Program-made: the position numbers and the translations under genes
Part shown: in pieces, positions 1 through 64,000 of the stretch
How the letters are laid out: every line of letters starts with the position of its first letter
How positions within the stretch are numbered: position 1 is the first letter of the stretch
Notes under the pieces: model-generated
The model's database searches: none
What the model was told of the DNA's origin: nothing
Seen by the model: only the letters and a program-made list of their open reading frames with translations
Assembly: GCF_001270745.1 (NCBI RefSeq)
Contig: NZ_LFXL01000010.1
Coordinates: 248,001 to 312,000 of the forward strand
From: Jiangella muralis
GTDB taxonomy: Bacteria > Actinomycetota > Actinomycetes > Jiangellales > Jiangellaceae
Direction: 5' to 3'
DNA: 64,000 bases

Positions 1-2
1 GC

Positions 3-1613
3 CGCCAGGATCTGAAGGTCGTGGACGCCGGTTTCGGCACGCCGGACGAGCTGGCCGGGCTGGACCTGCGCGGCGCGCTGGTGCTGCTGCGGTCCGACCC
101 GGAGGAGTTCGACGGCCAGCCGAAGCACTGCTGGCCCACCGTCGACGCCATGGACACCGTGGTGGCGGCCGGTGCCGCCGGCATCGTGCTGTCGCCGAAC
201 GAGGAGCACGTGTTCTTCGACAGCCCGACCTCGGACCTGCATGGCAGCGTGTGGTGCGAGGTGGCGCCGCTGCAGAGCTCGACCGAGGTGACCCAGTTCG
301 ACGACGCGATCACCCGCGTGCCGCTCGTCTACGTGCCGTTCGACCAGGGCGCCGCCCTGCGCGAGCTGGCCGGCGACGACCTGCGCATCACCGTCGACGG
401 CACGCCCGTCACGCCGTACTACTACCAGCTGCGCCCGGCGCTTGACGGCTCGATCCCGGACTCGCTGCACTTCACCGTCGCCGAGGACGAGCTGGTCACG
501 ATCGACCACCGGATCCACGCCGGTGCCACGACGAGCATCGGGGTGACGATGGCGTCGTGGCGGGCCACCGACTCGGCGGCCGGGCCGCGCACCACCGGCA
601 CCAAGGCGCTGCCGCCGTTCGCCACGACCGCGCCCTTGGAGGTGACCGAGTTCTCCTGGCCGCTGGACCCCGACACCGTCGTCCGTCACGAGGTGCAGGA
701 CTTCAGTTCGCCGGCCGGGCGGCAGGTGCGCTACGACGTCCTCGACCAGCCCACCCGCACCACGATGGAATGGAACGACTCACCGCCGGTGCCGGCGCCG
801 GTACCGCCGCTGGCCGGGACCGCGCCGATCGGCTACCAGACGCACGGCCACGCGCCGCCCGAGCTGGCGCCGTGCACCGGCTGCCGGGAGGGCGACGTGT
901 TCTACCCGCACCTGCGCTACACCACGTCGGCTGACACGGACCAGATCGGCTGGGACAGCATCGGCCAGTTCGGGCCGCTGGGCAACGACCGCAACACGCA
1001 CCTCTACCGCGACGGCGTGGAGGTCGCGGGCGGGCCGGACCCGGTCGGCCGGACGCTGCTCGCGTACCAGCTGCCGCCGGAGCCGGCCGACTACCGGCTG
1101 ACCCACCGGTTCGGCCCGACGGAGACCGCGTGGGAGTTCCGCTCCGGCACGGCCGACGAGGACCTGCTGGCCGACCCGTACGTCTGCGACTCCGAGTGGA
1201 TGACCCGGCTGCTGAAGCGGCCGCCGCTGGGCACGCCGTGCCGGCCGGAGCCGCTGATCTTCCTCCGCTACGACCTCGGGCTGGACCTGACGAACCGGGT
1301 GGACGCACCGGGGCCGCAGCGGATCACGGTGACGACGGACCGCCAGCCGTCGCAGCGGCCGCACCCGGAGGTGGAGGGCCTGCGCCTGTGGGTCAGCTAT
1401 GACGAGGGCGCTGAGTGGACCGAGGCCCGCGTCCGTCCCCGCGGCGACGGCGAGTTCGAGGCGACGGCCCTGCACCGCCCGCGCAACCGCCGCGCGTCGG
1501 ACGTGGTCAGCCTGCGGGTGGAGGCGTGGGACGAGGCGGGCAACCGGGTGGAGCAGACCATCCGCAACGCCTACCGCCTCACCGACCGGGCCGACGCCGC
1601 CGGGCCGCGCTGA
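3..1613 (+). CDS. Secreted peptidase, probably S8 (subtilisin) family, C-terminal 536 residues; 5' end outside window
   Basis: The reading frame is open to the first base of the window, so this is the 3' part of a longer gene. The first ~130 residues resemble a protease-associated (PA) insert: a hydrophobic stretch LRGALVLLRSD, then a conserved-looking VVAAGAAGIVLSP strand-helix. The remainder is a beta-rich tail with a Cys pair around CTGCREGD and an Ig-like end (LWVSYDEGAEWTEARV, SLRVEAWDEAGNRV) typical of the long C-terminal regions of actinobacterial secreted subtilases. The catalytic domain is not in the window, so the S8 assignment rests on tail resemblance only. Another PA-domain secreted enzyme is possible. 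A strong hairpin follows the stop codon. Confidence 0.6.
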   Translation, partial: RQDLKVVDAGFGTPDELAGLDLRGALVLLRSDPEEFDGQPKHCWPTVDAMDTVVAAGAAGIVLSPNEEHVFFDSPTSDLHGSVWCEVAPLQSSTEVTQFDDAITRVPLVYVPFDQGAALRELAGDDLRITVDGTPVTPYYYQLRPALDGSIPDSLHFTVAEDELVTIDHRIHAGATTSIGVTMASWRATDSAAGPRTTGTKALPPFATTAPLEVTEFSWPLDPDTVVRHEVQDFSSPAGRQVRYDVLDQPTRTTMEWNDSPPVPAPVPPLAGTAPIGYQTHGHAPPELAPCTGCREGDVFYPHLRYTTSADTDQIGWDSIGQFGPLGNDRNTHLYRDGVEVAGGPDPVGRTLLAYQLPPEPADYRLTHRFGPTETAWEFRSGTADEDLLADPYVCDSEWMTRLLKRPPLGTPCRPEPLIFLRYDLGLDLTNRVDAPGPQRITVTTDRQPSQRPHPEVEGLRLWVSYDEGAEWTEARVRPRGDGEFEATALHRPRNRRASDVVSLRVEAWDEAGNRVEQTIRNAYRLTDRADAAGPR

Positions 1614-1618
1614 CCGGG

Positions 1619-1651
1619 CCGGCCGGGCCGCACCGCAGGCGGCCCGGCCGG
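1619..1651 (+). terminator. Hairpin terminator after the peptidase gene
   Basis: Perfect 13-bp inverted repeat (CCGGCCGGGCCGC / GCGGCCCGGCCGG) with a 7-nt loop, starting 6 nt after the TGA at 1611-1613. There is no U-tract, as is usual in high-GC actinobacteria. Confidence 0.75.
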
Positions 1652-1653
1652 TT

Positions 1654-1700
1654 CACTCCACCTCGTTGCGGACCAGCGCGACCGCGGCGGTGGTCCGCAC
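1654..1700 (-). pseudogene. Remnant: last ~15 codons of a paralogue of the gene at 2600-3076
   Basis: Read on the minus strand this segment encodes TTAAVALVRNEVE followed by a stop, nearly the same as the C-terminus DAAVALVRNEVE of the protein at 2600-3076. About 30 nt match with only a few changes. No upstream part of the gene is present: the match stops after about 15 codons. It is best explained as a duplicated or rearranged 3' end left when the toxin-antitoxin segment between the two copies was inserted, or by a local tandem duplication followed by deletion. Confidence 0.6.
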
Positions 1701-1711
1701 TGTTCGCGAGC

Positions 1712-2044
1712 ATGCTCACCTACATGGCTGAGGGCAAGGGCGTATCGGTTATGCCGATGCACACCATGCTCACCACTCAGCAGGCCGCCGACCTGCTGAA
1801 CGTCTCGCGCCCCTACCTCGTGGGGCTGCTGGAGCGCGGTGACATCGCGTTCGAGAAGGTCGGCCGCCACCGGCGCGTCCGGCTGGATGACCTCCTCGAC
1901 TACCAGCGCGCCTCGGTCGCCCGGCAGCGGAATGCCGCGACGAGCTGTCCACGCTGCGGCGACCTGGGCCACGTCGCCGGCCCCCCGACACGTTCCATGA
2001 TCATCGGCGATCGCTGGTGTCCCACCGCCAGCGATCGCCGATGA
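1712..2044 (+). pseudogene. Excisionase-type HTH antitoxin, C-terminus degraded
   Basis: The N-terminal part from about residue 19 (MLTTQQAADLLNVSRPYLV) is a winged-helix MerR/excisionase DNA-binding domain. It ends in KVGRHRRVRLDDLLDYQR, the usual signature of actinobacterial antitoxins paired with PIN toxins. Family members continue with a DEL-type dimerisation/toxin-binding tail. Here that tail (DELSTL) appears in the next frame near 1930-1950, so a 1-nt change around 1931 has shifted the frame, and the reading frame then runs through the left arm and into the right arm of a palindrome. ATG at 1712 and 1724 are both possible, with the domain starting near 1766. DNA binding may survive; toxin neutralisation probably does not. 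Confidence 0.65.
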
Positions 2045-2051
2045 TCATGGA
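1994..2051. repeat. Perfect 24-bp inverted repeat (REP/MITE-like palindrome)
   Basis: Arms 1994-2017 and 2028-2051 are exact reverse complements (TCCATGATCATCGGCGATCG and on) around a 10-nt spacer. The element lies between the antitoxin and toxin remnants and supplies the antitoxin's out-of-frame C-terminus. Its core resembles other TGATCAT-containing palindromes in this window (57154-57196, 61430-61490). Confidence 0.9.
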
Positions 2052-2409
2052 CCGGCATCGGGCGGGGTTCGCGGCGCGGCGTGGTTGTCGGTGCCCGCCC
2101 GTAGGGTGGGCCCCACCCGGGCCGGGAGGGGTCTACCTACCACGGTGCGACGCGGCGACGGTAATCGGGAAGCGGGACCGGGTGGCGGCCAGCAGACAAT
2201 GACTTGCAGCGGGGTCGGTGGCTGAGCGCTGCGAGCGGCCGGAGGTGGTCAGCGGACCGTGATGTTCAGTGGGGTTGGCGGCCGAGCCCGCGTGGTTATC
2301 GGACTTCGTGGTGGAGCGGGGAGGATCTCCGTCCTCGCCGTGCGCTGCCATCGATGGTCGGCGGAATACTGGCGCCCTGGGCCCAGCAAACCGCCAGCCA
2401 TGTGTCTGG
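2045..2409. other. Non-coding debris between antitoxin and toxin remnants
   Basis: Apart from the end of the palindrome, no convincing gene is seen. The short frames here have no recognisable domain and no good ribosome-binding site. The stretch occupies the place where the N-terminal two-thirds of the PIN toxin should be, so it probably is replaced or scrambled sequence. Confidence 0.5.
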
Positions 2410-2598
2410 ATGTTCGAGTTCATGCTGGACCAGATCGGGATCGACGACCGCGAGGTATGGGCCTGTCTGCAGCAGATCGCCGATTCTCGATCGAATCCCC
2501 CGGACACCATCGACGACATCATGAAGCAGTTGGAGCGTGCGGGCCTGATCCGGTCCGTCGCTCAGCTGCGCAGCCCGGACGGCGCGCCGAGCGGCTGA
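2410..2598 (+). pseudogene. PIN-domain toxin (VapC-like), C-terminal fragment
   Basis: The ~62 residues (MFEFMLDQIGIDDREVW ... NPPDTIDDIMKQLERAGL ... SVAQLR) match the C-terminal helices of actinobacterial PIN-domain RNase toxins. These typically end with an EFLLDQLDL-like helix, an RNPP-T-DD-L motif and a final SVA-LR helix. The acidic active-site region and the N-terminal core are absent, so the toxin cannot be functional. It sits 365 nt downstream of the excisionase-type antitoxin, its usual partner, in the same orientation. The frame can be extended upstream to 2269, but that sequence does not look like a PIN core. Confidence 0.6.
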
Positions 2599-2599
2599 G

Positions 2600-3076
2600 C
2601 TACTCGACCTCGTTGCGGACCAGCGCGACGGCGGCGTCGACCCGGGCCTTCGTCTCGGGGTCGCGCAGGTCGATGCCCGAGTCGAGCGCCGCGGTCCAGA
2701 CGAGGTCGTCGGCCGGGGTGCGCCGGCCGGTGACGCGCACACCGCGGCGTCCGTCGACGGCGATGTGGCGGCTGATGACGACGCTCTGGGTGACCTGCTC
2801 GCGGACGACGTCGACGAGGGGGCGCGGCGACTCGAGCGCCACCCGGTGCCGGAGCCGGCGGCCGCGGGCGTCGGGCACCTCGGTGACGACCAGCAGCTCG
2901 GCGTCGCCGTCCCAGGAGGCGGTTTCGACGGCCGACCAGGCGACCGAGGTGTCGCGCAGCCGCAGCCGGTGGGTGGTGGCGGCGACGTCGCCGTCGGGGC
3001 CGGTGCCGGACGCGAGCACCCGCTCCCCCGGCGCGAGCCCGTCGACGACAGCGGGAGCCGAGCGGCGCAGCCTCAT
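2600..3076 (-). CDS. Conserved actinobacterial hypothetical protein
   Basis: A 158-residue soluble protein without signal peptide or membrane segment, function unknown to me. It begins with a basic strip (MRLRRSAPAV), followed by a GLAPGERVLASG strand and alternating beta segments (ATTHRLRLRD, AELLVVTEVPDARGRRLRH), with a helical C-terminus (DPETKARVDAAVALV). The layout recalls small PH-like or DUF proteins that 'rescale' a value, but I cannot assign a function. ATG at 3076 is chosen; a GTG at 3088 is the alternative, and neither has a good Shine-Dalgarno sequence. It begins 15 nt after the sigma-factor stop and is likely co-transcribed with it. Its 3' end is duplicated near 1660. Confidence 0.75.
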   Translation of the reverse strand: MRLRRSAPAVVDGLAPGERVLASGTGPDGDVAATTHRLRLRDTSVAWSAVETASWDGDAELLVVTEVPDARGRRLRHRVALESPRPLVDVVREQVTQSVVISRHIAVDGRRGVRVTGRRTPADDLVWTAALDSGIDLRDPETKARVDAAVALVRNEVE

Positions 3077-3091
3077 GCCACCCAACACTAG

Positions 3092-4171
3092 TCAGCCGAG
3101 GTAGTCGCGCAGCTCACTGGCCCACTCGTTGCGCCGCAGCTTCGTCAGCGTGCGGTGCTCGATCTGCCGGACCCGCTCACGGGTGACGCCGAACTCGCGG
3201 CCGACCTCCTCCAGTGTGCGGGTGCGGCCGTCGTGCAGGCCGTAGCGGAGCCGGACGACCGCCCGCTCGCGCTCGCTGAGGCCGTCGAGCACCTGCTCGA
3301 CCTGGTCACGTAGGAGTATCTGCGCGACCAGTTCCTCGGGCGACAGCGCCTCGGTGTCCTCGACGAAATCGCCGAACGTGTTCTCCGACGACTCGCCGAC
3401 CGGCAGTTGCAGGCTGACCGGCTCTTCGGAGTAGGAGAGCAGCTCGACGACGCGGTCGGCGGGCAGCGAGGTGGCGTCGGCCAGCTCCTCGACGGTGGGG
3501 TCGCGGGCCTCCCGCTGCGCCAGCGTGCGCAGCACCCGCAGCACGCGGTTGAGCTCGTCGACCACGTGCACCGGCAGCCTGATGGTGCGGCCCTGCTCGG
3601 CCAGCGCCCGGCTTATGGCCTGCCGGATCCACCACGTGGCGTAGGTGGAGAACTTGAACCCGCGCGCGTGGTCGAACCGCTCGACGGCGCGGATGAGGCC
3701 GACGTTGCCCTCCTGGATGAGGTCGAGCATCGGCAGCCCGCGCCGGGTGTAGCGGCGCGCGATGGAGACGACGAGGCGCAGGTTGGCCTCGATGAGGCTG
3801 GCCTTGGCCCGCTGGCCGAGCCGGACCACCTCGGCCAGCGCGTCCTCGTCGGGGCCCGCGTCGGCGGCGGCCAGCCGCTCGCCGGCCAGCAGCCCGGCCT
3901 CGATGGCGCGGGCCAGCCGCACCTCCTCGGGCCCCTTGAGCAGCGGGATGCGGCCGATCTCGCGCAGGTAGCGGCGGGTGAGGTCGGTACCGGTGCCGGG
4001 CCCGGGATCGGACAACCGCGGCGCCGGCGCGGCCGCCGGCTCGTCGTCGTCGACGACACTCGTGGGCGCAGCGTCGCCCCTGCTGCTGACCTCGGAAAGA
4101 TCACCGTCCGGCCGCCCACGCTGGGACGGCAGCGCGCGACCCTCCGCCCTAGATCGGATCACCGGCACCAC
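3092..4171 (-). CDS. RNA polymerase sigma-70 factor, group 2 (SigB/Hrd-like)
   Basis: 359 residues with an unstructured acidic N-terminus (1-60) in place of region 1.1. Region 1.2 covers ~63-95 ([15 protein letters not shown]). Region 2 covers ~124-195, with the core-binding and -10 melting helices ([32 protein letters not shown]). Region 3 is ~198-275, and region 4 ~290-355 contains the -35 recognition helix ([19 protein letters not shown]). All sigma-70 core motifs are intact. The short N-terminus argues for a group-2 (non-essential, stress or developmental) factor rather than the primary HrdB/SigA. The start is the first GTG of a GTG-GTG pair. The downstream 158-residue protein may be its partner or merely co-transcribed. 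Confidence 0.93.
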
Positions 4172-4254
4172 CTCGGTCCCCCAAGTGTGCCCCGCCGAGG
4201 TGCCCCGCAGCTACCCTTCTGGCCGAATCGAAGATCATCGACATCCGGACGGAC

Positions 4255-4290
4255 CAGGGCGGCGGCCCGCCGAAGCGGACCGCCGCCCTG
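4255..4290 (-). terminator. Terminator of the ebo/epimerase operon
   Basis: 11-bp perfect stem (CAGGGCGGCGG / CCGCCGCCCTG) with a 14-nt loop, 17 nt beyond the stop of the gene ending at 4308. It separates that operon from the sigma-factor gene on the same strand. Confidence 0.7.
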
Positions 4291-4307
4291 TCCGGAACGT
4301 ACGGGTA

Positions 4308-5264
4308 TCAGCGCATCCGCAGCTCGGTGAGGTACTGGTAGCCGACCTGCGCCGTCTGCAGCGGGGTGACGTCCGGGGTGTCGTTCTCGACGATGTACTC
4401 CAGCACGCGGTGCGCGCGGAAGATCGTCGCGAAGTCGATGTGCCCGGTGCCCAGGTCAGCCATGTCGCCGCCGTCGAGATGCCGGTCCTTGACGTGGTAC
4501 TGCAGCGTCCGCTGCGGTGCGGCGTCGATGACGTCGATGGCGAACTGCTCCGCCCGCGACACCGGGACGCCTGTGTTGATGCCGCCGGTCACCGCCCAGT
4601 AGAGATCGACCTCGAGGTGGACGAGCTTCGGGTCCAGCTCCGACGTCAGCACCTCCCACGGGGTGACGCCGCCGCCGAGGTCGGTGGTGAACTCGTGCGC
4701 ATGGTTGTGGTAGCCGTAGCGCAGCCCGTACCGGCGGGCCAGCGCCGCCTCCTCGTTCATCTGCTCGGCCCACAGCTGCCAGTCGGACAGGCTCTCCGAG
4801 GCCAGGTAGGGCACGACGATGAAGCGCTGGCCCAGCGTGGCGGCGTTCTCCAGCTTCGCCTCCAGCGACGCGCGGTCGCCGCTGATGCCGTCGTGGCTGG
4901 ACGAGCAGGAGATGCCGATCTCGTCGTAGAAGTCACGCAGCTGGGCGGCGGTGCGGCCGAAGTACCCGAGCGCCTGTTCGACCTTCGTGTAGCCGTAGTC
5001 GGCGATCGAGCGCAGCGTCGCGTCGTAGAGCGCGCCGGGTGCCAGCGCGTCGCGCACCGTCCACAGCTGGATGCTGATGGCGCCGCGCGGGACGATCTTG
5101 CGGCCGGTCGGTTTCGCGCCGGCCGACGCGGGCAGGGCGGCGCCGGCGCCGGCCAGCACGCCGCCGGCAGCCGCGGCCGCGCCCAGCAGGAACGAGCGCC
5201 GGCCCAGCCCGCGGCGGGCCAGCGACGCGTCCAGGGCACGGTCGCCGTCGTATCCGTAACACAT
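4308..5264 (-). CDS. Tat-exported sugar phosphate isomerase/epimerase-like protein (xylose-isomerase TIM barrel)
   Basis: 318 residues. The N-terminus has a twin-arginine signal (GRRSFLLGAAAAAGG at ~21-35) followed by an Ala-rich hydrophobic core and an ASAGA cleavage region, so it is exported folded. The mature part is an AP-endonuclease-2/xylose-isomerase-like barrel: SIQLWTVRD strand, YHNHAHEF metal/substrate loop, LEVDLYWAVTGG with the acidic ligand, YHVKDRHLDGG, and a C-terminal EYIVENDTPD. The start at 5264 has a good AAAGGAG site. The gene is last in the operon, 35 nt after another barrel protein. Family members include 3-keto-glycoside lyases/hydrolases and epimerases; substrate unknown. 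A close relative of the same length is at 34628-35584. Confidence 0.85.
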   Translation of the reverse strand: MCYGYDGDRALDASLARRGLGRRSFLLGAAAAAGGVLAGAGAALPASAGAKPTGRKIVPRGAISIQLWTVRDALAPGALYDATLRSIADYGYTKVEQALGYFGRTAAQLRDFYDEIGISCSSSHDGISGDRASLEAKLENAATLGQRFIVVPYLASESLSDWQLWAEQMNEEAALARRYGLRYGYHNHAHEFTTDLGGGVTPWEVLTSELDPKLVHLEVDLYWAVTGGINTGVPVSRAEQFAIDVIDAAPQRTLQYHVKDRHLDGGDMADLGTGHIDFATIFRAHRVLEYIVENDTPDVTPLQTAQVGYQYLTELRMR

Positions 5265-5299
5265 CGTGTGCTCCTTTCGGGGGGTGGTGCTGCGGAGGT

Positions 5300-6307
5300 C
5301 TAGTCGGTAGAGCTGAACGCGGCGTCGAAGGCCGCGGTGGGCGCGTCGAACAGGTTCGACCGGACGAACTCCAGGGCCTCGGGGGCGCCGCGCAGCCGGT
5401 CCATGCCGGCGTCCTCCCACTCCACCGAGATGGGGCCGTCGTAGCCGATCGCGTTGAGCATGCGGAACGACTGCTCCCACGGCACGTCGCCGTGGCCGGT
5501 GGAGACGAAGTCCCAGCCGCGCCGCGGGTCGGCCCACGGCAGGTGCGAGCTGAGCCGGCCGTTGCGGCCGTTGCCGAGCTGCTTCTTCGTGTCCTTGCAG
5601 TCGACGTGGTAGATGCGGTCGCGGAAGTCCCACAGGAACGCGACGGGGTCGAGGTCCTGCCAGACCATGTGGCTGGGGTCCCAGTTGAGGCCGAACGCCT
5701 CGCGGTGCCCGATCGCCTCCAGCGTCTGCACCGTCGTCCAGTAGTCGTAGGCGATCTCGGACGGGTGCACCTCGTGCGCGAACCGCACGCCGACCTCGTC
5801 GTACACGTCGAGGATCGGGTTCCAGCGATCGGCGAAGTCGCGGTAGCCGGCCGCGATCATGTCGTCCGAGGCCGGCGGGAACATCGCGACGTACTTCCAG
5901 ATCGCCGAGCCGGTGAAGCCGATGACGGTGTTCACGCCGAGCCGGGCGGCCGCGCGCGCCGTCACCTTCATCTCCTCGGCGGCCCGCTGGCGCACGCCCT
6001 CGGGCTCGCCGTCGCCCCAGATGCGGTCCGGCAGGATCGCCCGGTGCCGCTGGTCGATCGGGTCGTCGCAGACGGCCTGGCCCTTGAGGTGGTTGGAGAT
6101 CGCCCACACCTTCAGGCCGTTCTTCTCCAGGATGTCGTGCCGCGACTTCACGTAGGCGTCGTCCTCGGCGGCGCGCCACACGTCCAGGTGGTCGCCCCAG
6201 CAGGCGATCTCGAGGCCGTCGTAGCCCCATTCGCCGGCCAGCCGGGCGACCTCCTCGAACGGCAGGTCGGCCCACTGCCCGGTGAAGAGGGTGATCGGTC
6301 GTGCCAT
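5300..6307 (-). CDS. Sugar phosphate isomerase/epimerase family protein
   Basis: 335 residues, cytoplasmic. It is a TIM barrel of the xylose-isomerase-like superfamily, with candidate metal ligands in HEVHPSE (~187), NWDPSHM (~218), HVDCKDT (~245) and SVEWED (~306). Length and motif spacing resemble the larger (~330 residue) members such as inosose isomerases, 3-keto-sugar isomerases and C-glycoside deglycosidase alpha subunits. I cannot choose between these. The ATG at 6307 follows a GAAGGAGA site. It lies 21 nt downstream of the EboF-like gene and directly before the Tat-exported epimerase, so it is probably translated from the same message. Confidence 0.85.
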
Positions 6308-6328
6308 GTGCGTCTCCTTCGCGCTCTG

Positions 6329-7714
6329 TCAGAGGTTCCGTGCCGGCGTGCTGATCCCGGCGAGCTCGAGCATCAGGTCGCGGACGTCGGTGGCGGCCAG
6401 CTGGTCGCGGGCCGTCGACGGGTCGCTGCACAGCAGCACGGGCCCGTCGGCGGGGTCGTCGGGCAGCCGGCCGTGCGTGCCGCGGACCCACTGCCCGTCC
6501 AGCGGCACGACGTTCATCGCGTAGCGCAGCCCCAGCTTCTTCTTCGCCAGGTTCGCGCCCGCCCGCAGCTTGACCCGCGGGTCGGCGGGGTCGAGGAACA
6601 ACTCGGCCGGGTCGTAGCCGGGCTTGCGGTGGATCTCGACGCCGCGGGCGAAGTCGGGCGCACGGTCGTCGTGCAGCCAGTAGTAGTAGGTGAACCAGGC
6701 GCCGAGATCGGCGACCAGCACCAACTCGCCGGAGCGCTCGTGGTCCAGGCCGAACTCACGCTGCGCCGCCTTGTCCAGGACGAGGTCGACGCCCGGCAGG
6801 CCCTGGTAGAGCTCGCGGACGGCCTCGAGGTCGCCGGGGTCCTTCACGTAGACGTGCGCCACCTGGTGGTCGGCGACGGCGAACGCCCGCGACGCCCACG
6901 GGTCCAGGTACTCCATGCCGGCCTGCGTGTAGACGTCGAGCAGCCCGGCCTGCCGCAGCGCCCGGTTGACGTGCACCGGGCGGCTGGCCGGGCCGATGCC
7001 GTACTCGCTCAGGGCGACGACGGTGACGCCCTGGTCGCGGGCTTCGGTGAGCAGCGGCGCCAGGACGCGGTCGACGTCGCGGGCGGCGGCGACGGCCTGC
7101 GGGCTGTGCGGCCCGAACCGCTGCAGGTCGTAGTCGAGGTGCGGGACATAGGCGAGGGTGAGGTCGGCCTGTGGCATCAACCGCCGGGTGGCCTGCACGA
7201 TCCACTCGCTGGACTTGATCGACGCCGTCGGGCCCCAGTAGTTGAACAGCGGGAACTCCCCCAGCGACCGGGTCAGCTCGTCGTGCAGCGCCGGCGGCCG
7301 GGTGTAGCAGTCCGGCGACTTGCGGCCGTCGGCGTGGTAGATCGGCCGCGGCGTCACCGTCCAGTCGGTGTCGGCGCCCATCGCGTACCACCAGCACACG
7401 TTCGCGACGGTGTACCCGGGGCGTGCCTGCCGGGCGAGGTCCCACACCTTCTCGCCCTGCACGAGCCGGTTGTGCTGGCGCCACAGGAAGATCTCGCCGA
7501 GGTCGCGGAAGTACCAGCCGTTCCCGACGACGCCGTGGTCGCGCGGCATCGCGCCGGTGAGGAACGTCGACTGGACCGAGCAGGTCACCGCGGGCAGCAC
7601 CGTGCCCAGCGCCGCCTGCCAGCCGTCGCCGGCGATCGCCCGCAGGTTCGGGGTGTGCTCCAGCAGCCGCGGCGTCAGGCCCACGACGTCGAGTACCAAT
7701 AGCTTGTTGGTCAC
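6329..7714 (-). CDS. eboF: EboF-like alkaline phosphatase superfamily / nucleotide pyrophosphatase-type phosphodiesterase
   Basis: 461 residues of the type I phosphodiesterase/NPP fold. The N-terminal metal Asp lies in LLVLDVVGLTP (~D9), and the probable nucleophile Thr is in PAVTCSVQSTFLTG (~T44). The second metal site is PHLDYDLQRFGP, followed by VALSEYGIG and ADHQVAHVYV. There is no signal peptide, so it acts in the cytosol unless partnered. GTG at 7714 is the start; it overlaps the stop of the upstream eboE by 4 nt (GTGA), indicating translational coupling. In the described ebo clusters, EboF is the phosphodiesterase/pyrophosphatase member. Substrate unknown, plausibly a nucleotide- or phosphodiester-activated intermediate. 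Confidence 0.85.
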   Translation of the reverse strand: MTNKLLVLDVVGLTPRLLEHTPNLRAIAGDGWQAALGTVLPAVTCSVQSTFLTGAMPRDHGVVGNGWYFRDLGEIFLWRQHNRLVQGEKVWDLARQARPGYTVANVCWWYAMGADTDWTVTPRPIYHADGRKSPDCYTRPPALHDELTRSLGEFPLFNYWGPTASIKSSEWIVQATRRLMPQADLTLAYVPHLDYDLQRFGPHSPQAVAAARDVDRVLAPLLTEARDQGVTVVALSEYGIGPASRPVHVNRALRQAGLLDVYTQAGMEYLDPWASRAFAVADHQVAHVYVKDPGDLEAVRELYQGLPGVDLVLDKAAQREFGLDHERSGELVLVADLGAWFTYYYWLHDDRAPDFARGVEIHRKPGYDPAELFLDPADPRVKLRAGANLAKKKLGLRYAMNVVPLDGQWVRGTHGRLPDDPADGPVLLCSDPSTARDQLAATDVRDLMLELAGISTPARNL

Positions 7715-8886
7715 GAAATCTCCTCCATACCGATCTCCACCATCCGGTCCGCGACCCAGCGCAGTTCCGCCGCGAGCCCCGCCACCAGCCCGTCCGGGCC
7801 GTCCGGCCGGCGCCCCTCGGGCAGCACCGACCAGGTGTACGTCTCGACCTCCACGTGGTCGGTCACCGCCCGCGACCCGCCGAACAGCCCGCGCAGCGTC
7901 GCCGCCAGGTGCTCCTGGGTGGCGGCCAGCGGCGGCTCGGGCTGTTCGTGCACGGGCACGTGGAAGTGCACCCGCCACGGGCCGTCGCCGGGGAACGCCG
8001 CCGACGACAGCGCGACGGGCAGGTCGTCGGCGCCGACCACCTGGCCGCGGGTGCGCACCCGCGTCTGGTGCAGGAACCGGTCCTCGGCGTAGGCCGCGAG
8101 CGCCTTGCGGGAGGCCGGGTCGCCCGGGTCGGCCACTTCCAGCGCGGCCGACGCCTGCGTCTTGACGACGGGCAGCCCGGCGGCCGCGAGCGTGGCCAGG
8201 GCGTCGGACGGCTCCTCGAACTGGGTCGCCAGGTGGCAGGCGTCCAGGCAGATCCCGATGCGGTCGGTGTCGACGCCGCCGAGCTGGGCGGCCGCTTCGT
8301 CGACGGTCTCGACGACGCAGCCGGGCTCCGGCTCCAGCCCGACCCGGACCGTCCGCCCGGTGTCCGCCTCGACCTTCGCCAGGCCGTCGGCGAGCTGGCC
8401 CAGCCGCTCGGCGGCCAGCCCACGCCGGGCGTCGTCCCAGGGGGTGCGCCAGGCCAGCGGCAGGCTGGACACGCTGCCGCGGACGGCGTCGTCGGGCAGC
8501 AACGCGGCCAGCACCCGGGCGCAGTCCAGCGTGTACGCCAGCCGCTGCGACGTCAGCCAGTCCGGGTGGTAGACGCCCAGCTTGACCCGCGGGTCGTGGA
8601 AGCCCTGGTACGGGAAGGCGTTGAGCGTCACCACCTCCAGCCCGCCCGCGGCCAGCGTCGCGCGCAGCCGGTCCAGGTCGCGCCGGCCGGCGTCGGAGGC
8701 CAGCCGGGCCACGACCGGGGCCGGCAGCCACAGGCCGAGGCCCAGCCGGGACACCCCGAGCCGGGCCCGCGCGCCGGCGCCGTAGCGCGTCACCTGGTCC
8801 AGCAGCGCCTCGACGTCCTCGGTCGGGTGGACGTTCGTGCAGTACGCGAGGTGGACGACGGTGCCGTCGCGGTGCCGGAACCGCAT
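7711..8886 (-). CDS. eboE: Metabolite traffic protein EboE
   Basis: 391 residues; a xylose-isomerase-like barrel with the EboE pattern: early AYCTNVHPTEDVEALL, then LGLWLPAPV, TLNAFPYQGFHDP, VKLGVYHPDWL, ICLDACHLATQFE and HFHVPVHEQPEPPL. In cyanobacteria the ebo genes are needed for delivery of the scytonemin monomer to the periplasm; in other bacteria they accompany secondary metabolites. The precise reaction is not known. I take ATG at 8886 (4-5 nt after GGAGG) rather than the GTG at 8889; the ATG shares its A with the eboB stop (TGATG). Confidence 0.88.
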   Translation of the reverse strand: MRFRHRDGTVVHLAYCTNVHPTEDVEALLDQVTRYGAGARARLGVSRLGLGLWLPAPVVARLASDAGRRDLDRLRATLAAGGLEVVTLNAFPYQGFHDPRVKLGVYHPDWLTSQRLAYTLDCARVLAALLPDDAVRGSVSSLPLAWRTPWDDARRGLAAERLGQLADGLAKVEADTGRTVRVGLEPEPGCVVETVDEAAAQLGGVDTDRIGICLDACHLATQFEEPSDALATLAAAGLPVVKTQASAALEVADPGDPASRKALAAYAEDRFLHQTRVRTRGQVVGADDLPVALSSAAFPGDGPWRVHFHVPVHEQPEPPLAATQEHLAATLRGLFGGSRAVTDHVEVETYTWSVLPEGRRPDGPDGLVAGLAAELRWVADRMVEIGMEEIS

Positions 8887-9824
8887 CACGCCTCCGGTTG
8901 GTCGGCCGTCAGGTCGGGCCGGGCCACCGCGGAATCTGCACTCGACTCCGCGGGGTCGGGTCGCTGGCCGCGCACGATGGAATTGCCCTCGAACGTCGCC
9001 GTCCGCCCGCCCGTCCCGGCGAGGTCGACCTCGTCCAGCAGCAGCCGGCCGCTCTGCCCGTAGAACTCGACCGGGTTCTGCCAGAGGACCTTGTCGACGT
9101 CATCGGCGCCGAACTCCTCGGCGAGCATCGCCCGGCCCGTCTTCACCGTCTTCAGCGGGTCGCTGTGGCCCCAGTCGGCGGCGGAGTTGACGATCATCCG
9201 ATCCAGCCCGCGGTCGGCGAGGATGCGCACCATGCGGTGCTCGTCCATCTTGGTGTCCGGGTAGATCGAGAACCCCATCCAGCAGCCCGAGTCGGCGACC
9301 ATGCCGACGGTGGTCTCGTTGAGGTGGTCGACGAGGACGCGTTCCGGCGCCAGCCCGCTGGCCGCGACCAGTTCCAGCGTCCGCCGGGTGCCGGCCGCCT
9401 TGTCCCGGTGCGGCGTGTGCACCAGCACCGGCAGGTCGTGCTCGCCGGCCAGCTCGAGCTGCCGGACGAACACCTTCTCCTCGTCGTCGGTCATCGAGTC
9501 GAAACCCAGCTCGCCGACCGCGACGACGCCGTCCTTGGCGAGGTAGCGCGGCAGCACCTCCAGGACGCCGTGGCAGCGCGGATCGTTGGCCTCCTTCGGG
9601 TTCAGCGCGATCGTGCAGTGGTGCCGGATGCCGAACTGCGCGGCCCGGAACCGCTCCCAGCCGACCAGCGCGTCGAAGTAGTCGACGAACGAGCCGACGT
9701 TCGTGCGCGGCTGGCCGAGCCAGAACGCCGGCTCGGTGATGGCACGGACCCCGGCGGCGTACATGCGCTGGTAGTCGTCGGTGGTGCGCGAGGTCATGTG
9801 GATGTGGGGGTCGAAGATGCGCAT
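8886..9824 (-). CDS. eboB: TatD-family metal-dependent hydrolase (EboB)
   Basis: 312 residues of the amidohydrolase/TatD barrel: metal motif DPHIHM at residues 5-10, VGELGFDSM (bridging Glu), PVLVHTPHRDK, VDHLNE and the C-terminal AADWGHSDPL Asp. All catalytic ligands appear intact. The ~40-residue acidic tail after VDLAGT is disordered and may be poorly conserved. A GAGGAGG site lies inside the end of eboA, and the start is only 3 nt from the eboA stop. EboB is the TatD-like hydrolase in the described ebo clusters. Cytoplasmic; substrate unknown. Confidence 0.87.
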   Translation of the reverse strand: MRIFDPHIHMTSRTTDDYQRMYAAGVRAITEPAFWLGQPRTNVGSFVDYFDALVGWERFRAAQFGIRHHCTIALNPKEANDPRCHGVLEVLPRYLAKDGVVAVGELGFDSMTDDEEKVFVRQLELAGEHDLPVLVHTPHRDKAAGTRRTLELVAASGLAPERVLVDHLNETTVGMVADSGCWMGFSIYPDTKMDEHRMVRILADRGLDRMIVNSAADWGHSDPLKTVKTGRAMLAEEFGADDVDKVLWQNPVEFYGQSGRLLLDEVDLAGTGGRTATFEGNSIVRGQRPDPAESSADSAVARPDLTADQPEA

Positions 9825-9827
9825 CGA

Positions 9828-10493
9828 TCAGGCCTCCTCGGCGGGGACGGGGAACCGGCCGGCGACGGCCTCCGGGTGGCGGCCGAGGATGCGCCAGGCG
9901 TCGCTGGGCACCGACCGCCCGGCGGCGACGCGCTCGTTGCCGTAGTCGGCCACCATGCGGGCCAGCTCTTCGTCGGTGCGCGCGTCGAGGTCGGCGACGG
10001 CGTCCAGCGGCACGCCGACGAACAGGCACTTGAGCACGCCCTGACGCCAGGCGGCGGCGTCCAGGTGGGCCGCGGCGTACGGCCCCAGCGCGGCCGCGAC
10101 CAGCCGCATGTCGTTGGTGCGCAGCGCGTCGGCCACCAGCGGCAGCCCGGCGTCGCCGAGGTCCAGCACCGCCAGCGCCCGCAGCACCGCCCGTTTCTCC
10201 TCGGCGTCGCCGTACCGGTACAGCTGGCCGACCTCCTCCACCAGCGCGGCCCGCTCCAGCCGGGCGGCCGCGGCCACCAGCAGCGCCGCGCGGGCCTCGT
10301 CCTCCAGCCGCGGACTGCGCAGGCCGTCGGGGTCGGACGGGTTGGACGGGCCGCGGGCGACCCGCCGTCCGACCGCCGGGAACAGCACCGCGACCCGCCG
10401 GGGGTCGAGCTCGACCTCCGCCAGCAGCTCGGCCAGCCGCCCCCGAGCGGCCTCGTCCAGGTGCGGGGTGGTCCGATCGATCGTCGCGCTCAT
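9828..10493 (-). CDS. eboA: EboA-domain protein
   Basis: 221 residues, predominantly alpha-helical and Ala/Leu/Arg-rich, resembling a short HEAT-like repeat stack: ARAALLVAAAARL, EEVGQLYRYGDAEEKRAVLRAL, PLVADALRTNDMRLV, and the distinctive LKCLFVGVPLDAVADL plus MVADYGNERVAAGR of EboA proteins. No catalytic motif or membrane segment is visible, so it could be a scaffold. ATG at 10493 overlaps the stop of the upstream epimerase-like gene (ATGA). No function has been established for EboA; the call rests on motif pattern and on the surrounding eboB, eboC, eboE and eboF genes. Confidence 0.82.
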   Translation of the reverse strand: MSATIDRTTPHLDEAARGRLAELLAEVELDPRRVAVLFPAVGRRVARGPSNPSDPDGLRSPRLEDEARAALLVAAAARLERAALVEEVGQLYRYGDAEEKRAVLRALAVLDLGDAGLPLVADALRTNDMRLVAAALGPYAAAHLDAAAWRQGVLKCLFVGVPLDAVADLDARTDEELARMVADYGNERVAAGRSVPSDAWRILGRHPEAVAGRFPVPAEEA

Positions 10494-11407
10494 GGCAGTC
10501 CTTCCTCTTCGTCGGGCTGTCGCAATGCGCCGGCCCTCCCCCGCTCGCCCCCGTGTCCCATGGCGGCCAGGGCCTGCGCCTCGGCAGCTTGCAGCGCCTC
10601 CAGCGAACGGCGCGCGACGACGGGCGCGGCGTGCCCGTGCCGCGGCAGTTCGACGGCGGCCAGCCCGCCGTAGCCCACCTCCAGCAGCGCGCCCAGCGCC
10701 GCCGGCAGGTCGACCTCGCCCTCGCCGAACTCCAGGTGCTCGTGCACGCCCTCGACCATGTCGTCGAGCTGCACGTTCGCCAGCAGGCTGCCGGCCTGGC
10801 GGACGCAGTCGGCGACGGTGCCCGCCTCGTTCGCGACGACGTGCCCGATGTCGAGCGTGACCCGCAGCCGCTCCGGGTCGCCGAGCCGTTTGCGCAGCTC
10901 GAGCACGCCGCCGACGGTGTCGATGAACATCCCGGGCTCCGGCTCGAACGCGCATTCCAGGTCGCGTCGCTCCGCCTCCTCCAGGACCGCCGCGACGCCG
11001 GACGTGACCCGCCGCCAGCCCTCGTCGGTGCTCACCCCGTCGGGCAGCGTGCCGGACCAGAACGACACCGCCTCGGCGCCCAGTTCGGCGCCGATCCGGA
11101 CCGCCCGGCACAGCAGGTCGACCCGCCGCTCCCGCCCGCTGTCCGAGACCAGGTTCGGCTCGTGCTTGCGCCACGGGTCCAGCACGTACCGCGCGCCGGT
11201 CTCGATGACGACGGCGAGGCCCAGCTCGTCCAGCCGCCGCCCGACCGCGACGGTGCGCGCGGACAGGTCCGGCCCGAACGGATCCAGGTGCGGGTGGTCG
11301 ACGGTGAGGGCGACGCCGTCGTAGCCGAGGCCGGCGATGACGCCGAGCGCGTCGTCCAGCCGGTGGCTGCCGAACCCGTTCGTCCCGTATCCGAACCGGA
11401 GGCTCAT
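10490..11407 (-). CDS. Sugar phosphate isomerase/epimerase-like protein of the ebo operon
   Basis: 305 residues, xylose-isomerase-like TIM barrel. It begins FGYGTNGFGSHRLDDAL, with an ELGLAVVIETGAR strand, a CAFEPEPGMFIDTVGG loop (metal Glu), LDIGHVVANEAG (Asp/His), VQLDDMVEGVHEH and AVELPRHGH. The E...D/H...H/E arrangement suggests a functional metal site. The last ~25 residues are a basic, probably disordered tail. It overlaps eboC upstream and eboA downstream by 4 nt each, so it is an integral member of this operon although it is not one of the six classical ebo genes. Distinct in sequence from EboE and from the other barrel proteins in the window. Confidence 0.83.
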   Translation of the reverse strand: MSLRFGYGTNGFGSHRLDDALGVIAGLGYDGVALTVDHPHLDPFGPDLSARTVAVGRRLDELGLAVVIETGARYVLDPWRKHEPNLVSDSGRERRVDLLCRAVRIGAELGAEAVSFWSGTLPDGVSTDEGWRRVTSGVAAVLEEAERRDLECAFEPEPGMFIDTVGGVLELRKRLGDPERLRVTLDIGHVVANEAGTVADCVRQAGSLLANVQLDDMVEGVHEHLEFGEGEVDLPAALGALLEVGYGGLAAVELPRHGHAAPVVARRSLEALQAAEAQALAAMGHGGERGRAGALRQPDEEEGLP

Positions 11408-12435
11408 GTCGGCGACACCACCTTCGACAGCGCCCGCACGGCCGGCCCGATGCCGACGACCGCCGCGGCCAGCGCCACCGCGCCCGCCTTCGCCAGCAGC
11501 GCCGACTGCAACGGGATCACGCCGCGCACGCCGGCTCCGGTCGCCGACCGCACGGTCGCCGCGTCCGGCGTCCGGGCCGCATCCAGCTGCGCCTTCCCGA
11601 CGGTCGCCGCATACAGCCCCGCGAACCCGGCCGCCGCCAGCCCGTTGGCCGGCGAAGCCCCAGGCCGGAGAGGGTGTCCACCGCGCTGGAGGTCTGCGGT
11701 CGGATACGACGGCAGACCTCCATCGCGCGATGGGGCTCTGCCGTCGTATCCGACGGCAGACCTCCAGCGACGAGAGCGGTCTCCGGCGGCGCCCCGCGAA
11801 CCGGCCGCGCCCGGCGAGGCCACAGACCGGAGCGGCAGCGGCACGGCGGCCGCCATCGACGCGGCCACCGTCGCGCCGAGGGCGACCCGGGCCGAGGATG
11901 GCGAGGCGCCGTGCACCTCGCCGCGGCTGAGCACCGTCACGCCGACGGTGTGCGTGGCGACGGCGAGAGCGGGCAGCGCCGCCGCCCGCTCCCGTCCGCC
12001 CGCGCCCAGCAGCACGTCCAGTCCGCGGGCCGCGCCCATCGCGAGCGGGCCGGCCGGCGTCGCCTTGGCGACCAGGTCGTACGTCCACACGGCCGCGGCC
12101 AGCGGGACCGCGACCCGCAGCGCCCGCCGTCCGCCGGCCGCCGCCGCCAGCCCGAGGCCGGCGACGGTGAGCCCGGTGGCGATGCCCAGCGCCTCACCCG
12201 GCGTCACCCGTCCGGACGGGATCGGCCGCTCCGGCCGCTCGACGCGGTCGAGGTCGCGGTCGGCGTAGTCGTTCAGGGCCATGCCGGCCCAGTACAGGCA
12301 GGCCGAGGCCAGCGGCGTGACCGCGGTCCGGGCCCCGTACGGGAACCCGGCCGCGGCCGCGCCGGCCAGCGAGTCGCCCGGCACGGTCAGCGCCGCGGGC
12401 GCCCGCACCAGTTCGGCGACGTCGCGCAGCCTCAT
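11404..12435 (-). CDS. eboC: UbiA-family prenyltransferase EboC, carrying an in-frame palindromic insertion
   Basis: 343 residues, integral membrane. The UbiA Mg-pyrophosphate motif NDYADRDLDRVERPERPIP (55-73) is intact, as is the YDLVAKATPAGPLAMGAARG second-motif region (119-138). Helices are recognisable at ~35-55, 83-100, 107-121, 150-170, 187-200, 267-280 and 310-332. Between helices at ~204-265 there is a hydrophilic, Arg/Gly/Ser-rich stretch. Residues 223-250 of it are encoded by an 82-bp palindromic element, making the protein about 50 residues longer than I expect for EboC. The insertion keeps the frame. EboC presumably attaches or handles a prenyl group on the ebo metabolite. Both ends overlap neighbours by 4 nt. 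Confidence 0.85.
   Translation of the reverse strand: MRLRDVAELVRAPAALTVPGDSLAGAAAAGFPYGARTAVTPLASACLYWAGMALNDYADRDLDRVERPERPIPSGRVTPGEALGIATGLTVAGLGLAAAAGGRRALRVAVPLAAAVWTYDLVAKATPAGPLAMGAARGLDVLLGAGGRERAAALPALAVATHTVGVTVLSRGEVHGASPSSARVALGATVAASMAAAVPLPLRSVASPGAAGSRGAAGDRSRRWRSAVGYDGRAPSRDGGLPSYPTADLQRGGHPLRPGASPANGLAAAGFAGLYAATVGKAQLDAARTPDAATVRSATGAGVRGVIPLQSALLAKAGAVALAAAVVGIGPAVRALSKVVSPT
11686..11767. repeat. 82-bp palindromic element inside eboC
   Basis: Arms 11686-11715 and 11738-11767 are 30-bp reverse complements with one mismatch (CTGGAGGTCTGC-C/G-GTCGG...). The spacer contains a further perfect 12-bp palindrome, CATCGCGCGATG, at 11721-11732. It encodes residues ~223-250 of EboC in frame. 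It is the kind of compact palindromic repeat that is normally intergenic. Confidence 0.88.
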
Positions 12436-13589
12436 GTCGTGCCCCGGCCGGCCCGGTCGCACCACGACGCCAGCGCGTCCCACTGGGTGCTCAGCGCGTG
12501 CACGTCGCTGGCGGCCGGATCCTTGAAGAAGAACCCGAGCTGCGGCATCGGCCCGGACTCGCCCAGCTCGTGCGCCCGCGCGACCAGCCGGACGAGGTCC
12601 AGCACCAGCGGCGCGGCGAGCGACGAGTCGCAGCCGGACCAGGTGAACTGCATGGACATCCGGGTGCCGAGGAAGCCCTCGAACGACACCAGGTCCCAGG
12701 CGGTCTTCCAGTCGCCGAGGTCGGGCACGTAGTCGATGTGCAGCGGCCCGTCGACCGGGTGGCCGAGGATCGACTCCAGGCCGTTGGCCTTGGTGGCGAT
12801 CTTGCTGGCCGCGTTGGTCGGATCGGCCAGCGTCTGGCCGTCGCCGCCGCCCAGCAGGTTGACCGACGACCACGACCGCACCCTCAGCGCGCGCATCGCG
12901 AACATCGGCCCGAGCACTGTCTTGACCAGTGTCTCGCCGGTCTTGGCGTCCGAGCCGGCCCACGGGACGCCGCGGTCCAGGGCCAGCTCCTCCAGCGCCG
13001 GGACCCGCGGCCCCGGGCTCGGGGTGAACGCGACGTACGCGCAGCCGGCCCGGAACGCCGCGTACGCGTACAGCGAGCTGCCCGGCAGCGGCGCCTCGCC
13101 CGCGTCCAGCGCCGCCTCCAGCGCGGCGGCCGTCGCCAGCGCGGGGACGTCGCCGTCGACCGGCGGCTCGGTGCTGGAGACGTCGACGACGACCACGCGG
13201 TCCAGGCCGTGCTCGTCACGGAACGCGCGCAGCTCGGCCTCGACCCGCTCCGCCGCCGCGCGCTGCGTGCCCTGCCCGGCGACGACGCCGGGCCGGATCC
13301 GCTCGTCGGCCGCGGCGAGGTCACCGGCCAGGACGGTGGCCAGCGCGGGCGGGAACACTCCGCCCGCGCTCAGCTCCTCGGCCCGCTTGCCCAGCGTGCC
13401 CTCGGCGACCTCGTGGCCGCCGACGACGATGCCGTCCAGCGCCGGCAGTCCGGCCGCCGCGACCTCCGGCAGCTCCGACACCATGCCCGTGTGTCCGGCC
13501 AGCCGGGACCGGATCGCCAGCAGCCCGACGGTCGTCGTCGTCGCCACGGAGCCGCGGGCGCCGACGAACCAGATGCCGACCCCGCTCAT
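12432..13589 (-). CDS. Inositol-3-phosphate synthase family protein
   Basis: 385 residues. The N-terminal Rossmann motif VGARGSVATTTTVG (9-22) binds NAD. The MIPS landmarks follow: SDAKTGETLVKT (catalytic Lys region, ~222), WSSVNLLGGGDGQTL (~247), IDYVPDLGDWKTAWD (~293) and the GTRMSMQFTWSGCDSSLAAP tail. Known family members convert glucose-6-phosphate to inositol-3-phosphate by an oxidation/aldol/reduction cycle. The start ATG overlaps the stop of a small upstream frame and has a GAGGGAGG site. It sits where a cyclase-like EboD (3-dehydroquinate-synthase type) would be expected in an ebo operon; no EboD is seen in this window. It may make a cyclitol for the ebo product rather than housekeeping inositol. 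Confidence 0.87.
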   Translation of the reverse strand: MSGVGIWFVGARGSVATTTTVGLLAIRSRLAGHTGMVSELPEVAAAGLPALDGIVVGGHEVAEGTLGKRAEELSAGGVFPPALATVLAGDLAAADERIRPGVVAGQGTQRAAAERVEAELRAFRDEHGLDRVVVVDVSSTEPPVDGDVPALATAAALEAALDAGEAPLPGSSLYAYAAFRAGCAYVAFTPSPGPRVPALEELALDRGVPWAGSDAKTGETLVKTVLGPMFAMRALRVRSWSSVNLLGGGDGQTLADPTNAASKIATKANGLESILGHPVDGPLHIDYVPDLGDWKTAWDLVSFEGFLGTRMSMQFTWSGCDSSLAAPLVLDLVRLVARAHELGESGPMPQLGFFFKDPAASDVHALSTQWDALASWCDRAGRGTT

Positions 13590-13798
13590 GCCCGGCCTCC
13601 CTCGGACGATCCCGCCGCGAAGGTGGCGCCCCGGTGCCGGCGCGGAGCGCGTCGCTCCGGCACCGGGGCCGGGAACCGGCTGACGCCGGCTCCCCGTCGC
13701 CCATGAGAGCCCGGCCCGGCGATCCGGGGCAGGGCCGAGGTGCCCTGGTCGCGGGTTCCGTTCCGGCGCGGTGCGCCGGGCGGCAGCAGAACTCTCAT
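13586..13798 (-). CDS. Small basic ORF (70 residues) leading the ebo operon, uncertain
   Basis: The ATG at 13798 has an excellent ribosome-binding site (AAGGAGACGTCACC before ATG), and its stop overlaps the start of the inositol-phosphate-synthase gene by 4 nt (ATGA), as in every other junction of the operon. The product is Arg/Gly/Pro-rich (MRVLLPPGAPRRNG...) without a recognisable domain, transmembrane segment or export signal. A 13-bp hairpin (13628-13669) lies inside it. It could be a leader or coupling peptide whose translation controls the hairpin and downstream expression, or an accidental frame. Confidence 0.45.
   Translation of the reverse strand: MRVLLPPGAPRRNGTRDQGTSALPRIAGPGSHGRRGAGVSRFPAPVPERRAPRRHRGATFAAGSSEGGRA
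13628..13669 (-). promoter_or_regulatory. Intercistronic hairpin between ThuA gene and ebo operon
   Basis: 13-bp stem (GCCCCGGTGCCGG / CCGGCACCGGGGC) with a 16-nt loop, about 170 nt past the end of the giant ThuA gene and 40 nt before the synthase start. It could be the partial terminator of the ThuA/ABC transcript or an attenuator read through by ribosomes on the small frame at 13586-13798. Confidence 0.55.
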
Positions 13799-13835
13799 GG
13801 TGACGTCTCCTTGGGGGTGGGGGTGGTCGTGACGG

Positions 13836-16800
13836 TTACTCGATGGCGGGCAACTCCCTGCCCTCAGTACGGTCCGGATCGCCGGCGAGACGGCCCGTTC
13901 CGGTGAGTGCTTCGCCACCGTTGGCGCGGACACCGGCGGACGCCTGCCGAGGCGTGCCGCCGAGCCGCAGGATCATCGCGTCGGCGTCCCGGACCAGGGT
14001 GCTCTTCGCCCCCGGGTTGGTGACCTTCGCGTTGACCATGGTCTTGAACGACTCCAGTGCGATCACGGCCCGGTCCTCGCGGCCCATGCCCTCCTGCCGG
14101 CGGGCGGTGGACAGCGACTTCTGCAGGTCCTTGGCCACCTGCGGCGTGATCGTGCCGGCCGTCTGGAACTGAGTGATCAGGCTCTCCATGTCGGCGAACG
14201 ACGTGGTGGAGAAGAACACCAGCTCCTGGACGGTCTCGTTGCCGGCCGCGTCCTCCGCCGTGACGACCAGCTCGTGCAGGCCGAGCGGGATCGCGTGCAG
14301 CGCGACCACGGCGCCGGACTGGATGGCCGTGCCGTCCAGCGTCCCGGTCACGGTGACCGGGCCGTTGTCGGTGGCCGTCCAGGTGACGGTCAGGCTCTGG
14401 CTGTCGCCGTAGAGCTGGCCGTGCGCGACGCCGCTGACCACCAGGACCGGCGCGGAGCCGTCGACGGTCACGGTGACCGCCTTGGCGTCCTCGACGTTCC
14501 CGGCCGCGTCCGCCGAGCGGTATCGCAGCTCGTGCTCGCCGTCGCCGCTGACCGCGACCGGACCGTCGTACGCCGTCCAGTCGCCGCCGTCGAGCGACCA
14601 CTCGGTGGCCGCGACGCCGGACGTGGCGTCGGTGGCCGCCAGCGTCACCGCCACCGGCGCGCTGCCTTCCACCGTGGCGGTCGTGACCGGCGGGGTGGCG
14701 TCCTTGCGGACGGCCGCCGCGACCGGCTCGGACACGTTGCCGGCGGTGTCGGTGCCGCGGAACTCCAGCGCGTGCTCGCCGTCGGCGTCGACGACCACCG
14801 CACCGGTGTACGGCGTCCAGTCGCCGCCGCCGAGGCGGTACTCCAGCGCGACCTCGCCGCCCTGGTCGTCGGTGCCCACCGCGGTAGCGGACACCGGGCC
14901 GGTCCACCAGCCGTTCTGGCCGGTCGGCGCGGCCGGGTCGAGCGCGACCGCGACCGTCGGGGGCGTCTCGTCGACGAGCTCCTGGATGCGGACGTTGCGG
15001 AAGTAGTTCTGGTCCGCCGCGCCGTGGTTCTGGATGCCGATGAAGCTGGGCTGGTTCATCCGGTTCGGGTCCGTGTCGGTGTAGTCGTTGATCAACACAC
15101 CGTTCAACAGCACCCGGATGCGGTCGCCCTGCACCACGATCTCGTACTCGTTCCACTCACCCGGCGGGTTGAGGGCGGCGTCGCGAGCGGCCTGGTCGGC
15201 GCCCTGGAACGCGTAGATCGCACCGGTGGTGCGGTCGGGCGCGTCGGTGGCGTCGATCTGGATCTCGTGGCCCTGGTTGACGGCGACCCACGGGTCGTCG
15301 CCCGGGTCCGGGAACCCGACGAAGATGCCGGAGTTGTCGTCGCCCGGCATCATCCAGTCCAGCTTGAGGCTGTAGTCCTCGTAGGAGTCCGCCGAGTACC
15401 AGTAGAGGCCCATGCCGCCCTCGGACAGCAGCGTGCAGTCCTCGGTGAGCGTGAACCCGCCCGGGCCGGCCATCTGCCAGCCGGACAGGCTCGCCTCGGT
15501 GCCGTCGAAGAGGCTGGTGTAGCCCTCCCCCGGCGCCGTCGGCTCGCACGCCTGCGGCCCGCCGGTGACGCGGAAGTGGTCGTACGTCACCGTCTGCGGC
15601 GCCGACTGCGAGGTGCCGATGGCGAACAGGCCCACCCGCACGTCACCGGACGACAGCGCGGTGTTGGTGACCGCCTCGCCCAGCTCGGTCCAGGTCTGGC
15701 CGTCGGCGCTGTAGGCGCCGCTGTAGGTGTCGCCGGAGCGGCTCAGCCGCAGGTGCCACACGCCCTGGGTGAGCGCGGTGGCCTGGGGCTGCGGGTCCTG
15801 GATGACGGCGCCGACCTCGCTGCGCAGCTCGATCCGGCGGGCCACCGGCTGACCGGCCGGGTTGTCGACCACCATGTCGAACTTGACGTAGTTGTCGTCG
15901 TCGCCGTGGACGATCAGCCCGCCCTGCTGGTACTGCTCGACCAGCGTGGACGCGTCGACCAGCGTCTCGATGGTCCACTCGTCGCCCTCGGGCGCCGGCT
16001 GGAGCATGAAGTTCCCCGGCAGCGGGTCGGTGTTGCCGGTGTAGATGTCGCCGTTCGGGGTGTCGATCTCCAGCTTGCCGCCGGCGACCCGGTACCCCGC
16101 GTCGTCGGGCCGCAGCACGGTCCAGCGGCAGCCGTCCAGCGTCGTGCCGTCGAACGCGTCGTCCGGCGTCGGCGGCGTGGCGGTGTCGTCGGGCGTGATG
16201 TGGAACGAGTCGAACCGCACGTCGGTGACCGGCTGGCCGGTTCCGGCCAGCGCGACCAGGCCGATCTTCGGGTTCTCGATGCCGGCCAGGCTCTTCGTCT
16301 GCGGCATCTCGGTGAAGTTCACGCCGTCGGAGCTGTACGCGGCCCGCAGGTTCGAGCCGTCGCTGATGTAGCGCACCCAGACGGTGTCCGGGTAGGCGGC
16401 GCCGAGGTTGGCGGTGTTGCTGTCGCCGACCTCGTTGGGCGCGCCGTTCTCCTCGCGGATGAACTGGAAGATGCGCGCGGCCGGGTTGCTGACGCCGGTG
16501 TCGCGGCCCTGGAGCACCATCTTGGCGTAGTTGTCGTCGTCGCCGTAGATGATCAGACCGGCCTGCTGGTAGGCCCGGTAGGCCTGCATGGTCAGCTTCG
16601 CGGTCGCGGTGAACGGCCCGTCCGGCAGGTCCTGCAGGACGATGTTCGGCGTGTCGGTGTTGTTGGTGCCGTAGATGTCGGTGCTCGTCGCCGGCAGCAC
16701 CAGCGCGCCGTCCCCGACCACGAGGTCCTGGTTCTCCCGGACCACGGTGGTCCAGCGGTCCCGGTCCAGCGACGTGCCGTCGAACCCGTCGGACCGCCCG

Positions 16801-19800
16801 TTCAGGCAGACCGGCGGTTCGGTGATCACGGGGTCGACCTCGATGGTGACGTGCTCGGTCGCCGCGGCGCCGCGCGCGTCCGTCACCGTCACGGAGGCGT
16901 CGTAGCTGCCCGCCTCGGTGTAGGTGTGCGACGCGGCCGGGCCGGTGGCGGTGCCGCCGTCGCCGAAGACCCACGCGTAGGTGAGCGGGTCGTCGCCCTC
17001 GGGGTCGGTGGCGGTGGCCTCGAAGTCGACGTCCAGCGGGACGGTGCCGCTGGTCGGCGTCGCGGTCAGTTCGACGTCGGGCCGCTGGTTGTCGGTGACG
17101 CCGCGGCCCTCGAAGTCGATCCAGTTGACGTTCAGCCCGCCGGAGACGTTGACGAAGTACAGCGGGCCGCTGTCGTCGGCCGTGTCGCCGCTGACCTCGC
17201 CGGTGAAGTTGTCGTAGGTCTGCCAGGCGCCGGTCGGCTGCACGGTGATGGTGGCCACCGTCGGGCCGTCCGGCGAGCCGGTGCGCACCTCGACCGTCGA
17301 CGCGCCGGTCGGCGTGGCCGCCCGCAGCGTGATGCTGTCGATGCCGGTGAGGTTCATCGGGTCCCAGGCCCACCAGTCGCCGGGCTCGATGAACCCGATG
17401 TTCTGGCCGCCGCCCAGGACGTCGCCGGTGGTCTCGCGCTGCACGCCCGGGTCGCCGCCCGAGGTGGAGCCCGCCAGCCGGCCGGTCGTGCCGAAGTGCT
17501 CGGCCTCGCGCCGCTTGGGCTGCAGGACCAGGACCTCCTGGCCGGTCAGCGGGCTGACGTTCGGCGCGCCGTCGTCGGTGTAGGTGACCGTGACGGTGCC
17601 GAAGATGTTCGCGCCGATGTGGCCCTCGTCGCCGGGCAGCGGGAACACGCCCGAGCAGCCGTGGTTCTCGGCGTACCCGTGCGAGTGCTCGTCGTGCCCG
17701 AGCGCCGGCTGGGTGACGATGCGCGCGCAGTCGGCCTGGCCGTCCTCCGCGTCGGTGGCGCTCACCTCGTACCGGATCGTGTCGCCGAACTCGAAGAACC
17801 CGCCGTTCGGCGGCCACGCCACGTTCACGTCCGGCGCGGTGTTGCCGGCCGTGATCTCGACGTTGGCGATGTCGGACAGGCCGTCGCCGTCGGTGACGGT
17901 GAGCGCGACGGTGTAGTCGCCGGCCGTCGTGTAGGTATACGACGCCTCCGCCTCGGTGGAGTCGGTGCTGCCGTCACCGTCGAAGTCCCACGCGTACGTG
18001 ATGGGCCCACCCTCGGGGTCGATCGACGCGGAGCCGTCGAACGACACCTCCAGCGGCACCGGGCCGGACGTCGCGCTGGCGCTGATGCGCGCCACCGGCG
18101 CCCGGGTGCCCTGCACGTAGTCGATGCGGTACACACCGGAGTCGGCGTTGTTGCCGCCGAAGCCGGCGCCCCACTCGATCAGGTACAGCGCGCCGTCCGG
18201 GCCGAACTCCAGCGCGTGCGGGCGGGCGAACGGCCAGTCCGGGAAGACCGCGTTGATGTCCGTGACGGCCGACCCGGTCTCGTCGAGCTGGAACGAGTAC
18301 AGGTTGCCCTGGTTCCACTCGCCGAAGATCGCCTTGCCGTCCCAGTACGCCGGCCACTTGCGGTCCGACACCAGGTCCGGGTCGTACCGGTAGACGCCGC
18401 CGGCCATCGGGGCGCCGCCGCCACCGATCTCCGGGAACAGCGGGTTGGTGGAGTAGCCGTACCAGACCTCGGCCTGGATGGCGGCCGGCAGCTGGGTGAT
18501 GCCGGTGTTGTTCGGCGAGTTGTTCACCGGCGCGTCGCAGTTGAAGGCCGCGCCGGAGGCGTTGGTGGCGAAGTCGAAGTCGATGTACGGCGTGTTGTTG
18601 CCCACGCAGTACGGCCAGCCGTAGAAGCCGGGCTCGTCGACGATGTTCCACTCCACCCGGCCGTCCGGGCCGCGGCTGGGGTTCGCGCTGCCGGCGTCCG
18701 GTCCGTAGTCGGCGACCATGAGCTTGTTCGTCGCCGGGTCCAGGCCGATGCGGAACGGGTTGCGGAATCCCATCGCGAAGATCTCCGGACGGGTCTGCGC
18801 GGTGCCCGGCGGGAACAGGTTGCCCGTGGGGATCGTGTAGCCGCCGCCGTCGGACGGGGTGATGCGCAGCACCTTGCCGCTGAGGCTGTTGCTGTTGGCC
18901 GACGTGCGCTGCGCGTCCCACAGCTCGCGGCCGGGCCGCTCGTCGATCGGCGCGTAGCCGCTGGACGCGAACGGGTTCGTGTTGTCGCCGGTGGTGAGGT
19001 ACAGGTTGCCGTCGTTGTCGAACTCCAGCGCGCCGCCGGCGTGGCAGCACTCGACCCGGTTGGTCGGGTACTCGATGATGACGGTCTCGCTGGCGAGGTC
19101 GAGCGTCTCACCGGTCAGCGTGAACCTCGACACCCGGTCGATCGCCTCGCCGCCGGCCGGCGCGTACGTCAGGTAGACCCAGCCGTTGGTGACGAAGTCA
19201 GGGTCGAGCGCGATGCCCATCAGGCCGAACTCCTGGCCGGTGTACACGCTCAAGGTGCCGGTGGTGGTGGCCGAGCCGTCCGGCCGGATCAACCGGACCG
19301 CGCCGTTGCGGTCGATGTAGAGCACGCGGCCGTCGTCGGCGACCGCCAGCTCCATCGGGTTGCTGGTGCTGTCGTCGAGCGTGACCTTCTCGAAGCTGTC
19401 CGGGATGCTGGCCGAGCAGTCGGCCGGCGTGACGCCCGCCGCGGTCTCGATGCCGCCGAGCAGCAGCTGCAGGAAGTCCGGGTCGGCGTACGACTCCTGG
19501 GTGTGGCCGAGGCCGGTGTACCAGGACCGGCCGCCGTCGTAGTCCTGACACCAGGTGATCGGGTGGTCCGCGCCCATCGCGCCACCACCCGGCGAGTACG
19601 ACTTCTCGTCCAGCGACGTCAGCACGTGCACGTTGCCGCGCGGGTTGGTCTGGTAGTTGTACCACTCGTCGAACCGGGACCAGAGCGGGTCGAGGTGCTG
19701 GGTCGACGGGTGCGCCGGGTCCTCCACCTTCACCGTCGCGGTCTGGTTCTGCGGGTGGCTGGCGAAGTACGCGCCGACCAGCTCGCCGTACCACGGCCAG

Positions 19801-20222
19801 CTGTACTCGGTGTCGGACGCGGAGTGGACGCCCGCGTACCCGCCGCCGGCCTGGATGTACCGCTCGAACGCCGCCTGCTGGTCGGTGTTGAGCACGTCAC
19901 CGGTGGTCGACAACCAGACGACGGCGTCGTACTGGGCGAGGTTCTCGTCGGTGAACGCCGCGGCGTCCTCCGTCGCGGTGACGTCGAACTCGTGCTGGGT
20001 GCCGAGCTGCTGGATCGCCGCGATGCCCGCGGGGATCGAGTCGTGGCGGAACCCCGCCGTCTTCGAGAACACCAGGATCGAGTAGCCACCGTGGCCCGGG
20101 TGGGCGGCCGCCGGCGGCGCCATCGCGGCGACCGCCAGCGGCACCGTCGTCACGACGGCGGCACCTGCCGCCAATAATCGCCGCGCCCATCGGCGGGCGC
20201 GTTGCGTGGGATGACTCACCAC
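13836..20222 (-). CDS. Giant secreted ThuA / PQQ-type sugar dehydrogenase / PKD / CBM6 / DUF1080 protein
   Basis: 2128 residues. Modules in order: Sec signal 1-40 (AMAPPAAAH cleavage); ThuA-like domain ~46-263 (VFSKTAGFRHDSI, GGGYAGVHSASD, GADHPITWCQ); soluble quinoprotein glucose/sorbosone-dehydrogenase beta-propeller ~280-700 (GLMGIALDPDF, ECCHAGGALEFD, AMGFRNPFRIG, GFYGWPYC); PKD ~708-790; Ig-like ~800-900; CBM6-like ~903-1041; PKD ~1047-1128. Then two DUF1349/LamG-like domains ~1145-1500, DUF1080 (3-keto-disaccharide hydrolase) ~1515-1690, Ig-like repeats ~1700-1980 (TDTAGN, SADAAGNVED) and a FIMAH-type helical end ~1990-2080. Extracellular; likely binds and oxidises or hydrolyses a polysaccharide-derived glycoside. 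GTG at 20222 follows GAAGGAGA. It is 79 nt after a Gfo/Idh/MocA gene. Confidence 0.9.
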   Translation of the reverse strand: MVSHPTQRARRWARRLLAAGAAVVTTVPLAVAAMAPPAAAHPGHGGYSILVFSKTAGFRHDSIPAGIAAIQQLGTQHEFDVTATEDAAAFTDENLAQYDAVVWLSTTGDVLNTDQQAAFERYIQAGGGYAGVHSASDTEYSWPWYGELVGAYFASHPQNQTATVKVEDPAHPSTQHLDPLWSRFDEWYNYQTNPRGNVHVLTSLDEKSYSPGGGAMGADHPITWCQDYDGGRSWYTGLGHTQESYADPDFLQLLLGGIETAAGVTPADCSASIPDSFEKVTLDDSTSNPMELAVADDGRVLYIDRNGAVRLIRPDGSATTTGTLSVYTGQEFGLMGIALDPDFVTNGWVYLTYAPAGGEAIDRVSRFTLTGETLDLASETVIIEYPTNRVECCHAGGALEFDNDGNLYLTTGDNTNPFASSGYAPIDERPGRELWDAQRTSANSNSLSGKVLRITPSDGGGYTIPTGNLFPPGTAQTRPEIFAMGFRNPFRIGLDPATNKLMVADYGPDAGSANPSRGPDGRVEWNIVDEPGFYGWPYCVGNNTPYIDFDFATNASGAAFNCDAPVNNSPNNTGITQLPAAIQAEVWYGYSTNPLFPEIGGGGAPMAGGVYRYDPDLVSDRKWPAYWDGKAIFGEWNQGNLYSFQLDETGSAVTDINAVFPDWPFARPHALEFGPDGALYLIEWGAGFGGNNADSGVYRIDYVQGTRAPVARISASATSGPVPLEVSFDGSASIDPEGGPITYAWDFDGDGSTDSTEAEASYTYTTAGDYTVALTVTDGDGLSDIANVEITAGNTAPDVNVAWPPNGGFFEFGDTIRYEVSATDAEDGQADCARIVTQPALGHDEHSHGYAENHGCSGVFPLPGDEGHIGANIFGTVTVTYTDDGAPNVSPLTGQEVLVLQPKRREAEHFGTTGRLAGSTSGGDPGVQRETTGDVLGGGQNIGFIEPGDWWAWDPMNLTGIDSITLRAATPTGASTVEVRTGSPDGPTVATITVQPTGAWQTYDNFTGEVSGDTADDSGPLYFVNVSGGLNVNWIDFEGRGVTDNQRPDVELTATPTSGTVPLDVDFEATATDPEGDDPLTYAWVFGDGGTATGPAASHTYTEAGSYDASVTVTDARGAAATEHVTIEVDPVITEPPVCLNGRSDGFDGTSLDRDRWTTVVRENQDLVVGDGALVLPATSTDIYGTNNTDTPNIVLQDLPDGPFTATAKLTMQAYRAYQQAGLIIYGDDDNYAKMVLQGRDTGVSNPAARIFQFIREENGAPNEVGDSNTANLGAAYPDTVWVRYISDGSNLRAAYSSDGVNFTEMPQTKSLAGIENPKIGLVALAGTGQPVTDVRFDSFHITPDDTATPPTPDDAFDGTTLDGCRWTVLRPDDAGYRVAGGKLEIDTPNGDIYTGNTDPLPGNFMLQPAPEGDEWTIETLVDASTLVEQYQQGGLIVHGDDDNYVKFDMVVDNPAGQPVARRIELRSEVGAVIQDPQPQATALTQGVWHLRLSRSGDTYSGAYSADGQTWTELGEAVTNTALSSGDVRVGLFAIGTSQSAPQTVTYDHFRVTGGPQACEPTAPGEGYTSLFDGTEASLSGWQMAGPGGFTLTEDCTLLSEGGMGLYWYSADSYEDYSLKLDWMMPGDDNSGIFVGFPDPGDDPWVAVNQGHEIQIDATDAPDRTTGAIYAFQGADQAARDAALNPPGEWNEYEIVVQGDRIRVLLNGVLINDYTDTDPNRMNQPSFIGIQNHGAADQNYFRNVRIQELVDETPPTVAVALDPAAPTGQNGWWTGPVSATAVGTDDQGGEVALEYRLGGGDWTPYTGAVVVDADGEHALEFRGTDTAGNVSEPVAAAVRKDATPPVTTATVEGSAPVAVTLAATDATSGVAATEWSLDGGDWTAYDGPVAVSGDGEHELRYRSADAAGNVEDAKAVTVTVDGSAPVLVVSGVAHGQLYGDSQSLTVTWTATDNGPVTVTGTLDGTAIQSGAVVALHAIPLGLHELVVTAEDAAGNETVQELVFFSTTSFADMESLITQFQTAGTITPQVAKDLQKSLSTARRQEGMGREDRAVIALESFKTMVNAKVTNPGAKSTLVRDADAMILRLGGTPRQASAGVRANGGEALTGTGRLAGDPDRTEGRELPAIE

Positions 20223-20301
20223 AGTCTCCTTCGACTGTCGGGAACGGATGGTGCGCTCCGTGCCCGGGGTCGCCCCCGGTGGTACTCGGCCCTGCGTGGT
20301 C

Positions 20302-21507
20302 TCAGGCGGGTGCGGGGACCTCCGTCCATGCGCTGCCGGCGGCCGCGCTGTCCTCGACGGCCGCGAGGACGCGCTGCACGGCCAGGCCGTCGGCGAACGA
20401 CGGCTCCGGGTCGCGGCCCTCGCCGATCGCCGTCAGCAGGTCGACGGCCTGGTGGGTGAAGGCGTGCTCGTAGCCGAGCCCGTGCCCCGCGGGCCACCAG
20501 GCGCTGACATACGGGTGGCTGGGCTCGGTCACCAGCACCCGCTTGAAGCCGGCCAGCCGGGCGTCCTCGGTGTGGTCGTAGACGTTGAGGACGTTCATGT
20601 CCTCGAAGTCGAACGCGAGGCTGCCCTTCGACCCGTTGATCTCGATGCGGATCGCGTTCTTGCGCCCGCTGGCGAACCGGGTCGCCTCGAACGAGGCCAC
20701 CGCTCCCCCGGCGAACCGGGCCAGGAACAGCGCGGTGTCGTCGACCGTGACCGGTCCCATGGCCGCGCCCGCCCCCGCGGAGCCGGCCAGCCCGGTGAAG
20801 GAGTCGGGGATCGGGCGTTCCTTGACGAACGTCTCCAGGATCGCGCTGACACCGGTGATGCGCTCGCCGGTGATGAACTGCGTCAGGTCGACGATGTGCG
20901 CGCCGATGTCGCCGAGCGCGCCGGAACCGGCCCGATCCTTCTGCAGCCGCCACGACAACGGCGCAGCAGGATCGGCGATCCAGTCCTGCAGGTACTGGGC
21001 ACGGACGTGGTGCAGTTGCCCCAGCCGGCCCTCGGCCACCAGCTGCCGGGCCAGCGCGATGGCCGGCACCCGGCGGTAGGTGAAGCCGACCAGGCTGCGG
21101 ACCCCCGACTCCGCCGCCTTCTCCGCCGCCTCGACCATGGCCTCGGCCTCGGCCACGTTGTTGGCCAGCGGCTTCTCGCAGAGCACGTGCTTGCCGGCCT
21201 CGAGGGCCGCGATCGCGATCTCCGCGTGGGTGTCGCCGGGCGTGCAGACGTCGACCAGTCCCACGTCGTCGCGGGCGATCAGCTGCCGCCAGTCAGTCTC
21301 GACGCTCTCCCACCCGAAGCGTCTGGCCACGTCGCCGGCCGCCTCGGCGTTCCGGCCGCCCAGCGCCACCAGGCGCGGGACCACCGGAACGTCGAAGAAG
21401 CTCGGCGCGTTGCGCCAGGCCTGGGAGTGTGCCGCCCCCATGAACGCGTAACCCACCATCCCAATGCCCAGTGACGTGACCTGGGTCGGCGTGTCGTCAA
21501 CCGTCAT
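20302..21507 (-). CDS. Gfo/Idh/MocA family oxidoreductase
   Basis: 401 residues. The N-terminal Rossmann fold has GIGMVGYAFMGAAHSQAW (14-31), the CEKPLANN motif (~117) with the catalytic EKP Lys, GFTYRR, and the C-terminal domain motif GDIGAHIVDL with its His. These are NAD(P)-dependent sugar or inositol dehydrogenases; members beside DUF1080 and epimerase-fold enzymes often oxidise C3 of a glycoside. The start has a GGAAGG site. It lies between the binding-protein gene (83 nt upstream, behind a strong hairpin) and the giant ThuA gene, suggesting it acts on the imported or surface-processed sugar. A paralogue is at 54639-55778. Confidence 0.9.
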   Translation of the reverse strand: MTVDDTPTQVTSLGIGMVGYAFMGAAHSQAWRNAPSFFDVPVVPRLVALGGRNAEAAGDVARRFGWESVETDWRQLIARDDVGLVDVCTPGDTHAEIAIAALEAGKHVLCEKPLANNVAEAEAMVEAAEKAAESGVRSLVGFTYRRVPAIALARQLVAEGRLGQLHHVRAQYLQDWIADPAAPLSWRLQKDRAGSGALGDIGAHIVDLTQFITGERITGVSAILETFVKERPIPDSFTGLAGSAGAGAAMGPVTVDDTALFLARFAGGAVASFEATRFASGRKNAIRIEINGSKGSLAFDFEDMNVLNVYDHTEDARLAGFKRVLVTEPSHPYVSAWWPAGHGLGYEHAFTHQAVDLLTAIGEGRDPEPSFADGLAVQRVLAAVEDSAAAGSAWTEVPAPA

Positions 21508-21550
21508 GTGCTGTGCCTTCCGTTATGTGCCCCCGTGCGTGACGAGTGCT

Positions 21551-21574
21551 GGCGGGGCCGGCGCCGGCCCCGCC
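21551..21574 (-). promoter_or_regulatory. 24-bp GC palindrome behind the binding-protein gene
   Basis: Perfect palindrome GGCGGGGCCGGCGCCGGCCC+CGCC located 16 nt after the stop at 21591 and 43 nt before the next start. An intercistronic hairpin at this place commonly stabilises the upstream binding-protein message and dampens the downstream genes. Confidence 0.65.
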
Positions 21575-21590
21575 ACTCACCGCGTCCTGA

Positions 21591-22658
21591 TCAGGATTCG
21601 AACCCCAGGGGGAGGTACTGCTCGACGTTGTCGGCGTTGACGACCGGAGCGTTCAGCACGATCCGGCGCGGTACCTCGACCTGGACCAGGTCCGACATCC
21701 CCTTGTTCTGTGCCAGCAGCCGGGCCAGCCGGATGCCGTCCGCAGCCTGCGTCGGCGGGTAGAGGATGGTGGCCTCCATCTCGCCGTCCTGGATCCACCG
21801 CATCGCGTTCGCCGAGCCCGCCCCGCCGATGAAGAAGAACTCGTCGCGGCCGGCGTTGTCGAACGCCTGCTTGACGCCGACGCCCTGGTCGTCGTCGTGG
21901 TTCCAGATGATGTCGATCTGCGGCGCCGCCTGCAGCAGGTTCGCGGCCTGCTCCTCGCCGGACTCGACGGTGAACTCGGCGGCGACGCGGTTGTCGACGG
22001 TCTGGTCGCAGGCGGCGAGCGCGTCCTCGAAGCCCTGCGAGCGGTCCTGGGTCAGCGGCAGCGAGTCGATGCCGGCGATCTCGGCGATCACCGGGTCGGC
22101 GATGCCGTTCTCCTCGATCAGCCCGCAGGCGTAGGTGCCGGCCGAGACACCCATGCCGTAGTTGTCACCGAGGATGGTGGTGCGGGCGGCGAACGAGGTG
22201 GAGAACTCGCGGTCGACGTTGACGACCGGGATACCGGCCTCCATCGCCCGGGTGGCCACCTCGGTGAGCTGGGCGCCGTCCGTGGGCAGCAGCACGATCG
22301 CGTCGACGCCCTCGTTGATGAACGTCTCGATCTGGCTGATCTGCAGGTTGGCGTCGTTCGTGCCCTCCGCGGTGCGCAGCTCGACGTCCTCGTACTTCCC
22401 CGCCTCGGCGACGGCCGAGTCGTTGACGGCGGCCAGCCAGCCGTGGTCGGCCTCGGGGCCGGAGAAGCCGATGGTCACGGTCTCGCCGACCTCGTCGTTG
22501 CTGCCGGAGGGCGCGGCGTCACCGCCGGTCTGCGCGGCCGGCTCGTTCTCCTCCTCCGGGTCGTTGCTGGTGCAGCTGGCCACGAGGGCTCCGGCCGCGA
22601 ACACGGCGGCGGTGGCCGTCAGTAACCGGCGGCGCGGCCGGTTCGTACGTACGGACAT
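21591..22658 (-). CDS. Sugar ABC transporter substrate-binding lipoprotein (ribose/LacI type)
   Basis: 355 residues. A lipoprotein signal ends in LVASC (Cys ~29), so it is anchored to the outer face of the membrane. The mature part is a type-1 periplasmic-binding fold: VTIGFSGPEADHGWLAAVND start, NLQISQIETFINEGVDAIVL, IPVVNVDREF (typical sugar contact region) and IIWNHDDDQGVGVKQA. The closest functional type is RbsB/XylF-like, for monosaccharides or small cyclitols. It follows the permease by 96 nt and is followed by a strong palindrome. Ligand not deducible; the neighbouring dehydrogenase and epimerases argue for a sugar or its oxidised derivative. Confidence 0.92.
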   Translation of the reverse strand: MSVRTNRPRRRLLTATAAVFAAGALVASCTSNDPEEENEPAAQTGGDAAPSGSNDEVGETVTIGFSGPEADHGWLAAVNDSAVAEAGKYEDVELRTAEGTNDANLQISQIETFINEGVDAIVLLPTDGAQLTEVATRAMEAGIPVVNVDREFSTSFAARTTILGDNYGMGVSAGTYACGLIEENGIADPVIAEIAGIDSLPLTQDRSQGFEDALAACDQTVDNRVAAEFTVESGEEQAANLLQAAPQIDIIWNHDDDQGVGVKQAFDNAGRDEFFFIGGAGSANAMRWIQDGEMEATILYPPTQAADGIRLARLLAQNKGMSDLVQVEVPRRIVLNAPVVNADNVEQYLPLGFES

Positions 22659-22754
22659 GGGTCTCTCCTCGTCGTTGGTACGGTCCCGGACTGCCCGTCC
22701 GGTGGTGCGCTCTTCTTGGGGGTGAGTCGGTGTGTCGGCGGGGAAGTGGGGCGG

Positions 22755-23825
22755 CTAGGTCGAGTCGCTGCTGCGGACCGCGACCCGCTGCTGGAGGAGT
22801 ACGGCGACGACGATGATCGCGCCCTTGGCGACGGCCTGGGTGGAGCTGTCGAGGTTGTTGAGGGTGAACACGTTCGTCAGCGTCTGGAAGATCAGCACGC
22901 CGAAGACGGTGCCGACGATGGTGCCGCGGCCACCGGTGAGCAGCGTCCCGCCGATGACGACGGCGGCGATCGCGTCCAGCTCGTACAGCTGGCCGTGCGT
23001 CCCGCTGCCGGTGCCGGTGCGGGCGGCCAGCATGATCCCGGCGATGCCGCAGGCCAGGCCCAGCACCACGTACAGCAGGACGGTGTGGCGCTTGACCGCG
23101 ATGCCGGCGAGGCGCGCCGCCGTCGCGTTGCCGCCGACGGCGATGGTGCGCCGCCCGAACGTGGTGCGGTTGAGCAGCACCCAGCCGACGGCGCTGACCA
23201 CGGCGAAGATCCAGATCAGCACCGAGATGCCGAGGAACTCGCCGTTGATGGTGTCGACCAGCCCGCGGACGTCGACGATCTGCGTGCGCTTCTCGGAGAT
23301 GATCTCGGCCAGGCCGCGGGCGGCGGCGAACATCGCCAGCGTGGCGATGAACGGCGCCATGCGCCCGTACGCCACGAGCACGCCGTTGACCAACCCGCAG
23401 CCGACTCCGACAGCGCAGGCCACGAACACCATGATCAGCCAGTGGGTGTCCTCGGCCATGGTCTGGGTGGCCAGGGTGGTGGCCCAGACCGACGAGAGCG
23501 CGACGATGGCGCCGACCGAGAGGTCGATGCCGCCGCCGATGATCACGAAGGTCATGCCGATGCTGACCACGCCGATGACGGAGGCGAACCGCAGGATCGT
23601 CACCATGTTGTCGGTGCTGGCGAACCGGTCGCCGGCGGTGGCCACGCCCACGGCGCAGAGCACGAGCAGCGCGATGACCAGGCCGAGGTTCCGGCCGAAC
23701 GGGCTGCTCATGAACCGGACGAAGCCGGACTGGGTCTCGCCCCCGGCCGCCGCGGCCGCCTCGATGCGACGATGCTCGTCGGCCGGCGGGGTGGTCGGCG
23801 GTGCGGACGGAGTCTGGTCGCTCAC
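22755..23825 (-). CDS. Sugar ABC transporter permease (RbsC-like)
   Basis: 356 residues of the BPD_transp_2 family with about ten hydrophobic segments. An N-terminal hydrophilic tail (MSDQTPSAPPTTPPADEHRR) precedes the first membrane helix (~LGLVIALLVLCAVGVA). Family hallmarks are IGMTFVIIGGGIDLSVGAIVALSS, the loop VNGVLVAYGRMAPFIATLAM and the C-terminal AIAAVVIGGTLLTGGRG. It overlaps the ATPase gene by 4 nt (ATGA), so the two are coupled. It forms a homodimeric pore energised by the ATPase at 23822-25327. Confidence 0.93.
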   Translation of the reverse strand: MSDQTPSAPPTTPPADEHRRIEAAAAAGGETQSGFVRFMSSPFGRNLGLVIALLVLCAVGVATAGDRFASTDNMVTILRFASVIGVVSIGMTFVIIGGGIDLSVGAIVALSSVWATTLATQTMAEDTHWLIMVFVACAVGVGCGLVNGVLVAYGRMAPFIATLAMFAAARGLAEIISEKRTQIVDVRGLVDTINGEFLGISVLIWIFAVVSAVGWVLLNRTTFGRRTIAVGGNATAARLAGIAVKRHTVLLYVVLGLACGIAGIMLAARTGTGSGTHGQLYELDAIAAVVIGGTLLTGGRGTIVGTVFGVLIFQTLTNVFTLNNLDSSTQAVAKGAIIVVAVLLQQRVAVRSSDST

Positions 23826-25327
23826 GCTGCGCTCCCTTCCATGACCAGGTCGAGGACCCGGTGCTCGTCGATGTCGTCGGCCGGCCCGGTGTGCACGACG
23901 ACCCCGTCCCGCAGGACCAGCACCCGGTCGGCCAGGCCGAGCACCTCGGGGACCTCACTGCTGACCATGACGACGGCGACACCGTCGTCGGCGAGCCGGC
24001 GGACGAGCGCGTAGATCTCGCTGCGCGCGCCCACGTCGACCCCTCGCGTCGGCTCGTCCAGCAGCAGCACCCGGCACTCCCGGAGCAGCCACCTGGCGAG
24101 GACGATCTTCTGCTGGTTGCCGCCCGACAGGGTGCGGACGGCGCGGTCGACGTCCGGCGGGCGGACGTCGAGCGACTTCACATGCTCGGTGGCGGCGCGC
24201 TTCTCGTCACCGCGGTTGATGAAGCCGCCACGGGCGAACCGGCCCATGGTGGCGAGGCTGACGTTGCGGTAGATGGCCTCGTCGAGCAGCAGGCCCTGGC
24301 TCTTGCGTTCCTCGGGGCAGAGCCCGACGCCGGCGCGGACGGCGGCCCGGACATGCCCGTTGCGCAGGGTCTTGCCGTCGACGCTGACCGACCCGGACGA
24401 CGCCTTGCGCGCGCCGTAGACGGTCTCGAGGATCTCCGAGCGCCCGGACCCGACCAGCCCGGCCAGCCCGACGATCTCGCCGGCCCGCACCTCGAAGTCG
24501 ACCCCGCTGAACGCCCGGCCGGAGGACAGGTCGCGGACCGCCAGCACGACCGCGCCGTTGCCCTCGTGCGTCCGGCGCGGCGGGAACACGTACTCGATGT
24601 CGCGGCCGGTCATGCGGCGGGTCAGCTCGCGGGTCGGGGTGTCGCGGGCGGCCAGGCCGGTGGCGACGGTGCGGCCGTCCTTGAGGACGGTGACGCGGTC
24701 GCCGATCTCGCGGATCTCCTCCAGCCGGTGCGAGATGTACACGACGGCGACGCCCTCGGCCTGCAGGTCGCGGATGACCTTGAACAGCCGGGCGACCTCC
24801 TCCTGGTCGAGGACCGCCGACGGCTCGTCCATGACGATCAGCTTGACGTCGTGGGACAGCGCCCGCGCCATGCTGACGATCTGCTTGCCGGCCGCCGACA
24901 GCATGCCGACCTCGCGGCGCGGCGAGATCTCCGGGTGGCCGAGCCGGGCCAGCAGTGCGGCGGCCTCCTTCTGGGTGTCGCCGCGGCGGGAGAAGCCGGC
25001 CGCGGTCAGTTCGTGGCCGAGGTAGATGTTCTCCGCCACGGACAGGCCGTCGACGAGGTCGAGTTCCTGGTAGATGGTCGCGATGCCGTTCTTCATCGCC
25101 GCCATCGGCGTGCCGAGCCGGATCTGCTCGCCCTGCCAGCGGATCTCGCCCTCGTCCGGCTGGTGCGCGCCGGCCAGCACCTTGATCAGCGTCGACTTGC
25201 CGGCGCCGTTCTGGCCGAGCAGGCAGTGCACCTCGCCGGCGCGGACCTCGAGGTCGACGCCGTCGAGGGCCCGCACGCCCGGGAAGACCTTGACGATGCC
25301 GGTCATCTGCAGCAACGGGTCGCTCAC
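23822..25327 (-). CDS. Sugar ABC transporter ATP-binding protein (RbsA/MglA-like, two ATPase domains)
   Basis: 501 residues with two fused ABC domains. Domain 1: Walker A GQNGAGKST (~39), a modified signature LSAAGKQIV, Walker B LIVMDEPSAVLD. Domain 2 has the usual degenerate P-loop LVGSGRSE, a canonical LSGGNQQK signature and LLLDEPTRGVDVGA, as in RbsA/XylG/MglA. GTG at 25327 is the start, preceded by GGAGG and overlapping the ROK regulator stop (GTGA). Cytoplasmic side of the importer. Confidence 0.94.
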   Translation of the reverse strand: MSDPLLQMTGIVKVFPGVRALDGVDLEVRAGEVHCLLGQNGAGKSTLIKVLAGAHQPDEGEIRWQGEQIRLGTPMAAMKNGIATIYQELDLVDGLSVAENIYLGHELTAAGFSRRGDTQKEAAALLARLGHPEISPRREVGMLSAAGKQIVSMARALSHDVKLIVMDEPSAVLDQEEVARLFKVIRDLQAEGVAVVYISHRLEEIREIGDRVTVLKDGRTVATGLAARDTPTRELTRRMTGRDIEYVFPPRRTHEGNGAVVLAVRDLSSGRAFSGVDFEVRAGEIVGLAGLVGSGRSEILETVYGARKASSGSVSVDGKTLRNGHVRAAVRAGVGLCPEERKSQGLLLDEAIYRNVSLATMGRFARGGFINRGDEKRAATEHVKSLDVRPPDVDRAVRTLSGGNQQKIVLARWLLRECRVLLLDEPTRGVDVGARSEIYALVRRLADDGVAVVMVSSEVPEVLGLADRVLVLRDGVVVHTGPADDIDEHRVLDLVMEGSAA

Positions 25328-26589
25328 GCCACACCTCCGGGGAGTGGGGTCGGAATCGAGGACGCGGCCGCCGTTCCCACGGATGCGGGGTCGGTGAAGA
25401 CGGCCTCCAGCGCGACGTGCGCGCCACCGCGGCAGGCGGCGGTGAACCCCAGCGCGGACAGCTCGATGCGGCAGCCGCCGCGCGCCGGGGCGACGACGCG
25501 CTTGTCCAGCTCGGCCTCCATGACCGGCAGGAAGAACTCGCCCAGCTCCGCGAAGTAGCCGCCGAGGACGATCACCCGCGGGTTGAACAGGTTGACCAGG
25601 ATGGCCGCGCCGAGCCCGAGGCCGGTGCCGACCGCCTCGATGCCGCGCAGCGTGCGCCCGTCGCCGAGCGACGCGCGGCGGCGGATCTCGGCCAGCCGGA
25701 CCTCGAGGTCGACCGACGGGTCGGTGACCGGGTCGTCCTTGTCGGCCACCTCGCGCAGCAGCGCCGCCAGCCCGACCGACGTCTCCCAGCAGCCGGCCTT
25801 GCCGCAGCCGCACCGGTGCGCGGGGTCGCCGATCGGCATGTGCCCGATCTCGCCGCCGTAGCCCTCGGTGCCGCGCAGCAGCACGCCGTCGGAGATGACG
25901 CCGCCGCCGACGCCGGTCTCGCCGGTGACGTAGACGAGGTCGCCGGTGCCGGCCGAGGAGCCCATGGCGTACTCGGCCAGCGCGCTGAGGTTGGCGTCGT
26001 TGTCGACCCGGATGGTCGCGGCCGGGCCGGACAGCCGGGTGGCCAGCTCGTCGGCGATGCGCACCTCGCGCCAGCCGATGTTCGGGGCGTGCCGCAGCAC
26101 GCCGGGCGCGGTCTCGACCATGCCCGGGATGCCGACGGTGATGCCGCCGACGTCGTGCCCCTTGGCCGCGGCGTCGTCGACGGCGGACGCGATGGCCGCG
26201 GCCAGCTCGTCCATCGTCTTCTCCACGCCCAGCCGCGGCACGTCGAGCGGGGTGCGGACGTAGCTGACCTGCTCGCCGCGCAGGTCGAGCACGAGCACCG
26301 CGACGTAGTCGACGTTCACCTCGGCGCCCAGCCCGCAGCTGCGCCCGTCGATCTCCACCGTCTGCCCGGGCCGGCCCACCCCGCCGCCGCGCTCGACATC
26401 GCCGTCGCGGACCAGGCCCAACTCGCCCAGCTCGGCGACCAGGCTGGAGACGGTGGCCTTGTTGAGGCCGGTGTCGGCGGCGATGCGGGCCCGCGACCGC
26501 GGCCCGTGGTCGCGCAGGTCGCGCAGGACCATCGCCAGATTGTGCCGGCGCAGGAACACCTGGTCGGCGGGCGCGGACGCGTCGGTCAT
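25324..26589 (-). CDS. ROK family transcriptional regulator
   Basis: 421 residues. An N-terminal winged helix (SRARIAADTGLNKATVSSLV, ~33-52) is followed by the ROK sugar-kinase-like domain with the ATP/phosphate-like loop ETGVGGGVISDG and the zinc motif RCGCGKAGCWE. ATG at 26589 has a purine-rich GGGGGGA site; longer frames upstream run through the promoter. It is the first gene of the importer operon (4-nt overlap with the ATPase), hence probably autoregulated with the ABC genes and relieved by the transported sugar. NagC/XylR-type repressors are the family model. Confidence 0.92.
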   Translation of the reverse strand: MTDASAPADQVFLRRHNLAMVLRDLRDHGPRSRARIAADTGLNKATVSSLVAELGELGLVRDGDVERGGGVGRPGQTVEIDGRSCGLGAEVNVDYVAVLVLDLRGEQVSYVRTPLDVPRLGVEKTMDELAAAIASAVDDAAAKGHDVGGITVGIPGMVETAPGVLRHAPNIGWREVRIADELATRLSGPAATIRVDNDANLSALAEYAMGSSAGTGDLVYVTGETGVGGGVISDGVLLRGTEGYGGEIGHMPIGDPAHRCGCGKAGCWETSVGLAALLREVADKDDPVTDPSVDLEVRLAEIRRRASLGDGRTLRGIEAVGTGLGLGAAILVNLFNPRVIVLGGYFAELGEFFLPVMEAELDKRVVAPARGGCRIELSALGFTAACRGGAHVALEAVFTDPASVGTAAASSIPTPLPGGVA

Positions 26590-26945
26590 GGTCCCCCCTC
26601 TCCCCGGCGTGACCTGCATCACGAGTGTTCGTCGGTTGGGACAACAAACTAGGAAGGGCGGCCACTCGCGGTCAAGGGTTACGAACGAGTTTCTTCCGGT
26701 GACCAGCCGATGACGCTCGAACAACCGCCGAGTCGGCCATGGTCGCCGGATCCGCTGGACGATCCGGTCTATACCAGGCAATATGCGCTCTGAGCTGCGC
26801 GTTGGCCGCCCCGGGGCGGCGCGCGGGACGGGTCGCGGCACGGACCGGCGGACGAGGTCACGGTTCGGCAACATCCGGCGCCGCAACGACAGAACGTCAG
26901 CACCAAAGCCAGGTTTCACGCACGCGAACGACGAACTTCTCACTT
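26590..26945. other. Intergenic region with the ROK/ABC operon promoter
   Basis: No gene seen. It holds the predicted minus-strand promoter (26646-26675) and runs to the 3' end of the MFS gene. No strong terminator hairpin for the MFS gene was recognised. Confidence 0.6.
26646..26675 (-). promoter_or_regulatory. Predicted sigma-70 promoter of the ROK/ABC operon
   Basis: Minus strand -35 TTGACC (26675-26670), 18-nt spacer, -10 TAGTTT (26651-26646), about 57 nt from the ROK start. The same -35/-10 pair with the same spacing occurs before the gene at 34628-35584. Confidence 0.5.
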
Positions 26946-28292
26946 TCATTGGACAAAGTCGCGAACCGATTCAACGTCGCCACTCGGTGAGCGCGGCCGG
27001 CGCCAGGCCACGACCGCACCGGTCACGAGACCCACGGCGGCCAGCAGGGTGGCGACCAGGAACGGATCGAGGGAGTGCAGGGACGGGGCGAATCCGATCC
27101 CGACGCAGACGGCCACCCCGATCGCACCCCCCAACTGGTCAGCCGCGCGCTGGACGCCCGAGGCGACCCCGGCGTCGTCGTCGGTGACACCGGTGACCGC
27201 GAGGTACTGGAGCCCCACCAGACCGAACCCCATTCCGGCCGCGATCAGGAGCATCGCCGGGATCATCGTCACGGCGCCCGTCTGCAGGGCCGACACGAGC
27301 GCGATCACGGCCATCGCGGCGGCGGTGCAGCCGATGCCGGCCAGCACGCACACGTGTGCTCCCCAGCGGTCCAGCAGCCGGGGCACCAGCACGGAGCACA
27401 CGATCAGCGAGACCGCCAGCGGCAGCATCGTCAGGCCCGCGCCGAGCGGGCTGACGCCCAGCCGGTCCTGCAGATAGAAGGTGAACAGCAGAAACGAGGT
27501 CGACAACGCGCCGCTCAGCAGCATCGTGACCAGGTTGGCCGCCACCCGCGTGCGATGGACGAAGAAGCCCAGCGGCAGCAGCGGGTTGCGCGAGCGCGCC
27601 TCGACCCGCACGAACCCGACTCCGGCCGCCACCGCCCCGGCCAGCGCCCCCAGCACCACCCAGAGCGGCGTTCCGGGTTCGGCGGCCTCGACCACGGCGA
27701 AGGTGAACAGCAGCGGGCAGGCGGTCAGCAGCAGTGCGCCCGGAACATCCAGCGGCGCGGCGCCCTCGGCCGCGGGCCGGTCCCCGTCGACCAGGAAGGC
27801 GGCCGCCAGCAGCACGATCAGGATGAAGGGGACCGAGACCAGGAAGATCCACCGCCACCCCAGGTGGGCGGTGATGATTCCGGACAGGACGAATCCGAGG
27901 ACGAGACCGCAGCTGGCCACCGCGGCCCACACGCTCAGCGCCCGCGACCGACGCGGGCCGTCGGGGAACGTCAAGACGATGGTGGCCATCGCGGCGGGCA
28001 GCGCGATGGCCTCACCGGCGCCCTGCAGCAGGCGCGCGAGCACCAGCAACTCGAAGGTGGGGGCCAGGCCCGCCAGGAGGGACGCGGCGCCGAACAGGCC
28101 GGTGCCGACCACGACCCAGGTCAGGGCGTGTCCGTCGACGTCGAAGTCGGCGCCGATCGAGGGCAGGGCGATGTTGACCACGGTCACGTCGACCGCGATG
28201 AAGAACTGCAGCATGGACATCGCGCACAACACCAGCCATGCGCGTGCAGGGGATGGGCCGTGCCCGCGGAAAGGGAGGATGCCTGGAAGCAT
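26946..28292 (-). CDS. MFS transporter, DHA2 (EmrB/QacA-like) family
   Basis: 448 residues and 12-14 hydrophobic helices. It carries the family's helix-1 motif with acidic residue (FFIAVDVTVVNIALPSIG) and motif A-like/helix-4 LLVLARLLQGAGEAIALPAA. Motif C is present (GLVLGFVLSGIITAHLGWRW), and the C-terminal half has GLVGLQYLAVTGV. These are proton-driven exporters of hydrophobic drugs or secondary metabolites. It starts at ATG 28292, with a GGAG site shortly after an 8-bp hairpin, and is divergent from the VOC gene. It is not obviously related to the sugar systems; it might export an antibiotic or the ebo product, but that is speculation. Confidence 0.92.
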   Translation of the reverse strand: MLPGILPFRGHGPSPARAWLVLCAMSMLQFFIAVDVTVVNIALPSIGADFDVDGHALTWVVVGTGLFGAASLLAGLAPTFELLVLARLLQGAGEAIALPAAMATIVLTFPDGPRRSRALSVWAAVASCGLVLGFVLSGIITAHLGWRWIFLVSVPFILIVLLAAAFLVDGDRPAAEGAAPLDVPGALLLTACPLLFTFAVVEAAEPGTPLWVVLGALAGAVAAGVGFVRVEARSRNPLLPLGFFVHRTRVAANLVTMLLSGALSTSFLLFTFYLQDRLGVSPLGAGLTMLPLAVSLIVCSVLVPRLLDRWGAHVCVLAGIGCTAAAMAVIALVSALQTGAVTMIPAMLLIAAGMGFGLVGLQYLAVTGVTDDDAGVASGVQRAADQLGGAIGVAVCVGIGFAPSLHSLDPFLVATLLAAVGLVTGAVVAWRRPRSPSGDVESVRDFVQ

Positions 28293-28305
28293 CAGGTGCT
28301 CCGTT

Positions 28306-28325
28306 GCTCAGAAGGGGTTCTGAGC
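28306..28325 (-). promoter_or_regulatory. Hairpin in the MFS leader
   Basis: 8-bp perfect stem (GCTCAGAA / TTCTGAGC) with a 4-nt GGGG loop, ending 14 nt before the ATG of the exporter and directly before its GGAG site. A second small inverted repeat (GCACG-AA-CGTGC, 28327-28338) adjoins it. It could be an operator or a translational attenuator. Confidence 0.45.
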
Positions 28326-28392
28326 AGCACGAACGTGCCGCTCCGGTCTGATCACGAAGCGGCTGGACGTCCAGGAAGAGGGTGTGAGTCGA

Positions 28393-28415
28393 ACGTCCCG
28401 CCGCTAGCGGGACGT
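28393..28415. repeat. 9-bp hairpin between MFS and VOC genes
   Basis: ACGTCCCGC / GCGGGACGT with a 5-nt loop in the divergent intergenic region, ~100 nt from the MFS start and ~107 nt from the VOC start. It could be an operator dyad for a regulator elsewhere; no regulator gene adjoins. Confidence 0.4.
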
Positions 28416-28521
28416 CCTGGTGACCGCGGCGCAAGAGGCCGCGCACGAAGCAGCAGACATGCCGCGAACGGTACCAGGCGAGCGCGATCTCCTAAGGTGT
28501 GTCCCCCTAGCATCACGGTCC

Positions 28522-28905
28522 ATGCACCGAAGCCGCCTCTCCACCCTGTTGATCGACGCGCCGGCCGGCGAGGCCGGGCGGAGCGTGGCGTTCTGGACCG
28601 CCGCGCTCGGCACCACCAGCCAGAGCCCGCCCGGCGAGCCGCAGTTCCACGGGCTGCCCGGCGCCGTCCCCGGCCTCGTGACCGCCGTCCAGGCCCTCGA
28701 GGGCGGGCCGTCGCGCTACCACGTCGACATCGAGACCGACGACGTCGCGGCCGAGGTGGCCCGGCTCACCGGGCTCGGCGCGGTCGAGCTGGGCGACTGG
28801 CAGGGCTGCCACACGCTGCGGGCTCCCGGCGGACACCTGCTGTGCGTCATCCCGGTGCACAGCGACCCGGCCGAGTTCGCCGCCGCGGCCCGGGTCTGGC
28901 ACTAG
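28522..28905 (+). CDS. VOC (glyoxalase/bleomycin-resistance-like) family protein
   Basis: 127 residues with the paired beta-alpha-beta-beta-beta modules of the vicinal oxygen chelate fold: STLLIDAPAGEAGRSVAFWTAALG, RYHVDIETDDVAAEVARLTGLGAVEL (His/Glu metal candidates) and the terminal HTLRAPGGHLLCVIP. It is of the small 'glyoxalase-like' subgroup with no assigned substrate. ATG at 28522 is chosen because the domain begins at residue ~6; the frame is open further upstream without homology. It runs toward the PQQ-dehydrogenase gene and is separated from it by a strong terminator. Confidence 0.85.
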   Translation: MHRSRLSTLLIDAPAGEAGRSVAFWTAALGTTSQSPPGEPQFHGLPGAVPGLVTAVQALEGGPSRYHVDIETDDVAAEVARLTGLGAVELGDWQGCHTLRAPGGHLLCVIPVHSDPAEFAAAARVWH

Positions 28906-28914
28906 GGGCGAGGG

Positions 28915-28953
28915 CCGGCCGGGTTCTCGCCCCGTGGACGAGAACCCGGCCGG
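28915..28953. terminator. Bidirectional terminator between convergent genes
   Basis: Perfect 15-bp stem (CCGGCCGGGTTCTCG / CGAGAACCCGGCCGG) with a 9-nt loop, 9 nt after the VOC stop and 25 nt from the stop of the opposing gene. Confidence 0.85.
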
Positions 28954-28978
28954 CGTATGCGTCCGGACGATCAGGGCG

Positions 28979-31090
28979 TCAGCCCGCCGGAACCAGCACC
29001 ACCTCCGCGCTGTCGGTCAGCGGCGGAACGCCCTCGCCGGGGGCGTCGGTGTAGGTGACGTTGAAGACGCCGGTCAGGTTGTCGCCCGGGTCGTGCCCGC
29101 CCGGCAGCGTCGTCAGCAGCGTGCCGCTGCAGCCGAGCGCCGTCGTCTGCGGGTGACCGTGGGTGTCGTGGCCGAGGATGTACGTCACGCGCACCCGCGA
29201 GCAGTCGACCGGCTGGTCGTCGGTGACCTGCACCTCGTACGCCACCTGGTCGCCGAAGCTGAACGTGTCGCCCGACTGCGGCGTCACGAACTCGACCTGC
29301 GGCGTGAGGTTGCCGACGATGACGTCGACCTCCGCCGACGCCGACTTGTTGCGGTGCTTGCCGCCGAGGTCGGTGACCTTCAGTGTCGCGTGGTACAGGC
29401 CGTTCTCCTCGTACGTGAAGGACGGGTTCCGCGCGTGGGAGTCGACCTTGCCGTCACCGTCGAAGTCCCACTCGTAGCGCAGCCGGTCGCCGTCGGCGTC
29501 GGCCGTGCCCTCGCTGGAGAACTGCACCGCCAGCGGCGCGAGCCCTTCGGTGACGTCCGCCGCGACGACGGGCGTCGGGGTGTGGTTGCCGCCCACGCCG
29601 ATGTAGTCGATGCGCGACAACTGGGCGTCGGGGTTCTCGGCGAAGTAGCCGTCGCCGTACTCGAGGACGTAGAGCGCGCCGTCGGGGCCGAACTCCATGT
29701 CCATCGGGTTGTCGGTGACGATCGACGGGACGATGGCCTCGATCGCCTCGACCTCGCCGTCGTCCAGGTGGATGCCCTTGATCCAGTCGCGGGTCCACTC
29801 GTACGCCAGCGGGATGCCGTCGTAGTACTCCGGCCAGGCGATCGGCGCCCGTCCGCGGGTCGTCTTCGGGTCGAAGTCGTAGGCCGGGCCGCCCATCGGG
29901 CCGATGCCGCCGGTGCCGAGCTCCGGGAACTCCGCCGACGCGCCGTAGCCGTACCAGATGTCCGGCTGCGCCACCGGCGGCAGCTCGGTCAGTCCGGTGT
30001 TGTGCGGCGACTCGTTCACCGGCGCCGCGCAGTCGAACGGCGCGCCGGACGCCCCGGTGCCGAAGTCGTAGTCGACGTAGGGCTTGTCGGCGGTGGCGCA
30101 GTACGGCCAGCCGTAGTTCGCCGGCTCGCGCACGACCGTCCACTTGCCCTGGCCGGCCGGCCCGCGGGCGGGGTCGTCGGCGCCGGCGTCGGGCGAGTAG
30201 TCGCCGACGTAGACGTCGCCGGTCTCCGGCTGCACCTCGAGGCGGAACGGGTTGCGCAGGCCCATGGCGTAGATCTCGGGCTTGGTGCCCTCGGTGCCGG
30301 GCTCGAACAGGTTGCCGTCCGGGATGGTGTACGAGCCGTCCCGTTGCACGGTGATGCGCAGGATCTTGCCGCGCAGGTCGTTGGTGTTGGCCGAGGTGCG
30401 CTGCGCGTCGAAGGCCGGGTTACGGGTGGCCCGCTCGTCGATCGGCGCGAACCCGTCCGACTCGAACGGGTTGGTGTCGTCGCCGGTGCCCAGGTACAGG
30501 TTGCCGGCGTCGTCGAAGGCGATGTCGCCGCCGACATGGCAGCAGATGCCGCGGTCGACGGGGACGTCCATGATGTGCTGCTCGGTCGACAGGTCGATCT
30601 GGTCGCCCGTCAGCTGGAACCGCGCCAGGGTGATGTGCCCCTTGAACGGCTCCCAGTCGGCGGGCACGCCGTCGAACAGCGCGTCGCCCTCGTTCACCGT
30701 CGGGGTGTCGGGGTCGTCGAGCGGGGTGTCCAGCGGCGGCGAGTAGTACAGGTAGATCCAGTTGTTCGTCTTGCCGAAGCCGGGGTCGACGGCGATGCTC
30801 TGCAGCCCCTCCTCGTCGTGCTCGTAGACGTCCAGCTCCGCGGCCAGCGTGTTGAGCCGCGTGTCGGGGTCGTGCAGCCACACCTCGCCGGCGCGGGTGG
30901 TGTGCAACACCCGGCCGTCCGGCAGGACCACGAGGTCCATCGGTTCGCCGGGTGTGTCATTGAGGGTGACCTTCTGGAACGCCGAATCCGGCGGTGCCGC
31001 GTCCGGTGCCCCGGATGCGGCGAGGCCCGGTGCCGCGACGAGCGTGGACGCGACGAGCGCCCCCACGGCCATCACTACGGCTTTGCGCAT
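28979..31090 (-). CDS. Secreted PQQ-dependent sugar dehydrogenase-like protein with PKD domain
   Basis: 703 residues. Sec signal ~1-25 (VAAPGLAASG). Beta-propeller of the soluble glucose/sorbosone dehydrogenase family ~38-505 (GLQSIAVDPGFG, CCHVGGDIAFDDAG, AMGLRNPFRLE, NYGWPYC, PMDMEFGPDGALYVLEYGDG), PKD ~515-605 (YEWDFDGDGKVDS) and a final Ig-like domain with the GHDTHGH motif shared with the giant paralogues. There is no ThuA, CBM6 or DUF1080, so this is the minimal version of the family in the window. Its own promoter is predicted at 31122-31150 and a terminator isolates it from the upstream paralogue. Substrate unknown. Confidence 0.9.
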   Translation of the reverse strand: MRKAVVMAVGALVASTLVAAPGLAASGAPDAAPPDSAFQKVTLNDTPGEPMDLVVLPDGRVLHTTRAGEVWLHDPDTRLNTLAAELDVYEHDEEGLQSIAVDPGFGKTNNWIYLYYSPPLDTPLDDPDTPTVNEGDALFDGVPADWEPFKGHITLARFQLTGDQIDLSTEQHIMDVPVDRGICCHVGGDIAFDDAGNLYLGTGDDTNPFESDGFAPIDERATRNPAFDAQRTSANTNDLRGKILRITVQRDGSYTIPDGNLFEPGTEGTKPEIYAMGLRNPFRLEVQPETGDVYVGDYSPDAGADDPARGPAGQGKWTVVREPANYGWPYCATADKPYVDYDFGTGASGAPFDCAAPVNESPHNTGLTELPPVAQPDIWYGYGASAEFPELGTGGIGPMGGPAYDFDPKTTRGRAPIAWPEYYDGIPLAYEWTRDWIKGIHLDDGEVEAIEAIVPSIVTDNPMDMEFGPDGALYVLEYGDGYFAENPDAQLSRIDYIGVGGNHTPTPVVAADVTEGLAPLAVQFSSEGTADADGDRLRYEWDFDGDGKVDSHARNPSFTYEENGLYHATLKVTDLGGKHRNKSASAEVDVIVGNLTPQVEFVTPQSGDTFSFGDQVAYEVQVTDDQPVDCSRVRVTYILGHDTHGHPQTTALGCSGTLLTTLPGGHDPGDNLTGVFNVTYTDAPGEGVPPLTDSAEVVLVPAG

Positions 31091-31121
31091 GCTGCCCTCC
31101 GATCACGGTTCGGAAGGCCTC

Positions 31122-31157
31122 AGATAAACGTCCTGTTTCCACTATGTCAAGACGTTT
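31122..31157 (-). promoter_or_regulatory. Promoter with flanking operator-like inverted repeat
   Basis: Minus-strand -35 TTGACA (31150-31145), 17-nt spacer, -10 TTATCT (31127-31122). A perfect 7-bp repeat AAACGTC / GACGTTT (31126-31132, 31151-31157) brackets the spacer and -35, the typical layout of a repressor site. Confidence 0.55.
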
Positions 31158-31232
31158 GCAATGGTTTCGTCGCTGGTCGTGCAATCTGAGCGGTGAAGTG
31201 ACGAAAGTGCTCGATGTCCGGACGTGGTGAGG

Positions 31233-31268
31233 CGCCGGTGGGCCGGTCTGCGGCCCGGCCCACCGGCG
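31233..31268 (-). terminator. Terminator after the 1109-residue PQQ protein gene
   Basis: Perfect 14-bp stem (CGCCGGTGGGCCGG / CCGGCCCACCGGCG) with an 8-nt loop, 15 nt past the stop of the gene at 31284-34613. Confidence 0.82.
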
Positions 31269-31283
31269 TACCCGAGGATTCGG

Positions 31284-34200
31284 TCAGGCGCTCAGCTGGG
31301 CGGTCAGCACCTCCCCGTGGTGGACGAGCACCGTCCGGGCCGCGGCGTCGGTGACGAACGTGGCGCTCCGGGCGGTCGCGACGAACTGCGCGAGCGAGCG
31401 GACGGCGCTGTCGTTCCGGCCGGCCGCGGAGTTGCGGATCGCGGTGTCGAGATGCAGCCGCAGCCGGCTCTCACCCGCGCCGCTCAGCACGCCCACACCG
31501 TCGTAGTGGTCGACGATGGCGGCGAGGTCGGCCAGCGACGTCGTGACGGTGAACGCCGCCGACGCGGTGCCCTGCCGGCCGGCGTTGTCGGTGGCCGTCG
31601 CGGCCAGCGCGTGTTCGCCGACGGTCAGGGTCCACAGCTGCACCACCGACCCGGACTCCAGCGGCGCGCCGTCCAGCGTGCCCGTCACCGAGGCGATCCC
31701 GGAGACCGCGTCGGTGCCGGCGAACGACGGCGTGAGCGTGCCGCTCGCCGCGTAGCTGCCGCCGTTGTCGACCCCGGCGATCGACGCGACCGGCGCGGAC
31801 TTGTCGATCTTCACCGTGACCGAGCCGGCGGACGACACGTTGCCGCCGTTGTCGGTGGCCCGGTAGTGCACCGTCGTGCTGCCCTCGGCCGTGATTGTCA
31901 GCGGGTTGTTCGCGTTGACCCAGGTGGTGCCGCCGTCGGTGGACCGTTGCCGGCTGGCGACGGTGCCGTTGTCGGTGGCGTTGACGGTCAGCGTGACGTC
32001 GCCGGTGTACCAGCCGTTCTGGCCGGTCGGCGCCGCCGGATTGAGCGTGTGGCTCACCGTCGGCGGGGTCACGTCGGCGACGCCGTCACCGACGAAGCGG
32101 ACCTCGTCGAGCTCGAACCCGCTGGTCGACGTCAGGTAGAGCCGGCCGGAGCCCGCCGGCGCGTTCGTCAGCGCCTGCTCCACCTCGAACCAGCCGGTCC
32201 GGTTGCGGAAGGAGAGCTGCGCGAACGGCGGCGCCTTCGGGTCGTTCCAGCGCAGGTGCAGCGTGCCCCGTCCCCAGGCCCGGGCGACGACGCTGTCGAT
32301 GTTGGCCAGGTTGACCGGGTCGAAGGCGATCCAGTCGCCGGCGTCGAACGACGTCACCTTGCGCAGGCCGCGCGCGTCCGCGTCGTCGGTGACCTCGACG
32401 CCGTTGCTCGCGTCGAACCACTCCGCCTGCTGCGTCTTCGGGTTCAGCAGCAGCGACGCCTCGCCGCGGGCCGGCGGGACGCCCAGGTGGCCGGCGTCGG
32501 TGTAGCCGACCACCAGCGCGCCGTAGATGTTCTCCGTCTCGCCGTGCTCCGGCGCGTCGGCCGGGGTCGGGACGCCGAACGTGCAGCCGGTGCCCGAGCT
32601 GAGCGGGTGCGCGTGCTCGTCGTGCCCGAGGCCGAACGCCCACGTCGCCCGCGCGCATACCGGCGTGTTGCCGTCCTCGGGGTCGCTGACGGACACCGTC
32701 ACCGGCACCGCCTGGCCCCAGTCGAAGAAGCCGCCGGTCGGGGTGTCCAGCGTGACCGTCGGGGCCACGTTGCCGACCGTGATCTGCGACGACCGCACGC
32801 CGAACTTGCCGGACGGGTCGGTCACCCGCAGCGCCGCGTTGTACTGGCCCAGCTCGGTGTAGGTGTGCGTGACGTTGACCCCGGTGGCGTCGAACGTGCC
32901 GTCGCCGTCGAAGTCCCACTCGTAGGTGAGCGCGGCACCCTCCGGGTCGGCCGACGCCGAAGCGTCGAACGTCACCGTCAGCGGCGCGTTGCTGCTGGAC
33001 ACCGGGTCGGCGGTGTAGCGGGCCTGTGGCGACTTGTTGCCCTCGGCGTAGTCGACCCGGTACAGGCCGGCGTCGGGGTTCTGCCGGAAGAAGCCGTCAC
33101 CGTACTCGAGCACGTACAGCGAGCCGTCCGGGCCGAACTCCATGTCCATGACGTTGTCCCAGATCGGCTGGGCGACGTCGCTGAGGTGCGCGTTCGGCAG
33201 GAAGTCGGTGATGGCCGTGACCGGGCCGTTGGTGGCGAGGTCGAGCGTGAACGCCGCGACGTAGTCCTGGGAGAACTCGGCGAAGAACGGGTGGCCGTCC
33301 CAGAACGCGGGGAACTTCGCCGGCGACGGGTTGCCCGCGTCGTAGCGGTACACCGGGCCGCCCATCGGGCCCTGGCCGCCGCCGCCGAGGTCGGTCAGCT
33401 CCGGCCACGGCTGGTGGCTGGCGTTGTCGCCGTAGTACAGGTGCGGCGCGGTGGCCGGCGGGACGACGTCGAGGCCGGTGTTCCAGCGCGAGTTGTTCTG
33501 CGCGCCGGCGTCGCAGTCGAACCACGCCCCGGGTGTCGCCGTCGCGTAGTCCCACTCGTTGTAGTTGGCGTTCGGGCCGTGGCAGTACGGCCAGCCGCCG
33601 TTGATCGGCTGCAGCGTCGACTGCCACTCGACGTAGCCCATCGGGCCGCGGTTCGGATTCGGCGCACCGGCGTCGGGCCCATAGTCGCCCCAGACCAGCG
33701 CGCCGGTCTGCACGTCGTAGTCGATGCGGAACGGGTTGCGCACGCCCATGACGTAGATCTCCGGGCGGGTCTGCGCCGTGCCCGGCGCGAACAGGTTGCC
33801 GTCCGGGACGGTGTACGACCCGTCGTCCTCGACGTGGATGCGCAGGATCTTGCCGCGCAGGTCGTTGGTGTTGCCGGCGCCGCGGCGAGCGTCGAAGCCC
33901 GGGTTCATCCCCGGCGCGTCGTTGTTCGGCGCCATGCCGCCGGCGCCCGGCGTGCTGGCCGGCGTGTTGTCGCCCGTCGACAGGTACAGGTTGCCGTCGG
34001 CGTCCCACGCCATGTCACCGGCGACGTGGCAGCACTGGCCGCGCTGCGTCTCGACCTTGATGATCTGCTGCTCCGTCGACAGGTCGAGCGAGTCGGTCGC
34101 CTCGTCCCACTTGAACCGCGACAGGACGTTGTAGCCCTTCCAGCGGTCCCAGTACGACTCGGTCTCGCCGGCCGGCAGCGAGTTCGGCGCGTTGCCCGTC

Positions 34201-34613
34201 GGCGTCGTCTGCGGGTACGGCGCCTGCATCACCCGCGGCGCGTACAGCAGGTAGACCCACTGGTTCGTCGCGAAGTCCGGGTCGACCGCGACGGTCTGCA
34301 GGCCGTCCTCGGAGTTGGCGTAGACGTCGATGCGGTTGATCACCCGGGTGATGCCGGTCGACGGGTCGGTCAGCCGGACGTCGCCGTTGCGGGCGGTGTG
34401 CAGGATCCGGCTGTCCGGCAGGACGGCGAGGTCGATCGGCTCGCCGGTGTCCTTGCTGAGCAGGATCTTCTCGTAGTTGTCCCAGTCCAGGGCGGGGTCG
34501 TCGGCGGCGGGGTCGTGGCCCTCGTGGGCCGCTGCCGGAGCCGTCGCCGTCAGGGCGGCCACGGGGAGGAGTACGGCCAGGAAGGTGGTCAGGATGCTGC
34601 GGATGCGGCGCAT
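31284..34613 (-). CDS. Secreted PQQ-dependent sugar dehydrogenase-like protein with PKD, CBM6-like, Ig-like and FIMAH-type domains
   Basis: 1109 residues. Sec signal ~1-29 (TATAPAAAHEGH). Quinoprotein propeller ~45-590 (GLQTVAVDPDFATNQWVYL, CCHVAGDMAWDADGNLYL, VMGVRNPFRIDYD, GGWPYCHG), PKD ~600-690, Ig-like with GLGHDEHAHP, and a CBM6-type beta-sandwich ~745-870 (AEWFDASNGVEV, DAGDWIAFDPVNL). Two Ig-like repeats follow (GQNGWYTGDVTLTVNATDN; GNVSSAGSVTVKID), then a C-terminal helical FIMAH-type region ~1025-1109 (LADLAAIVDHYDGVGVL). There is no ThuA or DUF1080. It begins 14 nt after the Tat-exported epimerase gene, so both are one transcription unit, and it acts outside the cell. Confidence 0.9.
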   Translation of the reverse strand: MRRIRSILTTFLAVLLPVAALTATAPAAAHEGHDPAADDPALDWDNYEKILLSKDTGEPIDLAVLPDSRILHTARNGDVRLTDPSTGITRVINRIDVYANSEDGLQTVAVDPDFATNQWVYLLYAPRVMQAPYPQTTPTGNAPNSLPAGETESYWDRWKGYNVLSRFKWDEATDSLDLSTEQQIIKVETQRGQCCHVAGDMAWDADGNLYLSTGDNTPASTPGAGGMAPNNDAPGMNPGFDARRGAGNTNDLRGKILRIHVEDDGSYTVPDGNLFAPGTAQTRPEIYVMGVRNPFRIDYDVQTGALVWGDYGPDAGAPNPNRGPMGYVEWQSTLQPINGGWPYCHGPNANYNEWDYATATPGAWFDCDAGAQNNSRWNTGLDVVPPATAPHLYYGDNASHQPWPELTDLGGGGQGPMGGPVYRYDAGNPSPAKFPAFWDGHPFFAEFSQDYVAAFTLDLATNGPVTAITDFLPNAHLSDVAQPIWDNVMDMEFGPDGSLYVLEYGDGFFRQNPDAGLYRVDYAEGNKSPQARYTADPVSSSNAPLTVTFDASASADPEGAALTYEWDFDGDGTFDATGVNVTHTYTELGQYNAALRVTDPSGKFGVRSSQITVGNVAPTVTLDTPTGGFFDWGQAVPVTVSVSDPEDGNTPVCARATWAFGLGHDEHAHPLSSGTGCTFGVPTPADAPEHGETENIYGALVVGYTDAGHLGVPPARGEASLLLNPKTQQAEWFDASNGVEVTDDADARGLRKVTSFDAGDWIAFDPVNLANIDSVVARAWGRGTLHLRWNDPKAPPFAQLSFRNRTGWFEVEQALTNAPAGSGRLYLTSTSGFELDEVRFVGDGVADVTPPTVSHTLNPAAPTGQNGWYTGDVTLTVNATDNGTVASRQRSTDGGTTWVNANNPLTITAEGSTTVHYRATDNGGNVSSAGSVTVKIDKSAPVASIAGVDNGGSYAASGTLTPSFAGTDAVSGIASVTGTLDGAPLESGSVVQLWTLTVGEHALAATATDNAGRQGTASAAFTVTTSLADLAAIVDHYDGVGVLSGAGESRLRLHLDTAIRNSAAGRNDSAVRSLAQFVATARSATFVTDAAARTVLVHHGEVLTAQLSA

Positions 34614-34627
34614 GGAGGGTCCTCTCG

Positions 34628-35584
34628 TCAGCCGCGCAGGCCGTAGATGGCGTCGAAGCTGCGTTCGGCCGCGCCCAGCGCGCCACCGGCGTCCGGCGAC
34701 GTGTTCGGCGCGTTGTCCTGCTCGTACAGCGAGTAGTGCCGGCCGCGGGAGCCGATGCTGGTGTAGAACCGCTGGAAGTCGATGTCCCCGGCGCCGAACT
34801 CGACGATGTCGTACCCGTTCGCCGCCGCCGAGCGCCGGCCGTCCTTGGCGTGGAACAGCGGGTACCGCAGCCGGTTCGCGACGACGTAGTCGATCGGGTC
34901 GAAGCCCGGCGCGATGTGCTGGCCCACGTACGCCCAGTAGATGTCCATCTCGAGGAAGACCAACTTCGGGTCGGTCTCGGACAGCAGCAGGTCGTACAGC
35001 CGCACGCCGGGATCGTCGGCCGCCAGCCGGAACTCGTTCTGATGGTTGTGGTGGTACCAGCGCAGCCCGCGGGCCTGCGCGGCCGCGCCGAAGGCGTTGA
35101 ACTCGGCGGCCGCCGCCCGGTACCCGGCCACCGTCCGGTTGGCCGCCGTTACCGGCTCGTTCGCCGTCCCGATGAACGGCAGGCCGAGGATCTCGGCGCG
35201 GTCCAGCTCCAGCTCGATGTTGCTGCGGAACGCGTTCAGGCCGACGTGGCTGCCGATGCCCGTCAGCCCGTTGTCGTCGAGCAGCTGCCTGATCTGCTGC
35301 ACCGTGATGCCCGGCTCGGCCGGCGAGCTGTAGCCGGCGAACTCGACGTTCTGGTACCCCAGCCGGGCCAGCTCCTCGAAGACGACCCGGAAGCCGAGCG
35401 ACGAGACCAGGTTGCGGATGGTGAACAGCTGGATGCCGATCTTGCCGGGCGGCACCAGCATGCCCTTGGCCGCATTCGCGGCGTTCGCGGCGGACGGGGC
35501 GGCCAGCCCCGCGGCCGTCACCGCCATGGTGGTGCCGGCGACGGCGCCCAGGAACCGCCGTCGGTTGATCTCGGAACGTGCCAT
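34628..35584 (-). CDS. Tat-exported sugar phosphate isomerase/epimerase-like protein
   Basis: 318 residues. The ATG at 35584 has a GAGGAGAACGAG site and opens a twin-arginine signal (NRRRFLGAVAGTTMAVTAAG, ~8-27); a longer frame upstream (to 35731) reads through the promoter and is rejected. Mature domain: xylose-isomerase-like barrel with KIGIQLFTIRN, YHHNHQNEF, LEMDIYWAYVGQ, PLFHAKDGR and SLYEQDNAP, motif for motif parallel to the protein at 4308-5264. An exported epimerase-fold enzyme next to an exported quinoprotein dehydrogenase suggests that oxidised sugars are processed outside the membrane. Confidence 0.87.
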   Translation of the reverse strand: MARSEINRRRFLGAVAGTTMAVTAAGLAAPSAANAANAAKGMLVPPGKIGIQLFTIRNLVSSLGFRVVFEELARLGYQNVEFAGYSSPAEPGITVQQIRQLLDDNGLTGIGSHVGLNAFRSNIELELDRAEILGLPFIGTANEPVTAANRTVAGYRAAAAEFNAFGAAAQARGLRWYHHNHQNEFRLAADDPGVRLYDLLLSETDPKLVFLEMDIYWAYVGQHIAPGFDPIDYVVANRLRYPLFHAKDGRRSAAANGYDIVEFGAGDIDFQRFYTSIGSRGRHYSLYEQDNAPNTSPDAGGALGAAERSFDAIYGLRG

Positions 35585-35726
35585 CTCGTTCTCCTCGTTG
35601 AGTCGATCGACCGCTGCGCGGGATCTGTGACGGGATGCCAAGCGCACGCCGAGCGATGCCCCCCTCCCTTCGCCCCCGGTGCCCGTGCGAACGCGCGAAG
35701 AACCGGCCTGAAACGGCCGTTGATCA

Positions 35727-35768
35727 CGCAAACTAGACGTACCGGGAAACTCCGGTCAACAGTTTGCG
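35727..35768 (-). promoter_or_regulatory. Promoter bracketed by an 8-bp inverted repeat
   Basis: Minus-strand -35 TTGACC (35759-35754), 18-nt spacer, -10 TAGTTT (35735-35730). The repeat CGCAAACT / AGTTTGCG occupies 35727-35734 and 35761-35768, covering the -10 and flanking the -35, as expected for a repressor binding two half-sites. Confidence 0.6.
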
Positions 35769-35771
35769 GCG

Positions 35772-35780
35772 CACTTTCGC
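35772..35780. promoter_or_regulatory. Candidate half-site of the adjacent ROK regulator
   Basis: CACTTTCGC is identical to one arm of the palindrome in front of the ROK gene (37141-37167). It lies just upstream of the epimerase promoter. A near-copy (CGAAAGTG) is at 31202-31209. Confidence 0.4.
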
Positions 35781-35931
35781 AACTTCACGTGGTAAGTAAT
35801 GCCGTTCACCGGGGATAGTGCGGCCCCAGGTGGCTGGTCGTGCTGGCGAGAACCATGGTCATGGCGCTGTTTGTGTCGTCAGAGCAACAACTACAGCGCC
35901 ATGGGCAGCAGCCAAACCGCCGGGCCCGCCG

Positions 35932-37125
35932 TCAGGGGGCGGCGAAGATCGCGTCGCTGATCAGCGCCGCCGCACCCACGACCCCGGCGTCGTCGCCCAT
36001 CTCGCTGAGGACGACGGGGAGGTTGCCGGTGGCCAGCGGCAGCGAGCGGCGGTAGACCACGCCGCGGATCTCGGCCAGCAGCGGGTGCCCGAGCCGCGCC
36101 ACCCGGCCGCCGATGACGATGAGGCCGGGGTTGAAGAACGACACCAGGCTGGCCAGTACCCAGCCGACCCGGTGGCCGCCGTCGCGGATCATCTGGACGG
36201 TGTAGGGGTCGCCCATGGTGACCGCGGCGGCGACGTCGGCGCCGGTCAGCTCGCCCTTCTCGGCGAGCAGCGACGCCAGCGCCGGCGACCGTCCGCCGCG
36301 CGCGGCGGCCAGGGCGTCGCGGGCCAGCGCGGAGCCGCCGAAGAAGGCTTCGAGGCAGCCGGTGTTGCCGCACGCGCAGGTGGGCCCGAACTCCTCGACC
36401 CGGATGTGCCCGATGTCGCCCGCGCAGCCGTCGACGCCGCGGTAGAGCTGGCCGTCGACGACGATGCCGCAGCCGATGCCCGTCCCGATCTTCACGAAGA
36501 GGAAGTCGCGGGCGTTCTTGGCGACACCGGAGTGCTGCTCCCCCAGCGCCATGACGTTGACGTCGTTGTCGAGCAGCACCGGGCAGCCCAGCTCGCGCGC
36601 GAGCGCGTCGCGGACGGGGTAGCCGTCCCAGCCGGGCATGATCGGCGGCGAGACCGGCATGCCGCCGTGGAAGTCGACCGGGCCGGGGACGCCCACGCCG
36701 ACACCGGCGGGACGGGCGACGCCGTGCTCGGCGAGCACCTTGTGGGTCAGCTCGAGCGCGCTAGCCAGCACCGGCTCCGGGCCGAGGCGGACGTCCATGT
36801 CGATGGAGCGCTGCCCGAGCACCGTCAGCCGGCCGTCGGTGAGCGCGACGGACACGGTGGTCGCGCCGATCGCCACGCCGACGAAGCGGACGTCGGACGA
36901 GAGGTCGACCAGGGTCGAGCGGCGCCCGCCACGCGACGCGGCCGGGCCGGCGCCCTCGGCGAGGCCCAGCTCGGTCAGGCGGCTGACCTCACTGGCCATG
37001 GTGGTACGTGAGACTCCGAGCCGGTCGGCGAGTTCCACCCGGGAGAGCGGCCCCTCGTCGCGCAGCAGCTTCAGGACTTTCGCCTGGGTCGCCGTCTCCG
37101 GCCGGCCGGCGAGCGTGTGCGCCAT
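35932..37125 (-). CDS. ROK family transcriptional regulator
   Basis: 397 residues. Winged helix at ~30-50 (SRVELADRLGVSRTTMASEV), then the ROK fold with VGVPGPVDFHGG, PPIMPGWDGYPV, DNDVNVMALGE, KIGTGIGCGIVVDG and the zinc motif CACGNTGCLE. ATG at 37125 is chosen: the alternative at 37176 would place the operator-like palindrome inside the coding region. There is no clear Shine-Dalgarno before 37125, so a leaderless transcript is possible. It probably represses itself and the epimerase/PQQ-dehydrogenase genes downstream (half-site at 35772). Confidence 0.9.
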   Translation of the reverse strand: MAHTLAGRPETATQAKVLKLLRDEGPLSRVELADRLGVSRTTMASEVSRLTELGLAEGAGPAASRGGRRSTLVDLSSDVRFVGVAIGATTVSVALTDGRLTVLGQRSIDMDVRLGPEPVLASALELTHKVLAEHGVARPAGVGVGVPGPVDFHGGMPVSPPIMPGWDGYPVRDALARELGCPVLLDNDVNVMALGEQHSGVAKNARDFLFVKIGTGIGCGIVVDGQLYRGVDGCAGDIGHIRVEEFGPTCACGNTGCLEAFFGGSALARDALAAARGGRSPALASLLAEKGELTGADVAAAVTMGDPYTVQMIRDGGHRVGWVLASLVSFFNPGLIVIGGRVARLGHPLLAEIRGVVYRRSLPLATGNLPVVLSEMGDDAGVVGAAALISDAIFAAP

Positions 37126-37140
37126 GGGATAATCGTGCCA

Positions 37141-37167
37141 CACTTTCGCCGCTGCACCGCGAAAGTG
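37141..37167. promoter_or_regulatory. Operator palindrome in front of the ROK gene
   Basis: CACTTTCGC / GCGAAAGTG, perfect 9-bp arms with a 9-nt spacer, 16 nt upstream of the ROK start. Confidence 0.65.
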
Positions 37168-37311
37168 ATCTCCCATCGTGAGAACGGCGTCTCAGCCCTC
37201 AGTCGTGGTCCTGCGTCACGTCCTGGTCCCCTGTTGCGACAGACGCCCGGAACCAGCCCAGAAACGCAACGAGAGACCAGGACGCAACACCAGACCAGAA
37301 CCTACCCTCAC

Positions 37312-38103
37312 CTACCCTCCGGTGTGGTTCGCGTGGTCCTCCGCGGACGGCTCGAAGCCGACGCCGCCGTGCGGGTCGACCTCCTCGCCGGGCCGCGACG
37401 GCAGCGTGATGTGGAGGTGGCCGTTGCCGGCGTCGATGTTGAGGACGTCGAGCTGGGTCGCGGCCACCGACCACGCGGCCACCGCCTGGTCCCGCAGCCG
37501 CCCGGCCAGCTCCAGCAGCCGTTCCTGCTCCGGACCGGCCGGGGCGGCGACGGCCGACTCGTACGCCGTCGCCGCGGAGCCGAGCAGGTCGATCGCCAGC
37601 AGCAGCCCGTTGCGGGCGGTGTTGAACTCCGTCGACCCGGACGGCGGGTCGCCGAAGGTGCCGATGGCGGCGCCGACGGCCGAGTGCCAGGCGGCGGGGC
37701 TGACGGTGGGCGAGACGACCGCCTGCCCGCCGGACGGCACCACCATGTGCAGGCCGTCGATCACGTTGAGCAGGCCGGCGTGCGCCGCGGTGGTCTGCTG
37801 CGTCAGCTCGCCGACCAGCTCGACCTGGCGCACCTCCTCCTGCGCCTCCAGTTCGGCGACACGATCGGCCACCGGGTCGTCGTCGTCGCGGCCGCCGCCG
37901 AGCACCAGCGTGGCCAGGACGATGTTGACGGCGGCGAGGGCCACCGCCACGACGATCCAGAAGCCCCGGCGCCGGGGCGGGGACTGCTGCCCCGGCGCCG
38001 GGGACGAGGACCGGCCGGCACCGGTCCCCCGTCCGCCGCGCGCGCTCGGTCTCCGTGATTCGTCGCGTCGGTTCGCCACGTTCGCAGGACGTTGAGCTTG
38101 CAC
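37312..38103 (-). CDS. Membrane-anchored hypothetical protein downstream of ThuA genes
   Basis: 263 residues, unrecognised. Residues 1-45 are basic and Pro/Arg/Ser-rich. A single transmembrane helix lies at ~48-68 (FWIVVAVALAAVNIVLATLVL). A short coiled-coil-like segment (~78-100, DRVAELEAQEEVRQVELVGEL) precedes a long extracytoplasmic domain with helices that recall four-helix bundles (TTAAHAGLLNVIDGLHMVV, ARNGLLLAIDLLGSAATAYESAV). The His-rich end is EDHANHTGG. GTG at 38103 has a strong AAGGGAG site, and the gene is 25 nt after the ThuA giant, so it is the last gene of that operon. It might anchor or sense the secreted complex. Confidence 0.7.
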   Translation of the reverse strand: MQAQRPANVANRRDESRRPSARGGRGTGAGRSSSPAPGQQSPPRRRGFWIVVAVALAAVNIVLATLVLGGGRDDDDPVADRVAELEAQEEVRQVELVGELTQQTTAAHAGLLNVIDGLHMVVPSGGQAVVSPTVSPAAWHSAVGAAIGTFGDPPSGSTEFNTARNGLLLAIDLLGSAATAYESAVAAPAGPEQERLLELAGRLRDQAVAAWSVAATQLDVLNIDAGNGHLHITLPSRPGEEVDPHGGVGFEPSAEDHANHTGG

Positions 38104-38128
38104 GGTGACGTCTCCCTTCCTCTGGTGG

Positions 38129-41100
38129 TTACAGCCGCGCCCGCAGCGCGTCGCTCATGCGGAGCAACTCGACGCGGACCGCCTCGTCCTGGACCGTCGA
38201 CGCCACGGCGTCGTAGCGGTCCAGCGAGCCCGCGGCCGGCTCGGCCTGGCCGTCGCCGGCCAGCCGTGCGGCCATGGACAGGTGCTGGGTGAGCTGCCGT
38301 TCCTGCTGCCGGTTCAGCGCGCCGGCCGCGTAGTGGTCGGCGACGAGGCTGGCGCCGGACTCGAACGTGAACTCCTGGACCCGGACGTTGCGGAAGTACA
38401 CGTCGTCGCCGTTGCCGTGGTTCTGGATGCCGACGTAGCTCGGCTGGTTCATCCGGTTCGGGTCGGTGTCGGTGTAGTCGTTGATCAGCGTGCCGTTGAG
38501 GTAGACCTGGATCCGGTCGCCCTGCACCACGATCTCGTACTCGTTCCACTCGCCCGCCGGGTTCAGCGCCTCGTCCCGAGCGGCCTGGTCGGCGCCCTGG
38601 AACGCGTAGATCGCACCGGTGGTGCGGTCGGGCGCGTCGGTGGCGTCGATCTGGATCTCGTGGCCCTGGTTCACCGCCAGCCACGGGTCGGTCCCCGGGT
38701 CCGGGAACCCGACGAAGATGCCGGAGTTGTCGTCGCCCGGCATCATCCAGTCCAGCTTCAGCGAGTAGTCGGTGAGCGGCTGGTCGTACCAGTAGAGCCC
38801 CAGCCCGCCGTACGAGACCAGCTCGCAGTCGGCGTGCAGGAATCCGCCCGGACCGGCCATCCGCCACGCCGCCAGGCTGTCCGCCGTCCCGTCGAACAGG
38901 CTCTGGTAGCCCGCCCCCGGGTCGGTGGGGTCGCACTGGACGACCGGTGCCTCGCCGAACGTGAACCGCTCGAACGTCGCCGGCTGGCCGACGCCGTTGA
39001 ACGCGGCCAGGCCGATCCGCGCGTTCGGCAGCCCGGACGTCGGACGCGGCCGGCCGAACGCCGTCCATTCCTCACCGTCCGCGGACCAGTACGCGGTCAG
39101 CGTCGCGCCGTTGCTGACGATCTTCACGTGCGCGTTCTCGTTGATGCCCGCCGGCAGCGGCCCGGAGCGGTCCAGCGCGGCGTCGAACACCGCCTGCCCG
39201 TCCTGGTTGAGGCCGAACTCGAACCGCCAGCCGACGCCGGGGATGTTGATGAGCACCGCCTTGGCGAAGTTCTGGTCGCCCGCGTGGACGATCAGCCCGG
39301 CCTGCTCGTAGTCGCCGCCGGCCGGGAGGGCCAGCTGGGTGGACGCCTCGAAGCCGGCCGCCGGGTCGGCGATCGGCTGCAGGACGACGTTGGCGGCGGT
39401 GGTGTTTCCGCCGAACATGTCCCCCTCGGCGGCGTCGATGCGCAGCTTGCCGTCGGCTACGCCCAGACCCACGGGGTTGGGCCGCAGGATGGACGTCCAC
39501 CGGCAGCGGTCCAGCGCGGTGCCCTCGAACTCGTCGTTCGGGTCCACCTCGGCGCCCGGGTCCGCGCAGGCGGCCGGGTCGCTGCTGAAGGTGAACGCGT
39601 CGATGTCCATCAGCCCGCCGCCGCTGCCCTGGAACACCAGGTAGAGCGGCCCGGTCCCGGTGCCCGGGTCGGTGACCGGGACGGGTTCGAGGTCGACGTA
39701 GTTGTCCGGGCTGCCGGTGTGCGGCACCGCGACGGTGGCCGCGAGCGGGCCGTCGGGTGCGCCGGTGCGCAGCTCGACGGTGCCGCCGGGACCGCCGGCC
39801 GACACCCGCAGCTGGACGGACTTCGCGCCGGCCAGGTCGTACGGCTCGAACGAGATCCAGTCGCCGGGGTCGATGTAGCCGACCCGGGCGCCGCCCTCGG
39901 CCGCGCCGTGGCTGACCACCTGCACGCCGTTCTGCGCGGAGAAGTGCTCGGCCTGACGGTGCCGCGGCTGCAGCACCAGCTCGGCCGTCCCCGTGACCGG
40001 GACGGTGTCCGGCGACGGCGGCGTGTCGGTGTACTCGGCCAGCAGCAGCCCGAAGATGTTGTCGTCGGTACCGTGCGAACCGTCGGTGCCGGTCGGGATG
40101 GTGCCGGAGCAGCCGGTGACCGACTCGCCGCCGTGCGTGTGCTGGTCGTGCCCGAGCGCGAAGGTCACCTCGACGTCGGCGCAGTCGACCGGCTGCCCGT
40201 CCGGGTCGGTGACGCTGACCTCGAACGCGACGTCCTGCCCGAAGGTGAACAGGCCACCGTTGGGCGGCGACACGAACTCCACCACCGGCGCGGTGTTGCC
40301 GACGACGACGTGCGCGGTGGCCACGCCGGTGTTGCCGTCGGAGTCGGTGGCGGTGAGCGTCGCCGTGTACTCGCCGTTGACGGTGTACGTGTGCGACGCC
40401 GACGGCTCGGTGGAGTCGACGGTCCCGTCGCTGGTGAAGTCCCACGCGTAGGTGAGGACGTCACCGGGGTCGGGGTCGGCGGAGCCCTCGGACGAGAACT
40501 CGACGGTCAGCGGCGCCAGCCCGGACGTCGGGGTCGCGGTGGCGACGGCGGACGGCGAGCGGGTGCCGGCGACGTAGTCGACGCGGTAGAGCGCGGAGTT
40601 CGCGTCGCCGTTGAAGAACCCGGTGCCGTAGTCGAGCACGTACAGCGAGCCCTCCGGGCCGAACTCCAGGTCCATCAGCTGGGTGTTCTGCAGGAAGCTG
40701 GAGAACGCGCCGATGCGCGCCGGCCCGTCGTCGCCGACCGTCATGTTCTTGATCCAGCGGCGGCCGAACTCGTAGCCGAAGAACTGCCCGTCGTAGTACG
40801 CGGGGAACTTCGTCTCCGACTCCAGGGCCGGGTCGTAGCGGTACACCGGGCCGCCCATCGGCGACTCGCTGCCGCTGCCCAGCTCCGGCACCGAAGCGCC
40901 GTCGTACGGCAGCCACGCGGCGACCGCCGGCGGCACCGTCTGCAGGCCGGTGTTCAGCGCGGAGTCGTTCGCCGCGCCGCCCGCGCAGTCGAACTTCGCG
41001 CCGACGGGGTCCTGGGTGCCGTCGTTCGGGTCCGGCTGGCCGGTGTTCGGGTCGATGCCGTAGTACGAGGTGAAGTCGCGGTCCGCGTACGTCTCGGCCG

Positions 41101-42799
41101 CGGTGTTGCGGCCGGTGCAGTAGGGCCAGCCGAAGTTGCCCGCCTCGGTGACCCGGTCGAACTCGACCTGCCCGCCGGGGCCGTACTGGTTCGGGCCGCC
41201 GGAGTCGGGGCCGTAGTCGCCGACCCACACGTCGCCGGTCTCCTGGTCGACGCTGATGCGGAACGGGTTGCGGAAGCCCATCGCGTAGATCTCCGGCCGG
41301 GTCAGCTCGGTGCCCGGCGCGAACAGGTTCCCGGACGGGACGGTGTACGACCCGTCCTCCTGGACGGTGATCCGCAGGATCTTGCCGCGCAGGTCGTTGG
41401 TGTTGCCGGAGGTGCGGCGCGCGTCGAACTGCGGCGCCCGCGTCGCCCGGTCGTCGATCGGCGCGTACCCGTTGGACTCGAACGGGTCGGTGTCGTCGCC
41501 GGTGGACAGGTAGAGGTTGCCGTCGGCGTCGAAGTCGATGTCGCCGCCGTGGTGGCAGCAGTTGCCGCGGTCCTGCGGCACCTGGAGGACCACCTGCTCC
41601 GACGCCGGGTCCAGCACGCCGTTCGCGAACTGGAAGCGGGACAGGTTGTTGTGGCCCTCGTAGGCCTCCCAGATGGACGGGTCCAGGCTGGAGTGCGCGA
41701 CCTCCCCCGGCGGGGTCGAGAGCGGCGGCGAGTAGTAGAGGTACACCCAGCCGTTGGTGGCGAAGTCCGGGTCGAGGGCGATGCCCTGCATGCCGTCCTC
41801 GCGGAAGTCGTACACCGGGATGTCCGCCGCCAGCGTCGTCTGGCCGGCCGCCGCGGTGTAGAAGACGCGGCCGTCGCGCGACGTGTGCAGCGCGCTGCCG
41901 TCGGGGAGCACGGCGACGCCCATCGGCTCGCCCATCTCCTGCGGCCCGCGGGCCAGCGTGACCTGGTCGAAGTTCTCCGTGACGGTGGCGCCGCAGTCGG
42001 CGTCGGCGGCGCCCGCGGCGGTCTCGATGCCGCCGGCGAGGTGCTCGCGGAACTCCGCCTCGGCGTAGGACTCCTGGGTGTGCCCGCCGCCGGTGTACCA
42101 GGACCGGCCGCCCTCGTACTCCTGACACCAGGCGATCGGATGGTCCGCGCCCATGACGTCGCCGTCGTAACTGTCCGCGTCCAGCGACGCCAGCACGTGC
42201 ACGTCGCCGCGCGGGCTGGCGCGGTAGTCGTACCACTCGTCGGTGCGCTCCCACCGCTCCGGCAGGTGCGCGGTGGACGGATGGACGCGGTCCTCGACGA
42301 CGACGGTGGCCGGCTGGATCTGCGGGTGCGACTGGAAGTACGCGCCGACGAGGCCGCCGTACCACTCCCAGTCGTACTCGGTGTCGGCGGCCGCGTGCAC
42401 GCCGGCGTAGCCGCCACCGGCGGCGACGTAGCCCTCGAACGCGGCCTGCTGCTCGTCGTTCAGCACGTCACCGGTGGTGGACAGCCAGACCACGACGTCG
42501 TACTGCGCGAGGTTCTCCGGCGTGAAGGCGGCCGCGTCCTCCGTCGCCGTCACCTCCCAGCCGCGCTCGGCGCCCAGCTCCTGGATGGTGGCGATGCCGG
42601 TCGGGATGGAGTCGTGCCGGAACCCGGCGGTCTTGCTGAACACGAGGACATGGGTGCCCTCGTGCATGGTCTCGACGTCCTGGGCGGCGACGGGCGCGGC
42701 GGCCGCGGGCGCCGTCGTCGCGGCGAGTGGCAGGAGCAGCGCTCCGGCCGCGGCGATCGCCGCGGACCTGAGCAGGGGTCGTCTCGATTGGCGTGGCAA
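38129..42799 (-). CDS. Giant secreted ThuA / PQQ-type dehydrogenase / PKD / CBM6 / DUF1080 protein, TTG start
   Basis: 1556 residues from a TTG at 42799, which has a perfect GAGGAGG site 5-6 nt upstream and opens a normal signal peptide (RRPLLRSAAIAAAGALLLPL). The frame stays open to 42922 but would read through a terminator hairpin. Modules: ThuA ~47-265 (VFSKTAGFRHDSI, GADHPIAWCQEYEGG), quinoprotein propeller ~285-740, PKD ~750-830, Ig-like with GHDQHTHGGE, CBM6-like ~940-1080. Then come DUF1349/LamG-like ~1105-1275, DUF1080 ~1285-1460 (WMMPGDDNSGIFVGFPDPG) and a FIMAH-type helical end (~1475-1556, ASLVADHYAAGALNRQQERQL). The DUF1080 block is nearly identical to that of the protein at 13836-20222. 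Confidence 0.9.
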   Translation of the reverse strand: MPRQSRRPLLRSAAIAAAGALLLPLAATTAPAAAAPVAAQDVETMHEGTHVLVFSKTAGFRHDSIPTGIATIQELGAERGWEVTATEDAAAFTPENLAQYDVVVWLSTTGDVLNDEQQAAFEGYVAAGGGYAGVHAAADTEYDWEWYGGLVGAYFQSHPQIQPATVVVEDRVHPSTAHLPERWERTDEWYDYRASPRGDVHVLASLDADSYDGDVMGADHPIAWCQEYEGGRSWYTGGGHTQESYAEAEFREHLAGGIETAAGAADADCGATVTENFDQVTLARGPQEMGEPMGVAVLPDGSALHTSRDGRVFYTAAAGQTTLAADIPVYDFREDGMQGIALDPDFATNGWVYLYYSPPLSTPPGEVAHSSLDPSIWEAYEGHNNLSRFQFANGVLDPASEQVVLQVPQDRGNCCHHGGDIDFDADGNLYLSTGDDTDPFESNGYAPIDDRATRAPQFDARRTSGNTNDLRGKILRITVQEDGSYTVPSGNLFAPGTELTRPEIYAMGFRNPFRISVDQETGDVWVGDYGPDSGGPNQYGPGGQVEFDRVTEAGNFGWPYCTGRNTAAETYADRDFTSYYGIDPNTGQPDPNDGTQDPVGAKFDCAGGAANDSALNTGLQTVPPAVAAWLPYDGASVPELGSGSESPMGGPVYRYDPALESETKFPAYYDGQFFGYEFGRRWIKNMTVGDDGPARIGAFSSFLQNTQLMDLEFGPEGSLYVLDYGTGFFNGDANSALYRVDYVAGTRSPSAVATATPTSGLAPLTVEFSSEGSADPDPGDVLTYAWDFTSDGTVDSTEPSASHTYTVNGEYTATLTATDSDGNTGVATAHVVVGNTAPVVEFVSPPNGGLFTFGQDVAFEVSVTDPDGQPVDCADVEVTFALGHDQHTHGGESVTGCSGTIPTGTDGSHGTDDNIFGLLLAEYTDTPPSPDTVPVTGTAELVLQPRHRQAEHFSAQNGVQVVSHGAAEGGARVGYIDPGDWISFEPYDLAGAKSVQLRVSAGGPGGTVELRTGAPDGPLAATVAVPHTGSPDNYVDLEPVPVTDPGTGTGPLYLVFQGSGGGLMDIDAFTFSSDPAACADPGAEVDPNDEFEGTALDRCRWTSILRPNPVGLGVADGKLRIDAAEGDMFGGNTTAANVVLQPIADPAAGFEASTQLALPAGGDYEQAGLIVHAGDQNFAKAVLINIPGVGWRFEFGLNQDGQAVFDAALDRSGPLPAGINENAHVKIVSNGATLTAYWSADGEEWTAFGRPRPTSGLPNARIGLAAFNGVGQPATFERFTFGEAPVVQCDPTDPGAGYQSLFDGTADSLAAWRMAGPGGFLHADCELVSYGGLGLYWYDQPLTDYSLKLDWMMPGDDNSGIFVGFPDPGTDPWLAVNQGHEIQIDATDAPDRTTGAIYAFQGADQAARDEALNPAGEWNEYEIVVQGDRIQVYLNGTLINDYTDTDPNRMNQPSYVGIQNHGNGDDVYFRNVRVQEFTFESGASLVADHYAAGALNRQQERQLTQHLSMAARLAGDGQAEPAAGSLDRYDAVASTVQDEAVRVELLRMSDALRARL

Positions 42800-42876
42800 T
42801 GGTCCTCCTCGTGCGGTGCGTGCGCGCCCCTTGCTCCCCCTTGCTCCACCCGCCTCGGCCGCGAGTGTGGTGCCGG

Positions 42877-42916
42877 GTGCCGGGCGGCGGTGACGATGAC
42901 CACCGCCGCCCGGCAC
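42877..42916 (-). terminator. Strong hairpin between the two ThuA giants
   Basis: Perfect 16-bp stem (GTGCCGGGCGGCGGTG / CACCGCCGCCCGGCAC) with an 8-nt loop, 16 nt past the stop at 42933. Confidence 0.82.
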
Positions 42917-42932
42917 GTTCACTGCTGAGGTG

Positions 42933-45900
42933 CTACAGCTGAGCCCGCAGCGCGTCGGCGTATGCCAGCAGCCAGCCGCGCGCGGTCTCGTCCGTCACCC
43001 CCTCGGCCAGCGCCTGGTAGCGGTCCAGCGAGGTCACCGCGCCCGACGTCCCGGCCAGCCGCTCGGCGTTGGCCAGGTGCGTGGACATCTGGGTGGCCAC
43101 GGAACGCTGCACCGTGCCGTCCGCGCGGTACCGCTGCACCAGCGCCTTCGCGCCGTCGTACGTGGCGACGACCTCGAACGCGACGGTCGTCTCCGCGGCG
43201 TTGCCCGCCTCGTCGACGGCCGTGGCGACCAGCGTGTGCGCCCCCAGCTCCGGCGTGACCGTCGACGGGTTCTCGACGGCGGCGCCGTCCAGCGTGAGCG
43301 ACGCCGCCACCTCGCCGGACACGTCGTCGGTCGCCGTGGCGCTCAGCTCCAGCCCGGTGGCCAGGTCGTAGCCGCCGCCGTCGGCGACACCCTCGACCGT
43401 GATCACCGGCGGGGTGGTGTCCGGCTGGTCCGTGCTGACACGGAAGTAGTCGAACGCCACCGTGACCGGCTGGGTCTGCTGCGGGCCGATCGCCATCAGG
43501 CCGAACGAGGTGAGCTCGGCGTCGTTGGTGACCGGGTCGCCCAGCGAGGTCCAGTTGACCCCGCCGTCGCTGATCTCCGCGGTGTAGGTGTCGCCGCTCT
43601 TCGTCATCCGGAGGTAGAACCAGCCGCTCTCGCTGGTGTCCGGGATGTCGATGTTGCGGTTGCCGCCGTTGCCGAACTGGCCACCCTTCTCCGAGACGAG
43701 CTCGGCGTGCAGGTTCGTCGCCGCGCCCGCGGAGTTCTGGGCGATGACGTCGAACTTCACGTAGTTGTCGTCATCGCCGTAGACCATGAGACCGGCCAGC
43801 TGCCACTGGTGCAGCATCGTCGGCGTCAGCCGCGTCTCGATGGTCCAGTCCCCGTCGGGAACCCGCTGCAGGATGAAGTTGCTCGGGTCCTCGTTGGCCG
43901 GCCCGTTGATGTCGCCCGGCTGCGTCTCGATGCTCAGGTTGCCGTCGGCCACCGTCACCGCGGACGAGTCGTAGCGCACCACCGAGTTCCACCGGCAGCC
44001 GTCGACCGCGCTGCCGTCGAACTCGTCGGACGGCTCGCGCGAGCCGTCGTCGTCGGCGACGTCGGGCGTGATGGTGAAGTGGTCGAAGACCGCGTCCACC
44101 GAGTGCGCCGCCGTGTCGCCGGCCGCCATCGGGCCGATCGTCGAGTCGTCGATCACCTGCGCCGCGCCGGCGAGCGCCGTCCACGACGAGCCGTCGGCCG
44201 AATAGGCCGCCGTCACCTGCTCACCGTCGCTGGCCAGCCGCAGGTGCGCCGTCGACGGGAAGTCCGCCGGCAGCGTGACGTTGGCGTGCCAGGTGCGGGT
44301 GCCGCCGGCCTCGGTCTGGAACTCGAGGATCCGGCCGCCCGAGCTGGTGCGGGTGAAGGCCAGTTTGACGTAGTCGTCGTCGGTGCCGTGCATCAGCAGG
44401 CCGGCGTGCTGCCACTCGCGGGTGTGCTCCACCGAGACCGCGGTCTCGACGGTCCACTCACCGTCGCGGGTGGGCTGGCCGGCGTAGCTGATCGGGCCGT
44501 CGACTCCCTCGTTGATGTCGCCGTTGGTGACCGGCAGCACCAGGCCGCCGTCGGCGACGCTCACCGGGAGGCCGTCGGCGCTGCGCACCGTCGTCCACCG
44601 GCGGGCGTTGAGCTCGGACCCGTCGAACTGGTCCGACCCCGTCAGCAGGCACACCGGCGGGTCCTCCGGCTCCGGGTCCGGCCCGGGCAGCCCGTCCACC
44701 AGCGTGAAGTCGGTGAACGTCGCCGTGGTGCGGGCGGTGCCGCTGTGCGCGGTGACGGCCAGGCCGATGTCCTGGACGTCGGTCGCCCCCGCCAGCGCCA
44801 CCGGCTCGCCCACCTGCGTGAACGTCTCGCCGTCGCGGCTCCAGTACGACGTGTAGAGGTCGCCGTCGCGGACGATCCGCACCCACGCCGGGTAGCCGTG
44901 CTGGCCGGCGCCGGTGCTGGCGTCGAGCTGGCCGTTCCCGTCACTGTCGCGCAGCCACTCGAAGCTGCTGCCCGCGCGCATCGTCATCGCCGCGTAGCCC
45001 GGCGAGACGCCCGGCTGTGTGACGTCGTTGCGGATGATCAGGCCGGCCTTGGCGGAGTTGTTCGAGTTGGTCTGGCTGACCACCTTGGCCGTCGCCGTCC
45101 ACTGGTCGCCGGTGGCCCCGGCCGCGCCGGGCAGGTACACGGCGCTGTACTCGTCCGTCCCCTGCCACATGTTGCCGCCGCCGGACTCGACCACCCAGGT
45201 GTTGTTGTCCGGACGGTCGAAGGTGCCGTTCGCGCTGGCGTGCGAGAACGTCAGCCAGTCGCCGTACAGGTCGCCGATCTCCACCTGCACGATCCGCGAC
45301 GTCGTCGTGGCGCCGTTGTCGTTGGTGGCGACCGCGGTCAGCTGGTAGCGCTGCTCCTCGGTCACCGTCCACGTCGCCTCGTACGGCGCCTCGGTGTCGA
45401 CCCCGATGGACTCGTCGCCGACGAAGAACTCGACCTGCGTGACCGTGTTCTCCGCGTCGCCGGCCTCGGCCGTGACCTGGACGTCGCCCAGCTCCAGCTC
45501 GTCGGACGGCGTCGGCGACGTGATGGCGACCTTCGGCTTCGTCGTCGTGGCCGCGCCCTTGCCGTCGGCCTCGATGAAGTTCAGCCGCCGCTCGCCGACG
45601 CCCGGGAACACGGCGTAGAGCACGAAGCTCTCGCCCGGGTCGTCGACCTCGACACGAACGTCGGCGTACGTGCCCGGCCCCGTCGCCGGGACCTCGCCGG
45701 TGCCGAGCAGCGGGCCGTCGGGCGCGTCGCGACGCAGCTCGATCGGGCCGCCCGTCACCGACGCCGCCCGCAGCACGAGCGCGTCGACGTTGTACAGGTT
45801 GACCGGGTCGTACGACGCCCACGCGCCGTCCTGGCCGGCGACCGCGGTGCCGTGCCCCTCGACGTCGCGCGACGAGCCGGTGGTGACGCCCTGCGCGGCG

Positions 45901-48692
45901 GTGTAGAACTCGCCCTCCCGCTGCCGCGGGAACAACCGGGTGAGGTCCGAGCCGGTCAGCGCCGGGACACCGTCCACGCCGCCGCCGTCGGTGTACCGGC
46001 CGTCGAGGACGTAGAACACGTTCATGTCCTCGCCGTGGCCGCCGCCGAGCGCCGTCGTCACCTGACCGGTGCGCCCGCTGAGCGGGTCGGCCGGGTGGGC
46101 GTGCTCGTCGTGGCCGAGGGCCGGCTGGATGATGACGTCGGCGTCGTCGATGGTCTCGTCCTCCGCGTCGCTGACGCTGAGGTCCCACGCGACCGTGTCG
46201 CCGAAGTCGAAGAACGAGCCGTCCGGAGGCACGTCGAAGTCGACCTCGGGCCGGGTGTTGCCGACGGTGATCGGCACCGTGGTGGTACCGGTCTTGCCCG
46301 CGGGGTCGGTCACCGTGAGGCGGGCGTTGTAGACGCCGTTCTCGGTGTAGGTGAACGACGCCTGCGCGTCGGTGGAGTCGACGGTGCCGTCGCCGGTGAA
46401 GTCCCACTCATAGGTGAGCGTCTCGTTCTCCGGGTCGGTGCTGCCGGTGCCGTCCAGCTGGACGGCCAGCGGCGCCTGGCCGGAGTCGGGCGTGGCCGTC
46501 GCGTGCGCCACCGGCGAGCGCGAGCCGGACACGTAGTCGACGCGGTACAGGCCCGAGTTCGGGTTGTCGCGGCCGAAGCCACCACCCCAGTCGAGCACGT
46601 ACATCGAGCCCTCGGGCCCGAACGACGAGTCGATCGGCGCCATCCACTGCTCACCTGGCAGGAACGGGTTGATCTTCTCCAGCGCGCTGGTCTCCTCGTT
46701 GAGGTCCAGCGAGTACATCTTGTTCTTCGCCCACTCGTAGAAGAACGGCTTGCCGTCGTAGTACTCCGGGAACTTGGTGTCCGACACCAGGTCCGGGTCG
46801 TAGTCGTAGAACGGGCCACCCATCGGCGCCAGCCCGCCGCCGGCCGGGATCACCGACGGGACGGACGAGGTCTGGTAGCCGTACCACAGCTCCGGCTCCT
46901 GGGCCGGCGGCAGCTCGGTCAGGCCGGTGTTGCGGACGGAGTCGTTGACCGGGTTGGCGCAGTCGAACGGCTCGCCGACGGTCACCGGGTTGGTGCGGTA
47001 GTCGACGTCCAGGTACGGCGTGTTCGGGCCGATGCACAGCGGCCAGCCGTAGAAGCCGGGCTCCTTGATCAGGTTCCACTCGACCATGCCGGCCGGGCCC
47101 CGGCTCGGGTTGTTGCTGCCGTTGTCCGGGCCGTAGTCGGCGACGCCCAGCCAGCCCGTCTTCGGGTCGACGGAGAACCGGAACGGGTTGCGGAAGCCCA
47201 TCGCGAAGATCTCCGGGCGGGTACCCTCGGTCCCGGGCGCGAACAGGTTGCCCTCGGGGATCGTGTAGCCGCCGTCCGGCTGCGGGGTGATCCGCAGGAT
47301 CTTGCCGCGCAGGTCGTTGGTGTTGGCCGACGTCTCACGGGCGTCGTGGAAGGTGCCGTCGCGCTCGGACAGCGGGGCGTAGCCGCCCGACGGCTCCGAG
47401 TGCGGGTTCACGTCGTCGCCGACGGACAGGTAGAGGCTGCCGTCCGGGCCGAACTCCAGGCCGCCGCCGGTGTGGCCGGGCTCGTCCGGGAGCCGGCGGG
47501 CGGGCACCTCGAGCACGACGACCTCCGACGCGGGGTCGATCTGCGAGCCCGCGCCGACGGTGAAGCGCGACAGCGTGCTGATGAAGTTCGCCGGATCGGA
47601 GTCGTTGGTACTGGCCTTCGAGTGGTACACGAACAGGTGCCCGTTCTCGGCGAAGTTCGGATCCAGCGCGATGCCCATCAGGCCGTCCTCACCGCCGGAG
47701 TACACCGGGATGGTGATGGCCGTCCCCGTGACCTGGGTGGCCGGGTCGTACACGCGGATCTGCCCGCGGACCAGCTCGGTGTAGAACACCCGGCCGTCCG
47801 GCGCGACGTCCATCGCGAACGGCGCGCTGGTGTTCTGGTCCAGCGGCACCCGCTCGAACTGCTCCCACACGGTGCCGCCGCAGTCGCCCTCGGCCACGCC
47901 CGCGGCCCACTGAACGCCGCCGACGATGTGCTGGACGAAGTCCGGCTCCTGTGTGTAATGCGCGCCGAAGTGACCCATCGCCGTCACCCAGGCGCGTCCG
48001 CCGTCGTACGGCTTGCACCAGGAGATCGGGTGGTCGTAGCCCTGGGCGTTGCCGCCCGGGTCGTAGGTGGTCTCGTCCATCGTCGCCAGCACGTGCGCCG
48101 TGCCGCGGACGTTGGCCGAGAAGTTGTACCACTCGTCGGCGCGCTCCCAGCGCTGCGGCAGCTGGGCCGTCGACGGGTGGGTGCCGTCCTCGACGCGGAC
48201 GGTGCCGGGCAGGCCCGGACTGGAGCCGGTGGCCGCGTGGCCCGGCATCAGCGCGCCGATCAGGTTGTCCCACCAGGCGTAGTTGCCGCGCATGTCCGCG
48301 GCGTTGTGGATGGCGACGATGCCGCCGCCGGCCTGCTGGTAGCGCTCCATGGCGGCCTTCTCCTCGGCCGTCCACGGGTCGCCGGACGCCTGGAACATCA
48401 CCAGCGCGTCGAAGTGGGACAGGTCCTCGTCGTTGAAGATCGACGAGTCCTCGGTGTGCTCCGAGGTGATGCCGGCGGCCTCGAACGCCGCCTGCAGCGC
48501 GGGCACACCCTGCGTGATCGCCTCGGTGTGCCGGAACTGGGTGGTCTTGGTGAAGATCAGGACGTGCGCCGCCTCGCCGTGCTCACCTTCGTGAGCCGTC
48601 GACGGCATCGCTGTCAGGAGTGGTATCGCCAACACGGCGGCGAGGGCTACGGCCAGGAGCCGGGCCCATCGCTGGCGTAGAGACACGAACAT
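42933..48692 (-). CDS. Giant secreted ThuA / PQQ-type dehydrogenase / PKD / multi-DUF1349-like protein
   Basis: 1919 residues from the ATG at 48692 (GGAGG site 8 nt upstream). Sec signal ~1-35 (LTAMPSTAHEG). ThuA ~42-260 (IFTKTTQFRHTEAI, GGGIVAIHNAAD), quinoprotein propeller ~275-690 (GLMGIALDPNF, AMGFRNPFRFS, GFYGWPLC), PKD ~700-780, Ig-like with GHDEHAHP, CBM6-like ~885-1020, then a short Ig-like domain with SPTPSDELELGDVQVTAEAG. Several DUF1349/LamG-like sandwiches follow (WTATAKVV..., EWTVETAVSVEHTREWQHAG, WTIETRLTPTMLHQWQLAG), then an Ig-like repeat and a FIMAH-type end. Unlike the other two giants it has no DUF1080 domain. It sits 80 nt after an epimerase-fold gene. Confidence 0.9.
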   Translation of the reverse strand: MFVSLRQRWARLLAVALAAVLAIPLLTAMPSTAHEGEHGEAAHVLIFTKTTQFRHTEAITQGVPALQAAFEAAGITSEHTEDSSIFNDEDLSHFDALVMFQASGDPWTAEEKAAMERYQQAGGGIVAIHNAADMRGNYAWWDNLIGALMPGHAATGSSPGLPGTVRVEDGTHPSTAQLPQRWERADEWYNFSANVRGTAHVLATMDETTYDPGGNAQGYDHPISWCKPYDGGRAWVTAMGHFGAHYTQEPDFVQHIVGGVQWAAGVAEGDCGGTVWEQFERVPLDQNTSAPFAMDVAPDGRVFYTELVRGQIRVYDPATQVTGTAITIPVYSGGEDGLMGIALDPNFAENGHLFVYHSKASTNDSDPANFISTLSRFTVGAGSQIDPASEVVVLEVPARRLPDEPGHTGGGLEFGPDGSLYLSVGDDVNPHSEPSGGYAPLSERDGTFHDARETSANTNDLRGKILRITPQPDGGYTIPEGNLFAPGTEGTRPEIFAMGFRNPFRFSVDPKTGWLGVADYGPDNGSNNPSRGPAGMVEWNLIKEPGFYGWPLCIGPNTPYLDVDYRTNPVTVGEPFDCANPVNDSVRNTGLTELPPAQEPELWYGYQTSSVPSVIPAGGGLAPMGGPFYDYDPDLVSDTKFPEYYDGKPFFYEWAKNKMYSLDLNEETSALEKINPFLPGEQWMAPIDSSFGPEGSMYVLDWGGGFGRDNPNSGLYRVDYVSGSRSPVAHATATPDSGQAPLAVQLDGTGSTDPENETLTYEWDFTGDGTVDSTDAQASFTYTENGVYNARLTVTDPAGKTGTTTVPITVGNTRPEVDFDVPPDGSFFDFGDTVAWDLSVSDAEDETIDDADVIIQPALGHDEHAHPADPLSGRTGQVTTALGGGHGEDMNVFYVLDGRYTDGGGVDGVPALTGSDLTRLFPRQREGEFYTAAQGVTTGSSRDVEGHGTAVAGQDGAWASYDPVNLYNVDALVLRAASVTGGPIELRRDAPDGPLLGTGEVPATGPGTYADVRVEVDDPGESFVLYAVFPGVGERRLNFIEADGKGAATTTKPKVAITSPTPSDELELGDVQVTAEAGDAENTVTQVEFFVGDESIGVDTEAPYEATWTVTEEQRYQLTAVATNDNGATTTSRIVQVEIGDLYGDWLTFSHASANGTFDRPDNNTWVVESGGGNMWQGTDEYSAVYLPGAAGATGDQWTATAKVVSQTNSNNSAKAGLIIRNDVTQPGVSPGYAAMTMRAGSSFEWLRDSDGNGQLDASTGAGQHGYPAWVRIVRDGDLYTSYWSRDGETFTQVGEPVALAGATDVQDIGLAVTAHSGTARTTATFTDFTLVDGLPGPDPEPEDPPVCLLTGSDQFDGSELNARRWTTVRSADGLPVSVADGGLVLPVTNGDINEGVDGPISYAGQPTRDGEWTVETAVSVEHTREWQHAGLLMHGTDDDYVKLAFTRTSSGGRILEFQTEAGGTRTWHANVTLPADFPSTAHLRLASDGEQVTAAYSADGSSWTALAGAAQVIDDSTIGPMAAGDTAAHSVDAVFDHFTITPDVADDDGSREPSDEFDGSAVDGCRWNSVVRYDSSAVTVADGNLSIETQPGDINGPANEDPSNFILQRVPDGDWTIETRLTPTMLHQWQLAGLMVYGDDDNYVKFDVIAQNSAGAATNLHAELVSEKGGQFGNGGNRNIDIPDTSESGWFYLRMTKSGDTYTAEISDGGVNWTSLGDPVTNDAELTSFGLMAIGPQQTQPVTVAFDYFRVSTDQPDTTPPVITVEGVADGGGYDLATGLELSATATDDVSGEVAASLTLDGAAVENPSTVTPELGAHTLVATAVDEAGNAAETTVAFEVVATYDGAKALVQRYRADGTVQRSVATQMSTHLANAERLAGTSGAVTSLDRYQALAEGVTDETARGWLLAYADALRAQL

Positions 48693-48772
48693 GAGGGGTT
48701 CCTCCAGGGGAAGTGCGACGCTGCTACTCGAAACCCCGCGGCGTGCCGGCGCCGACGGTCGGACGGTGCTGC

Positions 48773-49639
48773 TCAGGCGTGCTGCTGCGGTACCACTCCC
48801 CTCAGGAAGGCCAGGCCGTCGACGGCGATCGCGTCCTGGCTCGCGGCCAGCGGCCGCCAGATGGACGCCGCGGTGGCGATGGTCGCGTTGTCGGCGGTGA
48901 AGGACTCGATGACGAGCGGGCCGGTGTAGCCCGCCGCGTCCAGGGCGGCGACGATGCCGGGCCAGTCGAGGTGGTCCGCGCCCGGCGCGCCGCGGTCGTT
49001 GGCGCACACCTGCACGTGTGCGATGCGGCCGGCGGCCCGTGCGATCGCCCCGGTGACGGACTGCTCCTCGATGTTCATGTGGTAGACGTCGAGCGCCAGC
49101 CCGATGCCGTCGGCCGGGAGCCCCTCGATCGCCTCGAGCGCCTGGTCGACGGTGTTGATCAAGCTGGTCTCGTACCGATTCAGCGGCTCGACGGCGACGG
49201 TGACGCCGGCGGCGCGGGCGTGCTCGACCACGGGGCCGAGGCCGTCACGCAGCTCGGCGTACCGGTCCGCCCGCTCGGACGGCGTCATCCGCCAGGTCCG
49301 CCCGACCGACGCGTACGCGGGTCCGGCGATGGCCGGCGCGCCCACCGTCGCGGCGACGTCGACGACGTGCCGCAGATAGTCACGGGTGCGGGCGACGGTA
49401 TCCGGGCCGGTCGCGACCAGCTCGCGGCCGTCGCCCATGACCAGCGCGACCGCCGCCGTCAGGCCGTGATCGCCGAGCACCTTCGCGGCGTGCGCGGGGT
49501 CCCAGTCGCCCGGGTTCTCGACCGGCAGCTCGACGACGTCGAACCCCCAGCCACTGATCCGCGGCGCCAGCTCGGCCAGCGCGGCGTCCGTGAGCGGCGA
49601 CGTCCACACCCACGTGTTGACCCCGAAGCGTCGGGTCAT
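48773..49639 (-). CDS. Sugar phosphate isomerase/epimerase family protein
   Basis: 288 residues, cytoplasmic, xylose-isomerase-like barrel of the D-tagatose/psicose-3-epimerase type. Motifs: FGVNTWVWTSPLTDAALAEL, VVELPVENPGDWDP, TVAVEPLNRYETSLINTVDQAL (metal Glu), LALDVYHMNIEEQS (Asp/His), HVQVCANDRGAPG (His) and PLVIESFTADNA (Glu). The E/D/H/E metal quartet is complete, so an active C3-epimerase or isomerase of a free or keto sugar is likely. It lies between the binding-protein gene (behind a 21-bp hairpin) and a giant ThuA gene, in the same position that the Gfo/Idh/MocA gene holds in the first system. Confidence 0.9.
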   Translation of the reverse strand: MTRRFGVNTWVWTSPLTDAALAELAPRISGWGFDVVELPVENPGDWDPAHAAKVLGDHGLTAAVALVMGDGRELVATGPDTVARTRDYLRHVVDVAATVGAPAIAGPAYASVGRTWRMTPSERADRYAELRDGLGPVVEHARAAGVTVAVEPLNRYETSLINTVDQALEAIEGLPADGIGLALDVYHMNIEEQSVTGAIARAAGRIAHVQVCANDRGAPGADHLDWPGIVAALDAAGYTGPLVIESFTADNATIATAASIWRPLAASQDAIAVDGLAFLRGVVPQQHA

Positions 49640-49663
49640 CGGTCGGGACTCCTCTCCCCGGGG

Positions 49664-49709
49664 CCCCGCCGATCACCGGCACGCTGCGGCGTACCGGTGA
49701 TCGGCGGGG
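49664..49709 (-). promoter_or_regulatory. 21-bp hairpin behind the second binding-protein gene
   Basis: Arms 49664-49684 and 49689-49709 (CCCCGCCGATCACCGGCACGC-type) pair over 21 bp with one mismatch and a 4-nt loop, 13 nt after the stop at 49723. Likely a message-stabilising or partially terminating element. Confidence 0.75.
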
Positions 49710-49722
49710 TGAACGGTGTACC

Positions 49723-50952
49723 TCAGCGGTCCTGCCAGGCCGCCGGGAAGCCCGGCAGGTCCTCGCCGCCGAACTTGGCGTAGTGCAGGCTGGGCATATC
49801 GGCGTTGCGGTCGAGGAACTCGTCGCGGTCGTCCTCGGTGATCTCGTCCTGCGGGAGCACCCACTCCACCGGCACCTGCTCGCCGGCCCAGATCATCGTC
49901 GCGGCGAGGATCGGGGTGCGCCACTGGAAGTTCGAGTACACAGGTGCGACGGCGGTCATGCCGGTCTCCTGCCACTTGCGCAGGAAGCTCAGCTCGTCCT
50001 CGCCGACCATGACCGGGTAGTCGTTGCCGGTGTCCTCGAACGCCTCGACCGCCGCGACGGCGCCGTCACCGGCGTCCATCCAAATGCCGTCGACCTCACC
50101 GCGCTGCAGCGCCTGCGTGACCAGGTTCTTGATCTCCGCGCCGTCGCCGCCGGTGAACTCGTCGCCGAGGATCTCCAGCTCGCTGTCGGCGAAGATCTCC
50201 TGCGCCGCCGCCCAGCGGTTCTCCAGCACGTCGACACCCGGCAGGATGCGCAGCGGCAGGACGGTCGAGCCCGGCTCCAGGTTCTCGACCAGGAACTCCG
50301 CGCCGTCGGCGCCGTAGGCGTAGCCGCCGATCGGGTGGATGAACGTCACCATGCAGTCGCTGTTGACACCGCGGTCGAACACGATGACCGGCACGCCGCT
50401 CGCGCAGGCCGCCTCGACCGCCGGGGTCAGGGTGGCCGTCGTCGACGGCGAGATGATGATCGCGTTGCAGTCCCCGGCGTCGATGAACGCCTGGATGTCG
50501 GAGATCTGCTTGTTGTCGTCGTCCGCGGCGTCGGAGACCCGGAACTCGCCGATCAGGCCCTGCTGCTGCAGTACCTCGACCTGCTGCTGCATCGTGATCC
50601 AGCCGGTGACCCGCCACGGGTTGCTCACCGAGGCGTTCGAGAAGCAGAGCGTGTTGCCGTCCTGCGCGTACTGCGCGGTGTCGACGTACTCCGGCTCGAT
50701 CGCCTGCAGCCACGGGGTGGCCGGGTCGCCCTCGGGCGCGATGTCACGCTGGGCCAGCTGACGGTCGTAGTCGGCGCGGACGAAGAACTCGCCGTCGGTC
50801 GTCTCCTCGTCCTCGCCCCCGGCGCCCGGGTCCTCGCTGGCGGCCGCGGTCTCGTCGGGCGCCGCGGTGTCGGACGGCTCGTCGGTGGTGCAGGCCGCGA
50901 GCATCAGGGCCGCGGCAGCCGCTGCCGCCAGTAGAGCGCGCGTAGTGCGCAT
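49723..50952 (-). CDS. Sugar ABC transporter substrate-binding lipoprotein
   Basis: 409 residues. ATG at 50952 (AAGGAGGGGG site) gives a lipoprotein signal with LMLAAC (Cys ~21) and a low-complexity acidic linker of ~35 residues. The type-1 binding fold is seen in TLCFSNASVSNPWRVTGW, QISDIQAFIDAGDCNAIII, VPVIVFDRGVNSDC and GIWMDAGDGAVAAVEA. It is larger than usual for RbsB-like proteins. Together with two permeases and one double ATPase it resembles the YtfQ/XylF-like subgroup, which can bind galactofuranose, xylose or cyclitols. Ligand unknown. Confidence 0.92.
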   Translation of the reverse strand: MRTTRALLAAAAAAALMLAACTTDEPSDTAAPDETAAASEDPGAGGEDEETTDGEFFVRADYDRQLAQRDIAPEGDPATPWLQAIEPEYVDTAQYAQDGNTLCFSNASVSNPWRVTGWITMQQQVEVLQQQGLIGEFRVSDAADDDNKQISDIQAFIDAGDCNAIIISPSTTATLTPAVEAACASGVPVIVFDRGVNSDCMVTFIHPIGGYAYGADGAEFLVENLEPGSTVLPLRILPGVDVLENRWAAAQEIFADSELEILGDEFTGGDGAEIKNLVTQALQRGEVDGIWMDAGDGAVAAVEAFEDTGNDYPVMVGEDELSFLRKWQETGMTAVAPVYSNFQWRTPILAATMIWAGEQVPVEWVLPQDEITEDDRDEFLDRNADMPSLHYAKFGGEDLPGFPAAWQDR

Positions 50953-50981
50953 CGTTCCCCCTCCTTGGGTGACGATCACAA

Positions 50982-52046
50982 TCAGGCTTCGTTCGATTGC
51001 TGTTGGGACGGAACTTCCTGGTGGTGCCGGGGACGCGCCCTCTCACGGGCCGCATAGGCGACGGCCGCGATGATGATCACGCCTTGAACCGCCGGCCGGA
51101 TGGTCGACGGCATGCTCAACTGGTTGAACAGGACGAACAGGGCCTCGAGGGTGAGCGCGCCGGCCATCGCCGCCACGACCCAGCCGCGGCCGCCGCCGAG
51201 CGCGGCGCCGCCGAGCACCACCGCCGTGATCGCGGTGAACTCCAGCCCCTGCCCCACCTGCGCCGTGACACCGGCGTAGCCGCCGATGAGGATCGCGGCC
51301 ACCGTGGCCGCCACGCTGGACATGACGAACGCCAGCGTGCGCACCCGCCAGACCCGGACGCCGGAGAACCCCGCGGCGCGATCGTTGTCGCCGGTGGCGA
51401 TCAACGTGCGGCCGTACGAGCTGCGCATGACCGCCACGGCGATGATGACGATCCCGATCAGGATCATCAGCGCCCATGGCAGTTGCCGTACGACCGACAT
51501 GTCGATGCCGCCGCGTCCGGGCTGGCGGAACGCCTCGGACAGGGCGCCGGTCGGCGCGCCACCGGTCCACAACCGGATCGCGCCGTAGAGCACCAGCATC
51601 ATGCCGAGCGTCGTGATGAACGACTGCACCTTGAGCAGCGTGGTGATCAGCCCGTTGACCAGGCCGACGAGGATGCCGAAGCCGAGCATCAGCAGGATGA
51701 CGGGGACCGTGCGGCCCTCCTCGCCGTCGATCAGCGCGGCGGCGATGACCACCTGCGCGCCGACCAGCGACCCGACCGACAGGTCGAACTCGCCGGACAC
51801 GATGACGAAGTACTGGCCGATGGCCAGGATCATCAGCGGCGCGGCCTGCTTGAGGAACGCCATCAGCGACGGCGGCTCGGCGAAGCCCGGGTTGACGATG
51901 AAGATCGCCGCGAACACGACGATGAGCAGGGCGAAGACCGTGCCGCTGCCGCCGCCGAAGACGCGCGCGAGCAACTCGCCGGCGCGCGAGCCGGCGCTGC
52001 GCTGCGGGGCGGGCCCCTGAGCCGGCTGCCGCGTGGTGACGGTCAT
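50982..52046 (-). CDS. Sugar ABC transporter permease (RbsC-like)
   Basis: 354 residues; BPD_transp_2 family with ~8-10 membrane helices. Landmarks: ILAIGQYFVIVSGEFDLSVG, LVNGLITTLLKVQSFITTLG, and AITAVVLGGAALGGGRGW near the end. ATG at 52046 overlaps the stop of the second permease gene by 4 nt. The hydrophilic N-terminus (Pro/Gln/Arg-rich) is cytosolic. It probably forms a heterodimeric channel with the next permease. Confidence 0.93.
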   Translation of the reverse strand: MTVTTRQPAQGPAPQRSAGSRAGELLARVFGGGSGTVFALLIVVFAAIFIVNPGFAEPPSLMAFLKQAAPLMILAIGQYFVIVSGEFDLSVGSLVGAQVVIAAALIDGEEGRTVPVILLMLGFGILVGLVNGLITTLLKVQSFITTLGMMLVLYGAIRLWTGGAPTGALSEAFRQPGRGGIDMSVVRQLPWALMILIGIVIIAVAVMRSSYGRTLIATGDNDRAAGFSGVRVWRVRTLAFVMSSVAATVAAILIGGYAGVTAQVGQGLEFTAITAVVLGGAALGGGRGWVVAAMAGALTLEALFVLFNQLSMPSTIRPAVQGVIIIAAVAYAARERARPRHHQEVPSQQQSNEA

Positions 52047-53127
52047 CGGGAGCCTCCCGCGAGCTCTGGCGTCGGCTGGTCCGGCCTCGGTTCGGGTGGC
52101 GCGGTGCCGCCGCTGCCGCCGTCACCGCCGAACCTGACGCGGCTGGCCTTCCGGTCGATCTGCCGGCGGGCGTAGATCGCGACGGCGGCGACGATGATGG
52201 TGCCGCGCAGCACGTCCTTGAAGAACGGGTCGACCGCGAGGATGTTGAAGACGGTGTCGAGCACGGCCAGGATCAGCACGCCGGCGATCGTCCCGGCGAT
52301 GCCGCCGCGGCCGCCCAGCAGCAGCGTCCCACCGAGCACCACCGCCGCGATCGACTCCAGGTCGTAGCCGGAGTTGTAGACCAGCGCGCTGCCGGTGCCG
52401 AACCGGGCCGCGATCAGCAGGCCGGCGATGCCCGCCGCGATCGAGCAGAGCACGTGCGCCGTCACCAGCACCCGGCCGGTGCGGATGCCGGACAGCCGCG
52501 CGACGTCCGCGCTGCCGCCGACGGCGAACATGTGGTAGCCGGTGCGGGTCTTGCGCAGGAACAGGATGCCGGCCACCGCGACGGCCAGCATGACCAGCGT
52601 CGACAGCGGCACCGGGCCGATGCGGCTGAAGCCGAACTGCTGGAACGAGCTGGGCACGGCGCCGGCCGGGCCCTGGTACTCGGTGTCCAGGTAGCCCTTG
52701 ATGATGAGGCCGACGCCGAGCGTCGCGATGAACGGGTTGACCTTCAGCACCGACACGATCAGGCCGTTGCACAGGCCGATCCCGCCGGCCACCAGCAGCA
52801 CGGCGACGATCGCCAGCGGCACCCGCGCGGGGTCGCCGTTCATCGTCGTCGCCGCGATCAGGCTGCTCAGCGCCATCACGTAGCCGACGGACAGGTCCAG
52901 CGACCGGCACAGGATGACCAGCGTCTGGCCGATGGCGACGAACCCGAGCAGGCTGGACCGGCTCAGGATGTCGCGGGTGTTGGCGATGCTGAACAGGTTC
53001 TGGTCGTCCAGCGCCACCAGGATCGCGCCGATGACGAGCACCCCGGCCAGCGCCAGCCACACCAGCTCGGTGGCGCCCAGCCGGCGGCGGGCGGCCTTCC
53101 CGGTCCCGGCGACCGCGACCGCGCGGC

Positions 53128-53131
<4 letters not shown>
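52043..53131 (-). CDS. Sugar ABC transporter permease (RbsC-like)
   Basis: 362 residues, same family as its neighbour: LVWLALAGVLVIGAILVAL first helix, FVAIGQTLVILCRSLDLSVG, LCNGLIVSVLKVNPFIATLG and SIAAVVLGGTLLLGGRGG. The ATG at 53131 overlaps the ATPase stop (ATGA), and its own stop overlaps the following permease. A C-terminal Gly/Pro-rich extension (~RFGGDGGSGGTAPPEPRPDQ) is cytosolic. The first ABC system in this window uses a single permease; this one uses two. Confidence 0.93.
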
Positions 53132-54638
<1,507 letters not shown>

Positions 54639-54642
<4 letters not shown>

Positions 54643-55778
54643 TCGGGAACCTCCACCCACTCGTTCTCGCGGGCCGACGTCACGACGGCCTCGGCCAGCC
54701 GGGCGGCGCGCAGGCCGTCGTCGAACGTGGGCAGGCCGTCCGGGATGTCGCCGCCGATGGCCGCCTGGGTGTCGGCGACGAACGCGTCGAAGCAGTCCTG
54801 GTAGCCCTGCGAGTGGCCGGCCGGGACCCGGGCGTACCGGGCGGCTGGCGAGCTGAGCGTCTCCGGGTCGCGGACCAGCTGGCTGCTGCGCTCGCGTCCG
54901 CCCCACCACAGCTGCTCGGGGTTCTCCTGGTCGAACGCGAGCGAGCCGCGCGAGCCGGACACCTCCAGCAGCAGCCGATTCTTGCGCCCGGCCGACACCT
55001 GGCTGACGACGACCGAGCCGATCGCGCCGGTCCGGGTGGCGAACTGGACGATCACGACGTCCTCGGTGGTGACGTCGCGCAGCGTCTCGACGCCGCGCAG
55101 CTTGTTCACCGTCGACGACTGCGCCGAGAGCCGGGCGATGCGCTCCCCCGTCACGAACTCCAGCAGGTCGCACCAGTGCGAGCCGATGTCGCCGAACGCA
55201 CGGGTCGGGCCGCCGAGGCGTGGGTCGACCCGCCAGTTGTCGTCGGTCGGGTGCAGCAGCCAGTCCTGCAGGTAGCTGCCGTGGGCGAGGAAGATGCTGC
55301 CCACCTCGCCGGCGCGGACCCGCTCGCGGGCCTCACGGACCATCGGGTGGAAGCGGTAGACGAACGGGACGGCGGCGATCCGGCCGGCTTCGCGGGCGGC
55401 GGCGGTCATCGCGTCGGCGGCCTCGGTGGAGGTCGCGAGCGGCTTCTCGCACACGACGTGCTTGCCGGCGGCCAGCGCTGCGAGCACGACCGGCTCGTGC
55501 AGGTGGTTGGGGGTGCACACGTGGACGACGTCGACGTCGGCGCGGTCCAGCAGGTCGTCGAGGGTCGAGTAGACCGCGTCGGCCTGCAGCTCGCCCAGCG
55601 CCGCGGCCGCGCGCTCCGGGGTGGAGCCGACGGCTCCGACCACCCGGCCGCCGGCCACCTGGACCGCCCGCGCGTGCACCCGGCCCATGAAGCCGGTCCC
55701 GACGATCGCTGCCCGGTACCCCGGCTCGGGGAAGGAATCCGCACCGGCCGCGCGGTCTGTGATCGGAGTCACTGCCAT
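54639..55778 (-). CDS. Gfo/Idh/MocA family oxidoreductase
   Basis: 379 residues from ATG 55778; the alternative ATG at 55820 lies inside the operator palindrome. Rossmann loop AAIVGTGFMGRVHARA (~23-38), VHVCTPNHLHEP, CEKPLATS (catalytic Lys), VPFVYRFHP, GDIGSHWCDL with the His of the active site. NAD(P)-dependent sugar dehydrogenase family. First gene of the second importer operon and divergent from its ROK regulator. Similar in layout but clearly diverged from the paralogue at 20302-21507. Confidence 0.9.
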
Positions 55779-55797
55779 GGCAGAGGAACTTAGAGGC

Positions 55798-55824
55798 ACT
55801 TTTGCATGCACGTCAAGCAAAAGT
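55798..55824. promoter_or_regulatory. Operator palindrome between divergent ROK and dehydrogenase genes
   Basis: ACTTTTGC / GCAAAAGT, perfect 8-bp arms with an 11-nt spacer. It lies 20 nt from the dehydrogenase start and 66 nt from the ROK start, so one bound ROK dimer could control both directions. Confidence 0.65.
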
Positions 55825-55889
55825 TGCGCGGTCGTTACCGCATGTGCGGATGTTGTACGGAAAGAAGTCGGGTGTGTTTCACTAGTGAC

Positions 55890-57116
55890 ATGCTCGAAGG
55901 CGTAGGCGTCACGACGTCACGGCCGGCAAACGTCCAGCCAGACGGCGCTTCCATGTACTCGGCGGGGTCGCTGTTCCAATTGCTGCGCGACGGCCGCCCC
56001 CGCACGCGCGCCGAACTGGCGGCCGAGACCGGCCTGGCCCGTTCGACCGTCACCCAGCGCGTCGACGCCCTGCTGGCGAGCAACCTGATCGGCCCGGCCG
56101 ACAAGGCCGCCTCCACCGGAGGACGGCCGCCCACCCGGTTCGCGTTCAACCCCAACGCCAGGTACGTGCTGGCCGCCGACATCGGCGCCACGCACGCCCG
56201 GCTCGCGCTCACCGACCTCGCTGCCCAGGTGCTGGCCCAGTCCGCCGACGACCTGCTGGTCGCCGCCGGTCCCGAGACCGTCCTCGACTGGGTCGACCGC
56301 GTCGGCCACGAGCTGATCCGGGACGCCGGCCGCGACCCCGCCGACCTCCTCGGCGTCGGGCTCGGCCTGCCCGGCCCGGTCGAGCACTCCACCGGCCGCC
56401 CCGTCAGCCCGCCGATCATGCCCGGCTGGGACGGCTTCGACGTGCAGGGCTACCTGCAGGACCGGTTCGGCGCGGTCTCGCTGGTCGACAACGACGTCAA
56501 CATCATGGCGCTGGGCGAGCACCACGTGGCGTGGAGCGACGCGCCGCACATGATGTTCGTCAAGGTCGCCACCGGCATCGGCAGCGGCCTGATCAGCGAC
56601 GGCCGGCTGCACCGCGGCGCCCAGGGCGCCGCCGGCGACATGGGGCACCTGCAACTGCCGCACGGCACCGACGTCGTCTGCCGCTGCGGCAACACCGGCT
56701 GCCTCGAGGCCGTCGCCAGCGGCGCCGCCATCGCCGCCAAGCTGGCCGCCAACGGCGCCCAGGCCTCCACCAGCTTCGACGTCGTCGGGCTGGCCCGCGG
56801 CGGGAACATCGAGGCGCTGCAACTGCTCCGGCAGGCCGGCCGCGACATCGGCGAGGTGCTGGCCGCCGCGGTGAGCCTGTTCAACCCGTCCGTCATCGTC
56901 ATCGGCGGGTCGCTCTCCCAGGCCGGCGAGCACCTCATCGCCGGCGTCCGCGAGATCGTCTACCGGCGCTCGCTGCCGCTGGCCACGCAGGACCTGCGCA
57001 TCGTGCAGTCCAGCACCGGCGACCGCGCCGGCATCATCGGCGCCGCCGTCATGGTCATCGACCACGCCCTTGCACCGGCCCAGGTCGACCTGCTGATGGC
57101 CGCCGCCCTGAGCTGA
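55890..57116 (+). CDS. ROK family transcriptional regulator of the second importer operon
   Basis: 408 residues. Winged helix ~38-60 (TRAELAAETGLARSTVTQRV), ROK domain with LAADIGATHARLALTDL, GLGLPGPVEHSTGR, DNDVNIMALGEHH, KVATGIGSGLISDG and zinc motif CRCGNTGCLE. ATG at 55890 is chosen: starts further upstream would overlap the operator. No good Shine-Dalgarno is visible, as for the ROK at 35932-37125, with which it shares strong similarity (PPIMPGWDG, ALGEHHV/ALGEQHS). Divergent from the dehydrogenase-ABC-ThuA operon, and ligand-controlled by inference. Confidence 0.9.
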   Translation: MLEGVGVTTSRPANVQPDGASMYSAGSLFQLLRDGRPRTRAELAAETGLARSTVTQRVDALLASNLIGPADKAASTGGRPPTRFAFNPNARYVLAADIGATHARLALTDLAAQVLAQSADDLLVAAGPETVLDWVDRVGHELIRDAGRDPADLLGVGLGLPGPVEHSTGRPVSPPIMPGWDGFDVQGYLQDRFGAVSLVDNDVNIMALGEHHVAWSDAPHMMFVKVATGIGSGLISDGRLHRGAQGAAGDMGHLQLPHGTDVVCRCGNTGCLEAVASGAAIAAKLAANGAQASTSFDVVGLARGGNIEALQLLRQAGRDIGEVLAAAVSLFNPSVIVIGGSLSQAGEHLIAGVREIVYRRSLPLATQDLRIVQSSTGDRAGIIGAAVMVIDHALAPAQVDLLMAAALS

Positions 57117-57153
57117 CGCCCTGCCGGCACGTCGGCTCCCGCCCGGCCGCTAC

Positions 57154-57196
57154 GTCACCTGATCATCTCCAGGTGGACACACCATGATCAGGTGAC
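57154..57196. terminator. Palindrome between convergent genes, probable bidirectional terminator
   Basis: Perfect 13-bp arms GTCACCTGATCAT / ATGATCAGGTGAC (57154-57166, 57184-57196) with a 17-nt loop. A third partial copy, CGTCACCTGATCGTTTCC, follows at 57222-57239. Confidence 0.65.
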
Positions 57197-57270
57197 CAAC
57201 CGCGGCGAACGGCCGCCGTTTCGTCACCTGATCGTTTCCGCCGGGTGCCGCGCCCGTCGCTCGCCTTGTG

Positions 57271-57918
57271 TCAGTTCTCCGCGAGGAGCTGCTCGAACGG
57301 GGTCGGCACGGCGAACGGGTCGGCCGCCTGGCGCGGCTCACGGTCGCTGACCAGCTCAGTGAACTCGCGGACACCGCGCTCGATGCGCCGGGTCAGGCCG
57401 GTCGGGACCGCGCCGTCGCCGCCGTCGCCGTCACCCGCGTTCTCCGCGCCCCAGTCGGAGGTCGCCGCGTACACCGCCGTCGGCACGACGATCGCGTGCA
57501 GGTAGGTGAACAGCGGCCGCATCGCGTGCTCCAGCGCCAGCGAATGCCGCTCCGTGCCGCCGGTGGCGCCGAGCAGCACCGGCATCCCGTCGAGCGCGTC
57601 GGCCTCGACCACGTCGAAGAAGGTCTTGAACAGGCCGCTGTAGGAGGCGGTGAAGATCGGCGACACCGCGATCAGCCCGTCGGCCGTCGTCACCGCCCCG
57701 ATCGCCTGCTCCAGCGACGCGCTCGGGAAGCCGCTGAGCAGGTGGTTCGTCAGGTCGTGCGCGTGCTCGCGCAGCTCGACGACGCGCAGGTCGACGTCGA
57801 CGTCGCGGGCGGCGAACTGGCGGCCGGCCGTGTCGGCGAGCCGGTCGGCCAGCAGCCGGGTCGACGACGGCTGGCGCAGCCCCGCCGACACCACCGCGAT
57901 GCGCCGCGACGTCGTCAT
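57271..57918 (-). CDS. NADPH-dependent FMN reductase (CE1759/SsuE-like), partner of an LLM oxidoreductase
   Basis: 215 residues of the flavodoxin-like reductase fold: RIAVVSAGLRQPSSTRLLAD (phosphate loop), ADGLIAVSPIFTASYSGLFKTFFD (flavin contact), PVLLGATGGTERHSLALEH. A Gly/Asp linker (~165-180) precedes a C-terminal helix. The ATG at 57918 overlaps the stop of the LLM gene by 4 nt. The pair matches the two-component systems in which this enzyme supplies reduced FMN to a flavin monooxygenase. Cytoplasmic; substrate unknown. Confidence 0.9.
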   Translation of the reverse strand: MTTSRRIAVVSAGLRQPSSTRLLADRLADTAGRQFAARDVDVDLRVVELREHAHDLTNHLLSGFPSASLEQAIGAVTTADGLIAVSPIFTASYSGLFKTFFDVVEADALDGMPVLLGATGGTERHSLALEHAMRPLFTYLHAIVVPTAVYAATSDWGAENAGDGDGGDGAVPTGLTRRIERGVREFTELVSDREPRQAADPFAVPTPFEQLLAEN

Positions 57919-59063
57919 CGGGCGGCCTCCACGTTCTCCGCCGCCCGGCCGGTGACGTCGTCCTCGGCGTGCACCGTCGCGTCGCGCGCCCCGCCGGCCG
58001 CCGCGACCAGCGACGCGTGCGTCGGCGCGTCGGGGATGTGCTCCGGCCGGCCGACGGCCATCTCGCGGCGCAGCACCGGCACGACCTCGGTCCCGAGAAT
58101 CTCGATCTGCTCCAGGACGATGTCCAGCGGCAGGCCCGCGTGGTCCATCAGGAACAGCTGGCGCTGATAGTGCCCGACGTCGTCGCGCATGGCCGCGTAC
58201 CGGTCGATGACCTGCTGCGGGCTGCCCACCGTCAGCGGCGTCTGGTCCATGAACTCCTCCAGCGAGGGCCCGTGGCCGTACACCGGGGCGACGTCGAAGT
58301 AGGGCCGGAACTCGCGGATCGCGTCCTGCGAGCTGGGCCGCATGAACACCTGCCCGCCGAGCCCCACGATCGCGGTGTCGGCCGGGCCGTGGCCGTAGTG
58401 CTCGAAGCGGCGGCGGTACAGGCCCACCATCTGCTTCGTGTGCGACATCGGCCAGAAGATGTTGTTGTGGAAGAACCCGTCGCCGTAATAGGCCGCCTGC
58501 TCGGCGATCTCCGGGCTGCGGATCGAGCCGTGCCACACGAACGGCGGCACGCCGTCCAGCGGCCGCGGCGTCGACGTGAAGCCCTGCAGCGGGGTGCGGA
58601 AGCGCCCCTGCCAGTCGACGACGTCCTCCCTCCACAGGCGGTGCAGCAGCGCGTAGTTCTCCACAGCCAGCGCGATGCCGTCGCGGATGTCCTTGCCGAA
58701 CCACGGGTACACCGGGCCGGTGTTGCCACGGCCCATCATCAGGTCCACCCGGCCGTCGGTCAGGTGCTGCAGCTTGGCGTAGTTCTCCGCGATCAGCACC
58801 GGGTCGGTCGTCGTGATCAGCGTCGTCGCCGTCGAGAGGATGAGCCGCTCGGTCTGCGCGCCGATGTAGGCCAGCGTCGTCGTCGGCGCCGACGCGATGA
58901 ACGGCGGATTGTGGTGCTCGCCGGTCGCGAACACGTCCAGGCCGACTTCCTCGGCCTTCCTCGCGATCGCCACCGTCGCCTTGATCCGCTCGTTCTCGGT
59001 AGGCGTCCGCCCCGTGGTGGGATCGGTGGTCACGTCCCCCACCGTGAAGATCCCGAACTGCAT
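57915..59063 (-). CDS. LLM class flavin-dependent oxidoreductase (CE1758 type)
   Basis: 382 residues of the luciferase-like barrel: MQFGIFTVGD start, FATGEHHNPPFIASAPTTTL, LSTATTLITTTDPVLIAENY, RVDLMMGRGNTGPVYPW and VFMRPSSQDAIREFRPYFD. The start Met begins the first strand and the frame cannot be extended meaningfully. The acidic C-terminus after ~345 is disordered. Coupled to the FMN reductase downstream. Members oxidise or desulfonate small organics; no specific substrate can be given. It is not obviously tied to the sugar systems. Confidence 0.92.
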   Translation of the reverse strand: MQFGIFTVGDVTTDPTTGRTPTENERIKATVAIARKAEEVGLDVFATGEHHNPPFIASAPTTTLAYIGAQTERLILSTATTLITTTDPVLIAENYAKLQHLTDGRVDLMMGRGNTGPVYPWFGKDIRDGIALAVENYALLHRLWREDVVDWQGRFRTPLQGFTSTPRPLDGVPPFVWHGSIRSPEIAEQAAYYGDGFFHNNIFWPMSHTKQMVGLYRRRFEHYGHGPADTAIVGLGGQVFMRPSSQDAIREFRPYFDVAPVYGHGPSLEEFMDQTPLTVGSPQQVIDRYAAMRDDVGHYQRQLFLMDHAGLPLDIVLEQIEILGTEVVPVLRREMAVGRPEHIPDAPTHASLVAAAGGARDATVHAEDDVTGRAAENVEAAR

Positions 59064-59234
59064 CTCGCGTCACTCCCTCTCGCCGACTGTTGACGTGTCA
59101 ACCAAATCTAACCGCCACAACCGGCCGGCGTGTGCCCGTATTCCAGAGTGTCACGCCCGGAGTCGCTCGTGCAGCCACCCGGACCCGCCAGAGCGTGCGG
59201 CTGCACGCCCTCGCGCGGCCACTCGCGGCCACCG

Positions 59235-60614
59235 TCAGCCGTGCAGCCGTTCCCGCGCCGCCGCGTACGCCTCCCGCACCCCGGCGCCCGCCGCCGCCTC
59301 GACCGTCGTCTCCAAGTCGAGCGGCCACGGCGGCGGAGTCGCGGCGCCCGAGAGCGCCCACGCCGCCTGCCGGGCGGCGCCCAGCGCGACGTACTCGCCC
59401 GGGGCCGGCACGACCACCGGCGTCCCGAACACCTCCGCCGCGACGGCCCGGACCGCGGCCGACTTCGCCGCGCCCCCGATCAGCAGCACCCGCCGGACCG
59501 CCACCCCCTGCGCGGCCAGCGCGTCCACGCCGTCGGCCAGACCGCAGAGCATGCCCTCGACGGCGGCCCGGGCCAGGTTCCGCGGCGTCATCGCGGCGCG
59601 GGTGAGGTTGACCAGCGAGCCGGTCGCGTCCGGCAGGTCCGGCGTCCGCTCGCCGTCGAGGTACGGCAGCAGCACCAGGCCGCCGGCGCCGGACTCCGCC
59701 TCCAGCGCGAGCCGGTCCAGCCCGGCGAGGTCGGTCCCCAGCAGGGCCGCGGCGGCCGTCAGCACCCGCGCCGCGTTGAGCGTCGCGACCAGCGGCAGGT
59801 GTCTGCCGGTCGCGTCGGCGAATCCGGCGACGGTGCCGGTGGGATCGGCGACCGGCCGCTCGGCCACCGCGAACGCCGTCCCGCTGGTCCCGAGCGAGAC
59901 GACCACGTCACCCGGCTCGAGCGCCAGGCCCAGCGCGGCACCCATGTTGTCGCCGGTGCCGGGGGCGATGGCCGCAGCTGCCGCCGTCGTGCCGGTGATC
60001 TCGTTCGGGGCGGCGACCCGCGGGACGCCGAGGGCGCGGCCGAAGCCGAGCTCCAGCAGGTCCGGGCGGTACTCGTTGGTCGCGGCCGACCAGTAGCCGG
60101 TGCCGGAGGCGTCGCCGCGATCGGTGACCGCCTGCTCGGGCCGGCCGGCCAGGCGCCAGCTGAGGTAGTCGTGCGGGAGCATCACCTGCTTGACGCGGGC
60201 GGCGTGGTCCGGTTCGTGCCGGGCCAGCCAGCGCAGCTTGGTGACGGTGAAACTGGCCACCGGCACCAGCCCGACGGCCTCGGCCCACGCCGCGGGGCCG
60301 CCGAGTTCCGCCGTCAGGTCGCGAGCGGCGCCGGCCGAGCGGGTGTCGTTCCACAGCAGCGCCGGGCGCACCACCTCGCCGGCCGCGTCGAGGACGACCA
60401 TGCCGTGCTGCTGTCCCCCGACGGCGACCGCGGCGGCCCGCCCGAGCAGCCCGTCGCCGGCCTGGTGCAGGGCCTCCCACCAGGCACGGGGGTCGACCTC
60501 GGTACCGTCGGGATGGTCGGCCCGGCCGGTCTCGACGACGGCACCCGAGTCGGCGTCTACGAGCACGACCTTGCAGGACTGAGTGGACGAATCGATGCCG
60601 GCGACGAGGGTCAT
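59235..60614 (-). CDS. xylB: Xylulokinase (FGGY carbohydrate kinase)
   Basis: 459 residues. N-terminal FGGY domain: [31 protein letters not shown] (residues ~73-83), [35 protein letters not shown]-terminal domain: [13 protein letters not shown] and [15 protein letters not shown]. These are the xylulokinase signatures. It phosphorylates D-xylulose to xylulose-5-phosphate in the cytosol. No xylose isomerase gene adjoins, though several xylose-isomerase-like barrels lie further upstream. It is 171 nt from the LLM gene and is probably a separate unit. Confidence 0.9.
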
Positions 60615-61811
60615 GCCCGCATCATGCCCGCCGCGACGGCCCGTCCGCGACGCCTGGCGCCGGTCATCGACCGGCCGGGCGCCGGGTCTGGCACGCCGTC
60701 GTCAGGGGCAGGCCCCGCCGAGCCCCCGACCGACACCGAAGGCCCGCCCGGATCGTCGACCACCAAGACAGGCCCGCCGCAGCTGCCGACCGCTAGCTGA
60801 ACGGGTCCTCGTGATCTACGCAGCTGGGGTGGGCTGATCGCCGCGGGTGCCTTGGCACTGCTGGCCATGCTGGATATCGGGATGAACCGGACGTCCGGGC
60901 GGCGGTCAGCCTAGCCAAGGTGGTGGCCGGTGACCGGGTGAGGCCACTGTCGCCGGGCGGCAAGCGATCTCACCCATCAAGGGTGCGCGCTCAACCGCGG
61001 CCGGTGCTGCCGCGGGAGGGGCCGGGAGGGGCCGGCGCCGGTTAGGGTCCGAGGATGGGTGGGTCTCCGGGGGCCGCAGCCGATGACGACTAGCCCTCAG
61101 GCCGGTCGGCCGGTCCTCGCGCCGGTGGGCCTGGTCCACTCGGTCGGGCCGGTCCACTCGGTTGGCCGGGCTTCGCGTTGACTGGCCGGCCGTGCGCCCG
61201 GGTCTGCCACGTCGCCGTGGTCCGCACGTTGGCCGTCCCCCTGGCGCCCATTCTCTCAGCCGCGAAACCGCGCCTCAAGCGGACCCGATCGGCGCTTCGC
61301 GCGTTGGGTGACCGCTTGACCCGCGGCCCCGCGGCCAAGAACGGGCACCTATCAGGGGGACGGGGGCAGTCTGGGCACACCTCGCCGTCCGCTGCCTTGG
61401 TCCCGGCCAGCTGTGGCCGCCACCGCCGAGTTGGTCATGGCGAAATCGGGGTTCCCCGTGCGCCGGAACCCCGATTTGGCCATGATCAACTCGGGTCGTG
61501 GGGTAGCGGCACGGCTTCACGCGCGGCGGGTGCACCTCACTCGCCCCAGGACCGTATGACCGCCGGCGACGACGCTCATCCGGTGCTACGGCGGGTGACG
61601 TGCTCCCCACGCGAGTGACGTCGACGATCTGGGACGTCTTCGATAGCCAGAACCGTCCGGAAGGCCCCTCGAACACGACTCCCGCCATCGAAGACGGCTC
61701 CGGGAGTCGATGACGACCAAACGGTGCACCGGCGCGAACAGCGAACGGCAGCCAGCCAGGCGAACGGTGCACCCGGGCGGGCCTGTGCCCGCACTTCCCC
61801 CGTCCCCCTGA
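60615..61811. other. Long stretch without supported genes; contains palindromes
   Basis: About 1.2 kb with short frames only, none having both a ribosome-binding site and a recognisable domain. It holds a near-perfect 26-bp palindrome (61430-61490), short direct repeats of GGTCCACTCGGT near 61134-61165, and an inverted partial copy of the sequence adjoining the IS left end (61342-61367). It looks like an insertion-prone, decayed region. Confidence 0.7.
61430..61490. repeat. 26-bp inverted repeat (REP-like)
   Basis: Arms 61430-61455 (GTTGGTCATGGCGAAATCGG...) and 61465-61490 pair with two mismatches around a 9-nt spacer. Confidence 0.85.
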
Positions 61812-62705
61812 TAACTGCCCGTTTCAGAATGATCTCGGCGTGTCTCGGGGCGGACTGACCGGCGGGGTTCGGCATGCTGACCTCATGATTGATGATCTTG
61901 TTCCGGATGCGTTGTGGGAGCGGGTCGTGCCGCTGCTGCCGGTCCCGAAGCCTCGGCCTCGGCTGCACCACGGGCGGCGGCGGCTCGACGACCGCGCGGC
62001 GCTGGCGGGGATCGTGTTCGTGCTCAAGTACGGCGTCGGCTGGGCACAGGTCCCGAAGCATGCTCTCGGGGTGTCCGGGGTGACGTGCTGGCGCCGGCTG
62101 CGGGAGTGGACCGAGGCCGGCGTCTGGCCGAAACTGCACCAGATCCTGCTGGCCGAACTGCGCCGGAACGGGCTGCTGAACCTGGACGACATGAGCGTGG
62201 ACGGGTCGCACGTGCGCGCGCTCAAAGGGGGGACCAGACCGGCCCATCCCCGGTCGACCGCGGCCGCGCTGGCTCCAAGCACCACCTGATCGTCGACGGC
62301 AACGGCGTCCCACTACAGATCACACTGACCGGTGGGAACCGGCACGACGTCACCCAACTACTCCCACTGGTCGACTCGCTGCCCAGGATCAAGGGTGTCG
62401 TCGGCCGGCCCCGGCACAAGCCCAAGATCCTCTACGCCGACCGCGGCTACGACTACGACAAGTACCGCCGCGAACTACGCGAGCGCGGCATCGTCCCGAA
62501 GATCGCCCGCCGCGGCGTCGCGCACGGCTCCGGACTCGGCACGAAACGATGGGTCGTGGAACGCGCCTTCGCCTGGCTCCACCACTTCAAACGACTCCGC
62601 ACCCGCTACGAGACCCGCGCCGACCTCCACCTCGGCCTCATGCAACTCGCCTGCGCCATCATCTGCTGCCGCAAACTCCCACCAGCATTCTGAAACGAGT
62701 TCTAA
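61812..62705 (+). mobile_element. IS5-family insertion sequence (IS427-like group)
   Basis: About 0.9 kb. Terminal inverted repeats share CGTTTCAGAATG (61820-61831) and its complement CATTCTGAAACG (62686-62697); the outer bases are less well matched. TAA flanks both proposed ends (61812-61814, 62703-62705) and may be a 3-bp target duplication. The transposase stop codon lies within the right repeat. Ends are approximate. Confidence 0.8.
61885..62693 (+). CDS. IS5-family transposase, two frames joined by -1 frameshift
   Basis: The first frame starts at ATG 61885 (MIDDLVPDALWERVVPLLP) and covers the helix-turn-helix-like part and the first catalytic Asp region (LDDMSVDGSHVRALKGG). It would end at 62289. 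The second frame carries GPSPVDRGRAGSKHHLIVD, the second Asp (ILYADRGYDYD) and the Glu motif (VVERAFAWLHHFKRLRTRYE), ending at 62693. The frames meet at a CAAAGGGGGG run (about 62222-62231), where a -1 shift gives a continuous DDE transposase of about 269 residues. This is the usual expression mode of this IS group, so the element may be active. Confidence 0.85.
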
Positions 62706-62964
62706 GAAGATGGGCAGCAGGGGGACGGCCCACGGCCGCAAAACGGCCAACGCGGCAGACCCCGGCCAACCGCCGCACCCCAAGGCGCCCGTGGCAGCCC
62801 ATACCGAACCACGCGGCCAGCCCTACCCCCACCGACGCGCCCAGCGCACCCGCGCCAGCCGGCGTCACCGGCGAAACGTCCACACGACCAATCGGACTCA
62901 CTCATCCAGGGCAGGCCGCTGCGGCCGCCGACCGCACGGTGGGCCGCGCGGGGTCCGTCCGCCG

Positions 62965-63621
62965 TCAGCCGGTCGGCGCCGCCGTCCGCTGGTACGCCTC
63001 CACCAGTGCGCCGTCGAACACCTCGACCGGCTGCGCACCGGCGACGCCGTGCGTGCGGCCCATCACGAAGAACGGCACGCCGCTGGCGCCGAACTGGCGG
63101 GCGAGGTCGATCTCCGCCCGCACGTCGTCGGCATAGTCGTCGCCGTCGAGCACCCGGCGCGCCTCGTCGGCGGGCACGCCCACCTCGGCGGCCAGCCGGA
63201 CCACGTTCTCCGGCGTCCCCAGGTGCACCGACTCGATCAGGTGTGCCCGCATCAGCCGCTCGTGCAGCTGCGGCCCGGCCCCGTGCTCGCGGGCCAGGTG
63301 CGCCACCCGGTGCGCGTCGAACGTGTTGGCGACGCGCGCGGTGTCCAGGTGGTACTCCAGCCCTTCGGCGGCGGCGAGCGTGGTGACGCGCTGGTTCATC
63401 TCCACCACCTGCTCGGCGCTGACCCCGTACTTCGTCCGCAGGCTCTCCGACACCGGGCCGTCCGCGCCCTGCGGCGTCGCCGGGTCCAGCTGGAAGCTGC
63501 GCCAGACGATCTCGACGTCATCAGCATGCTCGAACCGGCCCAACGCCGTCTCGAGCCGCCGCTTGCCGATGTAGCACCACGGGCAGACGAAGTCCGACCA
63601 CACCTCGACCAGCACTGTCAC
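62965..63621 (-). CDS. DsbA family oxidoreductase (FrnE-like)
   Basis: 218 residues, no signal peptide. The active-site CPWC is at 13-16 (WSDFVCPWCYIGKRRLE), with the all-helical insert containing AEQVVEMNQRVTTLAAAEG and the cis-Pro loop SGVPFFVMGR near 180. FrnE-type proteins are cytoplasmic thiol-disulfide or 2-hydroxychromene-2-carboxylate-isomerase-like enzymes in polyketide and stress contexts. GTG at 63621 has an AAGGAGA site. A small Cys-containing peptide gene ends 37 nt upstream on the same strand. Confidence 0.93.
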   Translation of the reverse strand: MTVLVEVWSDFVCPWCYIGKRRLETALGRFEHADDVEIVWRSFQLDPATPQGADGPVSESLRTKYGVSAEQVVEMNQRVTTLAAAEGLEYHLDTARVANTFDAHRVAHLAREHGAGPQLHERLMRAHLIESVHLGTPENVVRLAAEVGVPADEARRVLDGDDYADDVRAEIDLARQFGASGVPFFVMGRTHGVAGAQPVEVFDGALVEAYQRTAAPTG

Positions 63622-63658
63622 GTTCTCCTTGCGTTCGTTGGTGGTGTTCGGGGCGCGA

Positions 63659-63817
63659 TCAGAGGGCGCAGAACCCGTCGCCGCAGTCCCCCGCTCCGGC
63701 GTCGGCCGGGTCGGTGCCGTCGGCAGCTCCGCCGGTGCTCCCGAGCACGATCAGCCCGGACGGGGCGCTCTCGGCGGGGTCCGCGGGCGCGGTCGTGTCG
63801 TCTCGGGGTTCGCTCAT
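63659..63817 (-). CDS. 52-residue acidic peptide with a C-terminal Cys-x4-Cys tail
   Basis: MSEPRDDTTAPADPAE... then a short hydrophobic strand (SGLIVLGSTGG) and a tail ending DAGAGDCGDGFCAL. Acidic leader-like N-terminus, two Cys in the last nine residues, and a location directly before a thiol oxidoreductase gene (37 nt gap, same strand). Function not known to me. It could be a modified-peptide (RiPP) precursor, a small metal- or disulfide-binding protein, or a dedicated substrate of the DsbA-like protein. ATG at 63817 has no clear Shine-Dalgarno; longer upstream frames are basic and unlike it. Confidence 0.6.
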   Translation of the reverse strand: MSEPRDDTTAPADPAESAPSGLIVLGSTGGAADGTDPADAGAGDCGDGFCAL

Positions 63818-64000
63818 GATGGTTGAAGCGTCAACGGGTTCGGTGGCATTCCCGTGGGACTCCGGTTGCTCACGATCCGACGGACCGCGGAGCATGGGTC
63901 CAGCTGACCGATGGCGTCCTCGTGCTGGATCGGCATACCGGCACGATGCCGGGCGCACATGGGCGGCGAGGACGAGGAGAGCGCCCGGAGGTTCGGCTGG

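Follow-up and report, generated by a model that had tools for sequence, protein, structure and literature searches.

Palindromes that lie in frame within protein-coding genes are said to have been described in Rickettsia by Ogata in 2000 and 2002, in the papers that originally reported RPEs, the later of which reportedly called protein-coding palindromes unique to Rickettsia in its title. RPEs are dispersed palindromic repeats of that genus that occupy intergenic sites as well as in-frame sites within many unrelated genes, according to the accessible part of PMC10969869. The short hairpins known as REPs (GTAG and CGTC families) occur singly, as dimers or in clusters, mostly between genes but also in open reading frames of several bacteria; the portions of PMC3733652 at hand suggest that intragenic REPs sit in flexible linkers or loops and describe different REPs at about one site of Xanthomonas recB. 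Among miniature inverted-repeat elements, QMITE1 and QMITE2 of Coxiella burnetii can extend proteins by residues in frame (PMC5896051, in excerpt). The mitochondrial genes of Nematomorpha contain palindromes with both arms coding, which are perfect and described as actively maintained (PMC6649704, in excerpt). The kind of element treated here is therefore already known, since RPEs and intragenic REPs have been described (PMC10969869 and PMC3733652, each as far as its accessible part goes). A literature search, with most subscription papers outside its scope, listed no account of comparable elements in Jiangella or within the coding sequence of actinobacteria. To the extent of these searches, neither the repeat family nor its occurrence in this phylum has been reported before, and the sharing of one loop by two families is likewise new.

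The window is a stretch of 64,000 nucleotides from Jiangella muralis, whose genome (7.27 Mb in 76 contigs) is referred to as G000; G001 to G011 are other Jiangella species and G018 belongs to another genus of the same family. The host gene (11404..12435, minus strand, ATG start, 343 aa) encodes an SCO3242-family (EboC-like) UbiA prenyltransferase according to profile models, and the closest named homologues of its product are from Jiangella. The best model is NF045897, the SCO3242-family prenyltransferase, which the protein passes with 375 bits against a cut-off of 260, while it fails NF035940 (EboC) with 134 bits against 250. The match spans 339 aa on a model of 287 positions, in line with an earlier remark that the protein is about 50 residues longer than expected. 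All neighbours lie on the minus strand. Upstream is a myo-inositol-1-phosphate synthase-like gene (12432..13589), whose 3' end overlaps the start of the host gene by 4 nt; downstream are a xylose-isomerase-like TIM barrel (10490..11407), an EboA-domain protein (9828..10514, start approximate; 172 bits, cut-off 50), a TatD-like hydrolase (8886..9824; 39 bits, below the model cut-off, and putatively EboB by its position) and EboE (7711..8889; 406 bits, cut-off 250). Since both EboE and the EboA-domain protein score above their cut-offs, we regard this as an ebo-type cluster. Within the prenyltransferase, a dispersed Jiangella repeat has very probably been inserted in frame in a loop, where it is tolerated while the peptide that it encodes drifts near-neutrally.

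The element, which we call family 1, is a double hairpin of 86 bp (11684..11769, no strand assigned) that codes for residues 223-251 on the minus strand and is repeated elsewhere in the genome. It forms a near-perfect palindrome, with arms of 43 nt each (11684-11726 and 11727-11769) that are 93% complementary and have no spacer, and each arm also folds on itself as a hairpin of ~42 bp; the inverted-repeat analysis places the two 42-bp units at 11684..11725 (repeat I2) and 11728..11769 (repeat I4), neither with a strand. A central perfect palindrome of 14 bp, CCATCGCGCGATGG, likewise without strand (11720..11733), joins both units. The original prediction of a 30-bp inverted repeat with an internal 12-bp palindrome at 11686-11767 had thus picked out a real structure and drawn it too short; it was also right that the repeat is coding and in frame, although the span is not residues 223-250 and the protein falls below the cut-off for EboC, the name that it had been given. 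The fold of the 86-bp element is far stronger than that of shuffled sequences, both as RNA (z = -10.0) and as DNA (z = -9.6), with 0 of 200 shuffles as good in either case. A scan of the window for the hairpin pattern, allowing up to 3 mismatches, gave two occurrences, both in the element, against an expectation of 0.00, and an Rfam search of five family-1 loci gave no match up to E 0.1. Units of the family end in CGCTGG and CCAGCG, the former adjoined by a weakly conserved outer flank, GGWCCGTTCGGC, and in other copies columns 40 and 47 of the double unit, at the centre of the palindrome, covary. The consensus of the 42-bp hairpin has no stop in any of the three forward frames, and those coding copies that we read use two of the three.

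Family 1 is dispersed through the genome of the window, where it is found at 12 further places with 79-93% identity, as 86-bp doubles, as single 42-bp hairpins (C4:363575 and C30:30187) and as short arrays. At the majority of these places no coding frame runs through the copy by codon statistics. This search for genome-wide copies had been proposed as a check, and it supports the original reading. Among 60 relatives, which include 12 Jiangella genomes, matches to family 1 at E ≤ 0.001 were found in seven genomes among the matches listed, all of them Jiangella and one (G007) weak; the other five Jiangella genomes gave none at that threshold among the matches listed. The same seven genomes, all Jiangella, were the ones to match among 393 genomes of the class, with two candidates per genome scored. 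As far as searched, family 1 therefore appears to be restricted to the genus. Phage and plasmid records gave 0 matches each and the exact family-1 pattern was not found in viral contigs, and spread by phage or plasmid was ruled out on these absences. An unsystematic look for an autonomous partner revealed, among the matches listed, no pair of family-1 copies flanking a gene.

Our collection of the family comprises at least 62 loci, 13 in G000 and 49 in five other species (76 merged places). Ten of them lie in real genes, as judged from codon statistics together with a homologue alignment or a Pfam match: six in this prenyltransferase, one in an abhydrolase (G000), two in an MFS transporter (G002 and G011) and one in a kinase (G009). 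The remaining loci look intergenic or are not assignable, and one copy (L004), whose long open frame adjoins a run of N, was excluded from the coding count. Three loci of G011 (L190, L193 and L196) are short tandem arrays of family-1 hairpins with a spacing of about 41-48 bp. The centre of the family is often AACGCGCGTT in G001 and G011 and mostly ATCGCGCGAT in the other species, variants that look as if the family had changed lineage by lineage.

In kind and by description family 1 resembles the RPEs, both being genus-specific dispersed palindromes with intergenic and in-frame copies. The two differ in that the host here is a high-G+C actinobacterium and not obligate intracellular, in size (about 150 bp for an RPE, by the partial source, as opposed to a 42-bp hairpin or an 86-bp double), in that most sampled family-1 copies lie outside recognisable genes, and in the presence of an unrelated second family in the same loop. 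From GTAG and CGTC REPs family 1 departs as well: no GTAG or CGTC tag emerges from counts over 118 ends, and its stem is ~18 bp, as against 5-13 or 8-9 bp given for REPs in the accessible text. The Y1/RAYT transposase associated with GTAG-type REPs was sought as Y1_Tnp (PF01797) and found in 0 of 12 Jiangella genomes, the control search being positive in 5 of 14 named genomes, and a RAYT origin is thereby ruled out. Because tag, stem and transposase all differ, family 1 is not a GTAG or CGTC REP. Like MITEs it has terminal inverted repeats, the whole element being an inverted repeat, but unlike QMITE1, QMITE2 and other MITEs it is almost fully palindromic, and no target-site duplication is evident at the one clean empty site, where the ends of the insert are ambiguous. 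The Nematomorpha palindromes, as far as the excerpt describes them, are organellar and perfect, whereas those studied here are bacterial, imperfect and dispersed. Our analysis extends the known systems to a high-G+C actinobacterium, in which two unrelated repeat families and several host genes are involved and 12 species could be compared.

The prenyltransferase gene is present in all 12 Jiangella genomes, with the G002 copy split over two contigs, and family 1 occupies its loop in six (G000, G001, G002, G008, G009 and G011). These six copies align without gaps over 86 nt in an identical reading frame, from RW[RS][SA]AV to TAxLQ; G005, G007 and G010 have short loops. The insert is absent from relatives: family 1 was found, among the matches listed, in 0 of 6 homologues from other genera of the family, and in 0 of 61 homologues of a wide scan that included three from Jiangella, one of which, J. 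asiatica, carries family 2. A comparison of homologous loops, also proposed beforehand, thus separates six Jiangella species with the palindrome from six without it, and the identical loop in unrelated genera that had been named as the mark of an ancestral segment did not turn up in the wide scan. We accordingly give almost no credence to the reading that the prenyltransferase had this loop ancestrally and that its likeness to a repeat is only apparent; a few other homologues do have longer loops without the repeat, but the two zero counts and the recurrence of the same DNA across the genome speak against it. The insert looks like tolerated selfish DNA and not like an ancestral part of the protein, as far as these alignments can tell.

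In a tree of the gene and its neighbours with the loop removed (14 rows, 3527 columns), the six family-1 species do not group together, and a single clade of them is ruled out (AU p = 0.0004). Four changes are needed on this tree, a count that predates the recognition of a family-2-like hairpin in G018, which was coded as having neither family; the placement of G005 is weakly supported, and G004 is nested among family-1 species. Between species the in-gene copies are alike at a mean of 64-70 of 86 positions, compared with 63-70 against the non-eboC copies of other species. When like-for-like units are compared (G008 has no comparable unit), the best copy of the same genome is closer than the best orthologue in three of five species (G000, G002 and G011) and not in G001 or G009. 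Since copies are no closer between orthologues, repeated insertion or gene conversion fits as well as single descent, and either one old gain with losses or several gains may have occurred in this gene.

The unit that moved may have been larger than the palindrome. A stretch of coding flank 3' of it (11645..11683, minus strand) is recognised by a profile and is similar in the prenyltransferase copies of all six species (five being seeds of the profile and the sixth, L164, found by it) and in a few other copies, which is why we consider a longer inserted unit. That all six share this flank also speaks for a single gain in the prenyltransferase gene. One copy elsewhere in G002 (L170:1085-1272, C400) matches the insert in the same genome's prenyltransferase over 188 bp at 90%, flanks included, and over its last ~130 bp at about 96%; there, what moved or was copied extended beyond the palindrome. 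The repeat would have travelled as DNA.

Family 1 is also inserted in frame in other proteins. The abhydrolase of G000 carries an insert of 25 aa, or 75 bp, around a single 42-bp hairpin, RWRSAVGNDRRPPAR; the gene occurs in 7 of 12 genomes, and the insert is absent from all six aligned orthologues. It provides the one clean empty site, at which no target-site duplication is evident and the ends of the 75-bp insert are ambiguous. In the MFS transporter, hairpins are found in 2 of 10 species aligned, all in one loop, with four in G002 (L182:494-787, C272) at an exact spacing of 84 bp and two in G011; G008 has a long unrelated loop there. The G002 copies make up an in-frame tandem array of palindromes. 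In G009 a kinase carries a double unit within the linker that precedes its membrane helix, and the orthologues in G010, G004 and G001 are without this unit. Seven kinase matches were obtained and five aligned, G008 and a partial G005 being left out; a run of N interrupts the row for G000, a genome that gave no family-1 match at the corresponding place.

We propose that a family-1 copy entered the loop between two membrane helices of the prenyltransferase in frame, either once in an ancestor or several times. As the consensus is open in three frames, a copy with a total length divisible by three can be translated into a short hydrophilic peptide. That peptide evolves near-neutrally: the pN/pS of the element in its real frame is 0.89 over the six copies, compared with 0.20 and 0.18 in two blocks elsewhere in the gene (five and six species), and selection on the inserted peptide is ruled out by this value. 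The real frame is open in all six species, and each of the other forward frames has a stop in one species. Both results agree with the original suggestion that the palindrome was tolerated as coding sequence with the frame preserved, and nothing beyond the open frame is kept. The ribosome would read through the insert in the normal way. Bypassing of the insert by the ribosome has a precedent in the bypassed palindromes of yeast mitochondria, mentioned in the accessible part of PMC6649704, but would not require the frame to stay open, as it does in all six species; we consider it extremely unlikely.

An AlphaFold model of the protein built from an alignment of 19 rows (mean pLDDT 84.9) has helices at residues 179-197 and 262-288 and no secondary structure in residues 198-261, with all block means below 60 between residues 201 and 260; as the insert is present in none of the other rows of the alignment, a low score there is partly to be expected. 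The inserted loop is thus predicted to be disordered between two membrane helices. From the topology of UbiA enzymes we take it that the aspartate motifs and the active site are on the opposite side from this loop. Insertion would be tolerated because the loop is predicted to be disordered and, on this assumed topology, remote from the active site, and the enzyme with the insert presumably works. A near-neutral peptide beside constrained membrane helices, together with repeated arrivals in one loop, amounts to a natural experiment in the conversion of selfish DNA to protein sequence.

The loop has also received a second, unrelated repeat. In G004 it holds an element of 69 bp with 11-bp ends, GGGATGCCGTC, which belongs to a family (family 2) with copies in 11 of 12 Jiangella genomes. 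A related copy lies in the loop of G006 and, in opposite orientation, in that of G003, and the loop of G018 has a weaker but significant family-2 match of 38 nt (84%, E 2e-8) with a perfect stem of 24 bp. Family 2 was found in 22 of 393 genomes of the class: 11 Jiangella, five others in the family and six more distant, these six matches covering only 23-38 nt of the core. Across the bacterial family, 10 of 18 homologues (12 Jiangella and six others) hold a dispersed palindrome of one or other family in the loop, and eight (three Jiangella and five others) have neither. By parsimony this would take at least three insertions, and fewer suffice given enough losses. The loop can be viewed as a permissive landing site because an unrelated hairpin repeat sits there in other species.

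Family 2 has a conserved apex around GAGCGAGGAACGAGCGAGG (L199-L208 and L244-L263) and, in most cases, a site-specific, nearly complementary outer stem. Among the 27 distinct copies outside this gene (30 rows less the in-gene copy and duplicates), 25 sit within outer stems of 10-17 bp with one mismatch allowed, compared with a control mean of 1.2 bp, and these stems differ from site to site. Either family 2 inserts into terminators or hairpins, or an inverted duplicate of the flanking sequence arises as it inserts. This raises the question of whether such elements target palindromic or hairpin DNA, so that a first insertion makes the next likelier and the hot spot reflects choice of target and not only tolerance of the protein. 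The outer stems point in this direction, as do REPs inside palindromes, described in the available portion of PMC3733652, and the case of G004, which has family 2 in its loop while nested among family-1 species on the tree. However, stems in the three empty Jiangella loops are 7-9 bp long, so that a long pre-existing palindrome is hard to see, and the two empty-site comparisons for family 2, of G010 with G004 and with G000, are too divergent to show the junction. We therefore hold target choice to be unlikely, if worth keeping in mind, and the permissive loop remains our preferred explanation of the hot spot. The richest genome in family 2 is G010, with 26 matches.

The palindrome itself has been better kept than its translation. 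The six in-gene copies keep 33-40 of 43 pairs while differing from one another at 14-31% of sites, and some process must therefore keep the palindrome. In 29 double units, taken from 60 loci by a procedure that misses units with indels, covariation for the long hairpin of 41 pairs is 0.123, which 0 of 500 shuffles reach, and for two separate hairpins 0.076, which 10 of 500 reach; both scores are counted over all copies, mostly outside this gene, and are inflated by the relatedness of the rows. Judged on these alignments, the family appears to be kept better as a DNA palindrome than as a peptide.

One might then ask if the hairpin persists because it plays a part in the ebo mRNA, where it could slow ribosomes, block or mark a site for RNase or set the ratio of upstream to downstream products, the unrelated hairpins being convergent gains. 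Such a role would account for the ten occupied loops among 18 homologues, for the four family-2 cases, in which the coding stem is perfect over 16-24 bp and differs in sequence between species, and for the retained pairs and the long-hairpin covariation. Against it stand the eight homologues with neither family, the G011 insert, whose longest perfect stem of 9 bp is no longer than in codon shuffles, and the origin of the covariation signal, mostly from copies outside the gene and swollen by relatedness. We regard an mRNA function as improbable, and slightly more so the combined case of a recurrent landing pad whose hairpin elements are kept because they are useful in the ebo mRNA, in which case parasites would be supplying a regulatory part from inside coding sequence. 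Tolerated insertion with near-neutral drift accounts better for the loop as we find it. The loop of G011 (L053) also holds an in-frame tandem repeat, HPALSAV, which may be another sign of a loop that is free to grow.
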